NCBI GenBank assembly: GCA_004332195.1
Contig: SJBG01000002.1
Location: 62,001 to 126,000, forward strand
Direction: 5' to 3'
DNA: 64,000 bases
Source of the DNA: Desulfobulbaceae bacterium
GTDB taxonomy: Bacteria > Desulfobacterota > Desulfobulbia > Desulfobulbales > Desulfurivibrionaceae
The notes below the pieces were generated by a model. The model was not told the DNA's origin. It saw only the letters and a list, made by a program, of their open reading frames with translations, and did no database searches. Below are positions 1 to 64,000 of the stretch, piece after piece (the first letter of the stretch is position 1; every line of letters begins with the position of its first letter). A program made the position numbers and the translations under genes.

Positions 1-514
1 ACCGTTCGCCCCGCAGGCGGCAAAGAAAATAGGACTGATCCTTGCCCGGATCAAGCCCTCGGTGCAGAGTAAAACCACCCGCCCCATCGGTCAGCAAACG
101 GGCGTAATGACCGGTGGCCAGAAAATCAGCTTTTTGGCCAATCATTTGTTGCCAGAGCAGACCGAATTTGATCCGACGATTGCAGATCACGCAGGGGTTA
201 GGAGTGAGGCCAGCGCGGTACTGTCGAGTAAAAACATCCAGAACTCCGGCTCGAAACGGTGCAGTCAAATCCAGCACCGTCAGCGGGACGCCCAGATAAG
301 CAGCCACCGCCTCCGCCCGCCGCTGATGGGCATCAACCTCTCGCTGCGCCAAGCGCATAAAGACTCCGTAAACCTCGGCTCCCGCCTGATGCAGGAGGGC
401 GGCGCTCACCGCACTATCCACCCCGCCGCTCATGGCCACGGCAACTCGTTTCCGGTATAGTTGACGTCCCGCGCTGTCGTGTTGGTGATCTAAAGGGAGT
501 TTATTTGGCGACAT
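1..514 (-). CDS. mnmA: tRNA 2-thiouridylase MnmA, 3' end outside window
   Basis: MnmA activates and thiolates U34 of Lys, Glu and Gln tRNAs using sulfur relayed from a cysteine desulfurase; it acts in the cytoplasm. The minus-strand reading from ATG at 512-514 gives an N-terminal PP-loop (AMSGGVDSAV), then the NPCVICNRRIKF segment carrying the first catalytic cysteine, then ATGHYARL and GKDQSYFLCRL, all typical of MnmA. About 171 codons are visible and the gene runs off the left edge, so the second catalytic cysteine cannot be seen. A short non-conserved N-terminal extension (about 20 residues) precedes the P-loop; an internal start is possible. It is divergent from the U32 gene. Confidence 0.9.
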   Translation of the reverse strand, partial: MSPNKLPLDHQHDSAGRQLYRKRVAVAMSGGVDSAVSAALLHQAGAEVYGVFMRLAQREVDAHQRRAEAVAAYLGVPLTVLDLTAPFRAGVLDVFTRQYRAGLTPNPCVICNRRIKFGLLWQQMIGQKADFLATGHYARLLTDGAGGFTLHRGLDPGKDQSYFLCRLRGER

Positions 515-710
515 GCTCCGCACTTTACCAAAATCGGCGGCAGGCGACAGAAAAAAATTACTTGCTTAAAACATCCTGTCTTTTGGGCAAAAATCCATAA
601 ACAACGAACAATGTTGACGGAAACAAAAAAAATTAGTGGTTAAAAGCTAATCGCTGTTCCTAAGTTTCCGTTCGGACACCAAACAACGACCATTTTAAGG
701 GATAGTATTC

Positions 711-1967
711 ATGAAGGTTACCTCACGGAATTCAAACATCACGACCACCGGCCATCGGCCGGAGCTGCTGGCCCCAGCGGGTAATCAGGAAAAACTGGAG
801 GTGGCCATTCATTACGGGGCCGATGCCGTTTATCTCGGGGGCAACCGTTTCAGCTTGCGGGCCAATGCCGGTAATTTTACCGAAGAGGAATTGCAACAGG
901 CGGTGAGCTTGGCGCACGGCAAGGGAGTTCGGGTTTATGTGGCGGTCAATATTTTCGCCCATCAATGCGACCTGCGCGGATTGACCGAGTATTTCAGCTT
1001 TTTGCAGGCCATCGCAGTGGATGGTTTGATCATCGCCGACCCCGGCATTCTGGCCATCGCCCGGCGCGAAGTCCCCGAACTGGCAATTCATCTAAGCACC
1101 CAGGCCAATGTCACCAACCCTGAAAGTGCGGCCTTCTGGGAAGCTCAGGGGGTCGCAAGAATCAATCCGTCCCGGGAACTTTCCCTGGCCGAAATCACGG
1201 CTCTGCGCCGGCGGGTGCGGGCTGAGTTGGAAGTTTTTGTCCATGGGGCTCTTTGTATCGCTTATTCCGGCCGCTGTTTCCTCAGCCTTTATCTCACCGG
1301 TCGGGATGCCAACCGGGGCGACTGCGCCCATCCCTGCCGCTATCGTTACCGCTTGGAGGAAGAAAAACGCCCCAATCAGTTCTTCCCTATCGAGGAAGAT
1401 TCTCGGGGCAGTTATATTTTTAACGCTCAGGATCTCTGCCTGCTGACTCGCCTGCCCGAGCTGATCCGGGCCGGGGCCGACGCCTTAAAAATTGAAGGCC
1501 GAATGAAAAGCCTTTTCTACGTGGGCACGGTGGTCCGCCTCTACCGAGCAGCCCTGGATTTCTGGCAGGAGCACGGGCTTAACGCCCCCCTGCCCCCGAA
1601 ATTTATCGCCGAGTTAGCCAAGATCGGCGGCCGAGGCCAAAGTGAAAACTTTTTTCACTCCCCACCGGAGCGAAAAGACATGCTTTACGAGGGAACCACG
1701 ATCAAGCCGAACTGGGCCCCGGTCGCCATCATCCGCCAGGGCGGCTCCTCCCCTCTGGTAGAAGCCCGCAACCCTTTTAATCAAGGAGACAGCATCGAAT
1801 ACCTCGGTCAAGACCTTAACAACCTCGTCTGCCAGGTAACGGCCATCCACGACCATGAGGGCCGAGAGCTGACAGGAGCCAAACCCGGCAGCCGGTTGCG
1901 CCTTACCCTGCACTCCGGCTCCCGCAACGTCAACTACCAACGCCACGGCCTGTTTCGCCAGGTATAA
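711..1967 (+). CDS. U32 family peptidase-like protein (TrhP/YegQ-like)
   Basis: Members of the U32 family include TrhP/YegQ and RlhA, which take part in prephenate-dependent tRNA and 23S rRNA hydroxylation; older annotations call them collagenase-like peptidases. The 418-residue protein opens with PELLAPAGNQEKLEVAIHYGADAVY, the family N-terminus, and carries the signature region ELEVFVHGALCIAYSGRCFLS followed by NRGDCAHPCR, with the conserved cysteines. An AAGGGA ribosome site precedes the ATG. The gene converges on lpxB, with only 4 bases between the stop codons. TrhP is the closest named match by motif; the substrate is inferred. Confidence 0.8.
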   Translation: MKVTSRNSNITTTGHRPELLAPAGNQEKLEVAIHYGADAVYLGGNRFSLRANAGNFTEEELQQAVSLAHGKGVRVYVAVNIFAHQCDLRGLTEYFSFLQAIAVDGLIIADPGILAIARREVPELAIHLSTQANVTNPESAAFWEAQGVARINPSRELSLAEITALRRRVRAELEVFVHGALCIAYSGRCFLSLYLTGRDANRGDCAHPCRYRYRLEEEKRPNQFFPIEEDSRGSYIFNAQDLCLLTRLPELIRAGADALKIEGRMKSLFYVGTVVRLYRAALDFWQEHGLNAPLPPKFIAELAKIGGRGQSENFFHSPPERKDMLYEGTTIKPNWAPVAIIRQGGSSPLVEARNPFNQGDSIEYLGQDLNNLVCQVTAIHDHEGRELTGAKPGSRLRLTLHSGSRNVNYQRHGLFRQV

Positions 1968-1971
1968 AAGT

Positions 1972-3228
1972 TCAAGGGTAGGAAGACGTCTCAAGCATGC
2001 CCAGGGCAATGACGGCGGCCCTTTGCGAGGCCCCGGGACCGCCGAGTTTTTGGCGGACCTCGGCTAGGCCGTGCTCCATGGCCCGACGCCGTTCCTGGTT
2101 GTCCAGCAAATCGGCGACTTCCCGGCTGATCATGGCGGGATTGGCCTGATCCTGAATCAGTTCCGCAATTACCGACCGACCGGCCACCAGGTTTACCAGA
2201 GTGGTGAACGGGACATCGACCAACAAGCGGCCAACAAAGTAGGTGAAGGAGGAAACCCGATAGGCCGACACCATCGGTACTCCATGGATTGCCAACTCCA
2301 GGGTGACGGTGCCGGAGGCGGTCATCGCCGCGTCACAGGCGGCCATCATGCCGTGTCGGTCATGATGGCCGCTGATGCGGATATCAAGATCGGGGTATAG
2401 ATCCAGACCGTTCGCCTGCAAAATTTCCCGGCCTAGCCCGGGAGCCAGGGGCAGCAGAAAAATCGGCGGAACGGGCCTTGCGGCAGCCAGCAGCCGGGCC
2501 GCCGCCAAAAAAACCGGCAACATGGTGGCAACTTCCTGCCGACGGCTACCGGGCAGTAGGCCGATGATTTTACCTTCGCCAGCGGGTGCCAGGCCGTGCG
2601 TCATCCGCCATGACTCGCCGACCGAAGTAAGCGTCGCGGCTTGATGGACCAGGGCCGTCTCGTGCGCTGTGGGGGCAGGTGTGGCTGGAGTATTTGCCAC
2701 CGAGGTTAAATTAGAGCCGCCCAGTTCGTCAACCATGGGGTGGCCGACAAAGTCCACATCCATGCCCCGGCTACGGTAAAAATCCTGCTCAAAGGGCAGA
2801 ACCACCGCCAAGCGATCAACTAAACGCTTGATTTTGCGAACCCGACCCTGCCGCCAGGCCCAGACCTGGGGGCTGATATAGTAAAAAACCGAAATTCCCA
2901 GTTTTTTGGCGGCGGCGGCCAGCATCAAGTTGAAATCGGGATAATCGACGAGAATGAGCAGATCCGGCCGTTTTTCACCAAGAAATTGCACCAGGAGTCT
3001 GCGGGCTGTCAGAATTTCCCCCAGATGACCGAGCACCTCAATCAGCCCCACCACCGCTAGTTGCGACGAATCGTAGAGCAAATCGACACCCGCCCCCACC
3101 AGCGCGCTGCCGCCCATGGCGCTGACCTTGAGATCAGGTCGCCGAGCCCGCATGGCTTTGATCAGGTTGGCGGCGTGCATGTCGCCGGAGGCTTCGCCGG
3201 CAACGATCAGGACGTGGGGAGATGACAT
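1972..3228 (-). CDS. lpxB: Lipid-A-disaccharide synthase LpxB
   Basis: LpxB joins UDP-2,3-diacylglucosamine and lipid X to make the lipid A disaccharide, a peripheral membrane GT19 step in endotoxin assembly. Recognisable family blocks are VAGEASGDMHAANL near residue 10, VDYPDFNLMLA, the YYISPQVWAWRQGRV block, and LLPGSRRQEVATMLP. At 418 residues it is somewhat longer than the usual 380-390, because of a low-complexity insert rich in Thr, Ala and Pro (about residues 158-185, TPATPAPTAHETA) placed before LLPGSRR. The upstream oxidoreductase gene ends 6 bases before this start, so the two are probably cotranscribed. Confidence 0.93.
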   Translation of the reverse strand: MSSPHVLIVAGEASGDMHAANLIKAMRARRPDLKVSAMGGSALVGAGVDLLYDSSQLAVVGLIEVLGHLGEILTARRLLVQFLGEKRPDLLILVDYPDFNLMLAAAAKKLGISVFYYISPQVWAWRQGRVRKIKRLVDRLAVVLPFEQDFYRSRGMDVDFVGHPMVDELGGSNLTSVANTPATPAPTAHETALVHQAATLTSVGESWRMTHGLAPAGEGKIIGLLPGSRRQEVATMLPVFLAAARLLAAARPVPPIFLLPLAPGLGREILQANGLDLYPDLDIRISGHHDRHGMMAACDAAMTASGTVTLELAIHGVPMVSAYRVSSFTYFVGRLLVDVPFTTLVNLVAGRSVIAELIQDQANPAMISREVADLLDNQERRRAMEHGLAEVRQKLGGPGASQRAAVIALGMLETSSYP

Positions 3229-3234
3229 CGGCTT

Positions 3235-4197
3235 CTACAGGGTCGCGCGATACTTGCGAAAATTGGCGGCGATCTGGGTCATAATCTCCTGGGCGACATC
3301 CAGGGCTTGACGACCGTGGGGGCCGGAAACCTTGGGGGTCGTGCGCTGGCGGACATTTTGCACAAAATCCCGTAATTCAGCCTCCAGGGCATCCCGTTCC
3401 GACAAGTCAATACGGATAACCTCCTCCTGGGGCAGACCCTGGTCGTCTAGCTGGTCCTTGAGCCGGATAACCATCAAGGATTTATCAGCGTAATCAACTG
3501 CCAGGTAACTTTTAGGCTGAAAGATTCGCAAACGGCGAATATTCTCCTTGGATACCCGACTCACGGTAATGTTGGCGGTGCAACCATTGGCAAAAACAAT
3601 CCGGGCGTTGGCGATATCGGTGTTGGGAGTTATAATCGGCACGCCCACGGTATGGATGAAATTGATAGGTGCATCGACAATACTTAGAATAATGTCGATA
3701 TCATGAATCATCAAATCGAGAACCACATCGACATCGAGCCCGCGGGGCTTGTAAGTATGAATCCGATGCGACTCGATAAAAAGCGGTCGGGTGAGAAATT
3801 GCCCGAGAGCGACGATCGCCGGGTTATAGCGCTCAACATGGCCCACCTGAATAATTAGTTCTCGCCTGTTCGCGAGTTCAATCAACTCATCGGCTTCGGC
3901 CAGGGTGGTGGTCATCGGCTTTTCCAGCATAATATCCACGCCTTGTTCCAGGCAATGTTGGGCCACCCGGCTATGATGCACCGTGGGCACAACCACGCTG
4001 ACCGCATCAACTAGAGGCAGCAGTTTACTATAGTCCGTAAAGGGAATAGTGCCGTAATTGCCGGCTATTTCGGCGGCCAACTCACGGTTGAGATCGGCCA
4101 CCCCGACCAGATCGACTTCTTCCATCGCCGCATATTTGGCGGCATGGAACTTCCCGAGATGCCCTACCCCAATGACTCCAACACGAATCTTTTGCAT
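3235..4197 (-). CDS. Gfo/Idh/MocA family NAD-dependent oxidoreductase
   Basis: NAD(P)-dependent sugar oxidoreductase with a Rossmann N-terminus (MQKIRVGVIGVGHLGKFHAAKY) and the family EKPMTTTLAEADELI and VGHVERYNPAI motifs. ATG at 4195-4197 is taken as the start because upstream in-frame codons lie partly inside a dispersed repeat. It sits directly upstream of lpxB. Some bacteria use a Gfo/Idh/MocA enzyme (GnnA) with an aminotransferase to make the 3-amino lipid A precursor, and the position next to lpxB fits that idea, but no aminotransferase partner or lpxA lies in the window. Family call is firm; the lipid A role is inference. Confidence 0.85.
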   Translation of the reverse strand: MQKIRVGVIGVGHLGKFHAAKYAAMEEVDLVGVADLNRELAAEIAGNYGTIPFTDYSKLLPLVDAVSVVVPTVHHSRVAQHCLEQGVDIMLEKPMTTTLAEADELIELANRRELIIQVGHVERYNPAIVALGQFLTRPLFIESHRIHTYKPRGLDVDVVLDLMIHDIDIILSIVDAPINFIHTVGVPIITPNTDIANARIVFANGCTANITVSRVSKENIRRLRIFQPKSYLAVDYADKSLMVIRLKDQLDDQGLPQEEVIRIDLSERDALEAELRDFVQNVRQRTTPKVSGPHGRQALDVAQEIMTQIAANFRKYRATL

Positions 4198-4221
4198 AAC
4201 ATCATTCCCGTTTGAACTTAA

Positions 4222-4352
4222 GGCCACCTTGAAAAATTGCTCTTTCGTCGGCAACCGCCTCGATTTCTGCGTTATGCTCAAAAAATTATCCTCGGAATAT
4301 CAACCATATGCCTGCGGTAATTTTTTTCGCAGGCCTTGAACTCGAACAAAAA
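4222..4352 (+). repeat. Dispersed MITE-like repeat, copy 1 (right end decayed)
   Basis: Left end GGCCACCTTGAAAAATT is intact and preceded by TTAA. The internal blocks of the family are present, with a short insertion (GTCGGCAACCGCCTC region) near the left end. The right terminal inverted repeat is unrecognisable past about 4352, so no right target duplication can be read. This copy forms the border between the lpxB block and the pseudaminic acid locus. Confidence 0.85.
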
Positions 4353-4378
4353 CAGCAAGACAGCTATTCATCTTACCA

Positions 4379-5440
4379 TCACCCCACCAGCTTCCAGCTA
4401 ACTACGGTTCCGCGCTTTACATCTCTCTTTACGCTCTTGCCAAGGAGGATATCGTAATATTTAGGCGATAGGCCAGGGCCCGGCCGAATTGCTCTTAAAT
4501 TTTCTTTTGTAAAAACATCGCCTTTTTTCATATCCTGCACGATATAGAGCGAACGGCGGAAGATGAGTGATTTTTTCTCATTTTCTGTGGGACCGTAGCT
4601 TATTTTGCCTAATGCCTGCCATGCCCTTTCGGTTTCGACAACCAGGGAGCGCATCTCATCCGGCTCCATGGAAAAGGCTGAATCCACGCCGCCGTCTGCG
4701 CGGCTTAATGTAAAATGCTTTTCAATCATTGTTGCGCCAAGCGCGATAGAAGCTACGGCCGCGCCAATGCCCATTATATGGTCGGACAGGCCAATCTGGC
4801 AGTCGAACAGTTTAGCCATATGGGGGATGGTGAGGATGTTTGTGTTTTCCGGTGTTGCCGGATAGGAACTGGTGCATTTGAGTAAAATCAGATCCCTGCA
4901 TCCTGCTTCACGCGCTGTGCGCACTGTTTCATCCAGTTCCGCGATTGTTGCCATGCCGGTTGAAATAATCATCGGCTTTCCCGTGGCCGCAACTTTACGT
5001 ATCAACGGAATGTCCGTGTTTTCAAATGAGGCGATCTTATAGCAGGGAACATCAAGTTCTTTCAGAAAATCAACCGCTGTGTCGTCAAATGGTGTGCTAA
5101 AACCTACTAGCCCCAGCTCTTTGCATCGGTTAAAAATCGGCCTGTGCCACTCCCACGGGGTGTATGCCTCTTTGTAAAGATCATAAAGGGATCTGCCCTT
5201 CCACAGGCTGTCCGGATCATTGATAAAAAATTCTTTTTCAGCAATATCAAGGGTCATGGTATCGGCTGTATAGGTCTGGAGCTTTACGGCATGTGCCCCT
5301 GCTTTGGCAGCAGCCTCAACGATCGCCAGCGCCCGGTCAAGCGACTGGTTATGGTTGCCGGACATCTCGGCTATGATGAATGGCGGATGGTTGGAGCCAA
5401 TTTTTTTATCAGCGACACTAATTTCATTTTCACGGTTCAT
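4379..5440 (-). CDS. pseI: Pseudaminic acid synthase PseI
   Basis: PseI condenses 2,4-diacetamido-2,4,6-trideoxy-L-altrose with phosphoenolpyruvate to pseudaminic acid. The 353-residue protein has the NeuB-type TIM barrel (IIAEMSGNHNQSLDRA, HAVKLQTYTADTM, CYKIASFENTD, IISTGMATIAELDE, IEKHFTLSRADGGVDSAFS) and a C-terminal SAF domain (RRSLYIVQDMKKGDVFTKENLRAIRPGPGL). The wording of these blocks fits PseI better than sialic acid NeuB. The start at 5438-5440 gives the usual length. It is the last gene of the minus-strand pse locus and follows a remnant of the PseG C-terminal acetyltransferase. Confidence 0.92.
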   Translation of the reverse strand: MNRENEISVADKKIGSNHPPFIIAEMSGNHNQSLDRALAIVEAAAKAGAHAVKLQTYTADTMTLDIAEKEFFINDPDSLWKGRSLYDLYKEAYTPWEWHRPIFNRCKELGLVGFSTPFDDTAVDFLKELDVPCYKIASFENTDIPLIRKVAATGKPMIISTGMATIAELDETVRTAREAGCRDLILLKCTSSYPATPENTNILTIPHMAKLFDCQIGLSDHIMGIGAAVASIALGATMIEKHFTLSRADGGVDSAFSMEPDEMRSLVVETERAWQALGKISYGPTENEKKSLIFRRSLYIVQDMKKGDVFTKENLRAIRPGPGLSPKYYDILLGKSVKRDVKRGTVVSWKLVG

Positions 5441-5454
5441 CTATCAGGCTCTCT

Positions 5455-5730
5455 TCATAGGTTATGTGATGCACGGATTATCTGCGTTCCAATTCCATAA
5501 CTCTTAATGCCTGGCACATTATAAATCGAAATTACCGCTAACCGCCCGTCAATATCATAGCGAAGCACACCGGCAGATCTTCCGCACAGTTCGGCAATTA
5601 ATATCTGTCGGTTAGGGTTTTCAAGGCTTTCCATGAACCATCTACGATGTTCATCCAATAAAATCGGTCCAGAATTAAAAATATGCCTCCGTGTTTCTTC
5701 AGCGTTACGCCACTTATAAATGGATTAGCA
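5455..5730 (-). pseudogene. GNAT acetyltransferase remnant (3' part of broken pseG/pseH)
   Basis: Reading one minus-strand frame from about 5730 gives KWRNAEETRRHIFNSG, DEHRRWFMESLENPNRQ, then ILIAELCGRSAGVLRYD and a truncated VPGIKSYGIGTQII tail. The WRN...EEHRRWF...G.LRYD pattern is that of the GNAT domain (PseH-like) that is often fused to the C-terminus of PseG in Desulfobacterota-type clusters. There is no start codon of its own in a good context, and the C-terminus stops short of a complete GNAT fold. The matching PseG N-terminal part lies 5 kb upstream (10798-11139). I read this as the separated 3' end of one ancestral gene; the fusion itself is inferred. Confidence 0.7.
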
Positions 5731-5900
5731 ATCAAGGTCTGACGGCGAAGCTCTGGAACCTTCAGCGTCACTTCGCCCGCCTTGGTGGGCAGTCCCCGCT
5801 GGTAGTGGCCGGCTCGGGGGTCGGTGCGCGCCGCATGGCGCTGGTATTTCTCCACATTGCACAGCCGATCTGCTTTCGTGACCACGTTCGGTGCATTTTC
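5731..5900 (-). mobile_element. IS256-family transposase remnant
   Basis: A minus-strand reading contains CNVEKYQRHAARTDPRAGHY followed by QRGLPTKAGEVTLKVPELRR, the conserved N-terminal region of IS256/Mutator transposases. Only about 50 residues remain; both the DDE catalytic core and the termini are missing. It sits exactly at the join between the GNAT remnant and the AT-rich cassette, so it may mark how the cassette arrived. Confidence 0.75.
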
Positions 5901-6617
5901 TCATGACCGGTGACAAAAAGGAAGTATTTGTTCAATATCAGTAACAATTTTAATGTCAAAATCTGGTTTTGTTCTCTCTAAATTAGGTAATTGGCTAAAC
6001 CGCCCGGTATGAACCCGTGTCGTCCAAGCGCCTAATTTCTTTGCAGCCCCTATATCATTGATGGGGTGATCGCCAATAATCATGGTATGATTAGCAGGTA
6101 TATTGAAGTAATCTAATGCCATAGCATAGCCTTTTGTATCCGGTTTTGGAGCACCGATTTCCCAACAGTATACAACATAATCTACTAATTCTTGTAAACA
6201 TAGTGCTTTAACTTTATTGGTTTGTGTTTCTGTCGCACCATCAGTGACAACTGCTAAATAAAAGTTCTTGTGTAGCCGTTTTAATAATGATTTCACTCCT
6301 GGATAAAAGGCAATATCAGCTGAGTGTTGACGGTAAAGCTGAACTAAACGAGCAATTTCGTCAGGTGTATCAATCAAGCCAAAGTGCTTCAATGTAGCAT
6401 TGAATATCTTACCACGCCCCTTTTTATAAAATTCTTCCAACAAATAATTAAAAACAATTTCTTTTTTAATAGTTGCAGTTTTGGCAATATCTGCAGCAAC
6501 AGCATCAAATCCGCTAAGGACAAAATTTTTTTCTTCAAACAGGGTATCATCCAAATCAAAGACAATAACCTCTATAGTATTGTTCGGATTCAGATGGCTG
6601 GGCTTTTTAAAACTCAT
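5901..6617 (-). CDS. HAD-superfamily hydrolase
   Basis: A 238-residue HAD phosphatase, subfamily IA by layout. Motif I is VFDLDDTLFEEK (residues 19-30), motif II VVTDGATETQTNK, motif III GAPKPDTKGY and motif IV IIGDHPINDIGAAKKLG, so all catalytic residues appear intact. Base composition is clearly more AT-rich than the flanking core genes. It is the last gene of the cassette that splits pseG, 36 bases after the TylF-type methyltransferase gene, and runs into an IS256 remnant. Substrate unknown; a sugar phosphate is likely from context only. Confidence 0.85.
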   Translation of the reverse strand: MSFKKPSHLNPNNTIEVIVFDLDDTLFEEKNFVLSGFDAVAADIAKTATIKKEIVFNYLLEEFYKKGRGKIFNATLKHFGLIDTPDEIARLVQLYRQHSADIAFYPGVKSLLKRLHKNFYLAVVTDGATETQTNKVKALCLQELVDYVVYCWEIGAPKPDTKGYAMALDYFNIPANHTMIIGDHPINDIGAAKKLGAWTTRVHTGRFSQLPNLERTKPDFDIKIVTDIEQILPFCHRS

Positions 6618-6653
6618 AATGTCTTTGTCAAGGCACGCATAGAATTTGCTTTA

Positions 6654-7394
6654 TTACTCAATGACTATGTAAGAGCATAAAGGATTCAGATGATTACGCC
6701 TGATAGCGTATTTGTCCAACCCAAAAACTTCTTTTAACGCCAAGGTTTCCCCAGGAAACTCAGGACAATTTAGTTCATCAAAAGCAACAACACTTCCTTT
6801 AGTCAAACATCCTCTTATGGCTTCAAGGCAAATTTTTGTTGGTTGATATATGTCAAAATCAAAATAAGCCAATGCAACTATCGTTTCGGGATGTTCTTCA
6901 AAATACTTCCCAATCGTTTCTGCCGCATCACCTTCAATAATTTCATATTTTCTTTTGTGGGAAATAGGGCTTTCTGCTTCGTGATAATCAAGTATTTTAT
7001 TTAAATATTTTAGATATCCCTCAGAAACAGCGTAGTCACCTTTTCCGATATAACTACCATCTTTTTGGTTATCAATCCTTGGAAAACCGGAAAATGTATC
7101 AAACCCTACAATCTTTCTGTTATAGTTGTAGGGTTCATACATACCTCGAAATGATTCAAAAAGAGCGAGATTTTGGCCCCACCGCACACCGAATTCTATA
7201 ACGATGCCATGCACATTAATAATTTTTTCATATAATTGATGCATGAATAAAATTCGGGATAAGGTTTGTCTATTTAAATAAAGACCAAGATTGCTTAAAA
7301 GTTCACTATCTGGAATAGGAGTATCTCGAAACAATTCCAAGAATTCTTCTCGCTTCTGAATTTCCGCTTGCGATGAACCAGATAAAACTTTCAT
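6654..7394 (-). CDS. TylF/MycF-family O-methyltransferase
   Basis: A 246-residue SAM-dependent methyltransferase resembling macrocin O-methyltransferase TylF. Visible blocks are IEFGVRWGQNLALFESFRG (SAM site), IVGFDTFSGFP, IIEGDAAETIGKYFEE, YFDFDIYQPTKICLEAI with the metal-binding Asp residues, and VVAFDELNCPEFPGET. Family members methylate sugar hydroxyls in a metal-dependent way, and homologues occur in surface polysaccharide clusters. AT-rich, like the rest of the cassette. The sugar substrate cannot be told. Confidence 0.82.
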   Translation of the reverse strand: MKVLSGSSQAEIQKREEFLELFRDTPIPDSELLSNLGLYLNRQTLSRILFMHQLYEKIINVHGIVIEFGVRWGQNLALFESFRGMYEPYNYNRKIVGFDTFSGFPRIDNQKDGSYIGKGDYAVSEGYLKYLNKILDYHEAESPISHKRKYEIIEGDAAETIGKYFEEHPETIVALAYFDFDIYQPTKICLEAIRGCLTKGSVVAFDELNCPEFPGETLALKEVFGLDKYAIRRNHLNPLCSYIVIE

Positions 7395-7427
7395 TTCCTT
7401 TTTCCCCTTACTTTTTAAAAACCACGA

Positions 7428-8306
7428 TTATATTGGTTTGAAAAAACCTATGAGTTCCCGTCCCAAACCTAATTCTGCAATTGCCTCGTATACTTTTATC
7501 GTTTTCTCAGGTGAGAGACGGTGCATAAAATTCTCAATTTCAACCCTGCTCCGGTGACAAGATTTGCCAACACTTTTCTTTTCAATATAATTAGTGTTTT
7601 TATTTACAAGGTTAAAATCAATCGGATAATCAGCTATAACTCTTTTACATTGAAAACCCGCCTCACGACATAAATTAATCAGCCCATTTTTATTGAAATA
7701 AGAGAGATGATCAGGATACGCAATCCAAAATGATTGAGAAATATATTTCTGCTCAAGAAGATAGTTTTGCATGGCAGAGAAATCATTAGGCACCTCAATA
7801 ACTAATACCCCCCCCTCGTCAATCAATTCTCTTGTACTACTTAATAAAGAAAGCGGATTGATAACATGTTCCAAAACATTATCTAATAAAATGACTGAAT
7901 ATCTCTTTTTTTTTACTATCAACTTATTCAGATTCTCATATATGTCACCAACTAACATATCAGCCAAACAGCTATCATGGTATTTTTTACAACCGAATTC
8001 ACTATAATCCAGACCAGCGCAATGCCAGCCTTGCTTTTTAAAAAAGTCTAATGCCCAACCTTCACCGGCTCCAACATCTAAAAATGTCTTAAGCAGATTA
8101 CTTCCCAGTAATTCATTGATAATGATATGTTTTTGCGATAGTTTGTTCTTAAAATATAAGATCTCATCCTCTGAATAAGATTTTTCATAGCTACCATGTG
8201 CCTCTTGATAGTACTTTTCGGCATAATAGTTTTTTAACTCTTCCAGCGTTGGTTTATTAATAATTTCATAAAAGCCAAACCGATTTTTAAAAACTCTTTT
8301 ATCCAT
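7428..8306 (-). CDS. Class I SAM-dependent methyltransferase
   Basis: Start is ATG at 8304-8306, overlapping the end of the upstream SDR/ATP-grasp gene by 8 bases (ATGGATAA); the open frame extends further upstream but inside that gene. The protein (about 292 residues) has a Rossmann SAM motif TFLDVGAGEGWALDFFKKQG, a LLDNVLEHVINPLSLL motif and a C-terminal HLSYFNKNGLINLCREAGF segment typical of methyltransferase_23-type enzymes in polysaccharide loci. The tight overlap points to translational coupling with the fusion gene. Substrate unknown. Confidence 0.82.
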   Translation of the reverse strand: MDKRVFKNRFGFYEIINKPTLEELKNYYAEKYYQEAHGSYEKSYSEDEILYFKNKLSQKHIIINELLGSNLLKTFLDVGAGEGWALDFFKKQGWHCAGLDYSEFGCKKYHDSCLADMLVGDIYENLNKLIVKKKRYSVILLDNVLEHVINPLSLLSSTRELIDEGGVLVIEVPNDFSAMQNYLLEQKYISQSFWIAYPDHLSYFNKNGLINLCREAGFQCKRVIADYPIDFNLVNKNTNYIEKKSVGKSCHRSRVEIENFMHRLSPEKTIKVYEAIAELGLGRELIGFFKPI

Positions 8307-10215
8307 TGATAACAATATCCTCTGGGAATCTAATTTGTACTTTTTCAGTTTTTGAACGTAAAAACGGGTATTCTTGAATATCAACCCCCAGGCTTTCGAG
8401 TAAAAACCAGTAAAAGCTATCCAGCCCGGCAGCCAAACTCAGTGTTGATGCTCCACCGAAACGGCTATTGCACTCTATGATATGAAAGGCACTTGTTTCA
8501 TCAATGATGACTTGCAAAAGTATATGGCCATAAAATGACATGTTTCCCACAAAATCAGCACATAATTGTTCCAATTTTTCATTTCTAAAAGTTGACGTTA
8601 TTTGTGACTCACCGTTGATAATTGTATCCCGTTTTCTCGCAACCATGCCTTTTATCTTGCCGGTTTTGGAAATGTAAATATCGATACTAGCCTCTTTGCC
8701 TTTAATGTAAGGTTGAAATACAGGATATTCCAACCTCCCTGCTTGCCTAATGGCCTGAGCTTTATCTAAGTTTATTCCCATATGATGTGAACCAGCGCCA
8801 TAGCGTTCTTTAACGACAAAACTATCACAAGGAGTCAACAATTCGAGTTGATCCGTTGTCGTAACCACCGGCAATCCTACTTGATGAAATTTATCGAAAA
8901 AAGCTAATTTATTCATACAAAGCGCCACGCTGTTTAAATCAGAAACCATCACATGGACATTATGGGCAGCCAGTTTTGTTTTTATTCTAGAGAAAAAAGT
9001 CAATTCGCCATCTCGCGTTGGAATAATGCAACGAATATTATTTTGCTGGCAATACGCTAATAAGTCATCTTCCGTTAATTTAGAAACCGGTGGCATAAGC
9101 CAAAAATCATCCGTAAAATATTTTCCGATACAGGCTGAGTCTATATCACCACCATAAATTTTTATACCCGGCAATATTTTTTGAGCAGCTTTTCGCACAC
9201 TTTTAAGTAAAGGCATTTTGCGTGATATGCTTGTCACTAATATGTTGAAAGTTTCAGGTTCAGCTCCAGACACTCTAAACTGATTCTTTTTTTCGTATTC
9301 AATAATTTCCGGGATCGTATCCTCTAACTGACGTTGTGGCTTCCATCCCACCAGATTGTAAAAATGATCCATATTGGCTTGCGAAGCTTCACACTTAATA
9401 TGAGAGTCAACCTCAACAGTTTTCATGTGAGGAAAGTGTTTTTTCAATATTTCTAATATCTCGGTAACTTTTCTTGCGTTATCATTGCCTATATTAACAA
9501 TTCCATTGACGTTGTGCTTTAAAGCTAAGCGCATCAAACCTTCTGCGACCTCATCCGCATAGATGTAGTCAAACATACCCTCTTTAGCATAAACAGTTAA
9601 GGTTTCGTCATTTAACAAGGAACGAATCCAGCGGGAAATAACATCGCGGGAATTTCTGCCATAACTGCGGTAAATGCGCGCGGAAATAACTTGGAATTTA
9701 TCTTGTTTGAATTCACCAAGGAATTTAAGTTCAATTTCATGATTCAACTTAGCGCTACCGGTCAAGTTGCGCGGGTAAATCCTATCATCTTCTTTAAGAC
9801 GATAAGCCTTGGCAGTTGGTTGGGGGAAAGTATACAGCTGTGGATCATAAATAAGATAACTGGATGCAAAAATCACCTTTTTTAGCGATTTCATATCCTT
9901 GAGCAGTGTTATTAAGTGGTTGCTCAAATTTACATTATGCTGAAAGTTCTCTTCCCAAAATTCATAAGTTTCATTTGAGCGCTCGAAGGTGGCTGCCAAA
10001 TGAAAGAAAAACGTCGGCGCAAAGGATTGCAATTCGTCTTTGGTGATAAAATTAAGATCCCCCTGTCGATAGATAATATCTTTGGACCAATGGTTTGGCC
10101 TTGGTTTTAAATCACCAACATATAGAATTGCACCTTGCTGATGTAATCTTTCAACCAAAGCATTGCCAATTACACCATTGCCACCGCTAACAAAAATTCG
10201 TTGTCCTTTAAGCAT
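8299..10215 (-). CDS. Two-domain fusion: SDR (NAD epimerase-like) plus ATP-grasp ligase
   Basis: A 638-residue protein. Residues 1-315 form an extended SDR domain with GGNGVIG at 11-17 and FHLAATFERSNETYEFW. The usual YxxxK is replaced by TGSAK, so the catalytic Tyr seems to be missing although the Lys is kept. Residues about 325-638 form a CarB/PylC-like ATP-grasp domain, with FVVKERYGAGSHHMG, FQPYIKGKEASIDIYI and IIECNSRFGGAS as ATP- and metal-binding blocks. ATP-grasp enzymes join a carboxylate to an amine or thiol through an acyl-phosphate. The start overlaps the GNAT stop by 8 bases (ATGCTTAA). A role in attaching an amino acid or similar group to a sugar is inference. AT-rich. Confidence 0.85.
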   Translation of the reverse strand: MLKGQRIFVSGGNGVIGNALVERLHQQGAILYVGDLKPRPNHWSKDIIYRQGDLNFITKDELQSFAPTFFFHLAATFERSNETYEFWEENFQHNVNLSNHLITLLKDMKSLKKVIFASSYLIYDPQLYTFPQPTAKAYRLKEDDRIYPRNLTGSAKLNHEIELKFLGEFKQDKFQVISARIYRSYGRNSRDVISRWIRSLLNDETLTVYAKEGMFDYIYADEVAEGLMRLALKHNVNGIVNIGNDNARKVTEILEILKKHFPHMKTVEVDSHIKCEASQANMDHFYNLVGWKPQRQLEDTIPEIIEYEKKNQFRVSGAEPETFNILVTSISRKMPLLKSVRKAAQKILPGIKIYGGDIDSACIGKYFTDDFWLMPPVSKLTEDDLLAYCQQNNIRCIIPTRDGELTFFSRIKTKLAAHNVHVMVSDLNSVALCMNKLAFFDKFHQVGLPVVTTTDQLELLTPCDSFVVKERYGAGSHHMGINLDKAQAIRQAGRLEYPVFQPYIKGKEASIDIYISKTGKIKGMVARKRDTIINGESQITSTFRNEKLEQLCADFVGNMSFYGHILLQVIIDETSAFHIIECNSRFGGASTLSLAAGLDSFYWFLLESLGVDIQEYPFLRSKTEKVQIRFPEDIVING

Positions 10216-10777
10216 GTTGATGTTCCTTTAAAAAACCATGTAATAATGAATCTACAAATTTTCCTTTAATCATAACATGTTGTCTCATTCTTCCTTCAAA
10301 GCGGAATCCATTTTTTTCAAGAATGGAAATATGCTCCTGACGAAACGCATAGGTTTCGGTAAATATCCGATTAAAATCTAAACCATCGAACACCACTTTT
10401 TTCATGAATATAATGAAGAAACTGAACTCCATCTCGTACAATGCAGGATCGGTCGCTCTTTTTGTATCTAACAAAAACGAAAGTTCTGCACGTTTCGATA
10501 ACCACTCGATATTGGTCAATCCGCCGTAGCCAATACAACGGTCACTGTACAGGTAGCTAAAGAGAATGATTTTGGGATTCACTTGTGAAAAACTCGGGAC
10601 TACATCATCTTCATAATAACTGAGCTGTTCTTGGTCTGTTAACAGTTTCTTCTGACGTAAAATAGTCATTTGCTCATTACGCCATTTTTTTATGAAAAAA
10701 ATATCCTCTTTTCTTATTGGAACAATAGAATATTGTTCCATTTTATAAGTATTGTTGCTTAATATACAGTAGTCCAT
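10208..10777 (-). CDS. GNAT-family N-acetyltransferase
   Basis: A 189-residue RimJ/RimL-type GNAT: IVPIRKEDIFFIKKWRNEQM at the N-terminus, then SDRCIGYGGLTNIEWLSKRAELSFLLD (the acetyl-CoA fold core) and FNRIFTETYAFRQEHISILEKNGFRFEGRMRQH. PseH-type and other amino-sugar acetyltransferases share this layout. It lies directly beside the pseG break, so it could supply the N4-acetyltransferase (PseH) activity lost with the GNAT remnant at 5.5 kb; this is inference. First gene of the AT-rich cassette. Confidence 0.82.
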   Translation of the reverse strand: MDYCILSNNTYKMEQYSIVPIRKEDIFFIKKWRNEQMTILRQKKLLTDQEQLSYYEDDVVPSFSQVNPKIILFSYLYSDRCIGYGGLTNIEWLSKRAELSFLLDTKRATDPALYEMEFSFFIIFMKKVVFDGLDFNRIFTETYAFRQEHISILEKNGFRFEGRMRQHVMIKGKFVDSLLHGFLKEHQHA

Positions 10778-10797
10778 TTCTTAGACTCAAGATAAGT

Positions 10798-11139
10798 AAC
10801 CTAAAGGGCGTAATGATCGATGATAGGCCAGTCTGCAGGGTCTTTTAATCAAGAGAGAAGGGCCATGGTTTGCTCAAAATCCGTCTGCCAGTCAGTACCA
10901 AGCCACGCAGAATGTTTTAAGTTGGTCTCAGCATCCTGCGCTGGCGCATCAGATACGGGAAGACGATGAACAATATAGCCTTTCTCTTCAATATAACCGC
11001 AGAGGTTTCCGGTAAACTCACGGCAGACAAAGATCGCTTCAGCGCCTCGCTCACGCAACTCGTCTGCAAGGGTGAGGCAGCGCATGACATGACCTGTGCC
11101 GATCTGAACTGAGGCGTCTACCCTGATTAGGATTTTCAT
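10798..11139 (-). pseudogene. pseG: PseG N-terminal remnant (UDP-sugar hydrolase)
   Basis: From ATG at 11137-11139 the frame reads MKILIRVDASVQIGTGHVMR, CLTLADELRERGAEAIFVCR, which is the diagnostic PseG start with the catalytic GxGHxMR motif, and GTDWQTDFEQTMALLS. A TGA then interrupts (10849-10851), and the same frame continues LKDPADWPIIDHYAL, the conserved D-H-Y region of PseG, until TAG at about 10798. The remaining two thirds of PseG are absent here. PseG removes UDP to give the substrate of PseI, so pathway output would need another copy or a bypass. Confidence 0.85.
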
Positions 11140-11143
11140 GTGC

Positions 11144-11443
11144 TTACAGCTCAGCGTAGGCATCTCTGTCTAAAAATGGAAATTGAATGCCTACATGGGG
11201 AGACGGCAAGAGTTTTTCTTTGCAACTTATTTCTGATTCAAAGAGCGGGTCAACCAGGGAGTCTATATATTTGGCCACCTTTCCATATATAATCCTGTAA
11301 AAACATTTTGTGCAAACATTGGCCGGGATTCATATTACCTCTACTTCCAGATCAACGCCCTCCCTTTTGTAGTTCAGGTTGATCAATTTTGCCTCCATTT
11401 TCCCACCGCACTCAGGACACTTTCTTTTCTTGATCAAAGCCAT
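11144..11443 (-). pseudogene. YgiT-type zinc-finger (antitoxin-like) gene with in-frame TGA
   Basis: ATG at 11441-11443 opens MALIKKRKCPECGGKMEAKL, a CxxC zinc knuckle of the YgiT/MqsA N-terminal type. After VDLEVEVI the frame meets TGA (11330-11332) and then continues without a shift as IPANVCTKC...RIIYGKVAKYI for the rest of a 99-codon frame ending at TAA 11144-11146. VCTKC is the second CxxC, so the TGA cuts the zinc site in half. It starts 4 bases after the DUF4258 gene ends, the order usual for DUF4258/YgiT modules. Confidence 0.7.
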
Positions 11444-11447
11444 GATT

Positions 11448-11783
11448 TCACCTTTTTATTTTTCTGACTTTGCACTTGATCCAATATCTGCTATTCGGCA
11501 CATACGAAGTTACAATGACCGGTTCTTCCCAAAAAGAGTAATCAACAACAATATGAACCGGCAATTTATCTTCTTTTAATTCAGCTTATATCAACACCCT
11601 TTTTCGATCAATATATTTCTCAATGACCTCACCACTTATAGCTACCCACTCCAACTTTTCAACTGTACGGGGAACAATTCCATCCTTTCGAGCCTCAATA
11701 ATTGCGTGGTCGCTAATGGCATATTCACCATCGATGAACCGCTTCCTGATATATTCAATATCAACCAAGTCTCTGTTTTCCAA
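11448..11783 (-). pseudogene. DUF4258 (toxin-like) gene with in-frame TAA
   Basis: The frame opens VDIEYIRKRFIDGEYAISDH, AIIEARKDGIVPRTVEKLEW, typical of DUF4258 proteins that pair with YgiT zinc-finger proteins. An in-frame TAA at 11586-11588 interrupts after RVLI; the frame then continues AELKEDKLPVHIVVDYSF...IVTSYVPNSRYW to TGA at 11448-11450. Full length would be 111 residues. Members are predicted RelE/MqsR-like toxins; that activity is family inference. Both genes of the pair carry a single nonsense codon. Confidence 0.7.
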
Positions 11784-11814
11784 ATTAACCAGTCCCTAAT
11801 CTCGAATCAACAAA

Positions 11815-12534
11815 TCATCCTGTAAAGCTTTTATCCATCTGCAAGACCGAATACATTTTTTCGGCTGTTTTCCAGTCTTCAGGCGTATCAATATCCTGCA
11901 CCAGATAACGTGGCAAAATAACAGGGACGGCATCTTTTGAATAAAATTGTTTTTCTTTCAGATATTTTTTTGCATTTGCCCAATAAAATTGCCCTGCGTC
12001 GTGATAAGCTTCCGGTAAGTCCTGCGAACGTTGTTCCCTATATTCCGGCCAGAACATTTCCAACCGATTTTGGTTGTTTATTTTCAAGGAACGAAAAATC
12101 GGAAAAGGATAAGTCGTTACGGAAAAACAGGATGTTGCGTTATTGTCGCGTAATATGTTATAGCCTTTAATTATATATTCAGCCTTAACAAAAGGGGCTG
12201 TAGCATAGATACAGCAGATATAATCTATCTCTTCTCCATCTTCCGTAAGTTGCTTTAAAGCATGGAGAATGACCGCATCCGTGCCGACAAAATCATCCGC
12301 CAGCTCCGCTGGCCGTATAAAAGGAACCTCGGCGCCAAACTCTTTTGCTATAGACGCGATTTCTTTTGAGTCGGTGGAAACAATTATTCGATCAAAAATA
12401 CCAGCATCTTTTGCAGCTTCAATAGAATGGACAATTATCGGCTTGCCGCAAAATGATTTAATGTTTTTATGCGTGATTCTTTTGCTTCCGCCTCTGGCAG
12501 GGATAACAGCAATGACTTTATTGTTATTGATCAT
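11815..12534 (-). CDS. pseF: Pseudaminic acid cytidylyltransferase PseF
   Basis: PseF activates pseudaminic acid with CTP to CMP-pseudaminic acid. The 239-residue protein has the nucleotidyltransferase loop VIAVIPARGGSKRITHKNIK, then FDRIIVSTDSKEIASIAKEFGAEVPF, SCFSVTTYPFPIFRSLK and EAYHDAGQFYWANAKKYL, the PseF pattern. Length is normal. It is followed on the same strand by the DUF4258/YgiT remnants and pseG, and is separated from pseC by a perfect palindrome. Confidence 0.92.
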   Translation of the reverse strand: MINNNKVIAVIPARGGSKRITHKNIKSFCGKPIIVHSIEAAKDAGIFDRIIVSTDSKEIASIAKEFGAEVPFIRPAELADDFVGTDAVILHALKQLTEDGEEIDYICCIYATAPFVKAEYIIKGYNILRDNNATSCFSVTTYPFPIFRSLKINNQNRLEMFWPEYREQRSQDLPEAYHDAGQFYWANAKKYLKEKQFYSKDAVPVILPRYLVQDIDTPEDWKTAEKMYSVLQMDKSFTG

Positions 12535-12669
12535 TTTTTACACTTCTTTTTTTTGAGCAAGAACATTGAGTCTATGTTGTTGTTGTCTATATATTTGAAA
12601 CGCTTCTCCTGAACTAATTCTAAATCACTGAATTGCTTACAGTAAAGTTTGGCAAAATCGGTTTTCCAC

Positions 12670-12723
12670 AACGAACTAAGAGTTTTGGCGGCGGCTTCGC
12701 GCCGCCAAAACTCTTAGTTCGTT
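12670..12723. repeat. Perfect 24-bp palindrome at the end of pseC
   Basis: Arms at 12670-12693 and 12700-12723 are exact reverse complements with a 6-base GCTTCG loop. The right arm includes part of the pseC stop codon. There is no T-run after the stem on the pseC (minus) side, so it is not a standard intrinsic terminator; it may slow or end transcription, protect the 3' end of pseBC mRNA, or be a small inserted palindromic element. Confidence 0.8.
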
Positions 12724-13954
12724 AACAATCTCCATTTCTGTAATGGTGAATAACTGTTTGCATTGTTTTAATCACCTTTTCCACATCTGCATCCGTCATC
12801 CCCGGAAACATCGGAATAGAAATAATCTGTTCATAAGCCGCTTCAGCTATGGGGAATAGGCCGGCGCCGGTATGATATTTTTCCCTGTAAAACGGGTGCA
12901 GGTGTACGGGTATATAGTGAACGTTTACGCCTATGCCTTTTTCCTGCAGTTTGGCAAAAAGAGAATTTCGATCGATGCCCAGAACGTTTGAATCAATCCT
13001 GATCACATAAAGATGATATGCATGGTTAGAGGGCCTGGAGCGTGGGGCGTGGAGCGCGAATTGTTTGGCGGGCAAGACGTCGGCGCGGAGCCCGAGAGGT
13101 TCTATTCCGGGGATGTCCGCTAAAGCTTCGTCATATAAGGCCGCTATCTCACGCCTGCGCTCCAGAAACTTTGGCAGCTTTCGCAACTGGGAAATGCCGA
13201 GAGCACACTGGAAGTCAGTGATGCGGTAGTTATAGCCAAGATCAACCATCTCGTAAAACCATGAGGAATCGGAGGCCGGAGGTCGGAGGGCAGAGGACAG
13301 AGGGCTAAAGCACTTAGGGTCGCGGGTAATACCATGGTTTCGGAAGATCCTCATGCGATTGGCATAATCGGCATTATCTGTGGTGATCATTCCACCTTCT
13401 CCGCTAGTTATGTGCTTTACGGGATGAAAACTGAATATGTTAAGATCAGCAAGGAAACCCACTTTTTTACCTTTGTATTCAGCGCCCAAGGCATGGCATG
13501 CATCGGCTACCAAAACAAGGTTATTTTTGTCAGCGATTTTTCTCAGGGAATCATAATCGCACGGGTGTCCCGCGTAATCTACTACTGTAATTGCTCTGGT
13601 ATTTAACGTAATTTTCGATTCAATCTGCTCAGGATCAAGCAACAGGGTATCGGGTTCTACATCGGAAAACACCGGTGTGGCGCCTTGATAAACGACACAA
13701 TTGGCTGTGGCGGCGAAGGTAATGGGGGAAAGGATGACTTCATCACTGGGATTGATGCCAATGGCGTACATGGCACAGTGCAGGGCAGCAGTGCCACTAC
13801 TTACAGCTACGGCATATTTTGCGCCCACATAATCCGCAATTGCCTGTTCAAATTCCACCACTTTTGGACCGGTGGTGAGCCAGTCGGAGCGAAGGACTTC
13901 TGTGACGGCCCGGATATCGTCTTCATCAATAAACTGTCTACCGTATGGAATCAT
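12722..13954 (-). CDS. pseC: UDP-4-amino-sugar aminotransferase PseC
   Basis: PseC is a PLP-dependent DegT/DnrJ/EryC1 aminotransferase that aminates C4 of the PseB product. The 410-residue protein starts MIPYGRQFIDEDDIRAVTEV, has VAVSSGTAALHCAMYA, the DACHALGAEYKG region and SFHPVKHITSGEGGMITT with the PLP Lys. Two in-frame low-complexity inserts stand out: one encoded by a polypurine tract at 13264-13309 (PLSSALRPPASDSS), the other near 13029-13060 (APRSRPS). Both fall in surface-type regions away from the active-site motifs. pseB ends 4 bases upstream. Confidence 0.92.
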   Translation of the reverse strand: MIPYGRQFIDEDDIRAVTEVLRSDWLTTGPKVVEFEQAIADYVGAKYAVAVSSGTAALHCAMYAIGINPSDEVILSPITFAATANCVVYQGATPVFSDVEPDTLLLDPEQIESKITLNTRAITVVDYAGHPCDYDSLRKIADKNNLVLVADACHALGAEYKGKKVGFLADLNIFSFHPVKHITSGEGGMITTDNADYANRMRIFRNHGITRDPKCFSPLSSALRPPASDSSWFYEMVDLGYNYRITDFQCALGISQLRKLPKFLERRREIAALYDEALADIPGIEPLGLRADVLPAKQFALHAPRSRPSNHAYHLYVIRIDSNVLGIDRNSLFAKLQEKGIGVNVHYIPVHLHPFYREKYHTGAGLFPIAEAAYEQIISIPMFPGMTDADVEKVIKTMQTVIHHYRNGDC

Positions 13955-13958
13955 GAAA

Positions 13959-16065
<2,107 letters not shown>

Positions 16066-16396
16066 TATAGGCTCTCTAATATGTTGAGATGTTCTATAAT
16101 CGTCAGAGGAGGCATTCAGCGCTGGGATACCGTTCACCAGTATCTTTTGAACTGGAGGCCAGGGCAGCCTAACTTAACTGGAGTGTCCGTGAAAACGGGG
16201 GAAGATCACTTCCTCGGCTGATTGCTCGTGGTGTTTTCCGGCGGCTATCCTTGACTTCACCCCGAGTTTGACTTAAGTTGGCACAGTTGATCCGGCTGTT
16301 GCTGTTGCTAGGCGATTTGGCCTTGGCCCACCCGGAACTCTTGATCGCCCATCATTAAATCATGTATTTTCGTAATTTCCTACGAGGTTTTAGCGA
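16066..16396. other. Intergenic region between IS630 and the FmdE-like gene
   Basis: About 330 bases without a recognisable gene. A short open stretch (near 16090-16221) has no family features and no good ribosome site; it could be the remnant of something cut by the IS630 insertion. No terminator, tRNA or riboswitch that I can support. Confidence 0.5.
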
Positions 16397-16981
16397 ATGG
16401 AAGATTTTGAGCAATTACTGGCAAAATCCACCGCCATTCACGGGCACATCTGCGCGGGTCAGGTAATCGGCGTGCGTCTTGCCATGATTGGCTTGCGAGC
16501 AATCGGCATCGATGATCCACGGGGCCGTCAACGCAAAGACTTTTACGTCCTGGTGGAGATCGATCGTTGCGCCACCGATGCCATTCAAAGCGTCACGGGC
16601 TGCTCTTTGGGCAAACGCTCACTCAAATGGCTGGATTACGGAATTATGGCCGCCACCTTTGTGAACCTCAAAAGTGGTCAGGCAATACGCATAACCGCGC
16701 GGGAAGAGTCCCGCGAACTGGCCAAAAAATACTGCCCGGAAATTGAAAACAAATCCCGACAACAGCTTGAGGCCTACCGGCTAATGCCGGAGGAGCAACT
16801 TTTTAGCCTTCAGCCGGTCAAAGTTGAGGTTCCGGCTCAAGATCTGCCGGGCAAACCTCTGCGCCGGGTTCAGTGCCAGAGTTGCGGCGACTGGGTTCAG
16901 GACTCTCGAGAAGTCCAAAAAAACCAACAAACTCTATGTCGCCCTTGTGCAACGGGGCGCTATTACACCATTTTAGGTTAA
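16397..16981 (+). CDS. FmdE-family protein
   Basis: A 194-residue protein of the formylmethanofuran dehydrogenase subunit E family. The N-terminal domain has AIHGHICAGQVIGVRLAMIG and VEIDRCATDAIQSVTGCSLG with conserved His and Cys residues; the C-terminus is a zinc-ribbon (CQSCGD...LCRPC). In bacteria without methanofuran such proteins are linked to molybdenum or tungsten enzyme maturation. The MoeA-like gene starts 56 bases downstream on the same strand, which supports a molybdopterin-related role. Function otherwise unknown. Confidence 0.85.
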   Translation: MEDFEQLLAKSTAIHGHICAGQVIGVRLAMIGLRAIGIDDPRGRQRKDFYVLVEIDRCATDAIQSVTGCSLGKRSLKWLDYGIMAATFVNLKSGQAIRITAREESRELAKKYCPEIENKSRQQLEAYRLMPEEQLFSLQPVKVEVPAQDLPGKPLRRVQCQSCGDWVQDSREVQKNQQTLCRPCATGRYYTILG

Positions 16982-17037
16982 ACCCTTTGCTGCCGGATCG
17001 CTTCTTGCGAAAAGAGGACCTAACGGGAAAATCTCGC

Positions 17038-18210
17038 GTGCATAAAACTATTCCAATTGCCGATGCGGTGGGCATGGTCTTGCCCCACGATGTTACGGAA
17101 ATTCGCCAAGGGGAGTTCAAAGGCCGAGCCTTCCGTAAAGGTCATATCATCCGACCCGAAGATATCGAACATCTTAAACGGTTGGGCAAGGAAAATATCT
17201 ATATTCTTGAACTTGCTGCCGATGATATCCATGAAAACGAGGCAGCCGTACTGATGGCCACCGCCTTGGCCGGGTCTGGCGTGGAGGTAGTCGGTGAACC
17301 GATCGAAGGTAAACTGAATTTGGTGGCCGGCCGCGACGGCCTGCTCCGGGTTGACCGCCAAGCTCTTTATCGCTTCAATTTGCTGGGCGAGGTGATGTGC
17401 GCTACCTTGCACAGCGAAACCCTGGTCAGCAAGGGGCAACAGGTGGCCGCCACCCGGCTGATTCCCTTGGTGGGCCGCCGCTTAATCGTCGAAGAGGCCG
17501 TGGCCATCGCTGGCGTCCGTTCAAGTACGGCTCAACCCGCAATCGCCAACGCCATGACCGTCAGCTCCGAAATGGCCGCCTCAGCAATAGCTGGGTCAAG
17601 GATAACCGGAATGGCCTCCTCGGAAATAGCCAAATCAGAGGTAGCCAAGCCGGGAATAATCAGAGTTGACGCGCTGCGAAAGGCCAAGAGCGGCCTGGTG
17701 ATCACCGGCAACGAGGTGTACCACGGTCGGGTTAAGGACGCCTTTGAGCCGGTGTTGCGGCAAAAACTGGCGGCCATCGGCTCGGAGGTGGTTCGGGCGC
17801 TTAAAGCTCCCGATAATACGGAAAAAATTGCCGCCGCCATCGGCGACTGCCTGAGTGCCGGCGCCGACCTGATCATCACCAGCGGCGGCATGTCGGTGGA
17901 CCCCGACGACGTAACCCGCGCCGGCATCGCCTTAGCCGGCGCCGTTGATCTGACCTACGGGACTCCGGTGCTGCCCGGAGCCATGTTCATGGTTGGCTAC
18001 ATCCCGCAGGACCATGGGCGGGATGTCCCCATATTAGGCCTGCCCGCCTGCGGGATGTTTCACCGAATTACCGTTTTTGACCTGACCCTGCCCCGCATTC
18101 TCGCCGGGGAAAAAATCGACCGCTCAAGCTTCGCCGCCATGGGCCATGGTGGTCTGTGCATGAACTGCAAGAACTGTCTTTATCCCGTCTGCCCCTTCGG
18201 CAAGCGATGA
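17038..18210 (+). CDS. Molybdopterin-binding MoeA-like protein
   Basis: A MoeA/MogA-fold protein, probably in molybdenum cofactor handling. GTG at 17038 is preferred as start because it gives VHKTIPIADAVGMVLPHDVT, the family N-terminus, just after a purine-rich AAGAGGA. The MPT-binding core reads LVITGNEVYHGRVKDAFEPV, DLIITSGGMSVDPDDVTRAG and LPGAMFMVGYI. Codons 182-209 (17581-17663) are a run of degenerate 18-base repeats (SAIAGS RITGMA SSEIAK SEVAKP). The tail ends in a Cys-rich CMNCKNCLYPVCPFGK, a possible metal site. It pairs with the FmdE-like gene upstream. Confidence 0.85.
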   Translation: MHKTIPIADAVGMVLPHDVTEIRQGEFKGRAFRKGHIIRPEDIEHLKRLGKENIYILELAADDIHENEAAVLMATALAGSGVEVVGEPIEGKLNLVAGRDGLLRVDRQALYRFNLLGEVMCATLHSETLVSKGQQVAATRLIPLVGRRLIVEEAVAIAGVRSSTAQPAIANAMTVSSEMAASAIAGSRITGMASSEIAKSEVAKPGIIRVDALRKAKSGLVITGNEVYHGRVKDAFEPVLRQKLAAIGSEVVRALKAPDNTEKIAAAIGDCLSAGADLIITSGGMSVDPDDVTRAGIALAGAVDLTYGTPVLPGAMFMVGYIPQDHGRDVPILGLPACGMFHRITVFDLTLPRILAGEKIDRSSFAAMGHGGLCMNCKNCLYPVCPFGKR

Positions 18211-18321
18211 TTCATTGCCCATCTTGGCGCCCGGAGCAGTGAGAATACTCGCTAAAAGCATGGACCGACCTTAAAAACGGTGTTGCAAAGATTATACAAA
18301 TACTCAACAAAATCAGTAAAT

Positions 18322-18870
18322 TCAGACCCCCTGGGAGATGCTTTCCCTGGCCAGACGAGCGGTCCAGCCGGCGGCGTGATCCCGTAGACTGACCCGCCGT
18401 CCCGTTGGGCCGCTAAACTCGATTTCGACCTCCAGGCGAACCGCGGGCTTTAGCTGGCCCAGACGATCCGGCCACTCGATTACGCAAACCCCATCGCCAT
18501 AAAGATAATCCTCGATCCCCAATTCCAGCAGTTCCTCTTCAGCGCCCCCCAGGCGGTAAAGGTCAAGATGAAAGAGCGGCAGTTGCCCTTGATGTTCCCT
18601 CCGGGGGGCTCCCCGATATTCCTCCTGATGTTTTCCCCAATGTTCATGAATAATCCCGTAAGTAGGGCTGGTGACGGGTTGATCAGCCGGTAACCCCATT
18701 CCTTGCGCCATGGCTTGGGTCATGGTGGTCTTGCCCGCCCCCAGGGGGCCGTTGAGACAAATCACATCTCCTCTTGCGACCAGTTTGCCCAGACGGCGGC
18801 CCAAAGCCTGCAAGGCCGCCAGATCATTTGGAGAGAAATCGATCACTTGGGGCTCGGGGGGGGCGGTCAT
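18322..18870 (-). CDS. tsaE: tRNA t6A biosynthesis ATPase TsaE
   Basis: TsaE is the small ATPase that helps TsaB/TsaD make N6-threonylcarbamoyladenosine at A37 of ANN-decoding tRNAs. Walker A is GPLGAGKTTMTQ, followed by VTSPTYGIIHEHW, LFHLDLYRLGG and VCVIEWPDRLG, the standard TsaE blocks. ATG at 18868-18870 overlaps the stop of the upstream cytochrome-like gene as ATGA. A Gln/Arg-rich insert (GKHQEEYRGAPRREHQGQ) between TSPTYG and LFHLDLY makes it longer than most homologues. Confidence 0.92.
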   Translation of the reverse strand: MTAPPEPQVIDFSPNDLAALQALGRRLGKLVARGDVICLNGPLGAGKTTMTQAMAQGMGLPADQPVTSPTYGIIHEHWGKHQEEYRGAPRREHQGQLPLFHLDLYRLGGAEEELLELGIEDYLYGDGVCVIEWPDRLGQLKPAVRLEVEIEFSGPTGRRVSLRDHAAGWTARLARESISQGV

Positions 18871-19223
18871 CGGCGGTGGCAAAAAAGGCAGCGATGGGTG
18901 GTGGGATGATCAGGAGACAGGGGGCGGATCCCGCCCGGCTGATGGCAGGAGAAGCAAAATGTTTCAGCCTCTTTTCGATCCATGTCCAAGAAGCGCGAGT
19001 GAATATCATCTTTGGGCAGGTAGGGAGTGGTTACCGGCGGCGTATGCCAGAGAAAAAGAAATAGACTTACACAGACGACGAAAAATATTACATTAAACAG
19101 CAGAATCTTTCGTTTTTTTTGGCAGATTGCATGTTGGCAGATTGCATAAGTTGCTCCGTAACTTATAATATTTTTACTTCGGGGGCGGTAGCCGGAAAAT
19201 CCAGCCAGCGACCAGCACCGCAT
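18867..19223 (-). CDS. Small membrane-anchored protein with two CxxCH sites
   Basis: The frame has one hydrophobic segment (ILLFNVIFFVVCVSLFLFLW) followed by a short periplasmic part with two haem-c type sites, CFSCH and CLFCH, ending at the TGA that overlaps the tsaE start. It could be a diheme c-type electron carrier. The start is uncertain: only ATG at 19221-19223 lies in frame, giving an odd N-terminus, whereas ATG codons at 19130-19132 and 19145-19147 would fit if an 8-base T-run (19113-19120) had one more base. A 15-bp direct duplication (19119-19147) covers those ATGs. Confidence 0.55.
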   Translation of the reverse strand: MRCWSLAGFSGYRPRSKNIISYGATYAICQHAICQKKRKILLFNVIFFVVCVSLFLFLWHTPPVTTPYLPKDDIHSRFLDMDRKEAETFCFSCHQPGGIRPLSPDHPTTHRCLFCHRR

Positions 19224-19355
19224 TGAAACATGATTTTGCGACCAAAGCAAAAAAAATCACCTCCGCTGTCAGCAACAAATAGATTTGTCCGGTTTTGTGG
19301 CACGTGATTTGTCCATATTGCTATTTCATTTTACAATTCGTTTTGTTAAGGGTAG

Positions 19356-19390
19356 AGGTCGGCCTGCTGGCTCGACCTTTTCGTTTTTTA
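19356..19390 (+). terminator. Possible hairpin-plus-T-run terminator
   Basis: AGGTCG (19356-19361) pairs with CGACCT (19373-19378) across an 11-base loop, followed by a T-rich run with one CG interruption up to 19389. It looks like an intrinsic terminator on the plus strand, but the nearest upstream plus-strand gene ends over 1 kb away; it could instead act as an attenuator for the TraB-family gene that starts 54 bases on. Confidence 0.4.
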
Positions 19391-19443
19391 AGGAATATCC
19401 TGTCTGGTGAACCCGTTATGCCCTTAAACGGCACAAGAGGACG

Positions 19444-20634
19444 ATGCTTGCGATGAACGCCGCTCCCGACTATCACCCGGATGTACACCTGATTCGTCTG
19501 GCGGGGCGGGAAATTTTTCTGATCGGCACCGCTCATATTTCCCGTGAATCAGCCGAACTGGTGACCCGGACCATCACCGAACAAAAACCCGATGCAGTCT
19601 GCCTCGAGTTGGATACAAAACGCTACGACGCCCTGGTCAATCGCAAAAGCTGGGAATTGCTCGATCTTAAGGAAATTCTTCGGCGGCACCAGTTTGCCAC
19701 TTTGCTGATCAACCTGCTTCTGGCCTCCTACCAGAAAAGGTTGGGCGACAAACTGGGGGTGCCTCCGGGCAGCGAACTGCTTGCCGCGGCCGGGAGCGCC
19801 GAAGCGCTGAGGATCCCGGTGGCTCTCTGCGACCGGGATGTCGGCATCACCATGCGTCGGGCTTGGCGCGCCACCCCTTGGCATCGCAAACTGACGCTGC
19901 TGGCAATCCTGCTGGCGGGGGTGTTCGACCGTAGCGCAATTAGCGAAGAGGGTTTGCGAGATTTGCGACAAACCGATCTGCTTTCCGAACTTCTGGCTCA
20001 GTTGGGCCGGGATTTACCGGAACTCAAAAAAGTACTAATTGACGAGCGCGACATTTTCCTTGCGGAAAAAATCAAGGAAACCGCAGGCGCCAAACTGGTG
20101 GCGGTGGTAGGCGCCGGTCATGTGCCTGGCATTAAAACGGCTCTTGCGTACGATAATCGAGATCAATTAACCGCCATCAGCAAAACGCCGTCGCCCTCCC
20201 CGATCTGGAAGCTCTTGGGCGGGGCCGTCCCCCTGATAATTCTGGGCTCGCTGGGCTATATCGCCATTACCAAGGGCGCAGGCGCGGCTGGTGAGAACCT
20301 GCTGTACTGGATTCTGGCCAACGCAATCCCCGCCTCTTTGGGTGCGATCCTGGCCATGGCTCATCCCCTGACCATTTTAGGCGCCTTTATCGCCGCCCCG
20401 ATTACCAGCTTGACCCCGGTGATCGGAGCCGGATATGTCGCGGTCTTTATTCAGGTGGTGCTCCGTCCCCCCCTGGTCATGGAGTTTACAAGAGTGCAGC
20501 AGGATCTGACCAGACTGGGCGGCTGGTGGCGCAATCGCCTGCTCAGAGCTTTCCTGACCTTTATTTTTGTGGGATTTGGCAGCATGGTCGGCACCTTGGT
20601 GGGTGGATATGAAATTATTTCCAATGTTTTCTAG
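19444..20634 (+). CDS. TraB/PrgY-family membrane protein
   Basis: A 396-residue TraB/TIKI-superfamily protein. The N-terminal domain has IFLIGTAHISRESAELV and PDAVCLELDTKRYDAL, and later LIDERDIFLAEKI and VAVVGAGHVPGI, the metal-dependent protease-like motifs (GTAH, E, R, GAGH). The C-terminal third is hydrophobic with several membrane segments (LLGGAVPLIILGSLGYIAI, LTILGAFIAAPITSL, FLTFIFVGFGSMVGTLVGGY). PrgY limits pheromone signalling in enterococci; in Gram-negatives the role is unknown. AGAGG precedes the ATG. Confidence 0.87.
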   Translation: MLAMNAAPDYHPDVHLIRLAGREIFLIGTAHISRESAELVTRTITEQKPDAVCLELDTKRYDALVNRKSWELLDLKEILRRHQFATLLINLLLASYQKRLGDKLGVPPGSELLAAAGSAEALRIPVALCDRDVGITMRRAWRATPWHRKLTLLAILLAGVFDRSAISEEGLRDLRQTDLLSELLAQLGRDLPELKKVLIDERDIFLAEKIKETAGAKLVAVVGAGHVPGIKTALAYDNRDQLTAISKTPSPSPIWKLLGGAVPLIILGSLGYIAITKGAGAAGENLLYWILANAIPASLGAILAMAHPLTILGAFIAAPITSLTPVIGAGYVAVFIQVVLRPPLVMEFTRVQQDLTRLGGWWRNRLLRAFLTFIFVGFGSMVGTLVGGYEIISNVF

Positions 20635-20668
20635 GTTTACTCAAACCTTGTCGGTCTCAAATTACTGT

Positions 20669-21292
20669 CTACACCTCAGTGAAAGGAAAATCAGCCTCGT
20701 TTAGCAACCGGGCCAACCTTTGCTTTTTCGGGGTTTTGCGATCGTGATAGGCCAGCAGGGTTTCCACCGTGGCAATCACCTGCTCGGCATCGGCCGCACG
20801 CATGATACGACGGCCAACAACGGGATTGGGTCCACCTTTACCCCCGACAAAAACATCAAATCCCTTTTTGCTGCCCATGATGCCGATATCGGTGGTTTTG
20901 ACCCCGGAACAGCAGAAGGGGCAGCCAGAAATCGCAATTTTTATTTTGGGCTTAAACGGCCCCCTCCCTTGAAAATAGTCAAAAAGCCGTCGGGATAACT
21001 CGTCGGGGTCTTGCACCCCAGCCGCGCAGTCTCGCTGACCGATGCACACCTTGGGGGTTGGAAATTTACCCGGCCCCTTGAAATCCACGCCCAGGGGAGC
21101 TAACTCGGTTCGGGCCTGGACCAATTGCTCTTCACTCAAACCCATCAGCCGCAAATTCTGGACGGTGGAGAGATAAACCTCAAGCCCATAACGTCGGGCC
21201 AACTCATAGGTTTTGGCCATCACCGGCAAGGGCATCCGGCCCGACGGCAACAAAATGGTCAATCTGTTTTGTTTGTTTTTCTCATTGCTCAT
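20669..21292 (-). CDS. Nitrite/sulfite reductase-like siroheme/4Fe-4S domain protein
   Basis: About 207 residues from ATG at 21290-21292. The N-terminal half matches the ferredoxin-like half domain of sulfite/nitrite reductases (ILLPSGRMPLPVMAKTYELA, YLSTVQNLRLMGLSEEQL), and the C-terminal half has VCIGQRDCAAGVQD plus ISGCPFCCSGVKTTDIGI, the Cys pattern that holds a 4Fe-4S cluster and siroheme. It is far shorter than a full reductase. Such stand-alone proteins are common in sulfate-reducing bacteria and their role is unclear. Confidence 0.85.
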   Translation of the reverse strand: MSNEKNKQNRLTILLPSGRMPLPVMAKTYELARRYGLEVYLSTVQNLRLMGLSEEQLVQARTELAPLGVDFKGPGKFPTPKVCIGQRDCAAGVQDPDELSRRLFDYFQGRGPFKPKIKIAISGCPFCCSGVKTTDIGIMGSKKGFDVFVGGKGGPNPVVGRRIMRAADAEQVIATVETLLAYHDRKTPKKQRLARLLNEADFPFTEV

Positions 21293-21497
21293 CGAAAATC
21301 TCTCTTTCAGGGTCATACTAATCGCGTCGCCACAAAATCGTAGCTCATTTGAACCGGAAAAATCAAAGAAAACGTCATTTTTTCTTTCTCTTTCCGTTTT
21401 TTTCCTGTATCTATTGAGCGTAAGTTGGGTAAAAAAACAAGAAAGTCAATCAAGCCGGTCATTGTGTCGGCCTGAACCAAAACAAACAGGAAAACTA

Positions 21498-21917
21498 ATG
21501 GGCAGCCAAACAAGACCATTCGACGATAAAACAGCCGGGACCATCGATCGCAAACGTGAACGTGAACGGCGCAACATGTTGCAAGCCTTGGATCGTAACG
21601 CTCCGGAACTGGCCACCAAGTTGGTCCAACGTCTGCTGGACCGACACATCATCGAGACCACTTCAGTTGAAGCGATTCGCGGAGTCTTCAACAACCTTTT
21701 CCATACACTGCCGGAAACCGAAGAGTTCGATATCCAGTACAAAACTGCGCCCCTGCGCGGCCTGGTTAACGACCCTAACTTCATCAGCCTTTACGTCACC
21801 CAGTATATCGCCGAGGACCTCCTTGAGCACGCCAGTATTCAGGATGTTTTCGGCGACGACCTGGAAATCTACCAGGCGGTGGATTCGATTCTAACCGCAC
21901 TGCGACCCAGTTCGTAA
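21498..21917 (+). CDS. Conserved-looking hypothetical protein
   Basis: A 139-residue soluble protein I do not recognise. ATG at 21498 is chosen over further upstream in-frame codons, which read through non-coding-looking sequence. It begins with a charged stretch (DRKRERERRNMLQALD) and then is largely predicted helical (ELATKLVQRLLDRHIIETTS, ISLYVTQYIAEDLLEHASIQ). No signal peptide, membrane segment or metal motif. The stop is followed within 20 bases by a dispersed repeat. Confidence 0.6.
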   Translation: MGSQTRPFDDKTAGTIDRKRERERRNMLQALDRNAPELATKLVQRLLDRHIIETTSVEAIRGVFNNLFHTLPETEEFDIQYKTAPLRGLVNDPNFISLYVTQYIAEDLLEHASIQDVFGDDLEIYQAVDSILTALRPSS

Positions 21918-21935
21918 ACGTCCGCCTGGTTTAAA

Positions 21936-22078
21936 GGCCCACCTTGAAAAATTGCTCTTTCGCCCGATTTCTGCGTGATGCTCAAAAAATTATCCTCGGA
22001 ATATCAACCATAATGCCTGCGGTGATTTTTTTTACGTGCCGTAAACTCGAACAAAATAGCTAATTTTTCAAGATAGCC
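21936..22078 (+). repeat. Dispersed MITE-like repeat, copy 2
   Basis: Full 143-bp copy, one base longer at the left end (GGCCCACC). Flanked by the direct duplication TAAA at 21932-21935 and 22079-22082. It supplies the first base, in plus-strand order, of the present speA stop codon: TAG here, and conceptually TAA before insertion. Confidence 0.92.
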
Positions 22079-24000
22079 TAAAGTTTGAGGTAAGTGTAGC
22101 CCTTCAAGCCCCGGTTGTACTCGTTGAGCAGGCGCATGCCCTCGTTGGGGCGTAACCGGTCTTCCTTGATCGCCTGGTCAAACTGGCGCTTTATCCTGCG
22201 ACCCAGCTCGTTTTCGCCGTACTGGATCAAAGACAACACCTTTTCCATGGTTGAGCCGGGAATGGTTTCCTCGATATAGTATCCCCCCTCTTCGTTCTCA
22301 TCGAGAAAGACGTGGGCTTCATTAACCCGACCAAACAGGTTATGAAAATCGCCCATGATATCCTGGTAGGCCCCGGTGAGGAAAACCCCCAGAAAATAAG
22401 GATCATCATTAAGTTCATGGAGCGGTAAAGTATCGGCACATTCTTCGTGAAGGCTGATAAACCTGCTTACCACTCCATCGGAATCACAAGTTATATCGGC
22501 CAAGGTTCCACGGCGTTGTGGTTTTTCGTTGAGCCGGTGCAGGGGCATGATCGGGAAAAGCTGACCAAAGCCCCAGTGATCGAGCAGTGACTGAAACACG
22601 CTGAAATTACAGAGATACTGATCGCTGTATTTACGTTCCAGATCAACAATCTCATCGGGGATATATTCCGCCCCTTGAAAACACGCCAGTACCTTGACCC
22701 CGATCAGCCAGAAAATACGTTCAATCTCGGCCTTGACTTCAAGATCCAGCAAGCCCAGTTCAAAACGAGACTGAGCTTCGTTCTTGTACTGCTGGGCGTC
22801 ATGGTAGGCCTCCAAAGGATTATTTTCACTGATATTCTGATAGGCGTCCCAGACATCATCCACCAGTTTGTGTTTAATGGTGGGGGCTGGCGGCGCTTCT
22901 TCAATCTGAACTTTTTTGATGTTGGCAAAGGCTTCCACCACCAACAGGGAATGATGGGCAACCAGGGCCCGCCCCGACTCGGAAATCACTACCGGATGAG
23001 CCACCCCCTCGGCATCGCAAACATCCATGATGTTGTAGATGACATCTCGGGCATATTCGTTGAGGGAATAATTGATTGAGGAATGAAAGGTGGTGCGACT
23101 ACCGTCATAATCCACCCCCAAACCCCCGCCCACGTCGATATATTCCAGGCCCGGATGGCCAAGTTTGTTCAGTTTGGCGTAAAACATCGCCCCCTCCCGC
23201 ACCGCTTTTTTAATCGCCAGAATATCGGAAACCTGAGAGCCGACGTGAAAATGCACCAATTTAAGGCAATCAACCAAGCCCGCTTCTTTGAGCATGCCCG
23301 AGGCTCTCAGAATGTCCATGGTGCTGAGGCCAAACTTGGCGTTCTCGCCACCACTTTTTTCCCATTTGCCGTGGCCGCCACTCATTAAGCGCACCCGAAA
23401 ACCAATCAACGGTGCAACCTTTATTTGCTTGATCGCCGCGATTATCTGGTTAATTTCCTCAACTTTTTCTATCACCAGGATTACTTTTTTACCCAGTTTG
23501 CGACCGATCAGAGCGGTCCGAATGTAATCCTGGTCCTTGTATCCGTTGCAAACAATCAGGCTTTCGAGGTTTTCATGCAAGGCCAAGGCGGCGTGCAGTT
23601 CCGACTTGGAACCGACCTCCAGGCCATGGTGGAACTTATGACCAGCGTCGAGAATTTCTTCAACCACCTCCCGCAACTGATTGACCTTAACCGGATAAAC
23701 CCCCCGATACTGGTTGTGGTAGCCTGCTTCACTAATGGCCTCGGAAAAGGCATGGTTGATGCGCTCCACCCGATTACGCAGCAGATCTTGGAAACGAATG
23801 AGCAGGGGAAAGTGCAGTCCTTGCCTCCGAGCCTCGTCAATCACCTCGACAATGGGAATGCTGGGGCCACTCTCTTTCAAGGGGGCCACCGTAACGAGAC
23901 CGACGGAGTTAATATCGAAGTAACGCAAACCCCAGCGACGAATTCCGTAAAGCTCGCGGGCCTGTCCAATATCCCACCCTGTATCTTGCTGTTGTTTCAT
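22078..24000 (-). CDS. speA: Biosynthetic arginine decarboxylase SpeA
   Basis: SpeA is a PLP-dependent fold-III decarboxylase that turns arginine into agmatine for polyamine synthesis. The 640-residue length and blocks fit the family: YFDINSVGLVTVAP at the N-terminus, YRGVYPVKVNQLREVVEEI with the PLP Lys, FHHGLEVGSKSELHAALA, KLVHFHVGSQVSDI, YIDVGGGLGVDYDG, and CDSDGVV near the C-terminus. The stop codon TAG is made from the last base of a repeat element plus its target duplication; the C-terminus TYLKL seems unaffected by the insertion. Confidence 0.95.
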   Translation of the reverse strand: MKQQQDTGWDIGQARELYGIRRWGLRYFDINSVGLVTVAPLKESGPSIPIVEVIDEARRQGLHFPLLIRFQDLLRNRVERINHAFSEAISEAGYHNQYRGVYPVKVNQLREVVEEILDAGHKFHHGLEVGSKSELHAALALHENLESLIVCNGYKDQDYIRTALIGRKLGKKVILVIEKVEEINQIIAAIKQIKVAPLIGFRVRLMSGGHGKWEKSGGENAKFGLSTMDILRASGMLKEAGLVDCLKLVHFHVGSQVSDILAIKKAVREGAMFYAKLNKLGHPGLEYIDVGGGLGVDYDGSRTTFHSSINYSLNEYARDVIYNIMDVCDAEGVAHPVVISESGRALVAHHSLLVVEAFANIKKVQIEEAPPAPTIKHKLVDDVWDAYQNISENNPLEAYHDAQQYKNEAQSRFELGLLDLEVKAEIERIFWLIGVKVLACFQGAEYIPDEIVDLERKYSDQYLCNFSVFQSLLDHWGFGQLFPIMPLHRLNEKPQRRGTLADITCDSDGVVSRFISLHEECADTLPLHELNDDPYFLGVFLTGAYQDIMGDFHNLFGRVNEAHVFLDENEEGGYYIEETIPGSTMEKVLSLIQYGENELGRRIKRQFDQAIKEDRLRPNEGMRLLNEYNRGLKGYTYLKL

Positions 24001-24424
24001 GATTATCCTTAAATGTTGATTGAGTAAACACCGCGGCTAAACTACCAGTTTTTTTGCTGAAAGTTCAACTTCCCTTGGTGGACATCAACCGGGGGTGTCA
24101 CCTGAACCCTTCTTTTTTCTCGAAAAATCGTTTAAAGTGGCGACGAGAGTACGGTGGAATCGTCTCACCTTGTCGGCAGCAAGATACGCCATGAACTGAT
24201 TTGCGCTAGAGGGAGGGCTTTCCGGTCGGACATCATGCCCTGCGAGCAAAAACAATACACCATGCACCATGCGCCACAAACAATTAAACAACTCTATGAA
24301 AACAAAAAACTTTTGGCGTTGTTTGGTTGATTTCGCGGTTGTAAAAAATAGCAGCCTTTTTAGTGCCTTTTTCGTGCCAACTGATGGCAAATTCATCAAC
24401 AAATCTCAGTAATACGAGGACATT
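24001..24424. other. Intergenic region between speA and the DEAD-box helicase gene
   Basis: About 420 bases between divergent genes, so it should hold both promoters, but I cannot assign clear boxes. A 105-codon minus-strand open frame here has no family features and looks like chance. No repeat copy, tRNA or riboswitch seen. Confidence 0.5.
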
Positions 24425-26026
24425 TTGATCAACAAGCTGATTAATCGCATCCGTCGTCACTTAAAAAGCGACAAAGCCTTTTTCCCAAAAACCGAAGTGA
24501 CAATATTTCCCGATTCAGTCTCTGCAAACCTGATCAGTTCGGGGTCTAAAGCTCCAGTGAAGACGATCTCCGGGCCGGCTAAAGCCCCGGTGACTGCAGC
24601 GAAAAAGCGGCGGCGGCGCCGAGTAAAAAACGCGGCGACCGGCTCAGATTCCATCTCAATCACCACTGCCGACCACAACGGGGAGACCGAACCGCCATGG
24701 CAACTTGCAGATTTCCAGACACCTCCACGGGAGGGCCAAACCCGCTTCCACGATCTTGATCTGGACTCACGACTAATGCGAGCCATCCACCGCCTGGAGT
24801 TTAGCTACTGCACGCCAATTCAAGCTGGAATTCTGCCCCCGACGCTGGCCGGACACGATGCCCTGGGCAAGGCCCAGACCGGCACCGGCAAAAGCGCGGC
24901 TTTTTTAATCAACATCATCGCCCGGTTGCTCAAGGATCGGGAAACGGCGGAGACCCTCATGGCTCGCCCCCGGGCCTTAATCCTGGCTCCAACCCGGGAA
25001 TTGGCCATCCAGATCCATCGGGATGCCCAGGATCTAGCCCGTTTCACCAAGCTCAACTGTGTCACGATTTTCGGCGGCACTGATTACGAAAAACAACGAC
25101 AAGTCTTTAAGCAGGCTCCGGTGGACTTACTGATTGCCACCCCCGGTCGATTGCTGGATTTCGCTCGCCAGAAAGTGCTGGCGCTAAATCGGGTCGTAGT
25201 GCTAGTCATCGATGAAGCCGACCGCCTGTTAGATATGGGCTTCATCCCCGATGTTCGTCGAATCATTCAACAAACTCCAGATAAAAGCAAGCGTCAGACC
25301 CTGTTTTTCTCCGCGACTCTGACCTCGCAGATCGGCAACCTGGCCGCCCAGTGGACCAAAAATCCGATCACTGTTGAAATCGAACCAAAACAGGTGGCCA
25401 CCGACAGCGTTGAACAGTTGGTTTACCTGGTCACGGCCAAGGAAAAAATGATCGCCCTTTATAACCTGGTAATCAGCAAGCAGTTGACCCGGGTGATTGT
25501 TTTTTGTAACCGGCGGGGTGTGACCCGGCGGGTGCGGGAACGTCTGTATCGTCATAACATCTCTTGTGCCATGCTTTCTGGCGAGGTCAGTCAATCCCAG
25601 CGGATGCAAACTCTGGATAACTTCAAGGCCGGTAAAATCCGGGTTTTGGTGGCCACCGACGTAGCTGGACGTGGCCTGCATATCGAAGGAATCAGCCATG
25701 TGATCAACTACAACCTGCCCGAGGATGCTGAGGATTACGTCCATCGCATTGGTCGCACCGGCCGGGCCGGGGCCCGCGGAATTTCGATAAGCTTCGCCGA
25801 CGAGGAAGAATCCTTCTACCTGCCGGCCATCGAGGAGTACATGGGGCGCAAGCTCTCATGCGTTTATCCCAATGACGAACTGCTCACCCCCCTGCCGCCA
25901 CCGGTTCACCAAGCCCCGGCGGTAGCCAAGAAACCGGGAGGAAGCAGACCCACCAGGGCAGGGGGCAATCGGCCAAGCCGAAAAACTTCCTCAGGCCGCT
26001 TGGCAAGCCGGTTAAGCAGGCATTAA
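24425..26026 (+). CDS. DEAD-box ATP-dependent RNA helicase (RhlB/RhlE-like)
   Basis: A 533-residue RNA helicase for mRNA turnover or ribosome assembly. After a basic N-terminal tail ([14 protein letters not shown]) come the Q motif ([13 protein letters not shown]), motif [27 protein letters not shown], motif [17 protein letters not shown] (FFSATLTSQ), then [23 protein letters not shown] and motif [13 protein letters not shown] Pro/Arg-rich tail follows. The start is TTG at 24425, 7 bases after an ACGAGGA box. Its stop overlaps the start of fcl (TAATG). Confidence 0.92.
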
Positions 26027-27018
26027 TGGAATTGCATGACAAGATATATGTCGCTGGTCATCGCGGGCTGGTCGGTTCGGCCATTGCAAGACAGCTGACG
26101 GCGCGTGGGTTTAGCCAGATGATCACCCGGACCCATCAGGAGTTGGACCTCGCCAACCAAGCAATGGTTCAGCGTTTTTTTGCCGAGCAGCAGCCTGACT
26201 ATGTGATCCTTGCCGCGGCCAGGGTGGGTGGTATCCATGCCAATAATACTTATCCGGCCGAGTTTATTTACGTCAACATGATGATCGAAGCCAATGTGAT
26301 CGATGCGGCCTACCGCAGCGGGGTGAAAAGGTTGCTGTTTCTTGGCAGTACCTGTATTTATCCCAAGGATGTGCCCCAACCGATGCGTGAGGATGCGCTG
26401 CTCACCGGTGTGCTTGAGCCGACCAATGAGCCTTATGCCCTGGCCAAAATTGCGGGAATAAAGCTGTGTGAATCTTACAATCGACAGTATGGCACCGATT
26501 ATCGATCGGTGATGCCGACCAATCTTTACGGGATCAATGACAATTTTCATCAAGTAGACTCCCATGTTATTCCAGCGCTGGTGCGCCGCTTTCATGAGGC
26601 GAAGATCAGCAATGCCAGTGAGGTGGTGGTCTGGGGCTCCGGTAACGCCAGGCGCGAGTTTCTCTTCGTTGATGATATGGCGGCCGCATCGATTTTTGTC
26701 CTTGAGTTGGCTAAAGACATCTATCAGGCCAACACCAAGCCGATGCTTTCCCATATTAACGTGGGTAGCGGCGTCGATGTGACCATTCGTGAGCTGGCGG
26801 AAACGATCAAAAAGGTTGTCGGCTATGCGGGCGAATTAAGTTTTGATCTCAGCAAGCCTGACGGCGCCCCCCGCAAACTGATCGATGTTGCGCGGCTCAC
26901 TGCTATGGGGTGGCGTCATCGTGTAGATCTGGAAGAAGGACTGAAGCGCACCTATGCCTGGTACCTTGATCGGGTAAAGCGTGTGGCTGATATTGGTGGG
27001 GATGAAGATGCTCGATGA
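26026..27018 (+). CDS. fcl: GDP-L-fucose synthase
   Basis: Fcl (WcaG) epimerises and reduces GDP-4-keto-6-deoxymannose to GDP-L-fucose. The 330-residue SDR has [54 protein letters not shown] and the catalytic pair in [17 protein letters not shown], with [16 protein letters not shown] downstream. All motifs match the family. Its usual partner gmd is not nearby, so the GDP-keto sugar must be made elsewhere. The ATG overlaps the stop of the helicase gene. Confidence 0.92.
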
Positions 27019-27075
27019 GATAGTCCCCTGATTGTTGCGCTGAACTTTATCATTAGTATTGCTGAGGAAGATTTT

Positions 27076-28435
27076 ATGGGACTTTTAGCCCGAACGGGAG
27101 GATTTGTTCGTTATGCGGTGGCGGGCGAGTTGCCGGAAAATTTCCGGGACTTTGCCACCCAAAGAATCGCCGCCAACGCCTTTTGCGAGATCGATGACAC
27201 CTTCGATGAACGCTCTGAAGGCTGGGTTTCCCTCGCTGACATGTTTGACCGTGATTTCAGCCGGGCCCCCCACACGGTGGGCGATTACCTGGCCTTGAGC
27301 ATGCGGGTGGATGAACGCAAGGTGCCGGCGCGGACTCTCAAGAAGTTTTGTCTCAAGGAAGAGGAGCGGCTGAAAAAAGTTCACCAGGCAGCTAAACTGA
27401 GTCGCGCCCAACGCCTGGAGATCAAGGACAACATCCACCTGGCGCTGCTTAAAAAAGTTCTAGCGGCCCCGGCGGTTTACGATCTTTGTTGGAACCTGGG
27501 CGCGGGAACCATTCTGTTCTTTTCCGCTAACCCCAAGGCCCAGGAGATTTTCGAGGAACTATTTGCCCGGACTTTTGACCTGGGCGTTATTCTGCAGCCG
27601 CCCTACCTGGTGGCCGAACATCTCTTGCCTGCCGAACACCACCGGCGTTTGGCCGAACTGACTCCGGCAATTTTTGGGCCACCTTGAAAAATTAGCTATT
27701 TTGTTCGAGTTTACGGCACGTAAAAAAAAATTACCGCAGGCATATGGTTGATATTCCGAGGATAATTTTTTGAGCATAACGCAGAAATCGGGCGAAAGAG
27801 CAATTTTTCGAGGTGGCCTTAACTACCAGACAAGAAGTATTTTTGATAGCCCTTTGCAAGCTCCGTCACTCCCTCGCCTCCGGAGGAAAAATCAAGTGGA
27901 TTTGGTTGATCTGATAGCAGAAAAACGGTTTCTTGGTCAAGATTTTCTCACCTGGCTCTGGTACAAAAGCGAAGAGCGCGGTGGAGCGGTGTTGGTGCCG
28001 GAGATTGGTCAGGATATTTTGGTGATTTTTGAAAAACACATGTTACTGGAATATGGCGAAGGGGAGGCCCACGAAAAGGTGGTCTGCCGAGGCCTGCAAA
28101 CCGAGCTGAAAGAAGCCCGAGCCGGTCTGGCCCTGGGCAAAAAGCCGGAACAAGCCCGACTCCGGATTGAACGGGATGACCATGAATGGAGTCTGACCTT
28201 AAATGCCCGGCTTTTTGAGTTTCAAAGTGTTCGCTTACCCAAAACTGAAGAAGGGGCCAACGAAAGTGATGACCCCCTGGCCCTCGAAGGGCGACTGTTG
28301 GACCAGATTGGCCTTTATGAACTGGCGGTCCGAACCGTGGATCAGCTTTTTCGGATGTTTCTTGAAATTCGCGGTGGTGGACAATGGCCGGAAGAGCTGG
28401 GCAAGATCCAAAGCTGGGTCCGCAAGGGAGCTTAG
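27076..28435 (+). pseudogene. rdgC: RdgC-family gene split by a repeat insertion
   Basis: RdgC is a nucleoid/DNA-binding protein that limits RecA action. The 5' part (27076-27676) reads MGLLARTGGFVRYAVAGELP and KLSRAQRLEIKDNIHLALLK, YDLCWNLGAGTILFFSANPK, the RdgC N-terminal half; the 3' part reads DLIAEKRFLGQDFLTWLWYK and RIERDDHEWSLTLNARLFEF to the stop. A 142-bp repeat (27677-27818) lies between, adding a TGA 9 bases into the repeat. Removing exactly those 142 bases puts both halves in the same frame, giving about 405 residues, normal for this branch of RdgC. As it stands two fragments would be made at best. Confidence 0.85.
27677..27818 (-). repeat. Dispersed MITE-like repeat, copy 3, inside rdgC
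   Basis: 142-bp copy in reverse orientation relative to copies 2, 4, 6, 7 and 9; both ends carry GGCCACC/GGTGGCC. Unlike most copies it has no matching 4-bp flanks (TTTG left, TTAA right). It interrupts the rdgC reading frame. Confidence 0.92.
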
Positions 28436-28437
28436 CT

Positions 28438-29871
28438 ATGGAACTTGAAACCGTGATCGGGCTGGAAGTTCACGCCCAACTGAAAACCAACAGCAAGATT
28501 TTTTGTGGCTGCAGCACCAAGTTCGGCCAGCCGCCTAACAGCAACACTTGCCCGGTTTGTCTCAGCTGGCCGGGGGCTTTACCGGTGCTCAACCGGCGAG
28601 TGGTGGAATTTGCCTTAAAACTGGCTCTGGCCACCGATTGTCGGATTAACCGCACCAACATCTTCGCCCGCAAGCATTATTTTTACCCTGATCTGCCCAG
28701 TGGCTACCAAACCTCCCAACTGGATCTGCCGATCGCCGAGCATGGCCTAATTAAGCTGGAGCTTGATGGGCGCCTGCGGACTATCGGGATTAATCGTATT
28801 CATATGGAAGAGGATGCCGGCAAGCTGATCCATGATGAATGGAAACCGCAAAGCTATGTCGATCTCAATCGGGCCGGGATCCCGCTTTTGGAAATCGTTA
28901 GTGAGCCGGATCTGCGCTCCCCGGTCGAAGCTGTAGCCTATCTTCGTAAGCTCCACGCCATTGTCCGTTACCTCGATATTTGCGATGGCAATATGCAGGA
29001 GGGCAGCTTTCGTTGCGATGCCAATATCTCCCTGCGCCCCAAAGGGCAGGAAAAACTAGGGGTCCGTACTGAATTAAAAAACATGAACTCCTTTCGCAAC
29101 GTCCAGCGGGCCTTGGAATACGAAGAACGCCGCCAGCGCGACTTACTGCTGGAAGGGGAAAAAGTGCGGCAAACCACGTTGCTCTGGGACGCCGATCAGG
29201 GGGTCACTCTGCCCATGCGCATCAAAGAGGATGCCCACGATTATCGATATTTTTCTAATCCGGATCTGTTGCCGGTGGTGGTGGATGAGGACTGGATCGA
29301 GGCGCTCAGGGTTGCGCTGCCCGAGCTGCCGATGGCCAGAAAAAGCCGTTTCATCAAGGATCTTGGCTTGCCGGCCTACGATGCCGAGGTGTTGACCGCC
29401 GACCGCGCGCTGGCCGATTATTTTGAGCAGGCCCTTTTGAGCTATCCGGCGGCCAAGAAGTTGAGCAACTGGATCATGACTGAACTGCTGCGGGCGACCA
29501 AAGGCGATGAAGGGGGCGATATCGCCGCCTGCCCGGTGACCCCATTTAATCTCGCCCGGCTGTTGACCATGGTGGCCGAGGGGGTGATCAGCGGCAAGAT
29601 CGCCAAAACGGTTTTTGCCGAAATGATGCTCTCCGGGGCGACCCCGGATAGCGTGGTCAAGGAGAAAAATCTGGTTCAGGTGAGCGATGAGGGTGAACTG
29701 CGGCAAATCGTGCGGCAAATCATCGCCGCTCAACCCCAACAGGCGGCGCAATTTCGCGCCGGCAAAACCAAGGTTATGGTTTTTTTCGTCGGTCAATTGA
29801 TGAAAGAAACCAAAGGGAAGGCCAATCCGCAGGTGGCCAATCAGTTGTTCAGTGAAGAGTTGGAGCACTAA
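28438..29871 (+). CDS. gatB: Aspartyl/glutamyl-tRNA amidotransferase subunit B
   Basis: GatB is the kinase/transferase subunit of GatCAB, which amidates misacylated Glu-tRNA(Gln) and Asp-tRNA(Asn). From ATG at 28438 the 477-residue protein reads METVIGLEVHAQL-type start, then FCGCSTKFGQPPNSNTCPVC with the zinc cysteines, the HKHYFYPD-like KHYFYPDLPSGYQTSQ, HMEEDAGKLIH, DLNRAGIPLLEIVSEPD, then the DYRYFSNPDLLP block, and a C-terminal YqeY-type tail. gatA and gatC are not adjacent. It begins 2 bases after the rdgC stop. Confidence 0.95.
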   Translation: MELETVIGLEVHAQLKTNSKIFCGCSTKFGQPPNSNTCPVCLSWPGALPVLNRRVVEFALKLALATDCRINRTNIFARKHYFYPDLPSGYQTSQLDLPIAEHGLIKLELDGRLRTIGINRIHMEEDAGKLIHDEWKPQSYVDLNRAGIPLLEIVSEPDLRSPVEAVAYLRKLHAIVRYLDICDGNMQEGSFRCDANISLRPKGQEKLGVRTELKNMNSFRNVQRALEYEERRQRDLLLEGEKVRQTTLLWDADQGVTLPMRIKEDAHDYRYFSNPDLLPVVVDEDWIEALRVALPELPMARKSRFIKDLGLPAYDAEVLTADRALADYFEQALLSYPAAKKLSNWIMTELLRATKGDEGGDIAACPVTPFNLARLLTMVAEGVISGKIAKTVFAEMMLSGATPDSVVKEKNLVQVSDEGELRQIVRQIIAAQPQQAAQFRAGKTKVMVFFVGQLMKETKGKANPQVANQLFSEELEH

Positions 29872-30018
29872 ACACCGGTGATTGGTAATCAGTTCACCAG
29901 ATCCGTCAGACCTGGCGAAACTCCAAAATGGGCGAAGATGAGGCCCTGGTGAGCTTTTACGGCGACTGTTCGTACGAGTCTGGATTTCCTTGATGGTAGA
30001 TTGAGCGGGAGCGGCGGC

Positions 30019-30749
30019 ATGCACAAAGGAGAGGGGGCATCGGCAGCGTTTGCGGGATCGTTTTTTGCAATATGATGATGAAGATGGCTTGACCGACAAC
30101 GACATGCTGGAGCTGCTTTTGACGATGGGTACCCCGCGGCGTGATTGCAAGGAGGTGGCCCGGGAACTACTCCAACACTTTGAGGGCTCGTTGAGTCGGA
30201 CGCTTGATGCCTCGCAAGTCGAACTGGAGCAGGTTAAAGGGGTGGGGCCGAAAAACGCCTTTGCCCTGCACTTTGTTCAGGCGGCGGCCCGGCGTTACCT
30301 GCGGGGGCGGCTCAAGGGCAAGCACTATCTCCGCTTAAGCCGGCGAGGTTGGTGCTTACCTGGTCCATGTCATGCGGGGCAAAAACCGGGAGACTTTGGC
30401 GGCCATTTTACTTGATGCCTCTTACGGTATTCTGGCGGTGGAGGAAGAAGTGGCGGTGGGTAGTCTAACCGTCGCCTCGGTTCATTCCATGGAGTTGGTA
30501 AAAATGGCCCTGGGCCATAACGTCGCGGCCGTAGTCCTGGCCCATAATCACCCCTCGGGCAACTCCACCCCTTCCGAGCAGGATCGCCGCCTTACCCGAC
30601 ATCTCTTTCTGGCCCTGGCTTTTTGTGAAATTCAATTGCTCGATCACTGCGTCATCGGAGCCGATGTCCGTCCCTACAGCTTTGCCGATCATGGTCTGAT
30701 GGAGGAGATTCGTCGCTCCTGCCAGCCGGTCCTTAAGGCCGCGCCCTGA
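30019..30749 (+). pseudogene. radC: radC (UPF0758) with two frameshifts
   Basis: RadC-like JAMM-domain protein. Three frames must be joined: MHKGEG then HRQRLRDRFLQYDDEDGLTD and ELLLTMGTPRRDCKEVAREL, GVGPKNAFALHFVQAAARRY, then AGEVGAYLVHVMRGKNRETL and VVLAHNHPSGNSTPSEQDRR with the JAMM metal motif HNHPSG. The first shift falls in a G5 run near 30031-30036, the second near 30340 just before AGEVGAYL. Both need removal of one base. The JAMM domain itself is open from about 30372. Either a true pseudogene or sequence errors. Confidence 0.82.
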
Positions 30750-30777
30750 TGAGGGAAAATGTCGAAATTTATGTTCA

Positions 30778-32298
30778 TTATTGCTCCACTCCATCTAAAA
30801 AGTTTCTTATCGTCCGGGCAAAAGTCTGCCGCGTAACAGGCTTGGTGATATACGCCTTGATGCCCACGGCTCTCGCGGACTCATTATTGATCGGGCTGCT
30901 GAAGCCGGCACATAAGATCACCGGCATATCCGGCCTGATCGCCATTATTTCCCGGGCCAGCTTGTCCCCGGTCATTCCAGGCATGGTCATATCGGTAATA
31001 ACCAAGTCAAAGAAATCCGGTTGGGCGGCAAAATGAGCCAGCGCCGCAAACGGTCTGCCAAATGTCTCGACTTTATATCCCAGGTCGGAGAGTATCGCCT
31101 TGCCCACCTCCAGCACCATCTTCATCATCATCAATGAGCAGTATACTTTCGGCGCCGGTCGGAACCGGGTCTTCAATCAGATCTCCACCCAGGGAAACAC
31201 TGCTTTTAATAACCGGTAGATAGACATGAAAGGTCGTCCCTTTCTTAAGTTCACTGTAGACCGTAATATGACCGCCGAGGCCTTTGACCAGCCCATGGAC
31301 GACGGCAAGACCCATGCCGGTGCCTTCGCCTTTGTCCTTGGTGGTAAAATAGGGTTCGAATATTCTGTTCAGGGTGGCCGAGTCCATGCCCATACCGGTG
31401 TCGCTGATCTCAAGCCGCAGATATGGTCCCGGTTTCAAGTTGATATTTTTGATAAAATCACGAGATGAAATTTCTAATGGAACCAGGACAACACCAAGAA
31501 TACCGCCGGTTTTCTGCATGGCGTGATGGGCATTGATGCAGAGGTTCATGAGAATCTGGTGGATTTGGGTCGGGTTGGTCAGGACATAACCGCCGTGGGG
31601 ATCGATATTCTGCCTAATTTCAATGGTCGTCGGGATGGAGGACCTGAGCAATTTCAACACCTCCTTAACCACGATATGGACCTCAACGGGGGCTGGATTG
31701 CCGGGGTCATGCCGACTAAATGCCAGAATCTGTCGCACCAGATCTCGGGCCACCCCCGCCGCCTTCCGTGTTTCCCGCAAGTCTTCGGCTAGTTCTGAGC
31801 CCTCTGGTATTTTCATCATGGCAAGCTCAAGATAACCAAAGATCGGGGGTCAGGATATTATTAAAATCATGGGCAATACCGCCCGGCCAGGGTGCCGATA
31901 GCCTCCATCTTCTGGGCTTGGTTCAACTGGCTTTCCAGCGCCAATCGCTCTTTTTCCGCGGCGCGCCGTTCCGTAATGTCACGGGCCAGAGCGATGATCA
32001 TTTTCTCGCCATTTATCTCCAGCAGACCGGAACTGACCTCGACCGGATAAGTCTCGCCATCCCGGCGCCAGTGTCTTCCCTCGAAAGTCACCGTCTTTTC
32101 CGGCAGCATTTTGGTCCAGTACTTTTCCTGGTATTGTTGTTGCTTCGCCTGCTTATCTATGTCGGCCATGGTCATGGTCAGCAGCTCCTCTTCGCCGCCA
32201 GCCCACGCACGATAATTATAAAAACCGAGCGGGCAAAAACAGTGATGAGTCCGGTAATCATCGAGCGGATAAACGTCTTTAAAGCACGGTAAACTTAA
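30778..32298 (-). pseudogene. Hybrid PAS-histidine kinase-receiver remnant with three frameshifts
   Basis: In order: a PAS part (ELLTMTMADIDKQA, FEGRHWRRDGETYPVEVSSG, ALARDITERRAAEKERLALE), the HisKA H-box that must be joined by two single-base shifts near 31877-31890 and 31840-31855 to read [25 protein letters not shown], an HATPase domain (LMNLCINAHHAM, LEISDTGMGMD, GTGMGLAVVHGLVKGLGGH) and a C-terminal receiver (LLIDDDE, shift near 31125, then DLVITDMTMPGMTG). The 5' end is lost: the frame runs directly into a repeat at 32299 and originally followed the lptC stop. Convergent with radC. Confidence 0.8.
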
Positions 32299-32439
32299 GG
32301 CCACCTTGAAAAATTGCTCTTTCGCCCGATTTCTGCGTTATGCTCAAAAAATTATCCTCGGAATATCAACCATATGCCTGCGGTAATTTTTTTTACGTGC
32401 CGTAAACTCGAACAAAATAGCTAATTTTTCAAGATAGCC
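32299..32439 (+). repeat. Dispersed MITE-like repeat, copy 4, at the 3' end of lptC
   Basis: 141-bp copy flanked by TTAA at 32295-32298 and 32440-32443. The right end supplies the last four codons and the stop of lptC. Taking out the element and one TTAA gives a natural-looking lptC end (GNVKFTVL then TAA). Confidence 0.93.
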
Positions 32440-32990
32440 TTAACATTACCGGTGATGGTGTAGCGACCGGTGGCCAGGTCATAATCCAAAGTCTGTCCCT
32501 GAATCCGGATATTGTCGGCCGTGGCCACCACTCCAGCCTGACTGCGCACTCGATCCTCCTTTTCATAGAAGCGCAGGGCCGGAGTCTCCAGCCAAAACCC
32601 GGCCTCGTTTCGGAGGCGCACATTACCCTCAAGTTCCAGAATTTTGACCACGGGATCAAAACGTCCGGTATCGGCAACGATCCAGGCCTGTTCCCGCTCG
32701 TCACGAAAAAAAACCGCGTCAATCACCCTGAACAGGATCTCATCCTTGCTCTTGCCGGCCAACGCCTTATCACTATCGATCCGCCACTGACGTGCCCCGC
32801 CGTCTTGCTGGAAAAAACGAATTTCCTCCATGGTTAAGCGCTGCTCATGCTTGATTCCCGTGGCCCGGACTTCACCATCCAAAATCTGGGGTGGAGCCAA
32901 AAAGGCCACCAGCGCGGGACCATAGAGGGGCCAACCCAGCAACATTAACAGGGGCAACAACCACAGCAGGTTGCGAGTGCCGCGCATCAT
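32421..32990 (-). CDS. lptC: LPS export protein LptC, C-terminus rewritten by repeat
   Basis: LptC is the single-pass inner membrane and periplasmic part of the Lpt bridge that carries lipopolysaccharide to the outer membrane. The start ATG (32988-32990) overlaps the kdsC stop as ATGA. An N-terminal membrane anchor (NLLWLLPLLMLLGWPLYGP) is followed by the beta-jellyroll repeats typical of LptC (LELEGNVRLRNEAGFWLETP, GQTLDYDLATGRYTITGNVK). The last residues AILKN and the stop come from the inserted repeat. The usual next genes lptA and lptB are absent; a kinase remnant follows instead. Confidence 0.85.
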   Translation of the reverse strand: MMRGTRNLLWLLPLLMLLGWPLYGPALVAFLAPPQILDGEVRATGIKHEQRLTMEEIRFFQQDGGARQWRIDSDKALAGKSKDEILFRVIDAVFFRDEREQAWIVADTGRFDPVVKILELEGNVRLRNEAGFWLETPALRFYEKEDRVRSQAGVVATADNIRIQGQTLDYDLATGRYTITGNVKAILKN

Positions 32991-33628
32991 TTGGCATACC
33001 CGGCAAAAAGTTTTTCCCTCAGTCCCTTGGCCTCGATGATCAACTCGCAAAGCTCCCGAACCGCTCCCCGCCCTCCCGGTCGGGAGGTGACATAATGGGC
33101 CGCCTCCTTGACTTCGGGCACCGCGTCAGCCACCGCCGCCGCCAGCCCCACCCGGAGGAGCACCGGCAAATCGAGCCAATCATCACCCATATAGGCCACC
33201 TGCTCGGGGCGCAGGTCTTGATCGGCCAGAATTTTATTGAAAGCTTTAATTTTATTCCCGGCCCCCTGATACACATGACGCAGCTTTAGGTCTTCAGCCC
33301 GTCGGCGTACGGCCTCGGAGCTGCGGGCGGTTATCAACCCGGTCTCGACCCCAGCCTCGCGCAGCAGGCGGATGCCAAAGCCATCACGGGTGGAAAAAGC
33401 CTTCAGCTCGGAACCTGCGGGACCGTAAAAGATGGAGGCATCGGTCAGCACCCCATCGACATCAAGCAGCAACAATTCCACTTTGGCCGCCTGGGGCAAA
33501 CAGCTTTTCCAGACATAGCCTCGCTCCTTGCCGCCGGCGCGAGCCAAGGCTCGCCGGCGCAAGCCTTGAGTGATCTCGCAATCGGAGGGGTAAGCCCCCC
33601 CGTCGGGGCAACTATGATCAGGCATGGG
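32987..33628 (-). CDS. kdsC: 3-deoxy-D-manno-octulosonate 8-phosphate phosphatase KdsC
   Basis: KdsC is a HAD phosphatase that releases Kdo from Kdo-8-phosphate. Motifs: VELLLLDVDGVLTDASIFYG (Asp nucleophile), ELKAFSTRDGFGIRLL, GLITARSSEAVRRRA, VAYMGDDWLDLPVLLRVGL, and PGGRGAVRELCELII. The start is uncertain: homologues begin only about 10-15 residues before LLLLDVDG, and the upstream codons here contain a GC-rich palindrome (33532-33559) and look non-conserved. ATG at 33626-33628 is given as the most upstream plausible start. It lies between kdsA and lptC. Confidence 0.87.
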   Translation of the reverse strand, partial: PMPDHSCPDGGAYPSDCEITQGLRRRALARAGGKERGYVWKSCLPQAAKVELLLLDVDGVLTDASIFYGPAGSELKAFSTRDGFGIRLLREAGVETGLITARSSEAVRRRAEDLKLRHVYQGAGNKIKAFNKILADQDLRPEQVAYMGDDWLDLPVLLRVGLAAAVADAVPEVKEAAHYVTSRPGGRGAVRELCELIIEAKGLREKLFAGYAK

Positions 33629-33737
33629 CCATCCACCTTGAAAGTTTTTCACCTCGCCGCAAAAGTTCACCAGGGTCTCAGCTTCATCCATTTAGAGCCG
33701 GCGTCTACCTGGAGCTTCAAAGCACAGTATATGCTAC

Positions 33738-34607
33738 TTAAGAAGTTGAAAATGGGCGAAGATGGGGTGTCGGTAAACTTTGACGAATTGCCAGCAAATC
33801 CCGCAACAATGGCTCCACCCGGGCCAGCGGCCAGGAGTTGGGACCATCGCATAATGCCCGGTCCGGATCTGGATGAACTTCCATAAAAAGGGCGTCAATC
33901 CCCACCGCGACCGCCGCCCGGGCCAGGGTGGGGACAAAATGGCGCTGCCCGCCGGAGCTGGCCTTAGCCCCGCCGGGCAACTGAACACTGTGAGTGGCAT
34001 CAAACACCACCGGACAGCCCAGCTCGCGCAGCAGCGGCAGGGAGCGGAAATCCACCATCAGGTTGTTATAGCCAAAGCTGCTGCCACGCTCGGTTAAAAG
34101 CAGACCGCCATTACCCGCCGCCCGGATTTTGGCCACGGCATGGGCCATATCCCAGGGCGCGGCAAACTGCCCTTTTTTGAGGTTGATCGGTTTGCCGGTT
34201 TGGGCTGCTGCCTGTAAAAGATCGGTTTGACGACAGAGCAAGGCTGGAATTTGGATAAGATCCAACACTTTGGCTGCTGCCGCCACCTGAATACTCTCAT
34301 GAACATCAGACACCAGCGGCAGATCAAACTCCCGACCAATCGCGGCCAGCAAAGCCAAGCCCTCCTCCAGTCCCGGCCCTCGGTAGGAGTGAATTGAGGT
34401 TCGATTAGCCTTGTCAAAAGATGCTTTAAAAATCAGAGAAATTCTCAGTCGGGCGGCCATTTCCTTAAGCTTGACGGCTATTTCGCGCATCACCGCCTCT
34501 GATTCAACTACGCAGGGACCGGCCAACAAGCAGAACGGTTGGCCCGGTCCGACCTTGAAACGTCCGGATATATCAACGGCGGATTCTGGTTGGCGCATGG
34601 CAGTCAT
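33738..34607 (-). CDS. kdsA: 3-deoxy-8-phosphooctulonate synthase KdsA
   Basis: KdsA condenses arabinose-5-phosphate with PEP to Kdo-8-phosphate. ATG at 34605-34607 overlaps the pyrG stop as ATGA. Key blocks are [51 protein letters not shown]-type [60 protein letters not shown] and the [20 protein letters not shown] end. About 289 residues. The last residues ([10 protein letters not shown]) extend beyond most homologues and are encoded by a short sequence that recurs elsewhere in the window. Confidence 0.94.
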
Positions 34608-36280
34608 CTCAAGCCTTGGTGCATCAAGGCCGCCTTGATAAAGGCGGCGAAGAGTGGATGAGGTCGCATCGGTCGGGACTTGAACTCGGGATGAAATTGA
34701 CAACCGATAAACCAGGGATGATCAACCATCTCGATGATTTCCACCAGCTTATCGTCCGGCGAGACGCCGCTGATCACCAGCCCCTTTTCCGTCAGCTGTT
34801 GGCGATACTCGTTGTTAAATTCGTAGCGGTGGCGATGACGCTCGATAATCAGTTCCTTAGCGTAGACGGCCCGGGCTAAAGTGTCGGGATGGAGTTGACA
34901 TGGGTAGCTGCCCAGGCGCAGAGTGCCGCCGGTGGCGGTGATCTCTTCCCGCATCTGAACCTGCTTACTCCGATAATCATACCACTCCCTGATAAAATAA
35001 ATCACCGGATGGGGGGTCCGAGGATTAAACTCGGTGCTGTCGGCATCGGTCAGTCCAGCAATATTGCGGGCAAATTCGATGGTTGCCAGTTGCATCCCCA
35101 GGCAAATACCCAAAAACGGCACTTTTTGTTCGCGGGCGTAGGTGATCGCCATAATTTTACCCGCCACCCCTCGTTCACCAAAGCCCCCCGGCACCAGGAT
35201 CCCATGACAGTCGGCCAGCAACTGCGCCGCGGAGTCAGTCCCATTTTGCCCTCTTTCGGCAATATCCTCGGCGCTGACATAGTGCAACACCACCCGGGCA
35301 TTGTTGGCAACTCCCCCGTGGACCAGGGCCTCATGCAGGCTCTTATAAGACTCTTTGAAATCCACATATTTGCCGATAATGACAATACGCACCGCATGAG
35401 CCGGATTCTTGATCCGCATCACCAATTCTCGCCAGGGCTCCAGTTTTGGCGCGCCGGTCCAAATGTTGAGCAACTTGAGAATCTTGTCATCCAACCCTTC
35501 CTGATGGAACTCCAGGGGAACTTCGTAGATGTTTTCCACGTCAGGGGCGGTGATCACCGCGTCACGGTCAACACTGCAAAAAAGGGCGATCTTGGCTTTC
35601 AGCTCATTACTTAGGGCGCCGTCGGTTCGACAGAGCAGCATGTCGGGTTGAATGCCAATGGCCCGCAGCTCCTTAACACTGTGCTGGGTAGGCTTGGTCT
35701 TGGCTTCGCCGGCGGTCTTGATGTAAGGCACCAAGGTGACGTGGATGTAAAGGGTGTTTCTCCGGCCAAGATCGCCGCGCAGCTGGCGGATGGCTTCAAG
35801 AAAGGGCAGTGACTCGATATCACCGATGGTCCCGCCGACCTCAACGATCGCCACGTCAACTTCACCCTCCATCTGGCGGATGGCAGCTTTAATTTCATCG
35901 GTGATATGGGGAATGACCTGAACGGTCTCACCCAGATACTCACCACGACGCTCTTTGTTGATCACCGAATAATAGATGCGCCCCGAGGTGTAGTTGCTTT
36001 TCTGGCTCAAGCTTACCGACGTATAACGCTCGTAGTGGCCCAAATCAAGGTCGGTTTCGGCCCCGTCGTCGGTAACGTAAACCTCGCCGTGCTGAAAGGG
36101 ATTCATGGTGCCGGGATCAACGTTGATGTAAGGATCCAACTTCTGGAAAGTAATACTCAAACCCCGGCTTTCCAGCAGCGCGCCAATCGCAGCGGCAGCC
36201 AATCCCTTGCCCAGCGAGGAGAGAACTCCGCCGGTGATGAAAATAAACTTGGTTTCGGTGGTCCGGTTGGCTGCTTTCAT
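34604..36280 (-). CDS. pyrG: CTP synthase PyrG
   Basis: PyrG aminates UTP to CTP with glutamine. The 558-residue protein begins [20 protein letters not shown] (ATP site), has the amidoligase domain ([20 protein letters not shown]) and the class I glutaminase domain with [12 protein letters not shown], the nucleophile in [11 protein letters not shown] and the C-terminal [20 protein letters not shown]. It heads the pyrG-kdsA-kdsC-lptC operon, in which CTP is also needed for CMP-Kdo formation. Confidence 0.96.
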
Positions 36281-36367
36281 GGTTTATAGTCTATACTTAA
36301 AATTTGCTAAAAGCCCAACGACAGTCGAGCGATCCCGGCCGCGCCCAAGACGGCCAAGCCTTGAGCG

Positions 36368-36613
36368 ATGCGTACGGAATATAGCAGCAAGCTGGTGGAA
36401 GGCCAAGCAAAAAGCCGGGATTTTAAGATGCTTTTCGGATTAGATGCTCTTCCATTTAAAATTCAAAGTTCATGGTTTGAAATTGCGCGTGGGGCAGCAT
36501 GTGTGCTCCTACTTGTCAAAAATGGTCAGCGTGCTTATAGTTTGCACCTGACTGAGGCAGAATTCAGCAAGATTGATGTATCACCATCAAGAGCTAAGCG
36601 TAGCGAGAGCTAA
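36368..36613 (+). CDS. Small unrecognised open frame before cbpA
   Basis: An 81-codon plus-strand frame in the 358-base gap between pyrG and cbpA. No family recognised: there is a hydrophobic patch (GAACVLLLVKNGQ) and a basic tail encoded by a short direct repeat (gagctaagcg twice, 36590-36620). The ribosome site is weak. Composition differs from the neighbours. It may be a chance frame; the rest of the gap shows nothing I can name. Confidence 0.3.
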   Translation: MRTEYSSKLVEGQAKSRDFKMLFGLDALPFKIQSSWFEIARGAACVLLLVKNGQRAYSLHLTEAEFSKIDVSPSRAKRSES

Positions 36614-36638
36614 GCGAGAACAAGGTTATTAAGACTAT

Positions 36639-37580
36639 ATGGATTATTACAAAATTCTGGAGTTAAAGAAAAACGCCAACCCCGCCGAGCTGAAGAAGGC
36701 CTATCGTAAGCTGGCTCTCAAATATCATCCCGACCGTAACCAGGGCAACAAGGAGGCCGAGGAACGTTTTAAGCAGATCAGCGAGGCCTACGCGGTGCTT
36801 GCCGATCCGGAAAAACGCAAACAATACGATACCTTCGGTTCATCCGACTTTCAACAACGCTATACTCATGAAGATATCTTCCGCAATGCCAACATCAACG
36901 ATATCCTGCGGGAGTTCGGGATCAATTTGGGCGGCGGGGGCACCTTTGGGACGACCGGACCGGGCAGCGGAAAGGGAATTTTCGACGAACTCTTTGCTCG
37001 CCACAGTCGCGTTGGGCCTGACGCCCAGGGGCATGATCCCCGTCAGCAGCGCCTGCTAAGAGGTAGTGATCTACAGCTGGAGCTCCCGATCAGCCTGGAG
37101 GAGGTGCTTCACGGTGGCGAGAAAACCATTGCTCTGGGCCGTGACGCGCAAGCCGACAAAGTTGCCGTCAAGGTTCCTCCGGGAATTGAAAGCGGCAAAA
37201 AACTGCGGGTAAGCGGCAAAGGGGGGAGCTCGCCCATGGGCGGGCCGCCGGGAGACCTACTACTACTGGTTCGAGTCCAACCTCATCTTGTTTTTAGCCG
37301 TGAGGGCCATAACCTGGTGGTGGATCGAGAAATACCCATAAGCGGCGCCCTGTTGGGCGCCGAGATTGAGATTCCCACCCTGGAAGGTCGTCAACTGAAA
37401 GTAAAAGTGCCGGCGGGCAGCAAACCCCAAGCCCGGCTGCGGCTCAAAGGTTATGGTCTGCCCACCGGCCCCGGCGGGGTCCGCGGCGACCTGCTGGTCA
37501 GAGTAAACCTGCTGGTCCCCGCCAAGCTCAGCCCCGAGCAGCAAGAACTGGTTCAGAAGCTGGCCGCAACCGGACTCTAA
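36639..37580 (+). CDS. DnaJ-class co-chaperone (CbpA-like)
   Basis: A 313-residue type II J protein that stimulates DnaK. The J domain spans residues 1-66 with [20 protein letters not shown] (HPD present), then a Gly-rich linker, then two DnaJ C-terminal substrate-binding domains ([60 protein letters not shown]). There is no zinc-finger domain. The stop TAA is part of the TAAA target duplication of a repeat that starts two bases later. Confidence 0.9.
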
Positions 37581-37581
37581 A

Positions 37582-37721
37582 GGCCACCTTGAAAAATTAG
37601 CTATTTTGTTCGAGTTTACGGCACGTAAAAAAAATGGTTGACCGATGCCGGTCAACAAGGGAACTTATTACCGCAGGCATAACGCAGAAATCGGGCGAAA
37701 GAGCAATTTTTCAAGGTGGCC
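37582..37721 (-). repeat. Dispersed MITE-like repeat, copy 5, with a replaced centre
   Basis: 140-bp copy in reverse orientation, flanked by TAAA at 37578-37581 and 37722-37725. The central part of the family (the TATGGTTGATATTCC region) is missing and replaced by about 30 unrelated bases, which contain a 7-bp hairpin (GTTGACC / GGTCAAC) at about 37636-37655. It lies between the convergent cbpA and purC genes. Confidence 0.9.
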
Positions 37722-37794
37722 TAAAAGGATCGGTTTCAGCGGCGGCAAGATCGGGAGAATCGCCAGGTCGTAAGATCTGGGGCTGGCGGGCCGT

Positions 37795-38679
37795 TCAGGC
37801 AATCAGCCAGCTTAGAGCCTGCCGATAACGATCGCCGGTTTTAACAATGATCTCGGCGGGCAACGGGGGAGGGGGCGGCGACTTAGTCCAGTTCAAAGAG
37901 TCCAGGTAATCGCGCAAAAACTGCTTGTCGAAGCTGGGTTGAGGACCGCCGGGCCGATACTGATCCCGAGGCCAGAAACGGGAGGAGTCCGGGGTCAGGA
38001 CTTCATCGATCAAGATCAACTCGTTATCCTCAGTAAGCCCCAACTCAAACTTGGTATCGGCAATGATGATCCCCCGGCTTAAAGCGTAGTCCGCGGCCTG
38101 CCGGTAGAGTCGCAGGCAGGCTTCCCGAACCTTGGCGGTCAGCTCCGGGCCAACCATTTCCACCATCCGTTTAAGCGGAATATTTTCATCGTGAATCCCC
38201 GGTGCCGCCTTGGTTGAGGGGGTAAAGAGCGGAGATGGAAACTTTTCCGACTCTTGCATCCCTAAGGGCAGTCTGATTCCGCAGACCGTAGTGTTTCGCC
38301 GGTAGGCCTGCCACAATGAACCAGCCAGGTAGCCTCGAACGATACATTCCACCGGCAGGGGCTTGGCCCTGCGGACCAGCATGCTGCGGCCCTCCAGCAG
38401 CTCCCGATAAGGTGCGCACACGGCGGGATAGGCGGCCGGATCGGTGGAAACCAAGTGATTGGGCATAATATCCCGCAGATAATTGAACCAGAACCGGGAA
38501 AGGGTGGTAAGAATTTCTCCCTTTTGCGGGATAGGCTCATTCATCACCACATCGAAGGCGGAAATGCGGTCGGTGGCCACCATCAGCAAATATTCACCCA
38601 GATCGTAAAGGTCGCGGACTTTGCCCCGGTGCAGCAGGTTGAGGGCGGGGAAGTTGGTTTGATGAACGGGGTGGTTCAT
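37795..38679 (-). CDS. purC: SAICAR synthase PurC
   Basis: PurC joins aspartate to CAIR with ATP in purine synthesis. ATG at 38677-38679 is chosen because a GGAG box precedes it at good distance. The protein has [99 protein letters not shown] and [17 protein letters not shown], matching the longer PurC form (about 295 residues). Confidence 0.95.
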
Positions 38680-38789
38680 GTCGGACTCCATGATAAGGGT
38701 GTCACAAAGATCTTCGTAACTATTGGTAATTAGTGGTTGAACGAAAACTCGAAAAATTACGACATTGCCACAAGCTGAACGCTAACAGC

Positions 38790-40261
38790 TTACGGCGGTA
38801 CGCTGGCCGACGCCAACGACTGAACCACTTTTTTAAATTCCTCGGTCCCGACACGACGGAACACCGGTCGGCCGTGGGGGCAGCGGGAAAAAATGCCAGC
38901 GGCCTGCATTTCATCAAGCATGCTCTGCATCTCCACTGAGACCCAGGAGTTCCCCCCGGATGAACCTGTTTCCGATTCATTTGCCTTGCTACTTGCAAAA
39001 ACAAATTTCTCCCCGGTTTGGCCCTCATTGCCCGAACCAAACAGGGTGCGCCCCCGTTCTTGTTCGTGGGCAATCAGCCCCTTACTTACCGCCTCGCGTA
39101 CCGTGTCGTGGACTAAGGCAGACTGCTGAAAACGAACCTCCCGTTTGGTGGGATGAACATTAACGTCCACCGTTGCCGGGTCAACCCGGACAAAAATAAC
39201 CCCGACCGGTTGGCGGCCCCGTAACAACTGTTGATGCAAACCCTCAGCCACCGCGTGGGCAATCACTCGATCCCGAACCGGTCGGTTATTAACAAAAATA
39301 CGCAATCGCGCCCCCGTGACCGGCACATCTTCCGGGGCCAGCAACAGACCAAAAACCAGCGGAGAAACAGGATCCTGACCGAGGCTTTGGTGGAAGTCCC
39401 GGTTGGAGCCCATGGTCGGGGCTTTGGTTGAGAATTTGGTCGGGGCCTTGGTTGGGACTTTGAACGAAAACTCTGAGATCAACCGCCGGGGTAGCCAACT
39501 CCGGGGCAGGGCCCTCAGCGCAATCCGCCGGTTGGAGCTGAACTTGTTCGACGCTCCCGGCCATAAGCGCCAATTTATCGGCGCCAACCTCGATCATGGC
39601 TCGGCGCGCAGTGCTCCGCAACAGACAGCGCACCCGACCAGCCACATCATCAACCCCGGCAGGCCATTGCAAAATCGTGCGACCATCTACCTGATAGTGG
39701 AGCCCCAGGATCGGGAAGGCCAGACCACAGTCCTTGACGCACTCCTCCACATGGGACAATTCGGTGCGAGTACTCTTGAGAAACTTACGCCGAGCCGGCA
39801 TATTGGCAAAAAAGATCCCGAATCTCAACGGTAGTCCCGATCGCGGCTCCAGTCTCCAGCATCCGATAAACGGCGCCGAAGCGGACCTCCACCCGGCCAC
39901 CAAGTTCAGCGCCGGCGAGTCGGGAGCTGATGGTCAACCTTGACACCGAGGCGATACTGGCCAGGGCCTCACCGCGAAAGCCCAGGGTCTTGATGGCGGT
40001 AAGCTCGTCGGCATTGATAATTTTGCTGATCGCATGACGCTTCAGGCAAAGCCGGAGGTCATCGCCATCCATCCCCGAGCCATCATCACTGATCCGGATC
40101 AGATCAACGGCCCCGCCTTCCACTTGGACGCTGATATTTTTAGCGCCGGAGTCCACCGCGTTTTCCAGCAGTTCCTTGACCACCGAGGCCGGCCGTTCGA
40201 CCACCTCACCGGCGGCAATCTGATTAGCCAGATTTTCAGGTAGAATCCTGATGATCGCCAA
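38790..40261 (-). pseudogene. mutL: mutL with two frameshifts and an internal C-terminal deletion
   Basis: MutL is the mismatch-repair matchmaker. From TTG at 40259-40261 the frame reads IRILPENLANQIAAGEVVER, ELLENAVDSGAKNI, ISDDGSGM and TLGFRGEALASIASVS, intact GHKL motifs. At IRDLF a T6 run (about 39806-39812) shifts the frame to ANMPARRKFLKSTRTELSHV. A second shift near 39400-39470 inside a degenerate 18-base repeat leads to RIFVNNRPVRDRVIAHAVAE and VDVNVHPTKREVRFQQ. After a short linker only the last piece of the C-terminal domain remains (CPHGRPVFRR); about 110 or more residues of the dimerisation domain are missing. Confidence 0.82.
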
Positions 40262-40265
40262 GGTA

Positions 40266-41639
40266 TCAGGGTCTCGGCGTAAGCTGCTGCAGCACCCAGG
40301 AGCGATCAAACCACTCGAAGGGCGTAACAAAAACTCCATTGACCATCATGCTGAAGTGAAGATGATCGCCACCGGCCAGGCCACTGACCCCGCTGGAACC
40401 TAGAATGTCGCCACGGTTTACCGGATCGCCGACAGCTACGGTAAATCGACTGAGATGAGCGTAAAGACTAAAGACCCCCTGACCATGATCGATAATTACC
40501 GTATTACCGTAAATCCCCAGATAATCGACAAAAACCACGATTCCATGATTTGCCGCCTGGATATCGGCTTGGCGAACCGAGGCCAGATCCAGCCCCAAGT
40601 GTACCTGTTCATCGATCTGGCGATCCGCAAAAAAATAGCTACGCTGATCACCAAAACCGCCCAACTGACTGCTACGGGCCATCCGCAGAAAAGCCCCGTC
40701 CCAGAGCCGTCCAGGGTGGGTTGATCGGCAGATTTCCATAATTTGACGGTTACTTAGCGCGCGCACCTCACGGTTGACAAAGAGAAATTGCTCCAGATAG
40801 GAACCGGACATTCCCGGATAAACAGCCGCGAACTCCGGCATTTTAGTTTTAAGAAAATTATCGGAAATATCGATCCGGTCGGAGGGGAAGTTGGTCCGCC
40901 GCAAATTGAGGATCAAACCAGCTCGGGCCCTGTTGCCGGCCAGGTCTTCGGCAATCACCTGGGCTTCGTTAATCGCTTGGGCATCGTGAGGTAAAGCGAT
41001 ATAGGCAATAAACTTGCCGGGTCGCTCAGGGGAGTGCGGAAAACCCGGATGAAAAAACCCGTTGATCAGCACTCCATGTCTACCCACCTCCTCGTTAAGG
41101 GTGTAATGCACCAGCCCGCTGCCGCCAGGCCGGAGATAACTGGTAGCCGCGCCAATATCGATTACCGGCGGTCTGGTATCGATCAGTAGAGGAAGCACCT
41201 TCTCTCGGTGATTGCCGGCCAGCCAGTTCCGCCAGGAGTAATCTTCGGCCCGAAGGACCAGTTCGACCTGGCCATCCGCCAGGGCAAGCTCACGGGGAGC
41301 CACGGCGATCACCTCATCAAAACTTGCAGGCCCGGCTTGTAACCAGCCCTGACGGGGAAAGCTTTGAGCCAACAGCTCGACCTCCAGCGAACCTTGACGC
41401 AGCAGCACTTCAACTGCCTGTAAACCGCGGCCTTCATCGACGGCGCTGAATTTAATCTCGTTATTTAAACCAAGGCGGGAGATCTCTTCATCCAGGATCA
41501 AGCGAGGCATCTCGCTCTCATACAGACGACTCAACACCAGCCCCGACATCACCAACATAACTACGAGCGCCAACCCCAGCAACAAACGCCACGGAAATAC
41601 GGTTTTTTTTCTTTTATCAGGCCCATGCTCCAAGGTCAT
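40266..41639 (-). CDS. M23-family metallopeptidase, membrane anchored
   Basis: Probable murein endopeptidase or EnvC/NlpD-like factor. ATG at 41637-41639 gives a short cytoplasmic tail, an anchor (WRLLLGLALVVMLVMSGLVL), a long beta-rich periplasmic region, and a C-terminal LytM domain with EQVHLGLDLASVRQADIQAA (HxxxD zinc ligand pair), YGNTVIIDHGQGVFSLYAHL and GDHLHFSMMVNG (HxH). All zinc ligands are present. It ends 4 bases before the mutL start, so the two are likely cotranscribed. Confidence 0.88.
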   Translation of the reverse strand: MTLEHGPDKRKKTVFPWRLLLGLALVVMLVMSGLVLSRLYESEMPRLILDEEISRLGLNNEIKFSAVDEGRGLQAVEVLLRQGSLEVELLAQSFPRQGWLQAGPASFDEVIAVAPRELALADGQVELVLRAEDYSWRNWLAGNHREKVLPLLIDTRPPVIDIGAATSYLRPGGSGLVHYTLNEEVGRHGVLINGFFHPGFPHSPERPGKFIAYIALPHDAQAINEAQVIAEDLAGNRARAGLILNLRRTNFPSDRIDISDNFLKTKMPEFAAVYPGMSGSYLEQFLFVNREVRALSNRQIMEICRSTHPGRLWDGAFLRMARSSQLGGFGDQRSYFFADRQIDEQVHLGLDLASVRQADIQAANHGIVVFVDYLGIYGNTVIIDHGQGVFSLYAHLSRFTVAVGDPVNRGDILGSSGVSGLAGGDHLHFSMMVNGVFVTPFEWFDRSWVLQQLTPRP

Positions 41640-41832
41640 GATTTCTTCTCTCCCTCTGCACCCCAAAAGGGGACAGCTTGATATTTTTTGTGTTTTCTGC
41701 AGACAATGGTTGTACCACAAGAGAAAAACAAAAGGTAGGGCGGAGGTGATTTTATGTTGCGATACTTTTCGTTGGCGGAAAAATACTTGTGACTGGTAGA
41801 GTTAGGGACTAACTCCCGGTTATTTCTTTACA
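41640..41832. other. Intergenic region upstream of the M23 peptidase gene
   Basis: With the following repeat this makes a gap of about 350 bases between divergent genes (M23 peptidase and rsmI). It must hold the M23 gene promoter, but no clear box stands out. A partial inverted CCAGTCACAAG-type sequence near 41790 is too weak to name. Confidence 0.4.
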
Positions 41833-41974
41833 GGCCACCTTGAAAAATTGCTCTTTCGCCCGATTTCTGCGTTATGCTCAAAAAATTATCCTCGGAATAT
41901 CAACCATATGCCTGCGGTGATTTTTTTTCGCACGCCTTAAACTCGAACAAAATAGCTAATTTTTCAAGGTAGCC
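41833..41974 (+). repeat. Dispersed MITE-like repeat, copy 6, upstream of rsmI
   Basis: 142-bp copy flanked by TACA at 41829-41832 and 41975-41978. The right end reads AAGGTAGCC. Its insertion point is 22 bases before the rsmI start, just upstream of the AAGGAGG ribosome site, so any rsmI promoter must lie in or before the element. Confidence 0.93.
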
Positions 41975-41996
41975 TACAGGCCCTAAGGAGGGTGGG

Positions 41997-42875
41997 ATGC
42001 GAAATAAGTCTGTCAGCGGTACCCTTTATATCGTGGCAACCCCTATTGGCAACCTTGAGGACATTACTCTGCGAGCCCTGCGTGTTTTGCGGGAGGTGGC
42101 CTTGATTGCTGCCGAGGATACTCGGCGAACCAGGAAGTTGCTTAATCACTTTGCGATCAAAACCCCGTGCTTGAGTTATTATCGGGAAAAAGAGGCGCAG
42201 CGAGCCGAGGAAATTATAACCCGGTTGGGGGCCGGTGCAGCGGTGGCGCTGGTTTCTGACGCCGGCACCCCGGGTATTGCCGATCCCGGGGCCTTGCTGG
42301 TCAATCGGGCTCGGGCGGCGGGCTTTGCCGTGGTTCCGATCCCTGGCGCCTCCGCGTTGGCAACATTTTTGAGTGTTGCCGGGCAAGGGGCGGTAGGCCA
42401 TGTTTTTTTGGGGTTTCTGCCGGCCCGCTCGGGGGAGCGGAGCAAACTGCTGCGAAGTTTGTCGACCGCAACCAGGCCGATTATTTTTTATGAATCCCCG
42501 CATCGCCTGTTGGTAAGCCTTGGCGACTGTTTGGCGGCGCTGGGTAATCGGCCGATCGTCCTGGCTCGAGAATTAACCAAGATTCATGAGGAAGTTATGG
42601 CTGGCGATCTTGCCGCTTTGCTGGCGAGGCTGAAAGAACGTCAAGTTATCAAGGGTGAGTTGGTCGTATTGCTGGCCGCAAACAACGCCGCTCGCTCAGT
42701 GGTAAAAGCCCCCTCCGCCGGAGCTGATTTTTCCGAGCTGGCCGCCTGGTATCGGGATAATTCGGGCTCGTCCATGAAGGACGCGGCGCGGAAAATCGCA
42801 ACCGACCTCGATCTTTCCCGCTCCCAGGTTTATCAGCGATTGCTGGAGATCTGGCCTCAAGGAACCGTCAAATAA
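41997..42875 (+). CDS. rsmI: 16S rRNA (cytidine1402-2'-O)-methyltransferase RsmI
   Basis: RsmI methylates the 2'-hydroxyl of C1402 in the decoding centre. The 292-residue protein starts after a strong AAGGAGG and has LYIVATPIGNLEDITLRALR, ALIAAEDTRRTRKLLNHFAI, VALVSDAGTPGIADPGALLV, VPIPGASALATFL, FLGFLPARSGERSKLL and RPIIFYESPHRLLVSL, the tetrapyrrole-methylase fold signature of RsmI. A C-terminal helical domain (AARKIATDLDLSRSQVYQRL) completes it. Confidence 0.95.
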   Translation: MRNKSVSGTLYIVATPIGNLEDITLRALRVLREVALIAAEDTRRTRKLLNHFAIKTPCLSYYREKEAQRAEEIITRLGAGAAVALVSDAGTPGIADPGALLVNRARAAGFAVVPIPGASALATFLSVAGQGAVGHVFLGFLPARSGERSKLLRSLSTATRPIIFYESPHRLLVSLGDCLAALGNRPIVLARELTKIHEEVMAGDLAALLARLKERQVIKGELVVLLAANNAARSVVKAPSAGADFSELAAWYRDNSGSSMKDAARKIATDLDLSRSQVYQRLLEIWPQGTVK

Positions 42876-43199
42876 GGGCTATCATGCTGATTTGAGGTCT
42901 TTATGGTGGTTGGTTGCGGGGTTTTTGGCGTGAGTTTGTGCTTGTCAGTTTGGCCGTATCCGACTAAACTGGCGGCATCACCCGTTCAACGAAGCAACCG
43001 GGGCTGGCTCTTGTTCCAACAGTAACGCTTGCCAATATTCTGATTACTTACTCAGCCTCAACTGACCTCAAGTGCCTGAGCCAAGTGAGCTGTCTTTGAT
43101 TTTTAACGTCATAAGCTGACCGACGAACTAGCTAACTAGCTAACTAGCTAACTGGCTGACTGGCTGACTGGCTGACTGGCTGACCGGCGGGGTGGGTGA
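42876..43199. other. Intergenic region upstream of rlmE
   Basis: About 320 bases without a gene. The first 250 bases show nothing I can name; the last part holds an octamer tandem repeat (43131-43186) and a G-rich stretch directly before the rlmE start. Confidence 0.5.
43131..43186 (+). repeat. Octamer tandem repeat before rlmE
   Basis: Seven 8-base units in a row: GCTAACTA twice, GCTAACTG once, GCTGACTG three times and GCTGACCG once. It ends 13 bases before the rlmE ATG, so unit number changes would alter spacing between any upstream promoter and the start, or mRNA leader structure. Confidence 0.9.
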
Positions 43200-43793
43200 A
43201 TGAAGCAGGTTCAGGATTACTATTTTCATAAAGCCAAAAAAGATGGTTTTCCGGCCCGTTCGGTTTACAAGCTGGAGGAAGCTCAGAAAAAGTTTCGCTT
43301 GCTGCGGTTGGGAGATTTCGTTCTGGATCTGGGCTGCCAGCCGGGCAGTTGGAGTATCTGCACGGCTCAAATCGTCGGACCACAGGGGTTGGTGGTGGGG
43401 GTTGATCTTAATCCTGGGTCCATCCAAGTTAAGGGTGGAGCGCCTTTTCATTTTGTCCTGGGGGATATTGCCAGGGAATCGGTGCTGGCTCGAGCACAGT
43501 CCATCTGTCCGCGGTTTAATGTGATTGTCAGTGATATGGCGCCCAAAACCACCGGTAATCGTTGGGCCGATCAACAGCACTCTTTGCGGCTGGCCTGGAC
43601 GGTGTTGGAGATTGTCGGCCCGGCGCTACGTCGCGGGGGCCACCTTTATTGCAAGGTCTTTGAGGGCGAAGATTTTAAGGAGTTGGTTGTGGAAACTCGT
43701 CGACTTTTTAAGACGGCTCGAGTTTTTAAGCCGAAAAGCTCACGAGCCGAAAGTCGGGAGGTGTTTCTTCTCGGCCGGGGATTTCGCGGCTAG
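43200..43793 (+). CDS. rlmE: 23S rRNA 2'-O-uridine methyltransferase RlmE
   Basis: RlmE (FtsJ/RrmJ) methylates U2552 of 23S rRNA late in large-subunit assembly. The protein (197 residues) has SVYKLEEAQKKFRLLRLGDF, VLDLGCQPGSWSICTAQIVG (SAM site), VVGVDLNPGSI, NVIVSDMAPKTTGNRWADQQ with the catalytic Asp, GGHLYCKVFEGEDFKEL with the catalytic Lys, and KPKSSRAESREVFLLGRGF with the Glu. The K-D-K-E tetrad residues are visible. Ribosome site weak; GGTGGG precedes the ATG. Confidence 0.93.
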   Translation: MKQVQDYYFHKAKKDGFPARSVYKLEEAQKKFRLLRLGDFVLDLGCQPGSWSICTAQIVGPQGLVVGVDLNPGSIQVKGGAPFHFVLGDIARESVLARAQSICPRFNVIVSDMAPKTTGNRWADQQHSLRLAWTVLEIVGPALRRGGHLYCKVFEGEDFKELVVETRRLFKTARVFKPKSSRAESREVFLLGRGFRG

Positions 43794-43826
43794 ATTCCCG
43801 GAATAAGTTTGATGACAAACACAAAA

Positions 43827-43967
43827 GGCCACCTTGAAAAATTGCTCTTTCGCCAGATTTCTGCGTTATGCTCAAAAAATTATCCTCGGAATATCAACCA
43901 TATGCCTGCGGTAATTTTTTTCGCTTGCCTTGAACTCGAACAAAATAGCTAATTTTTCAAGATAGCC
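43827..43967 (+). repeat. Dispersed MITE-like repeat, copy 7
   Basis: 141-bp copy between rlmE and yebC, flanked by AAAA at 43823-43826 and 43968-43971. The duplication is low-complexity, so this flank match is weaker evidence than the others. Confidence 0.9.
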
Positions 43968-44016
43968 AAAAAAAATAACATTCAGTATGGTAAACTCAAA
44001 AGGGTAAACTCAAGGT

Positions 44017-44766
44017 ATGGCGGGACATTCCAAATGGGCCAACATCAAGCATCGTAAGGGTGTGGCAGATGCCAGGCGCGGCAAGGTTTTCACCAAACTG
44101 ATCAAGGAAATCATGGTGGCCGCTCGTCTGGGCGGGGGAGACATCGGCGGCAACCCCCGACTGCGCGCGGCGGTTGCCGCCGCCAAGACGGTGAATATGC
44201 CCAAGGACAACATTGACCGGGGGATCAAGAAGGGTACCGGCGAACTTGAAGGGGTTGCCTATGAGGAAATCACCTACGAGGGTTATGGGCCTGGCGGGGT
44301 GGCGGTGCTGGTGGAGTGCATGACCGACAATCGGGTTCGCACCGTGGCTGAAATTCGCTTTTTTTTCAGCAAATCCGGGGGCAATCTCGGGGAGGCCAAC
44401 TGCGTTTCCTGGATGTTTGATCGCAAGGGTTTGATCGTGGTGGACCAGGCCGTTATTTCCGAGGATGAGCTGATGGTTGCCGCCCTTGAAGCCAACGCCG
44501 AGGACGTGGTGGCTGAGGGAAATACTTTTCAGGTTATCATCAACCCCGATGATTTTGCCGCCGTGCGCGAAACCCTGGCCGCTCGGGGGATTGTTTTTCT
44601 GGCCGCATCAATTAGTATGATCCCGAAAAATACGGTGGCCGTGGATGACCCTAAAACCGCTGGTCAACTGATGAAATTATTAAATAACCTGGAAGATAAC
44701 GACGATGTTCAGCAGGTTCATGCCAATTTCGACATCCCCGATGCGATAATGGAGGCCATCTCCTGA
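44017..44766 (+). CDS. yebC: YebC/PmpR family regulator (TACO1-type)
   Basis: A 249-residue YebC protein: [20 protein letters not shown] is the family N-terminus, followed by [54 protein letters not shown] and [20 protein letters not shown]. Members were annotated as transcription regulators; recent work links YebC to easing ribosome stalling at poly-proline. It is directly upstream of and overlapping ruvC, the common yebC-ruvCAB order. Confidence 0.95.
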
Positions 44767-45254
44767 ACATCCCCGTTCGTATTCTCGGGATTGATCCCGG
44801 CTCGCGCAACACCGGATATGGAATAATCGAGCAGAATGGCCCCAGGTTGCGCTTCATTGCCTGCGGGGTGTTGCGAGTGGCTCATTACGGGGATTTGGCG
44901 AGCAGAATTTATCATGTTCACCGGGGCTTGGTTGAGGTCATTGGCCAACACCGGCCCGATCGGGTGGCGGTGGAGGATGTGTTTGTGGCCACCAATGCCC
45001 GGGCGGCTTTGAAGTTAGGTCATGCCCGGGGCGTTATTTTATTGGCGGCCATGGAGCATGGTCTGCCGCTGGCCGAATTCAGCCCCCTGATGGTCAAACA
45101 GGCGGTAACCGGTTATGGCCGGGCATCCAAGGAACAGGTGCAGCAGATGGTTCGGGTGTTGCTAAATCTCTCGACCCGTCCTTCCGTTGATGCCGCCGAT
45201 GCTTTGGCGGTGGCGGTTTGTGGCGCCAACCACCTTTTAAAAAATCAAACCTGA
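44763..45254 (+). CDS. ruvC: Holliday junction resolvase RuvC, probable CTG start
   Basis: RuvC cuts Holliday junctions with RuvAB. Homologues start only a few residues before ILGIDPGS. No ATG, GTG or TTG lies there; the codon CTG at 44763-44765 overlaps the yebC stop (CTGA) and has GGAGG 7 bases upstream, so it is the best start. Sequence: [20 protein letters not shown] (first catalytic Asp), [20 protein letters not shown] (Glu), [26 protein letters not shown] and [14 protein letters not shown] (last Asp). If CTG is not used, initiation at the ATG at 44847 would remove the first catalytic Asp. Confidence 0.88.
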
Positions 45255-45302
45255 GCTTAGTGCCTCTCGTTCAGGGATCAACCAGCGGAAAGGCAAAAAA
45301 AC

Positions 45303-45920
45303 GTGATTGCTTCCTTGCAGGGGAAATTGGTCCATAAGTCCGTCAACGCTTTGGTTATTGCGGTGGGAGGGGTGGGTTACCTGGTTTCTTTCCCGGCCTC
45401 GCGTCATGATCGCCTGCCGGTGGTGGGCGAGCATCTTTTTCTCCATATTCAGACGGTGATTCGAGAAGACTCCTTCAACCTGTATGGTTTTCTCGATCAT
45501 CTCGAAAAACAGATGTTTCAGCTGTTGCTGGGGGTCTCCGGGGTGGGACCGCGCCTGGCTATGACCATTCTGGCGGGGGCCGTCCCGGCAGCTCTTGGTC
45601 GGGCCATTATCGCCGAGGATCTGGTCTTTTTGCAAAAATTGCCGGGAATCGGCAAAAAGACGGCCGAACGACTTTGTCTGGAGCTGAAGGATAAAGTGGA
45701 ATTTTACGCGGCCGCCGATGATTCCGGCGTAGCGCCCTTGCCGCTGGGGTTGTCTAATCGGGAGGGCAACGATTTCAGTGAACAATCGTTGCGCGATGCC
45801 TTCTCTGCGCTGATTAACCTTGGTTATTCCGGTGCCCGAGCCCGGGTTGCCCTAGAGGGTCAACCATCTGATTTGCCGGTTGCGGAATTGCTGCGCCTGG
45901 CTTTGAGGTCGCTGGCATGA
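45303..45920 (+). CDS. ruvA: Holliday junction branch migration protein RuvA
   Basis: RuvA holds the four-way junction for RuvB. GTG start at 45303. Domains: OB fold ([20 protein letters not shown]), helix-hairpin-helix pair ([40 protein letters not shown]), and a C-terminal three-helix domain ([20 protein letters not shown]) that contacts RuvB. 205 residues, as usual. The stop overlaps the ruvB ATG as ATGA. Confidence 0.95.
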
Positions 45921-46963
45921 ACCGGGAAGAGCGGGTCGTCAGCCCGGAGGCAATCTCCGGTGATTTTTTCGATAGCGCTCTGCGGCCCAAGCTGCTTAAT
46001 CAGTACATCGGCCAGGAACAACTCAAGGAGAACCTGGCTATTGCCATTGCCGCCGCCAGGGGTCGGGGCGAGGCCCTGGATCATACCCTTTTTCATGGAT
46101 TTCCCGGCTTGGGTAAAACCACCTTGGCTTACGTTATTGCCAATGAAATGGGAGCGGGGATCCGGGCGACCTCGGGCCCGGTCATTGAGCGAGCCGGGGA
46201 TCTGGCCGCTATTCTTAGCTCACTTAAGGAGGGTGATGTCCTCTTTATCGATGAAATTCACCGACTTAACAACGTGGTTGAAGAAATTCTCTACCCGGCG
46301 ATGGAGGACTACGAACTGGATCTGGTCATTGGTCAGGGGCCGGGGGCCCGCAGTGTTAAGATATCTTTGCCTCGTTTCACTCTGGTAGGGGCCACTACCC
46401 GCACCGGCTTGTTGACTCCGCCGCTTAGAGATCGTTTTGGTTTGGCCTTGCGCCTGGATTTTTACGCCCCTGAAGAGTTGGTGGCCATTGTCAAGCGATC
46501 GGCCGGACTGCTTGGGGTTCCGCTGGACAACGGTGGGGCTTTAGAGATCGGTCGCCGCTCCCGCGGCACCCCTCGCATCGCCAATCGGCTGCTTCGGCGC
46601 TTGCGTGATTTCGCCGAGGTCAAGGCCCAAGGCAAAATCACCGCCCAGGTGGCGGACGCGGCCTTGCACATGTTGGAGGTGGATCACCTGGGTTTGGACT
46701 CAATGGATAGACGAATACTCTTAACCCTGATCGACAAATTCCAGGGCGGCCCCATTGGTCTTGAAACCTTGGCCGCCACGGTTTGTGAGGAAAAAACCAC
46801 CCTGGAAGATGTTCACGAACCTTTTTTGATTCAAGCTGGTTTTTTGGTGCGAACTCCTCGCGGGCGCATGGCGGCTAGGGCTGCCTACGAACACTTTGGT
46901 CGCGATTTCAAGCCACGCGGGATCGAATCGGCAGGCAATAGCGAAATGGGACTTTTTGGTTAG
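45917..46963 (+). CDS. ruvB: Holliday junction helicase RuvB
   Basis: RuvB is the hexameric AAA+ motor for branch migration. The 348-residue protein has [20 protein letters not shown], Walker A in [20 protein letters not shown] (the first Pro of the usual GPPGLGKT is Phe), Walker [21 protein letters not shown], sensor 1 [37 protein letters not shown] and the winged helix end ([20 protein letters not shown]). All ATPase residues are kept. Confidence 0.96.
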
Positions 46964-47059
46964 GGGGCAGGGGACGTGGGGTATAGGGCCGGGTCCGGGG
47001 GCGGGAAATGAGGAACGACAGGGGCCAGGGAGACAAAAGGCGGGTGAGGAGCATGTAAC

Positions 47060-47878
47060 ATGGCTATCACGGTGAAAACTGTCGGCGATCTGGCGACCAA
47101 AAAAAAGAGTGCGGAAAAAATAATCATGCTTACCGCTCACGACGCTGTTTTTGGCGCCCTGATCGATCAGGCTGGGGTTGACCTGATTCTGGTGGGCGAC
47201 TCCCTGGGAATGGTGGCCTTGGGCTATGAATCCACAGTGCCGGTGACCATGGATGAAATGATTCATCATGCCAAAGCGGTGCGCCGGGGGGTCAAGCAGG
47301 CTTTAGTGGTCGGTGATTTGCCGTTTCTCTCTTATCAGGTGGGGGAAAAAGAGGCGGTGGTCAATGCCGGTCGTTTCTTAAAAGAGGCTGGTTGCGCCGC
47401 GGTCAAACTGGAGGGTGGGGCTGAGATCGCCCCGATTCTGGCCGCCGTGGTTCGAGCTGGCATCCCAGTGATCGGCCATATCGGACTTACCCCCCAAACC
47501 GCCGGGCAACTTGGCGGCTTCAAAGTCCAAGGCCGGGATGCTGAATCAGCGGCAAGACTGAGCCATGACGCCCAGGCTTTGGCTGCCGCCGGGGCCTGCG
47601 CTTTGGTTTTGGAATGCATTCCAGCCTTGCTGGCTCGCAGGATCAGTTCTGAATTGCAAGTCCCCACCATCGGCATCGGTGCCGGACCGTATTGCGATGG
47701 TCAGGTGCTGGTAACCCACGACTTACTTGGACTGCTTCCCCACTTCGACCCCAAGTTTGCCAAACAGTACGCCTCTTTGGCCGAAGTTGCCGGAGAAGCC
47801 TTGGCCGCTTTTTGCCGGGAGGTTGAAAATGGGACTTTTCCGACGGCGGAACATTCTTTTGGCCCACTGACTGATTAG
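47060..47878 (+). CDS. panB: 3-methyl-2-oxobutanoate hydroxymethyltransferase PanB
   Basis: PanB makes ketopantoate from alpha-ketoisovalerate with 5,10-methylene-tetrahydrofolate, for pantothenate and CoA. Blocks: KIIMLTAHDAVFGALIDQAG, DLILVGDSLGMVALGYESTV, VVGDLPFLSYQVGEKEAVVN, AAVKLEGGAEIAPILAAVVR, IPVIGHIGLTPQTAGQLGGF and VLECIPALLARRISSELQVP. 272 residues. The preceding 95 bases are a G-rich polypurine tract ending in a GAGGAG box. panC is not adjacent. Confidence 0.95.
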   Translation: MAITVKTVGDLATKKKSAEKIIMLTAHDAVFGALIDQAGVDLILVGDSLGMVALGYESTVPVTMDEMIHHAKAVRRGVKQALVVGDLPFLSYQVGEKEAVVNAGRFLKEAGCAAVKLEGGAEIAPILAAVVRAGIPVIGHIGLTPQTAGQLGGFKVQGRDAESAARLSHDAQALAAAGACALVLECIPALLARRISSELQVPTIGIGAGPYCDGQVLVTHDLLGLLPHFDPKFAKQYASLAEVAGEALAAFCREVENGTFPTAEHSFGPLTD

Positions 47879-48064
47879 ATCACTCTTCCTTGCAGACCCT
47901 TTAAGGGTTTGTTCCAGCGGTTTACGGTTGAAGAAAAAGGGTTTTTGACCGATAGGCAGTCGGGTAATCCAACCACAGTAAAACCAAGGCGTGCCCCGGA
48001 GCTTAGGTTTATTTAAAAAAAGAATAGATTTAGCCAAAGAGAAGGGCAAAGGATCTGAGCGAAC
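47879..48064. other. Leader region of the motAB operon
   Basis: 186 bases between panB and motA. I looked for a GG-N10-GC sigma-54 promoter and found none; the promoter class cannot be told. The region has no repeat copy or clear terminator. Confidence 0.4.
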
Positions 48065-48829
48065 ATGGATTTAGCAACTTTAATCGGAGTCATTCTTGGT
48101 TCGATTCTCTTGCTGGGAGCGATATTGCTTGGGGATGCGCCCGGTATTTTCGTCAATCTGCCGGGGGTATTGATCGTTTTTGGCGGCACCCTAGCCACGG
48201 CCCTTATCCGTTTTAGTTTTGCTGAGGTAATCAATTCGATCAAAATTGCGATGAACGCTTTTACCTTGCGAATCAGCGATCCCCATGAGGTAATTGCTGA
48301 AATTGTCAGTCTTGCCAAGGTGGCTCGTAAAAATGGGCTTATCGTTTTGGAACAACAGCCGATCACCGATTCTTTTCTCAAAAAATCAATCATGTATTGC
48401 GTTGATGGTCATGAGGCGGAGTTTATTGAGGATGTTTTGCAAAAGGAAGTGGATCTGACCTTAGATCGGCACCAGGTGGGGCGCCAGGTTTTTACCGGGA
48501 TGGGGGAATCAGCCCCGGCTTTTGGGATGATCGGCACCTTGGTGGGTCTGGTCCAGATGCTTGCCAATATGGCTGATCCGGCCGCCATTGGTCCCGGCAT
48601 GGCGGTGGCCCTGCTCACCACGCTCTATGGCGCGGTGCTGGCCAACTTTCTCTTCATCCCCTTGGCCGACAAGCTGGCCCTGCGCAGCCAGGATGAGGAG
48701 CGCAACCGTCAGCTGATTATCGAAGGGGTGTTGGGAATTCTTAAAGGAACTAATCCCCGGGTGATGGAAGAGGTCCTCGAAACCTTTCTGCCTCCCAAGA
48801 CCCGCAATAAATCCCTGGAGCAACGATAG
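48065..48829 (+). CDS. motA: Flagellar motor stator protein MotA
   Basis: MotA forms the stator with MotB and couples ion flow to flagellar rotation. The 254-residue inner membrane protein has four membrane segments (LIGVILGSILLLGAILLGDA; VNLPGVLIVFGGTLATALI; GMIGTLVGLVQMLANMADPA; GMAVALLTTLYGAVLANFLF) and the cytoplasmic loop between the second and third. The GGTLATALIRF and PAFGMIGTLVGLVQML blocks resemble the Na-type PomA/MotP branch, but the coupling ion cannot be fixed from this. Confidence 0.93.
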   Translation: MDLATLIGVILGSILLLGAILLGDAPGIFVNLPGVLIVFGGTLATALIRFSFAEVINSIKIAMNAFTLRISDPHEVIAEIVSLAKVARKNGLIVLEQQPITDSFLKKSIMYCVDGHEAEFIEDVLQKEVDLTLDRHQVGRQVFTGMGESAPAFGMIGTLVGLVQMLANMADPAAIGPGMAVALLTTLYGAVLANFLFIPLADKLALRSQDEERNRQLIIEGVLGILKGTNPRVMEEVLETFLPPKTRNKSLEQR

Positions 48830-48840
48830 GAGGCACGGTC

Positions 48841-49596
48841 ATGGCCGCCAAAAAGCCCAAGAGACAAGCGCCGGCTAAAGTAGGGGCTCCTTTATGGATG
48901 GTTACCTTCGCCGATATTGCCCTGCTCTTGCTCTGCTTCCTGATCCTGATTCTTTCATTCTCCACCCTGGATGAGCCGAGTTTTCTTAAGGTTACCGGTT
49001 CAATTCGCGACGCCTTTGGCATCCAGGCGATCACCCCGGCTCATGAAATCCCCAAGGCGGAAAAGATTATCGCCACGGTATTCGACACTATTCCCTTTGA
49101 GGTGCGAAAGCCACTTCAGCAACTGTTTGGAGAACTGGAAGCGGCTGGCCTGGTAACTATTGATGAAGGTGAAGACGGGGAGGTTACGGTTCGGCTCAGG
49201 GATACGGTGGCCTTTGAAACCGGGCGGGCTGAGCTCAAAGCTGATTTCAAGGCCCTGCTCGATGAACTCGGAAAAATCCTGCTGGATACTGAGGCCACCA
49301 TGGTGGTGGAGGGTCATACCGATAACGTACCGATGCGCCGGGGCGCCATTTTTGCCTCTAACTGGTCGCTTGCGGCGGCTAGATCTGTTTCGGTGGTGGA
49401 GTACTTGCTCTCTCGTCATGATATTCCCCGTGATCGACTCGCCGCTGTCTCTTACGCCGACGGTAAGCCCGTGGCAGAAAATGACACGATCACCGGGCGG
49501 GCTGCCAACCGGCGGGTGGAATTCAGGATCAGACCCGGCCAACATCTTCGGGCATTTGAGGGTTTCGAGGGTCTGATCGATCTGGAAAGGCGCTAA
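48841..49596 (+). CDS. motB: Flagellar motor stator protein MotB
   Basis: MotB anchors the stator to peptidoglycan and carries the ion-binding Asp. The single membrane helix starts WMVTFADIALLLLCFLILIL, with the Asp in FAD kept, followed by a plug-like linker and an OmpA-type domain (LRDTVAFETGRAELKADFKA; VVEGHTDNVPMRRGAIFASN; NRRVEFRI). 251 residues. An AGGAGG box precedes the ATG, 11 bases after the motA stop. Confidence 0.93.
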   Translation: MAAKKPKRQAPAKVGAPLWMVTFADIALLLLCFLILILSFSTLDEPSFLKVTGSIRDAFGIQAITPAHEIPKAEKIIATVFDTIPFEVRKPLQQLFGELEAAGLVTIDEGEDGEVTVRLRDTVAFETGRAELKADFKALLDELGKILLDTEATMVVEGHTDNVPMRRGAIFASNWSLAAARSVSVVEYLLSRHDIPRDRLAAVSYADGKPVAENDTITGRAANRRVEFRIRPGQHLRAFEGFEGLIDLERR

Positions 49597-49688
49597 GGGG
49601 AGTGCGATCGCGACTTAGGGAATTGCTGGTCGGATGCTAATCTTTTAAGTATTGCCCAAAGGGCAAGATGTTCAAGGGGGTGTCTTTA

Positions 49689-50279
49689 ATGACTGACAAA
49701 GAGAACCGCCGGTCGGCAGTACGGACCACCGATCGGTTTTTGCTGGCCTACAAGCGGGTGTCTCGGGAAAAATTTACCGAAATCGCTGCAGATTATCATC
49801 AGGGGGTTTCGCTTTATACCCAGGAGGGATTAAGCGATGTTCCGATGTATATCGGAGCTCAGGCCGCTCTGGATCGGTTGCGCCAACGTGATGCGGACTT
49901 GGCCGATTTTCTTGGGCATCTCGACAACAAAATTAATTTTTTGTTGAAAAAGGCCGAGGGCGAGAACACGGTTTTCGCGGCCATGAAGCTGCAGAAGGCC
50001 GATTTAAGCGGCGGCGGCATAGCTTTCCACGCTTTCGAGAAGTTTAAGCCCGGTGATATTGTCGAATTTCACCTGACTTTGTTGCCGTCTCATGCTTACC
50101 TTTATTTTCTGGCCCAAGTGATTAGTTGCAAGCTTGACGGTGATCGCCAGGGCAAGGCTGTTTACCGAGTCAGCGCGGAGTTTACGCTGATAATGGACGA
50201 GGATCGGGAAAAAGTGGTTCAGCACGGTTTTAAAAAGCAGAGCCTGGCCTTGCGCAGCCGCCGCCAGCAAAACGAATAA
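49689..50279 (+). CDS. PilZ-domain protein
   Basis: A putative c-di-GMP receptor. ATG at 49689 is preferred over 49668 because AAGGGGG lies 8 bases before it. The visible PilZ motifs are DLSGGGIAF (D/N-x-S-x-x-G) with an upstream Arg-rich RRSAVRTTDRFLLAYKR that could give the RxxxR, though spacing is long, so binding is not certain. About 196 residues, no membrane segment. Its place right after motAB suggests control of motor function or motility by c-di-GMP. Confidence 0.78.
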   Translation: MTDKENRRSAVRTTDRFLLAYKRVSREKFTEIAADYHQGVSLYTQEGLSDVPMYIGAQAALDRLRQRDADLADFLGHLDNKINFLLKKAEGENTVFAAMKLQKADLSGGGIAFHAFEKFKPGDIVEFHLTLLPSHAYLYFLAQVISCKLDGDRQGKAVYRVSAEFTLIMDEDREKVVQHGFKKQSLALRSRRQQNE

Positions 50280-50281
50280 AT

Positions 50282-51118
50282 ATGCGCCTGATTAGTGCGA
50301 AGACCGTTACGGCGGCAGTGCGGGAGTTAGCGGTGACGGCGGCGTGCGATCTTGCGCCGGATACTCTTGATGCCCTGCTGATTGCCAGGGAGCGGGAAGA
50401 ATCCGAGTTGAGCCGCAATGTTTTAGAATTACTGCTCAAAAACAGTGAAATCGCCGGCCGAAAACAGATTCCGCTTTGCCAGGATACGGGGATGGCCGTG
50501 GTTTTTGTTGAACTTGGCCGGGAGCTTAAGGTCGATGGCGATCTTTCGGTTGCCATCAACGAAGGGGTGCGGCAGGGATATCGGGACGGTTTTCTTCGCA
50601 ACTCGGTTTGTGATCCCTTGACCAGGCGCAATAGCTTTGATAACACCCCGGCAGTGATTCACCTGGAACTGGTGGCTGGCGATACTTTGACCTTGCGCTT
50701 TCTCCCTAAAGGTTGCGGCAGTGAAAATATGAGCGCCCTGGCCATGTTGCCACCTTCGGCCGGCAAGCCTGGGATCACTCGGTATGTAGTGGATCAAGTG
50801 GTGGCGGCAGGCTCCAACCCCTGTCCGCCGGTGATCGTTGGGGTCGGGGTAGGAGGCAATTTTGAGTGGGCGGCCTATTTGGCTAAAAAGTCCCTCTGCC
50901 GACTGTTGGGCCAGAGCAATCCTCGCCGTGATGCCGCCAACCTGGAAGCAGAAATTCTCCGCGAAATCAACGAGAAGGGAGGAGGGGTCCACGGTTTTGG
51001 CGGCAATAATACCGCCCTGGCCGTCCATATCGAATTTTTTCCCACCCACATTGCCAGTCTGCCGGTGGCGGTAAACATCCAGTGCCACGCGCATCGTCAT
51101 CAAACAAAGGTTCTCTAG
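50282..51118 (+). CDS. Class I fumarate hydratase, alpha subunit
   Basis: Two-subunit Fe-S fumarase alpha chain, which interconverts fumarate and malate (tartrate dehydratase is related). The 278-residue protein has IPLCQDTGMAVVFVELGREL with the first cluster Cys, VCDPLTRRNSFDNTPAVIHL, FLPKGCGSENMSALAMLPPS with the second, ITRYVVDQVVAAGSNPCPPV with the third, and VGVGVGGNFEWAAYLAKKSL. It begins 2 bases after the PilZ gene. The beta chain follows after about 100 bases. Confidence 0.92.
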   Translation: MRLISAKTVTAAVRELAVTAACDLAPDTLDALLIAREREESELSRNVLELLLKNSEIAGRKQIPLCQDTGMAVVFVELGRELKVDGDLSVAINEGVRQGYRDGFLRNSVCDPLTRRNSFDNTPAVIHLELVAGDTLTLRFLPKGCGSENMSALAMLPPSAGKPGITRYVVDQVVAAGSNPCPPVIVGVGVGGNFEWAAYLAKKSLCRLLGQSNPRRDAANLEAEILREINEKGGGVHGFGGNNTALAVHIEFFPTHIASLPVAVNIQCHAHRHQTKVL

Positions 51119-51217
51119 CTATTGCCGGCCATTAGTTATTAGCCGTCAGCTCAGAGAGTCAAATAAAAAGACACCTTAAACTACAGCGCTGGCCGCTTTC
51201 TTCAAACGAGAATCGCC

Positions 51218-51790
51218 ATGTTGCCATCTTTGAATCAGCTCAGTTTTTTTCGACAACTCCGTAGGCTGCGGGTTCCCTTCGCCGCCGCTGATCTCATTAC
51301 CCTTAAGGCCGGGGAGCTGGTCAGCCTGAGTGGAACCATTTATACCGGTCGTGACCAGACCCATCGCCGACTTTGCGCGCTGTTGGATGCGGGTCGGTCT
51401 TTGCCGGTGGATTTAGCCGGGCAACTCCTCTATTACGTAGGACCAACCCCGGCCCGACCGGGCCGGGTGATCGGGGCGGCCGGCCCCACCACCAGCTATC
51501 GGATGGATGCTTATACGCCTCGCCTTTTGGCGTTAGGTCTGGCTGCCACCATGGGCAAAGGGGCGCGCTCAGCCGAGGTCAGACAGGCGATGCTCAAATG
51601 CGGCGCGATTTACCTGGCCGCCATCGGTGGGGCTGGTGCTCTGTTATCCGATTGTGTCAAAAAAAATGAGGTGGTGGCCTTTATCGATGCCGGGGCCGAG
51701 GCCATGTTTCGCTTCGAGCTGGAGGACTTTCCGGCGGTGGTGATCAATGACCTGGCCGGTGCTGATTACTATCAACAAGTGCGGCGCTGA
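51218..51790 (+). CDS. Class I fumarate hydratase, beta subunit
   Basis: C-terminal (beta) chain of the Fe-S hydrolyase. The 190-residue protein has LKAGELVSLSGTIYTGRDQT, HRRLCALLDAGRSLPVDLAG, LLYYVGPTPARPGRVIGAAG, PTTSYRMDAYTPRLLALGLA, MGKGARSAEVRQAM and the end region FRFELEDFPAVVINDLAGAD. With the alpha chain it makes a complete enzyme. Fumarase is favoured over L-tartrate dehydratase by general occurrence, not by a unique motif. Confidence 0.9.
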   Translation: MLPSLNQLSFFRQLRRLRVPFAAADLITLKAGELVSLSGTIYTGRDQTHRRLCALLDAGRSLPVDLAGQLLYYVGPTPARPGRVIGAAGPTTSYRMDAYTPRLLALGLAATMGKGARSAEVRQAMLKCGAIYLAAIGGAGALLSDCVKKNEVVAFIDAGAEAMFRFELEDFPAVVINDLAGADYYQQVRR

Positions 51791-51802
51791 ACTTTTACCG
51801 CT

Positions 51803-51870
51803 ATATGCCTGCGGTAATTTTTTTCGCAGGCCGTAAACTCAAACAAAATGGCTAATTTTTCAAGGTAGCC
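51803..51870 (+). repeat. Dispersed MITE-like repeat, copy 8 (right half only)
   Basis: Only the right half of the family remains, from the ATATGCCTGCGG block to the AAGGTAGCC end. The left half is deleted, so no flank duplication can be judged. It lies between the convergent fumarase and ctpA genes. Confidence 0.88.
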
Positions 51871-51887
51871 TTTATGTTGGTGCGCCT

Positions 51888-53168
51888 TCATTGACTGACT
51901 GGTCGATCGGAATCGAAAACATTGATTCCTTTAAGCAGCATCAGAGCGGTTTGTAGTTGCCGGTCCTGGGCCAGTTCTTCCGCCAGGTCGTTGTCGTTTT
52001 TTTTCTGTTCCTTGATTACCCGGGATGGCGGGTGAACACTCTCCTGATCATGGCGTACCTTCTCGTTATGGACCTCGACATCGGGGATGATCCCCTGGGC
52101 TTGGATGGCGACTCCGCTTGGGGTATAATATCGCGCGGTGGTTAATCGCAAACCGGCGCCATCTTCGAGGGGGATAATGGTCTGAACCGAACCCTTGCCG
52201 AAGGTCGGGGTGCCGATAATTATGGCCCGCCTGTTGTCCCGCAAGGCCCCGGCCACGATTTCCGAGGCACTGGCGCTGCCCTTGTTGACCAGGACCACGA
52301 TGGGAAAACGATAAACCAGGTCATCAGCGGTTCTGGCTTCAAAGAGCATATTTTGCTCCCTGATCCGCCCCCTGGTGGAAACAATAACTCCTTGATCGAG
52401 GAATAGGTCGGCTATTTGTACCGCCTGGCTTAGGAGACCACCGGGATTGTTGCGTAAATCAAGGATCAATCCTTTAATTTCTCCCTCGTTTTGCAAATCG
52501 TTGAACGCCGCCTGGAAATCTCCGGTGGTTTTGGCCTGGAAGTTACTGATCCGAATATGGGCATATCCCGGCTCCAGCAGCCTGGCCTTGACGCTGTGGA
52601 TGGGAATAAGATCGCGAACGATGGTTATGTCCCTGATTTCTTGCCAACCTTCGCGATGAATGCCCACGATTACTTCAGAGCCTTTGGGGCCCCGCAGTTT
52701 GCTCACCGCTTCCATCAGGGAAATGTCTTGGGTTGATTCCCCGTCGATGCGGAGAATTCGGTCACCCGCTTGCAGGCCCTGTTTGTAGGCTGGCGTGCTC
52801 TCGATGGGAGAAACTACGATGAGCACGCGGTCGCGCATCGAAATTTCAATGCCGATCCCGGTGAAAATCCCCTTGGTTTCCATCTGGAGTTCCTTGAAGT
52901 CGTCGGCCGGCAGAAACGACGAATGGGGATCAAGAGAGTTGAGCATTCCCCGAATTGCCCCTTGAATCGCCGTCTCGATATCAACCTCGTCGACATGGCT
53001 TTGCTGGATGAGATGGAGTACATTGACAAATGTTTCCAGATGTTGGTAAGTGTTCTCGGGTTCGGCCGCCCGACTGTGAGGCAATTGCCAGGCGACGAGG
53101 GCAATCAGTAAAAAAACGCCCAAGGCGGGCACGGTGGCTTGGGTCAACAGTTTGAGGAGCTTTTTCAT
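51888..53168 (-). CDS. C-terminal processing peptidase (S41 family)
   Basis: A periplasmic Prc/CtpA-type protease. ATG at 53166-53168 gives a signal or anchor sequence (ATVPALGVFLLIALVAWQLP). Then a PDZ domain (GIGIEISMRDRVLIVVSPIE; AGDRILRIDGESTQDISLME) and the protease core with LILDLRNNPGGLLSQAVQIA, VVLVNKGSASASEIVAGALR (Ser nucleophile) and IIGTPTFGKGSVQTIIPLED (Lys). The Ser-Lys dyad is present. About 426 residues. Family members trim periplasmic or membrane proteins and murein-related substrates. Confidence 0.93.
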   Translation of the reverse strand: MKKLLKLLTQATVPALGVFLLIALVAWQLPHSRAAEPENTYQHLETFVNVLHLIQQSHVDEVDIETAIQGAIRGMLNSLDPHSSFLPADDFKELQMETKGIFTGIGIEISMRDRVLIVVSPIESTPAYKQGLQAGDRILRIDGESTQDISLMEAVSKLRGPKGSEVIVGIHREGWQEIRDITIVRDLIPIHSVKARLLEPGYAHIRISNFQAKTTGDFQAAFNDLQNEGEIKGLILDLRNNPGGLLSQAVQIADLFLDQGVIVSTRGRIREQNMLFEARTADDLVYRFPIVVLVNKGSASASEIVAGALRDNRRAIIIGTPTFGKGSVQTIIPLEDGAGLRLTTARYYTPSGVAIQAQGIIPDVEVHNEKVRHDQESVHPPSRVIKEQKKNDNDLAEELAQDRQLQTALMLLKGINVFDSDRPVSQ

Positions 53169-53456
53169 TAGCAAGGCCTCGATGGCAAATTAAAATAGGA
53201 TAGGCAAAACCAAAGTGCCATTCTAGCAACTTTATTCCCGCTGGACAATGTTTTATCTTGCATGTCGGCAACAAATAAACCGCCCGGTTTTAATGAGAGC
53301 CTGCAGGGAGTGGCGCAGATTCCTCATGGTCTTCCGGTTAAGAGAAACAGTTTTGATAAAAAATAACCCGCATTTTACAGATACTGTATTAGGCAGACAT
53401 TGGTAAGTTGTGAAATTTGTTGGTAACTATTGAAACGATTTTCACGGTGAGGCTTG

Positions 53457-54512
53457 ATGGCGAACAGCAAAGAGACAAACGATGTGATCGACGGTTGTGT
53501 CGCCATGGTTGGGACCAGCGCGAAGATCCTCCAGGTTTATTCGCTGATCAGCAAGGTAGCTGATGTCGATGCCACTGTTTTAGTGCGGGGCGAATCGGGG
53601 ACCGGCAAAGAATTGGTTGCCCGGGCCTTGCATCAGGAGGGAGCCCGCCGCCGGGGACCATTTGTTGCCATCAACTGTGGGGCTATTCCTTCCGAGTTGT
53701 TGGAAAGCGAACTTTTCGGTCATGAACGGGGGGCCTTCACGCACGCGGTGCGCACCCGGATCGGCCGTTTTGAGCTGGCTGACGGCGGTACCGTATTTCT
53801 GGATGAAATTGCGGAAATGAGTCCGATGCTCCAAGTTAAATTGCTGCGGGTGCTCCAGGAAAAAAAGTTTGAACGGGTTGGTGGGATGCGTACCATCACT
53901 TCCGGTTTCCGGGTGGTGGCCGCCACCAACCGGAATCTGGAAAACGAAGTCCGGGAAGGGCGTTTCCGGGAAGACTTATACTATCGCCTCAATGTCATTC
54001 CCCTTGAGGTCCCGCCACTACGCGAACGGACCTCCGATATTCCTTTGTTGGTTGAGTATTTCATTGACCGATTCAATGCCTCTCGGCGCAAAAAAATCAA
54101 CGGGATCAGGGCTGAGGCTATGGACTGCTTGTCGCGTTACTCCTGGCCGGGGAATGTCCGGGAATTGGAAAATACGGTGGAGCGGATGGTGATTTTGGCC
54201 TCCGGTCAGGAGTTGGGGTTAGAGGACTTACCGGAATCGTTGCTGGCCGCCACCGGATCCGGATCGACCGCCGGTGATATCGCCGGCGGGGTGCGCGAAA
54301 ACCGTCACGCGGTCGGGGCCAACCTAATCCCGGACTCCGGCTTTGTTTTGAGCCAGGCGGTGATTGAATTTGAAAAAGGCCTGATCGTGCAAGCCATGGA
54401 GCAAAGCGACTGGATCAAAAATCGGGCCGCCAAGCTGCTTAACATCAACCGCACCACCCTCCTGGAAAAAATGAAACGTTACCACCTTGGGGAACCGGAC
54501 GGTGTTGTTTGA
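53457..54512 (+). CDS. Sigma-54 activator without receiver domain (FleQ/FlrA-like)
   Basis: A 351-residue AAA+ enhancer-binding protein. It begins almost directly with the AAA+ domain: VLVRGESGTGKELVARALHQ (Walker A), then FGHERGAFTHAVRTRIGRFE, where the sigma-54 contact loop GAFTGA reads GAFTHA, then GGTVFLDEIAEMSPMLQVKL (Walker B), FREDLYYRLNVIPLEVPPLR, YSWPGNVRELENTVERMVIL and a Fis-type HTH (NRAAKLLNINRTTLLEKMKR). No FleQ-type N-terminal domain or receiver is present. Position before the flagellar genes suggests control of flagellar transcription. Confidence 0.88.
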   Translation: MANSKETNDVIDGCVAMVGTSAKILQVYSLISKVADVDATVLVRGESGTGKELVARALHQEGARRRGPFVAINCGAIPSELLESELFGHERGAFTHAVRTRIGRFELADGGTVFLDEIAEMSPMLQVKLLRVLQEKKFERVGGMRTITSGFRVVAATNRNLENEVREGRFREDLYYRLNVIPLEVPPLRERTSDIPLLVEYFIDRFNASRRKKINGIRAEAMDCLSRYSWPGNVRELENTVERMVILASGQELGLEDLPESLLAATGSGSTAGDIAGGVRENRHAVGANLIPDSGFVLSQAVIEFEKGLIVQAMEQSDWIKNRAAKLLNINRTTLLEKMKRYHLGEPDGVV

Positions 54513-56571
54513 ATCCGTAGCCGACAGCCGAGTTGATGGTTTGACTTTGCCCAATGTTTGTCGGCGGTCAGCGCCGCTGCTTGCGGTGTTTTTTTTGCTG
54601 AGCATCGTCAGTTTGGGGCTGGCGGAGCCGATTTTCGCCAACCAGCCGACATCTCCCGGACAAACTCTGTGGGCAGCGGCGGTTGCCGCCGCCACTCGGG
54701 AAGATTGGCAGACAGCCGCCATCAACTTTGAACGTCTGCATCGGGAGTTCCCCGCCTCCGAGTTGGCCGAAGAAGCCCTCTGGCGGGCTGCCGAACTTCG
54801 CAGGAAAATCGCCGAGCAAGACCCGGACCCGGACTGGGATCAAGTTCGGGCCCTGTTCAGGCTTTACCTTAGCGATTATCCCGACTCGCTGCGAGCCGAC
54901 GCCGCTTATCTGGCAATGGGAATGGCTTATTTTCAGATGCGGTTTCTCCGGGAGGCCCTGACCCATTTTCGCCTTTTTGAACGACGTTATCCCCATTCAC
55001 CCCTGGTGCCCCGGGCCAGGTATTGGCAGGCCCTGACTATGGTGGAAACCGGGGCCTTAGCCGAGGCCGTGGCCCTGTTTCGGGAATTGACCCGTGAACC
55101 TGATGAGGAGTTAAGGCTAGAGGCCATAGTGGAGTTGGGGCGGACTTTGGCAACCAGCGGCGATCATCCCGGGGCCATCGATACTTTTCACGGTTTGCTG
55201 CGGGACTATCCCCAGCTTCGATTTAATAATGTCGAGCTGCTCTTCGACCTTGGCTTAAGCTACCTGAGAGCGGGGCGTGAGGAACAAGGTCGGGAACAGC
55301 TTTTTATTTTTATCAATCTGCTTCCTGATTCCTTGTTGCGACCACTCGCCCTGTTTGAGATTGGCGAAAGTCGGCGGCGCCAGGGGGACCTTGAAGCGGC
55401 TCAGCGCCTTTACGCCCAAGTGTTGGAGGAGGGAGATCCAGGCCAACGGGAGCTTGTCCTGGCCCGGTTTCGCCAAGTCGAGCATCTGGATGCAATCGGG
55501 CGCCCCCCCGAGGATCCGGCCGACCCGGCTGATGATCGTTTTTATCTGGAGGTTATTGATCGCTTTGGTCATGACGCCATTGCTCAGGATGCCCGTTATT
55601 CCTTGTTTAAGCGCGTTAAGCTCCGCAATGATCTGGTTGGGGCCACTGAGTTGGCGACAAGTTATCTGCGTCGAAGTCCTCCGCAGCCGGCCGCTGAGCC
55701 CGGTTTGACCCGGGCCGGCGAATTGATGGTCTTTCTGGTCAGGGAATTACTGGCCCGGGGGGAGTACCAACGCATTTATCATCTTTACGTCAACGAGTAT
55801 CATCACGTTGTTGCTTACGAGCCTGGCCGCTTACGTTTGCTTATTGGTCAAGCCTTTGAGGCTCTGGGCCTTTACCTCCAGGCGGCGGAGATTTATCTTC
55901 GGGCCTTGGCCGGTAGCCTGGATCGAGATGAGTTAATCGAACTTTATTATCGTCGAGCAGAGGTTTATTTTGTCTTGCGCGATCTGGTTGCGGCTGAGCG
56001 TTTGCTTAGTCATCTGCGACTGGTTTATGTAAATAAGCCGGAGTTGGTGGAAATTTATTATTTGATCGGCCGTTTGCGGGAGGAAGAACAACGTTACGAC
56101 GAAGCTCTGGAGTTTTTTCGACAAGCCCTGGCTAAACCGGCCGCGGCATCTCGGCGCGACAAACATGGTCGGGGGTATTTGCGAGCCTTGGCCGCGGTCA
56201 ATGAGTATGGCGAAATGTTGTCGGTCCTTGTCCGTTTCCAGCGGGAGCAGGGGCTGTCTTTTAAAGACCTCCAGGCTTGGTATCGACGGGCCGGGGACGG
56301 CTTGCGCCGTCACGGTCTGGTTGAATCGGCCATCACTGCTTATCGCGCCGCCGTGGCCGTAGAAATGCCGGTTGCCGGCAAAGATTATCAGGTGGCCAAT
56401 TTTCACCTGGGGGTTTTACTGGCCGATCAGGGTGAGGCAGCCGAGGCTGGCAAGCGTTTGGAGTTAGCCCGTATCGGGCCAGATCAGCTGTTGGCGGCAA
56501 TGGCTGTCAAAGAGCTTAATCAATTGATTATCGCAAAAGAGATGACCAGGATGCGCAGTTTATTCGAGTAA
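54502..56571 (+). CDS. Exported TPR-repeat protein
   Basis: About 690 residues. GTG at 54502 is chosen (a TTG 15 bases earlier is the alternative); it overlaps the end of the sigma-54 activator gene. A signal-like segment (LLAVFFLLSIVSLGLAEPIF) is followed by many TPR-type units, for example NFERLHREFPASELAEEALW, AYLAMGMAYFQMRFLREALT, LRLLIGQAFEALGLYLQAAE and EIYYLIGRLREEEQRYDEAL. Likely a periplasmic scaffold. Location between two sigma-54 regulators upstream of flgB hints at a flagellar or cell-pole role, but function is unknown. Confidence 0.82.
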   Translation: MLFESVADSRVDGLTLPNVCRRSAPLLAVFFLLSIVSLGLAEPIFANQPTSPGQTLWAAAVAAATREDWQTAAINFERLHREFPASELAEEALWRAAELRRKIAEQDPDPDWDQVRALFRLYLSDYPDSLRADAAYLAMGMAYFQMRFLREALTHFRLFERRYPHSPLVPRARYWQALTMVETGALAEAVALFRELTREPDEELRLEAIVELGRTLATSGDHPGAIDTFHGLLRDYPQLRFNNVELLFDLGLSYLRAGREEQGREQLFIFINLLPDSLLRPLALFEIGESRRRQGDLEAAQRLYAQVLEEGDPGQRELVLARFRQVEHLDAIGRPPEDPADPADDRFYLEVIDRFGHDAIAQDARYSLFKRVKLRNDLVGATELATSYLRRSPPQPAAEPGLTRAGELMVFLVRELLARGEYQRIYHLYVNEYHHVVAYEPGRLRLLIGQAFEALGLYLQAAEIYLRALAGSLDRDELIELYYRRAEVYFVLRDLVAAERLLSHLRLVYVNKPELVEIYYLIGRLREEEQRYDEALEFFRQALAKPAAASRRDKHGRGYLRALAAVNEYGEMLSVLVRFQREQGLSFKDLQAWYRRAGDGLRRHGLVESAITAYRAAVAVEMPVAGKDYQVANFHLGVLLADQGEAAEAGKRLELARIGPDQLLAAMAVKELNQLIIAKEMTRMRSLFE

Positions 56572-56581
56572 TGAGAGTACA

Positions 56582-56722
56582 GGCCACCTTGAAAAATTGC
56601 TCTTTCGCCCGATTTCTGCGTTATGCGAAAAAAAATTATCTCGGAATATCAACCATATGCCTGCGGTAATTTTTTTTACGTGCCTTGAACTCGAACAAAA
56701 TAGCTAATTTTTCAAGATAGCC
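56582..56722 (+). repeat. Dispersed MITE-like repeat, copy 9
   Basis: 141-bp copy flanked by TACA at 56578-56581 and 56723-56726. It starts 11 bases after the TPR gene stop and lies in the leader of the NtrC-type regulator. The rest of the 297-base gap (56723-56868) contains no gene I can support. Confidence 0.93.
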
Positions 56723-56868
56723 TACAGTCTATCGTCTGAACTGAAACTTGAAAAAGCGATTAGCTTTCAGCCGTTAGCTGTTTTAATAAATCAAACAAGA
56801 AAAGACCTTAAGCTAACCGCTAACTGCTAGTCGCCAAAGTGAAACGCCTACCACGGTAACGGAAATAA

Positions 56869-58425
56869 ATGTTGCAAAAAATATTATTCGTTGACGACGA
56901 ACAGAATATGCGGGTCGCCATTTACGAAGCGTTAAGCCACAGGGGTTACGCGGTGACGGTGGCGGAAAACGGGCGCACGGCCCTGGAGTTGCTGGCAAAA
57001 ACCGCCCCGGATTTGGTGGTGACTGATATTCGCATGCCGGAGATGGATGGAATTGAGCTGTTGCAGCAAATCAAGACCATCCGTCCCGAGTTGCCAGTGG
57101 TGATCATTACCGGTTACGCCACGGTGGAAACGGCGGTGAAGGCCATGCAGCAGGGAGCGGTGGATTATATCCTCAAACCATTTCAGATTGAAGTTATTGA
57201 GGAAGTGATCAGCAAGGTTTTTAAGCCGGGCCATAAAGCGCTGGTAGGCCGGGTTAAGCCCCTGGCGGTCTCGCTCGCCAGGGGGGGATCCTCCGGGGCG
57301 GAGCCACCGCCGATCATTGGTCGCGATCGCCGCTTCCTGCGCCTGCTGGAGCGGGCTAAAACGGTGGCTTCCAGCAAGGCCACGGTGCTGATGCTGGGTG
57401 AGTCCGGGACCGGCAAGGAAGTTTTCGCCCGGTTCATTCACCAGGCATCGGACCGCAGAGCTTGCCCCTTTGTCGCCTTAAACTGCGCGGCTCTGCCTGA
57501 GAGTTTATTGGAAAGTGAGCTGTTCGGCCATGAAAAGGGAGCCTTCACCGGGGCGGTGATGGCCAGGAAAGGCAAGTTCGAGTTAGCCCATGGCGGCACC
57601 CTGCTGCTGGACGAGATCGGGGAAGTTCCCCTGCATCTCCAGGCCAAATTATTGCGGGTTCTCCAGGAAGAGGAGGTGGATCGTTTGGGCGGCAGAGAGC
57701 CGATTAAAATTGATGTTCATGTGCTGGCTACCACCAATCGTGACTTGGCTGTGGCGGTCAAAGAGGGTAGTTTTCGTCAGGATCTTTACTATCGTCTCAA
57801 TGTTATTCCCATGCGGTTGCCATCCTTGCGTGAACGTCGGGAAGATATTCCCCTGTTGACCGATTTTTTTCTGAAAAAGCACACTATTCGTCATGCCAGA
57901 ACGCTTAAAAAACTTTCCAGCCGCTCCCTTAAACGTTTTCTTGGATATCCTTGGCCGGGTAATATCCGGGAGTTGGCAAATCTGGTGGAGCGAGCCGTAC
58001 TATTGAGCATTGGCGAGGAGCTGGAGCCTTGGGATTTTTGGGATGAAGAAATGCCGTCGGGGTTGGGAAGGGCCATCAGCGTGGTCGACAGCTCGGCGCC
58101 CTCGGCGGGTTTTGTCGCTGGGCAGTTGGGGGATGGAGCCGGGCCGTCGATGGTTGATAATCTTGGCAAAGCTTGCGCTGCTGATAAAAAAACTCTCAAC
58201 TCAACCTGTTCACCAACTTTTAGAGGTGAAGGTGGAACCAGTGGCGAACAGGAGATAGATCTCAATCTGGCTGGTCATAGTCTGCGCGATGTCGAGCGAC
58301 ACATGATTTTACAGGCCTTGCGCCAAACCGAGGACAATCGGACCCATGCCGCCAAGATGCTGGGGATCAGCGTGCGGACCCTGCGGAACAAGCTTAACGA
58401 GTATCGCAGTCAGGGAGTGATGTAA
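56869..58425 (+). CDS. NtrC-family sigma-54 response regulator (FlgR/FlrC-like)
   Basis: A 518-residue two-component activator: receiver domain (ILFVDDEQNMRVAIYEALSH; DLVVTDIRMPEMDGIELLQQ with the phospho-Asp), AAA+ domain (LMLGESGTGKEVFARFIHQA; FGHEKGAFTGAVMARKGKFE with an intact GAFTGA; GGTLLLDEIGEVPLHLQAKL), and Fis HTH (HAAKMLGISVRTLRNKLNEY). A long low-complexity linker separates the last two. The stop TAA is part of the GTAA duplication of the following repeat. It lies just before a sigma-54 promoter for flgB, its probable target. Confidence 0.92.
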   Translation: MLQKILFVDDEQNMRVAIYEALSHRGYAVTVAENGRTALELLAKTAPDLVVTDIRMPEMDGIELLQQIKTIRPELPVVIITGYATVETAVKAMQQGAVDYILKPFQIEVIEEVISKVFKPGHKALVGRVKPLAVSLARGGSSGAEPPPIIGRDRRFLRLLERAKTVASSKATVLMLGESGTGKEVFARFIHQASDRRACPFVALNCAALPESLLESELFGHEKGAFTGAVMARKGKFELAHGGTLLLDEIGEVPLHLQAKLLRVLQEEEVDRLGGREPIKIDVHVLATTNRDLAVAVKEGSFRQDLYYRLNVIPMRLPSLRERREDIPLLTDFFLKKHTIRHARTLKKLSSRSLKRFLGYPWPGNIRELANLVERAVLLSIGEELEPWDFWDEEMPSGLGRAISVVDSSAPSAGFVAGQLGDGAGPSMVDNLGKACAADKKTLNSTCSPTFRGEGGTSGEQEIDLNLAGHSLRDVERHMILQALRQTEDNRTHAAKMLGISVRTLRNKLNEYRSQGVM

Positions 58426-58566
58426 GGCCACCTTGAAAAATTAGCTATTTTGTTCGAGTTTACGGCACGTAAAAAAAATTACCGCAGGCATATGGTTGAC
58501 ATTCCGAGGATAATTTTTTTCGCATAACGCAGAAATCGGGCGAAAGAGCAATTTTTCAAGGTGGCC
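58426..58566 (-). repeat. Dispersed MITE-like repeat, copy 10
   Basis: 141-bp copy in reverse orientation with perfect GGCCACCTTGAAAAATT ends on both sides, flanked by GTAA at 58422-58425 and 58567-58570. It begins directly after the stop codon of the NtrC-type gene and stands 73 bases before the sigma-54 promoter of the flagellar operon. Confidence 0.94.
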
Positions 58567-58639
58567 GTAAGATTTTGTTGCGCGGGTTGCCTGGCACCGC
58601 TCTAAGCTAAGATAGTTGCCTGGGGGAAATAGTGAGTGT

Positions 58640-58656
58640 TTGGCATCGGTTTTGCA
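58640..58656 (+). promoter_or_regulatory. Sigma-54 promoter of the flgB operon
   Basis: TTGGCATCGGTTTTGCA: GG and GC are separated by exactly 10 bases, matching the -24/-12 consensus (TGGCAC-N5-TTGCA) closely. It lies about 43 bases before the flgB GTG and directly downstream of a gene for a sigma-54 response regulator. Confidence 0.85.
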
Positions 58657-58698
58657 GAGACAGCGGGTACTCATTTACTCTTGTCGAAGGAGGTCGCC

Positions 58699-59097
58699 GT
58701 GCCCATCAACAAAATGTTTGAAGGCAGTATCGCCGTCATGCATCAGGCCCTGAATCTGCGTGGTGAACGTCAAGGCTTGATCCAGTCCAATATCGCCAAC
58801 CTGGAAACTCCCGGTTATAAGGCCCAGGATTTTGACTTTGAGCGGGTGATGGCGCAGGTTGTTGCGAGGCAGGGGCAGGGGCAGGAGCAGATGGTTCGCA
58901 CCCATGCTCGTCATATTGGCGCTGATTCGACAGAACTGGCTCGCGCCAGTCAGTTTAGTCATGAGCGGCGGCCGGTGAATTTGGATGAGGAGATGCTGAA
59001 GCTTGCGGAAAACCAGCTCATGTATCAAGTGACGAGTCAGCTGATTGCCGGGAGCTTTCGCGGATTGCGTCATGTAATTGACGAAGGAGCTAAATAA
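58699..59097 (+). CDS. flgB: Flagellar basal-body rod protein FlgB
   Basis: Proximal rod subunit. GTG at 58699 is the start because AAGGAGG lies 6 bases before it; in-frame codons further upstream would run through the promoter. The 132-residue protein has the rod-protein N-terminus (MHQALNLRGERQGLIQSNIA, NLETPGYKAQDFDFE) and the C-terminal LDEEMLKLAENQLMYQVTSQ coiled-coil. First gene of the flgBC-fliEFGHI operon. Confidence 0.93.
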   Translation: MPINKMFEGSIAVMHQALNLRGERQGLIQSNIANLETPGYKAQDFDFERVMAQVVARQGQGQEQMVRTHARHIGADSTELARASQFSHERRPVNLDEEMLKLAENQLMYQVTSQLIAGSFRGLRHVIDEGAK

Positions 59098-59100
59098 GCC

Positions 59101-59541
59101 ATGGATATTTTGACAGCGATGAAAATCAGTGGTTCAGCCCTCCACGCCGAGCGGGCCCGGCTTAATATCGCCGCCATGAACCTGGCCAACGCCAACACCA
59201 CCAGGACCGTGGAAGGTGGACCTTATCGGGCCAAGTCGGTAATCTTTGAGGCTCAACCCTTAGAAGAACGTGATTTTGGTGCAACCTTGCAGGGTGCGGC
59301 CTCTCGTCTGCGCAAGGTGGCGGTGGTGGCGGTGGTGGAAGATAGAACCCCGTTCCGGGAAGTTCATGATCCGGGTCATCCCGATGCTGACGAAAACGGG
59401 ATTGTGCGCCTCCCTAACGTTAATGTAGCCGAACAAATGGTGGACATGATGAATGCTCGTCGTTCCTTTGAAGCCAATGTCGCGGCCTTGGACGCAGTCA
59501 AGGCTATGGCCGCCAAAGCTTTAGAAATTGGACATCGTTAG
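59101..59541 (+). CDS. flgC: Flagellar basal-body rod protein FlgC
   Basis: Proximal rod subunit, 146 residues. N-terminus MDILTAMKISGSALHAERAR and LNIAAMNLANANTTRTVEGG (the ANANTT rod signature with SGSAL), C-terminus VNVAEQMVDMMNARRSFEAN. Starts 3 bases after flgB. Confidence 0.95.
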   Translation: MDILTAMKISGSALHAERARLNIAAMNLANANTTRTVEGGPYRAKSVIFEAQPLEERDFGATLQGAASRLRKVAVVAVVEDRTPFREVHDPGHPDADENGIVRLPNVNVAEQMVDMMNARRSFEANVAALDAVKAMAAKALEIGHR

Positions 59542-59554
59542 GGGAGGATAACTG

Positions 59555-59863
59555 ATGATTGATCCTTTGAAATTACAGCCGGTGATAACCGCCGGACTTA
59601 CCACCCTTCAATCTTCGGCTCCGGCTTCGACTCGGGATGGGGTTAACGGTTTTGGTGAGGTTTTGAGTAAAGCCGTTGATGCGGTCAATCAACGGCAGGC
59701 CGAGTCCCGCTCTTTGACGATCGGGTTGGTCAGCGGCCAACACGCCAACATCCACGAGACCATGATTGCCGCGGAAAAATCCAGCATTTCCTTTCGTTTG
59801 ATGGTCAAAGTTAACCAGCAGATACTGGATGCTTACAATGCAACAATGCGGATCCAGTTGTAG
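59555..59863 (+). CDS. fliE: Flagellar hook-basal body protein FliE
   Basis: FliE links the MS ring to the rod. 102 residues, with GFGEVLSKAVDAVNQRQAES, HANIHETMIAAEKSSISFRL and MVKVNQQILDAYNATMRIQL, the conserved C-terminal half. GGGGAGG precedes the ATG. Same operon as flgBC. Confidence 0.93.
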   Translation: MIDPLKLQPVITAGLTTLQSSAPASTRDGVNGFGEVLSKAVDAVNQRQAESRSLTIGLVSGQHANIHETMIAAEKSSISFRLMVKVNQQILDAYNATMRIQL

Positions 59864-59913
59864 TCTGATAATGTTGTTCGATCATTGTTTTCCAGGGATC
59901 AAGGGTGAACAGG

Positions 59914-61509
59914 ATGGCTGGTGCCAAGGGAGTAGTTGAACAGGTAGGCTCCATTTTCAGGGGCTTGACCCTGCTCCAGAAAATTACCGGGGGGGTGCTG
60001 GTGGTCGTGGTGTTTGGCGCGATGATCGCCCTGGTTACCGTGGGCACAAAACCGACGGAGCAGGTGCTTTTCTCCGGTCTAACTCAACAGGACGCCGCCG
60101 AAGTGGTCCAGCGCCTACGGGATATGAACGTTATTTTTCGCTTGACGGCAAATGGCACGACAATCATGGTTGCCGCCGATCAGGTTTACGAGGTTCGCCT
60201 GACCCTGGCCGGAGAAGGGATACCGCGTGGTGGTGGCGTGGGATTTGAGCTTTTCGATGCAGTTGGCTTGGGTACCACCGATTTTGTCAACCGCCTCAAC
60301 CTTCAACGGGCCTTGCAAGGTGAATTGGCCCGGACTATTAGCCAGTTTCAACAGATTCAGGAGGCCCGAGTCCATATCGCTACGCCCAGGGAGTCGGTCT
60401 TTATTGAGCAGGCAAGGCCGGTCACCGCTTCGGTCAGTGTTAAGTTGCGAGGCCGGGAGCAGCTTTCCCAGCACCAGGTCAAGAGCATCGTTAATCTGGT
60501 GGCCTCCGCGGTGCCGGGGTTGAGCTCCGAAAATGTAACCCTGGTAGATACCACCGGCCGCCTGCTGTACCGTAAAAGAGGCGAACTGGACGCGATGCTA
60601 TCCGGCACCCAGTTGGAATTCCAGCATAAGGTTGAGGAAACTGCCCGTCGCAAAATCGAATCCTTGCTTGAAGAAGCGGTGGGAGTTAATCGTGTGCGGG
60701 CCACGGTCACGGCCGAGATTGATTTTGATCGGGTCAACCTTACCGAGGAAACTTTCGATCCGGAAGAATCGGCGATCCGTAGTGAGCAGGTACTCACCGA
60801 GTCCGACCAGCGTGGTGATCAAGCTCGGGGTATCCCTGGGGTCAAGGGCGAGTTGGCAACCTTTGCCGGGGAAGAAGGGGGCGGTGGCTCGGAGAGTTCC
60901 TTTCAACGCAGCAATGTAATCCGCAACTATGAAATCAGTCGCCAGACCCGACAGGTGCAAGAGTTTGGCGGTGGAATCCGGCGTCTCTCGGTGGCCGTGA
61001 TGGTGGACGGAACTTACGAGCAGGTGGTTGATGAAGCAGGTAATCAGACCGTGGAGTTTCGTTCGCGTTCGCCCGAGGAAATGGCCCACTTTGAGCGACT
61101 GGTGCGTAACGCGGTCGGCTACAATGAAGAACGGGGCGACCGGGTGACCTTGGTCTCAATGCCATTTGCTCCGCCTTCTTTGGTGGAACCGGAAATAGAT
61201 CCCACGGACCGTTGGTGGGAACTGGCTGAGTGGTTGGCCGGGCCATTGCTTTACCTCTTGATTGCCCTGATGGTGCTGCTCTTTGTTGTGCGGCCTTTCT
61301 TACGGCTGCTGGCCGCCAACCAGGAGACGAGACGGAGCGCTAAGTTAGTGAGGGAGGGCTTGACTGAACAATTGGCCGAGCCCCGCGAGGAAGCGCTGGC
61401 CTTTGGTCCCCGGGGTTTGACTGATCAGGAACGGATTTATCGTCTGGCCCAGAGTGACCCCGATCGGGCCGCCGATTTGGTGCGTCGCTGGTTGCGAGAG
61501 GGAAGTTAA
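59914..61509 (+). CDS. fliF: Flagellar MS-ring protein FliF
   Basis: FliF builds the MS ring and the export gate housing in the inner membrane. ATG at 59914 has AAGGG 8 bases before it; GTG at 59905 is the alternative. It has an N-terminal membrane helix (ITGGVLVVVVFGAMIALVTV), ring-building motifs (VLFSGLTQQDAAEVVQRLRD; GFELFDAVGLGTTDFVNRLN; ARVHIATPRESVFIEQARPV; ASVSVKLRGREQLSQHQVKS), a second helix (WLAGPLLYLLIALMVLLFVV) and a FliG-binding tail ending PDRAADLVRRWLREGS. About 531 residues. Confidence 0.95.
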   Translation: MAGAKGVVEQVGSIFRGLTLLQKITGGVLVVVVFGAMIALVTVGTKPTEQVLFSGLTQQDAAEVVQRLRDMNVIFRLTANGTTIMVAADQVYEVRLTLAGEGIPRGGGVGFELFDAVGLGTTDFVNRLNLQRALQGELARTISQFQQIQEARVHIATPRESVFIEQARPVTASVSVKLRGREQLSQHQVKSIVNLVASAVPGLSSENVTLVDTTGRLLYRKRGELDAMLSGTQLEFQHKVEETARRKIESLLEEAVGVNRVRATVTAEIDFDRVNLTEETFDPEESAIRSEQVLTESDQRGDQARGIPGVKGELATFAGEEGGGGSESSFQRSNVIRNYEISRQTRQVQEFGGGIRRLSVAVMVDGTYEQVVDEAGNQTVEFRSRSPEEMAHFERLVRNAVGYNEERGDRVTLVSMPFAPPSLVEPEIDPTDRWWELAEWLAGPLLYLLIALMVLLFVVRPFLRLLAANQETRRSAKLVREGLTEQLAEPREEALAFGPRGLTDQERIYRLAQSDPDRAADLVRRWLREGS

Positions 61510-61512
61510 AGC

Positions 61513-62547
61513 ATGCCCGCCTTAGCTCGAGGAAGAAAAGACGACGCCGGTGGCTTGGACGGTCCCGAGAAGGCGGCGATTTTTCTGCTTACGATCGGTG
61601 AGGATTTTGCCGCTCAGGTTTTTAAACGATTGAAGGAGGATGAGATTAAGCTGGTTGGCCGTCAGATGGCCAAAATCGACAAGATCGACAAAGAAGAACT
61701 GGAGTCTTTGCTCCGGGAGTTTAAGGGTGACATCGGTGAGGCTGATCTGTTTCTTTCCGGCAATGACCTGCTGGAGCATGCCCTGAAAAAAGCCCTTGTC
61801 GGCGACCGGGCCCAGGTGATTTTGGATGAGATCCGCTCAGACTGGAAGTTGACCCTCTTTCAGAAAGCCCGGAAGCTGGAGCCCAAAGCTCTTGTCAACT
61901 TTCTCCGCAATGAACATCCCCAAACCACGGCTCTGATCCTCGCGGTTTTGGACGCGCCCCAGGCGGCCCGGGTGTTGGCGGAATTCCCCGAGGCCGCTCA
62001 GATTGAGATCACCATGCGGATGGCCGAGTTGGACAAGGTCAGCCCGGAGATCTTAGTGGATATTGATCGGGTTCTTCAGGACGAACTGTTGTCGATCGAG
62101 GGGATGGAAGGTCAGCGGTTGGGAGGGGTGGAGGCGGTGGCTGAGATGCTCAACAATGCCGAGCGATCGGTGGAAGCCGCCATCCTGGAAGGGGTTGAGG
62201 AACAACGCGAAGTCCTGGCTGAGGAAATTCGCCGCCTGATGTTCGTCTTTGAAGATTTGCTCAATGTTGAAGATCGCGGAATTCAGATGATCCTAAAGGA
62301 GGTCAGTACGGACGACCTCAAGGTGGCTTTGAAAATTGTCTCAGAGGATCTTAAGGACAAAATCTTTCGCAGTATGTCAAGCAGGGCGGTCGAAATGCTC
62401 AAAGATGACATGGAAATTATGGGACTGACCCGGATCAGGGACGTTGAGGCAGCCCAGCAGGCGATGATCAAGATCGCCAAACGCTTAGAGCAGGAAGGCA
62501 AGATCCAGTTGATGATGGGCGGAGGCGGGGATGATGAATTTGTCTAA
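61513..62547 (+). CDS. fliG: Flagellar motor switch protein FliG
   Basis: FliG is the C-ring rotor protein that meets the stator. 344 residues: N-terminal LDGPEKAAIFLLTIGEDFAA, middle domain with the EHPQ motif (FLRNEHPQTTALILAVLDAP), and C-terminal domain with FVFEDLLNVEDRGIQMILKE, ALKIVSEDLKDKIFRSMSSR and RAVEMLKDDMEIMGLTRIRD, including the charged residues that contact MotA. Starts 3 bases after fliF; overlaps fliH by 17 bases. Confidence 0.95.
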   Translation: MPALARGRKDDAGGLDGPEKAAIFLLTIGEDFAAQVFKRLKEDEIKLVGRQMAKIDKIDKEELESLLREFKGDIGEADLFLSGNDLLEHALKKALVGDRAQVILDEIRSDWKLTLFQKARKLEPKALVNFLRNEHPQTTALILAVLDAPQAARVLAEFPEAAQIEITMRMAELDKVSPEILVDIDRVLQDELLSIEGMEGQRLGGVEAVAEMLNNAERSVEAAILEGVEEQREVLAEEIRRLMFVFEDLLNVEDRGIQMILKEVSTDDLKVALKIVSEDLKDKIFRSMSSRAVEMLKDDMEIMGLTRIRDVEAAQQAMIKIAKRLEQEGKIQLMMGGGGDDEFV

Positions 62548-63382
62548 GGCTGGCCAGGGATCGCTGCGAGCGGCATGGGAGGATGAATTGATCGCGTTGG
62601 ATCGGGGTTCGGAACCAAAGATGCCCCGGTCTGATGAATTTATTGGCTTTGCCGATTTTTGGCAGCGATCCCATGATTCCGGGTCGGTCGGGTCTCCGAA
62701 CCATGGCGATGAGGGACTGCGGGGCTTTGAGGCCTTGCGTCAAGCGCCCGATGAGCGGGAGTTGGCGCAGCAGGAGGCCACCAGGATTATTGCTGAGGCT
62801 AGAGAGGAGGCAATTCGTCTGCAAAACGAGGCCCGGGAAAATGGCCGGATCGAGGGTCAACAGCAAGGTCGGGCCGAGGCCCGTGACGAGTATGCCGATC
62901 GCGTTGCCAGCCTGGCAAAGGCTTTGGCCGAGATTCGGGGGCAGAGGCGCGGAATTATGGAACATTATCGAGAGGATATTTGGGAGCTGGTCAAAACCCT
63001 GACCGATCGCCTGGTGTATCATGAGGTTTCGGTTAATCCGGGGGTGATCCGGGACTGCCTGCGCGAGGCCATGGGTTTTGTGGTGCAAAATTCCCAGGTC
63101 AAGGCCTATGTCAATCCCGACGATTTTTCGCATCTTAAAGAGGCGGGGATAATGGACTCCGGTCTTTGGGGTGGCAAAAATCGAATCCAGTTGCTTGAAG
63201 ATGCCGCTGTCGCTCGCGGCGGCTGTCGTTTACAAAGCAGCTTTGGGGAAATTGACGCCACCCTGGAAAATCGTCGGAAAAAACTTTACCACGCGGTGGA
63301 GCTGGCCTTTAAGGCCGCCCTGCGCAAAAACGATAGTGATGATGAGCAACCTCCTGCCGCGGCAACCTCCGCGGGCGACTAG
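62531..63382 (+). CDS. fliH: Flagellar assembly protein FliH
   Basis: FliH is the stator-like regulator of the FliI export ATPase. 283 residues, with a long charged coiled-coil (EATRIIAEAREEAIRLQNEA; GQQQGRAEARDEYADRVASL) and a V-ATPase E-subunit-like C-terminal domain (VSVNPGVIRDCLREAMGFVV; QVKAYVNPDDFSHLKEAGIM; CRLQSSFGEIDATLENRRKK). Start overlaps the end of fliG; an ATG three bases on is equally possible. Confidence 0.9.
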   Translation: MMNLSKAGQGSLRAAWEDELIALDRGSEPKMPRSDEFIGFADFWQRSHDSGSVGSPNHGDEGLRGFEALRQAPDERELAQQEATRIIAEAREEAIRLQNEARENGRIEGQQQGRAEARDEYADRVASLAKALAEIRGQRRGIMEHYREDIWELVKTLTDRLVYHEVSVNPGVIRDCLREAMGFVVQNSQVKAYVNPDDFSHLKEAGIMDSGLWGGKNRIQLLEDAAVARGGCRLQSSFGEIDATLENRRKKLYHAVELAFKAALRKNDSDDEQPPAAATSAGD

Positions 63383-63421
63383 GCAGTTTATCGCGATTAG
63401 CTGAGACCCCCCAAGACCCCC

Positions 63422-64000
63422 ATGCCTATTGACTTTTCTCAGATCAACGCCGTCGCTCATCAGGTCCCTCTGGTCACGGTTGGGGGGTGGGTCAGCCAGG
63501 TTATCGGGATGGTCATTGAAAGCGATGGCCCGGGAATCCCGGTGGGCAGTATCTGTGAAGTCGAGGTGTTCCGGGGGCAGGCCAAGGTTTCGGCCGAGGT
63601 GGTTGGTTTTCGTGAAGGCCGGGTGCTTCTGATGCCGCTGGGGGAAATGCGGGGAGTGGAACCGGGTAGCGCCATCCGGCTGGTTGAAGGTCAGGCCCAG
63701 GTCCCCGTTGCCCCGGGTTTGTTGGGGCGGGTCATCGATGGTCTGGGTCGGCCCATGGACGGGGCCGGGCCCTTGCCGACCGAATCATTCTACCCCCTTT
63801 ATGCCGAACCCTTGAACCCCATGATTCGGGAGCGCATCACCGAACCGGTGGATGTCGGAGTCCGGGCGATCAACGGTTTGCTCACCCTGGGTAAGGGCCA
63901 GCGGATTGGCATCATGGCCGGTTCGGGAGTCGGCAAGAGCACCCTGTTGGGGATGATTGCCCGTCATACCTCAGCCGATATCAGCGTGGTCGCGTTAATT
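63422..64000 (+). CDS. fliI: Flagellum-specific ATPase FliI, 3' end outside window
   Basis: FliI is the ATPase of the flagellar type III export apparatus. The visible 193 codons cover the beta-barrel N-terminus (VGSICEVEVFRG-type region), then PGLLGRVIDGLGRPMDGAGP, RERITEPVDVGVRAINGLLT and Walker A GIMAGSGVGKSTLLGMIARH. The gene continues past the right edge. ATG at 63422 starts 39 bases after fliH. Confidence 0.95.
   Translation, partial: MPIDFSQINAVAHQVPLVTVGGWVSQVIGMVIESDGPGIPVGSICEVEVFRGQAKVSAEVVGFREGRVLLMPLGEMRGVEPGSAIRLVEGQAQVPVAPGLLGRVIDGLGRPMDGAGPLPTESFYPLYAEPLNPMIRERITEPVDVGVRAINGLLTLGKGQRIGIMAGSGVGKSTLLGMIARHTSADISVVALI

Follow-up and report, generated by a model that had tools for sequence, protein, structure and literature searches.

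A low-GC SDR/ATP-grasp cassette that probably replaces two steps of pseudaminic acid biosynthesis

The cassette described here comprises five genes on the minus strand of the window, the 64,000-nucleotide stretch of a Desulfobulbaceae genome that was analysed; a check of the open reading frames confirmed all five at the positions given by the initial annotation. In the order of reading, they encode a GNAT-fold protein from a subfamily without the acetyl-CoA P-loop (10208..10777; PF13420, 66 bits), a 638-residue fusion (8299..10215) of an extended SDR lacking the catalytic Tyr (residues 1 to about 316) to an ATP-grasp enzyme of the PRK12767/2PN1 type (about 323-638), the SAM methyltransferase MT1 (7428..8306; Methyltransf_23, 74 bits), which starts with the ATG at 8306, with a longer alternative frame opening at a TTG at 8384, a TylF-like methyltransferase (6654..7394), and a HAD phosphatase-like protein (5901..6617). 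The domains named in the initial annotation are borne out by Pfam for the GNAT, SDR, ATP-grasp, methyltransferase, and HAD proteins, but the TylF label is weak: the window protein has no Pfam match to the TylF O-methyltransferases (PF05711), its Thiolinea orthologue scores 18.3 bits against a cut-off of 23, and the orthologues of this protein were identified by sequence identity. The first three genes do overlap by exactly 8 bases each, at 10208-10215 (GNAT and fusion, ATGCTTAA) and 8299-8306 (fusion and MT1, ATGGATAA). Short overlaps of this kind are a common form of translational coupling and their exact length is nothing special; that between the GNAT and SDR genes varies among relatives, and it was dropped as a clue. 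No RNA element was found in the region at the Rfam gathering level, and phage carriage is unsupported, the viral scan giving no matches and phage records containing generic SDRs only.

Pseudaminic acid (Pse) is a sugar of bacterial surfaces. In the canonical pathway of its synthesis, PseB and PseC produce UDP-4-amino-4,6-dideoxy-L-AltNAc, PseH acetylates its N4, PseG removes UDP, PseI condenses the sugar with PEP, and PseF adds CMP. The cassette is embedded in a locus of this pathway, also encoded on the minus strand, where pseB (13959..14933; TIGR03589, 533 bits), pseC (12722..13954; TIGR03588, 484 bits), pseF (11815..12534; TIGR03584, 326 bits), and pseI (4379..5440; TIGR03586, 511 bits) all score above their equivalog cut-offs. 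The two remaining steps are represented by remnants on the same strand, which flank the cassette on either side. That of pseG (10777..11163) covers the first 100 or so of 280 residues (TIGR03590, model positions 1-101), gives tblastn matches to intact PseG proteins, and contains in-frame TGA and TAG stops; its 91 bits, from a match that is not full-length, fall short of the 153.55-bit cut-off. The pseH remnant (5467..5733; TIGR03585, 38 bits; tblastn E 1e-7) is truncated and has one internal TAA, retains the WRN...H motif and the YGIGT P-loop, and is abutted by a fragment of a Mutator/IS256 transposase at about 5740-5885 (PF00872). The GC content of the cassette is 33-38%, versus 48-50% for the remnants, pseI, and pseC, and the cassette is probably a low-GC, mobile element that replaces two standard Pse steps. 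These flanking genes and remnants, absent from the initial annotation, change the interpretation of the cassette.

The SDR half (9262..10215; Epimerase family, 73.7 bits) was studied in a 17-member alignment and by comparison with ordinary extended SDRs (PF01370). It has the NAD-binding motif GGNGVIG (residues 11-17; GG[NA]GVIG is invariant in 17/17), D35, S118-S119-Y120, and K156, with T152 at the position of the catalytic Tyr. The TGSAK reported earlier in place of YxxxK thus holds and is more than a local mutation, since the Tyr is absent from all 17 aligned proteins (6 Thr, 11 Cys), and an eighteenth member, from locus L125, has Thr as well; Y120 and the Lys of the motif, K156, are retained in all 17. 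The Asn of the substrate-binding RxxNxYGP motif and the Arg of RDF are replaced by R183 and F215; with these canonical phosphate-binding residues altered, binding of a UDP-sugar by this domain is only putative. AlphaFold models have low confidence around residues 121-157, and their pocket is not reliable enough for the catalytic residues to be placed. In the family alignment, the SDR half is 55-63% identical to the window protein, versus 40-53% for the ATP-grasp half.

The ATP-grasp half (8299..9252, residues about 322-638) exceeds the gathering scores of PF02655 (43 bits) and PF15632 (49 bits). It keeps the ATP and metal residues, as was noted initially: K436, K469, E581, N583, R585, G587, and G588 are invariant, including the E.N..FGG metal site. 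Its closest relatives in sequence and fold are the PRK12767 ATP-grasp proteins and PDB 2PN1 (E 1.2e-26); however, 2PN1 is unfused, and all PRK12767 equivalog cut-offs are missed (at best 145 versus 390 bits). Formation of an amide bond is our best guess for this domain. The HAD protein (HAD_2, 92.9 bits; DxDxT motif as VFDLDDT) is the constant partner of the ATP-grasp, adjoining or near it in most loci. The GNAT protein, encoded immediately upstream of the SDR half in every locus seen, scores 24.9 bits with the PseH model TIGR03585, below its cut-off of 93.1, and the RxxGxG acetyl-CoA P-loop of GNATs at the PseH position is absent from 17/17 members. The methyltransferase genes are optional riders of the cassette: MT1 orthologues (42-53% identity) occur in Thiolinea, Ignavibacteria, Bacteroidia, the Bacteroidota genome G858, and loci of the family of Cohnella, and orthologues of the TylF-like protein (59-69%) in loci L056, L095, L097, L100, L102, L103, and L125.

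Orthologues of the fusion, about 50-55% identical, were found in five further phyla, in one of them as a split version, which rules out a chance or local fusion; nor is the fusion characteristic of the lineage to which the window belongs, with 0 of 97 relatives and 0 of 395 genomes of the phylum having it. The same GNAT gene accompanies the fusion every time, as do the HAD and PseI genes wherever the contig is long enough, and the order GNAT, SDR/ATP-grasp, HAD, PseI is conserved in Pelosinus, Thiolinea, Cohnella, Ignavibacteria, and two Bacteroidota genomes. The genes thus travel together across phyla, and the neighbourhood check proposed at the outset gives no refutation. In a Chlamydiae MAG the SDR and ATP-grasp halves are separate genes with the GNAT gene in between. 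Generic solo SDR and ATP-grasp matches (21-31% identity) are distant and were set aside; the ATP-grasp/HAD pairing is visible among them.

PseG and the GNAT-SDR pair are mutually exclusive in their distribution. None of the 17 other genomes that carry the pair has a PseG above the cut-off anywhere in the genome, and it is improbable that one was missed, as a low-threshold search gave only 19-36-bit matches, nearly all of them with the model's C-terminal half. In the family of Cohnella, PseG is present in 0/10 genomes with the fusion versus 64/68 of the PseI genomes that lack the fusion (Fisher p 8e-10, computed ignoring phylogeny); three PseG-like genes of divergent sequence and a fusion locus that has decayed account for the exceptions. 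Six further genomes have the ATP-grasp and HAD genes without the SDR or this GNAT, and all six have PseG alongside, and in their clusters the PseH position has no GNAT; locus L034, from the window's own phylum, shows the same pattern of ATP-grasp and HAD without SDR and with PseG. On the tree of ATP-grasps, those of PseG-type loci nest within those of the fused type. On the PseI tree, the fusion, PseG, and canonical types are intermixed, with 9 label changes on all branches but only 3 independent swaps on strongly supported ones (sign test p 0.25); this intermixing indicates that the sugar is probably the same.

We consider it reasonably likely that the cassette represents a variant of the middle part of the Pse pathway, spread by horizontal transfer, in which the ATP-grasp and HAD proteins stand in for PseH and the GNAT-SDR pair for PseG. 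On the basis of the replacement genetics, the Tyr-less SDR probably does the work of the missing PseG. The genes themselves, the loss of the SDR Tyr and the GNAT P-loop throughout the family, the swap pattern, and the flanking remnants are direct observations, from which we infer the individual enzymatic steps, the nature of the acyl group, and how hydrolysis would proceed. The ATP-grasp half and the HAD protein would attach a non-acetyl acyl group to N4 by an amide linkage, the acid perhaps coming from a phosphorylated precursor; the two methyltransferases, where present, would methylate this acid, and a methylated glyceroyl or aminoacyl group would be our guess. The GNAT-SDR pair would then provide the free sugar for PseI, one possible route being a transient, NAD-dependent oxidation of C3 followed by loss of UDP through elimination, hydration, and a final reduction, with Y120 and K156 as candidate acid and base. 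That the SDR might bind its sugar instead of oxidising it, as suggested earlier, is possible but is not the reading we prefer: the better conservation of this half and its mutual exclusivity with PseG suggest an active, essential role. More tentatively, the SDR together with the P-loop-less GNAT may constitute a new class of NAD-binding, SDR-fold nucleotide-sugar hydrolases that took the place of the GT-B-fold PseG on several occasions in different phyla, the ATP-grasp fusion coupling N-acylation to UDP release. We know of no precedent for a nucleotide-sugar hydrolase of the SDR fold. If this is true, PseG, long regarded as the one hydrolase for its step in nonulosonic acid synthesis, has an unrelated counterpart in several phyla, and the lack of PseG would no longer mark a genome as incapable of Pse synthesis; a non-redox job would possibly be added to the SDR fold, and enzymes for N-acyl variants of Pse would be gained.

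The initial annotation proposed an amide-linked, methylated modification of a nucleotide-activated or CMP-linked sugar. The Pse pathway now supplies such a sugar, with amide formation still the best guess; an added decoration of a complete pathway does not hold, since in all places with the full cassette PseG and PseH are either missing or degraded, which argues for replacement of the canonical steps. A reading close to the original one, that the cassette only tailors Pse made by the full pathway, with UDP removal and N4-acetylation by enzymes encoded elsewhere, would suit the ATP-grasp, HAD, and methyltransferase proteins, and other GNATs are abundant elsewhere in these genomes. We regard it as quite unlikely, however, given the genome-wide lack of PseG in all 17 other genomes with the pair and its broken state here, the adjoining PseG retained by the ATP-grasp-only relatives, and the PseG and GNAT genes beside PseI in canonical loci of the same family.

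The preferred replacement of PseG exchanges one gene for two and leaves the GNAT without an obvious role, which counts against it. The GNAT-SDR pair may instead alter the sugar, for example by epimerisation, to yield a different nonulosonic acid, with UDP removal left to an unlinked enzyme for which PseG cannot substitute. The fold, that of sugar epimerases and dehydratases, and the intact NAD motif speak for such a role; yet the close intermixing of fused-type and PseG-type PseI points to a shared substrate, the catalytic Tyr of sugar SDRs is absent from all members, and no extra hydrolase gene is conserved among the loci examined, making this unlikely, if somewhat plausible. It is also conceivable, though we find it very improbable, that the UDP-sugar is cleaved by a nucleotide pyrophosphatase encoded elsewhere and the 1-phosphate then removed by the HAD protein, with the SDR half as an inactive binding scaffold. 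The HAD gene is indeed constant in the cassette, and a Tyr-less SDR could serve as a binding module, but the same HAD is found in 6/6 PseG-containing ATP-grasp loci and so does not track the loss of PseG, and of the two halves of the fusion the SDR is conserved more strongly.

As initially supposed, no pathway with this exact gene set was found in the literature searched. The CMP-Pse5Ac7Ac pathway of C. jejuni and H. pylori consists of PseB, C, H, G, I, and F (PMC7910423); it shares the PseB, PseC, PseF, and PseI equivalogs with our locus, and Pse remains the likely core sugar, whereas PseH and PseG are only remnants here, PseG is missing in the relatives, and the ATP-grasp/HAD and GNAT-SDR proteins are present instead. 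The product is probably destined for flagellin, because the relatives' loci adjoin flagellin and Maf-like genes and a Maf-type glycosyltransferase is encoded in this genome. Several flagellin systems bear a partial likeness to the proposal and serve as precedents for it. According to the sections of the C. jejuni 11168 report cited here (PMC3068675), flagellin of this strain carries di-O-methylglyceroyl-pseudaminic acid, a methylated acyl group amide-linked to Pse and thus of the product type predicted here; in contrast to our proposal, the acyl group is on N5 and depends on the aminopeptidase-like Cj1295, and those sections describe no ATP-grasp/SDR fusion. In C. difficile type B flagellin, the carbamoyl-phosphate-synthase-like ATP-grasp CDR20291_0245 is required for an amide-linked cap, but the sugar of this peptidylamido-glycan is Fuc3N rather than Pse, the enzyme belongs to Pfam 13535 (ATP-grasp_4), and no SDR fusion is described (PMC5207246, PMC5207245). 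The sfmABCDE operon of Shewanella oneidensis likewise places an ATP-grasp (SfmE) and a methyltransferase in a flagellin nonulosonic acid locus; unlike here, SfmE is of the ATP-grasp_4 type without an SDR fusion, the operon contains no HAD gene, and the glycan has a separate unit of 236-264 Da (PMC3765264).

The five open reading frames of the cassette (window 5901-10777, minus strand) have the order, strand and two 8-base overlaps described in the initial annotation, and its domain calls were upheld, apart from the TylF label, which is weakly backed. The genomic setting was absent from that account: pseB, pseC and pseF lie upstream of the cassette and pseI downstream, each above its NCBIfam equivalog cut-off, and thus the locus is a pseudaminic acid (Pse) locus. 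The steps of the Pse pathway are known, and UDP must come off before PseI acts (PMC7910423). The cassette, initially proposed to be a new glycan-tailoring one, is real and conserved, and makes a more interesting case than that proposal: it forms an alternative middle part of the Pse pathway and includes a candidate for a new type of UDP-sugar hydrolase. Directly upstream of pseB is an IS630-like transposase in two overlapping frames, an HTH part and a DDE_3 part (14959-15998, minus strand).

The full SDR/ATP-grasp fusion was recovered by a genome scan at 50-55% identity in two Pelosinus genomes, Thiolinea (Gammaproteobacteria), an Ignavibacteriae MAG, Cohnella (Bacillota) and a Bacteroidia MAG, and whole-genome searches added nine further fusions in Cohnella's family and a second Bacteroidota genome; a Chlamydiae MAG has the two halves unfused, and its genes run ATP-grasp, GNAT, SDR. 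Every full-length locus has the neighborhood of P-loop-less GNAT, fusion, HAD and PseI, with other genes interposed in a few. Not every locus carries the methyltransferase MT1 or the TylF-like gene; all five genes also occur together in Thiolinea, locus L095 of Cohnella's family and Bacteroidota genome G858. Judged by reading translations, flagellin and Maf-like genes adjoin several loci of Cohnella's family, and the window's genome encodes (L126, 6047-8953) a Maf-type glycosyltransferase of 968 aa that contains TPR repeats and is a candidate for transferring Pse to flagellin. Neither the window's own relatives nor its phylum sample yielded the fusion, which fits horizontal arrival, and the cassette is probably mobile. 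The window's assembly, rated complete, has 1.66 Mb, against 2.8-3.1 Mb in two near-complete congeneric genomes.

PseI scored above the cut-off in 78 of 297 genomes of Cohnella's family. Among these, PseG is present in none of the ten with the full fusion, whereas 64 of the 68 others have it (Fisher's exact p = 8e-10, genomes counted regardless of relatedness). Three of the four exceptions carry divergent PseG-like genes (77-88 bits), and the fourth has a frameshifted fusion and a broken PseI; this decayed locus (L105, genome G703), with no PseG in the genome, is a natural knockout of the pathway. Outside the family, PseG was not found in the remaining genomes of the first scan or in G858. In six genomes a close relative of the ATP-grasp half occurs and the SDR half is missing; each of the six clusters includes PseG and lacks a GNAT at the PseH position. 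Locus L034, from the window's phylum, shares this arrangement (PseG, PseI, MT1, ATP-grasp, HAD). The pattern indicates that the PseH-position GNAT gives way to ATP-grasp and HAD, and that the P-loop-less GNAT and the SDR half are the unit exchanged for PseG. Together, the GNAT, fusion and HAD very probably stand in for both PseG and PseH. Three further Pse loci of Cohnella's family with divergent PseG (L117, L118, L119) also lack a PseH-position GNAT and resemble further independent PseH replacements; a WbqC-like protein is present in L117 (Pfam) and, by eye, a comparable one in L118, and L119 has an unrelated ATP-grasp_4.

In the window, between pseF and the GNAT gene, lies the first third of pseG with in-frame stops (10777-11139, minus strand; 91 bits, model positions 1-101 of 280), and between HAD and pseI a broken pseH-like GNAT gene (5467-5733, minus strand). 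Canonical loci of other bacteria run PseG-GNAT-PseI. GC content is 33-38% in the cassette genes, against 48-50% for pseI, pseC and both remnants, and the cassette frames are intact, unlike the flanking remnants. Most simply, these features would reflect insertion of a low-GC cassette between the pseG and pseH of a canonical locus, followed by decay of both genes. At the cassette edge, a Mutator/IS256 transposase fragment (5740-5885, minus strand) abuts the pseH remnant and may mark how the cassette came in or decayed. Between pseF and the pseG remnant, two small frames of 39% GC with one in-frame stop each (11164-11814, minus strand), by eye a DUF4258-type and a YgiT-type zinc-finger protein, are possibly a decayed toxin-antitoxin-like pair.

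Fusion, PseG-with-ATP-grasp and canonical types do not separate in the PseI tree: the fusion-type label changes nine times, and strongly supported branches force only three of these changes; on such branches, 3 of 3 independent pairs run in the expected direction, a number too small for significance. This closeness of PseI sequences argues for a single six-carbon substrate shared by the fusion and PseG routes. In the ATP-grasp tree, PseG-type proteins of Cohnella's family are nested among fused ones (support 86-97), which suggests that the SDR half was lost together with the gain of PseG.

The cassette GNAT and the SDR half are both atypical throughout the family. All 17 cassette GNATs carry other sequence where PseH-position GNATs have the acetyl-CoA P-loop, and none of 17 aligned SDR halves has the catalytic Tyr of YxxxK (Thr in six, Cys in 11). 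Lys156, Ser118, Ser119, the NAD motif GG[NA]GVIG and Asp35 are invariant, as is Tyr120, where the ordinary extended SDRs compared have other residues, often Glu; Arg183 replaces Asn of RxxNxYGP and Phe215 replaces Arg of RDF. Conservation is higher in the SDR half (55-63% identity to the window) than in the ATP-grasp half (40-53%), and the closest folds to the SDR half are NAD-dependent sugar epimerases. Structure models are weak around residues 121-157, so nothing is inferred from the pocket. The closest fold for the ATP-grasp half is 2PN1; ATP-grasp enzymes are carboxylate-amine ligases.

The replacement pattern and the sequence changes are shown directly; we infer that the ATP-grasp/HAD pair would attach a group other than acetyl to N4 (N7 of Pse) through an amide bond, that the methyltransferases would methylate this group, and that the P-loop-less GNAT and SDR would release the sugar from UDP. 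Hydrolysis by the SDR half itself is proposed tentatively. Speculatively, an NAD-binding SDR could act as a hydrolase by NAD-dependent oxidation, elimination, hydration and reduction, the route of GH4 and GH109 glycosidases. For the acyl part there are precedents in C. jejuni, with di-O-methylglyceroyl Pse (PMC3068675), in Shewanella, with SfmE (PMC3765264), and in C. difficile, with the ATP-grasp protein CDR20291_0245 (PMC5207246). Literature on ATP-grasp with nonulosonic or pseudaminic acid, mostly outside subscription journals, yielded these precedents or unrelated work and no description of the cassette.

The pairing of a PRK12767-type ATP-grasp with HAD is found again alongside 4-amino-sugar genes in polysaccharide-type clusters (loci L035-L051 and plasmid loci L031-L033), with a formyltransferase in two cases, and resembles a general module for N-acylating sugars.
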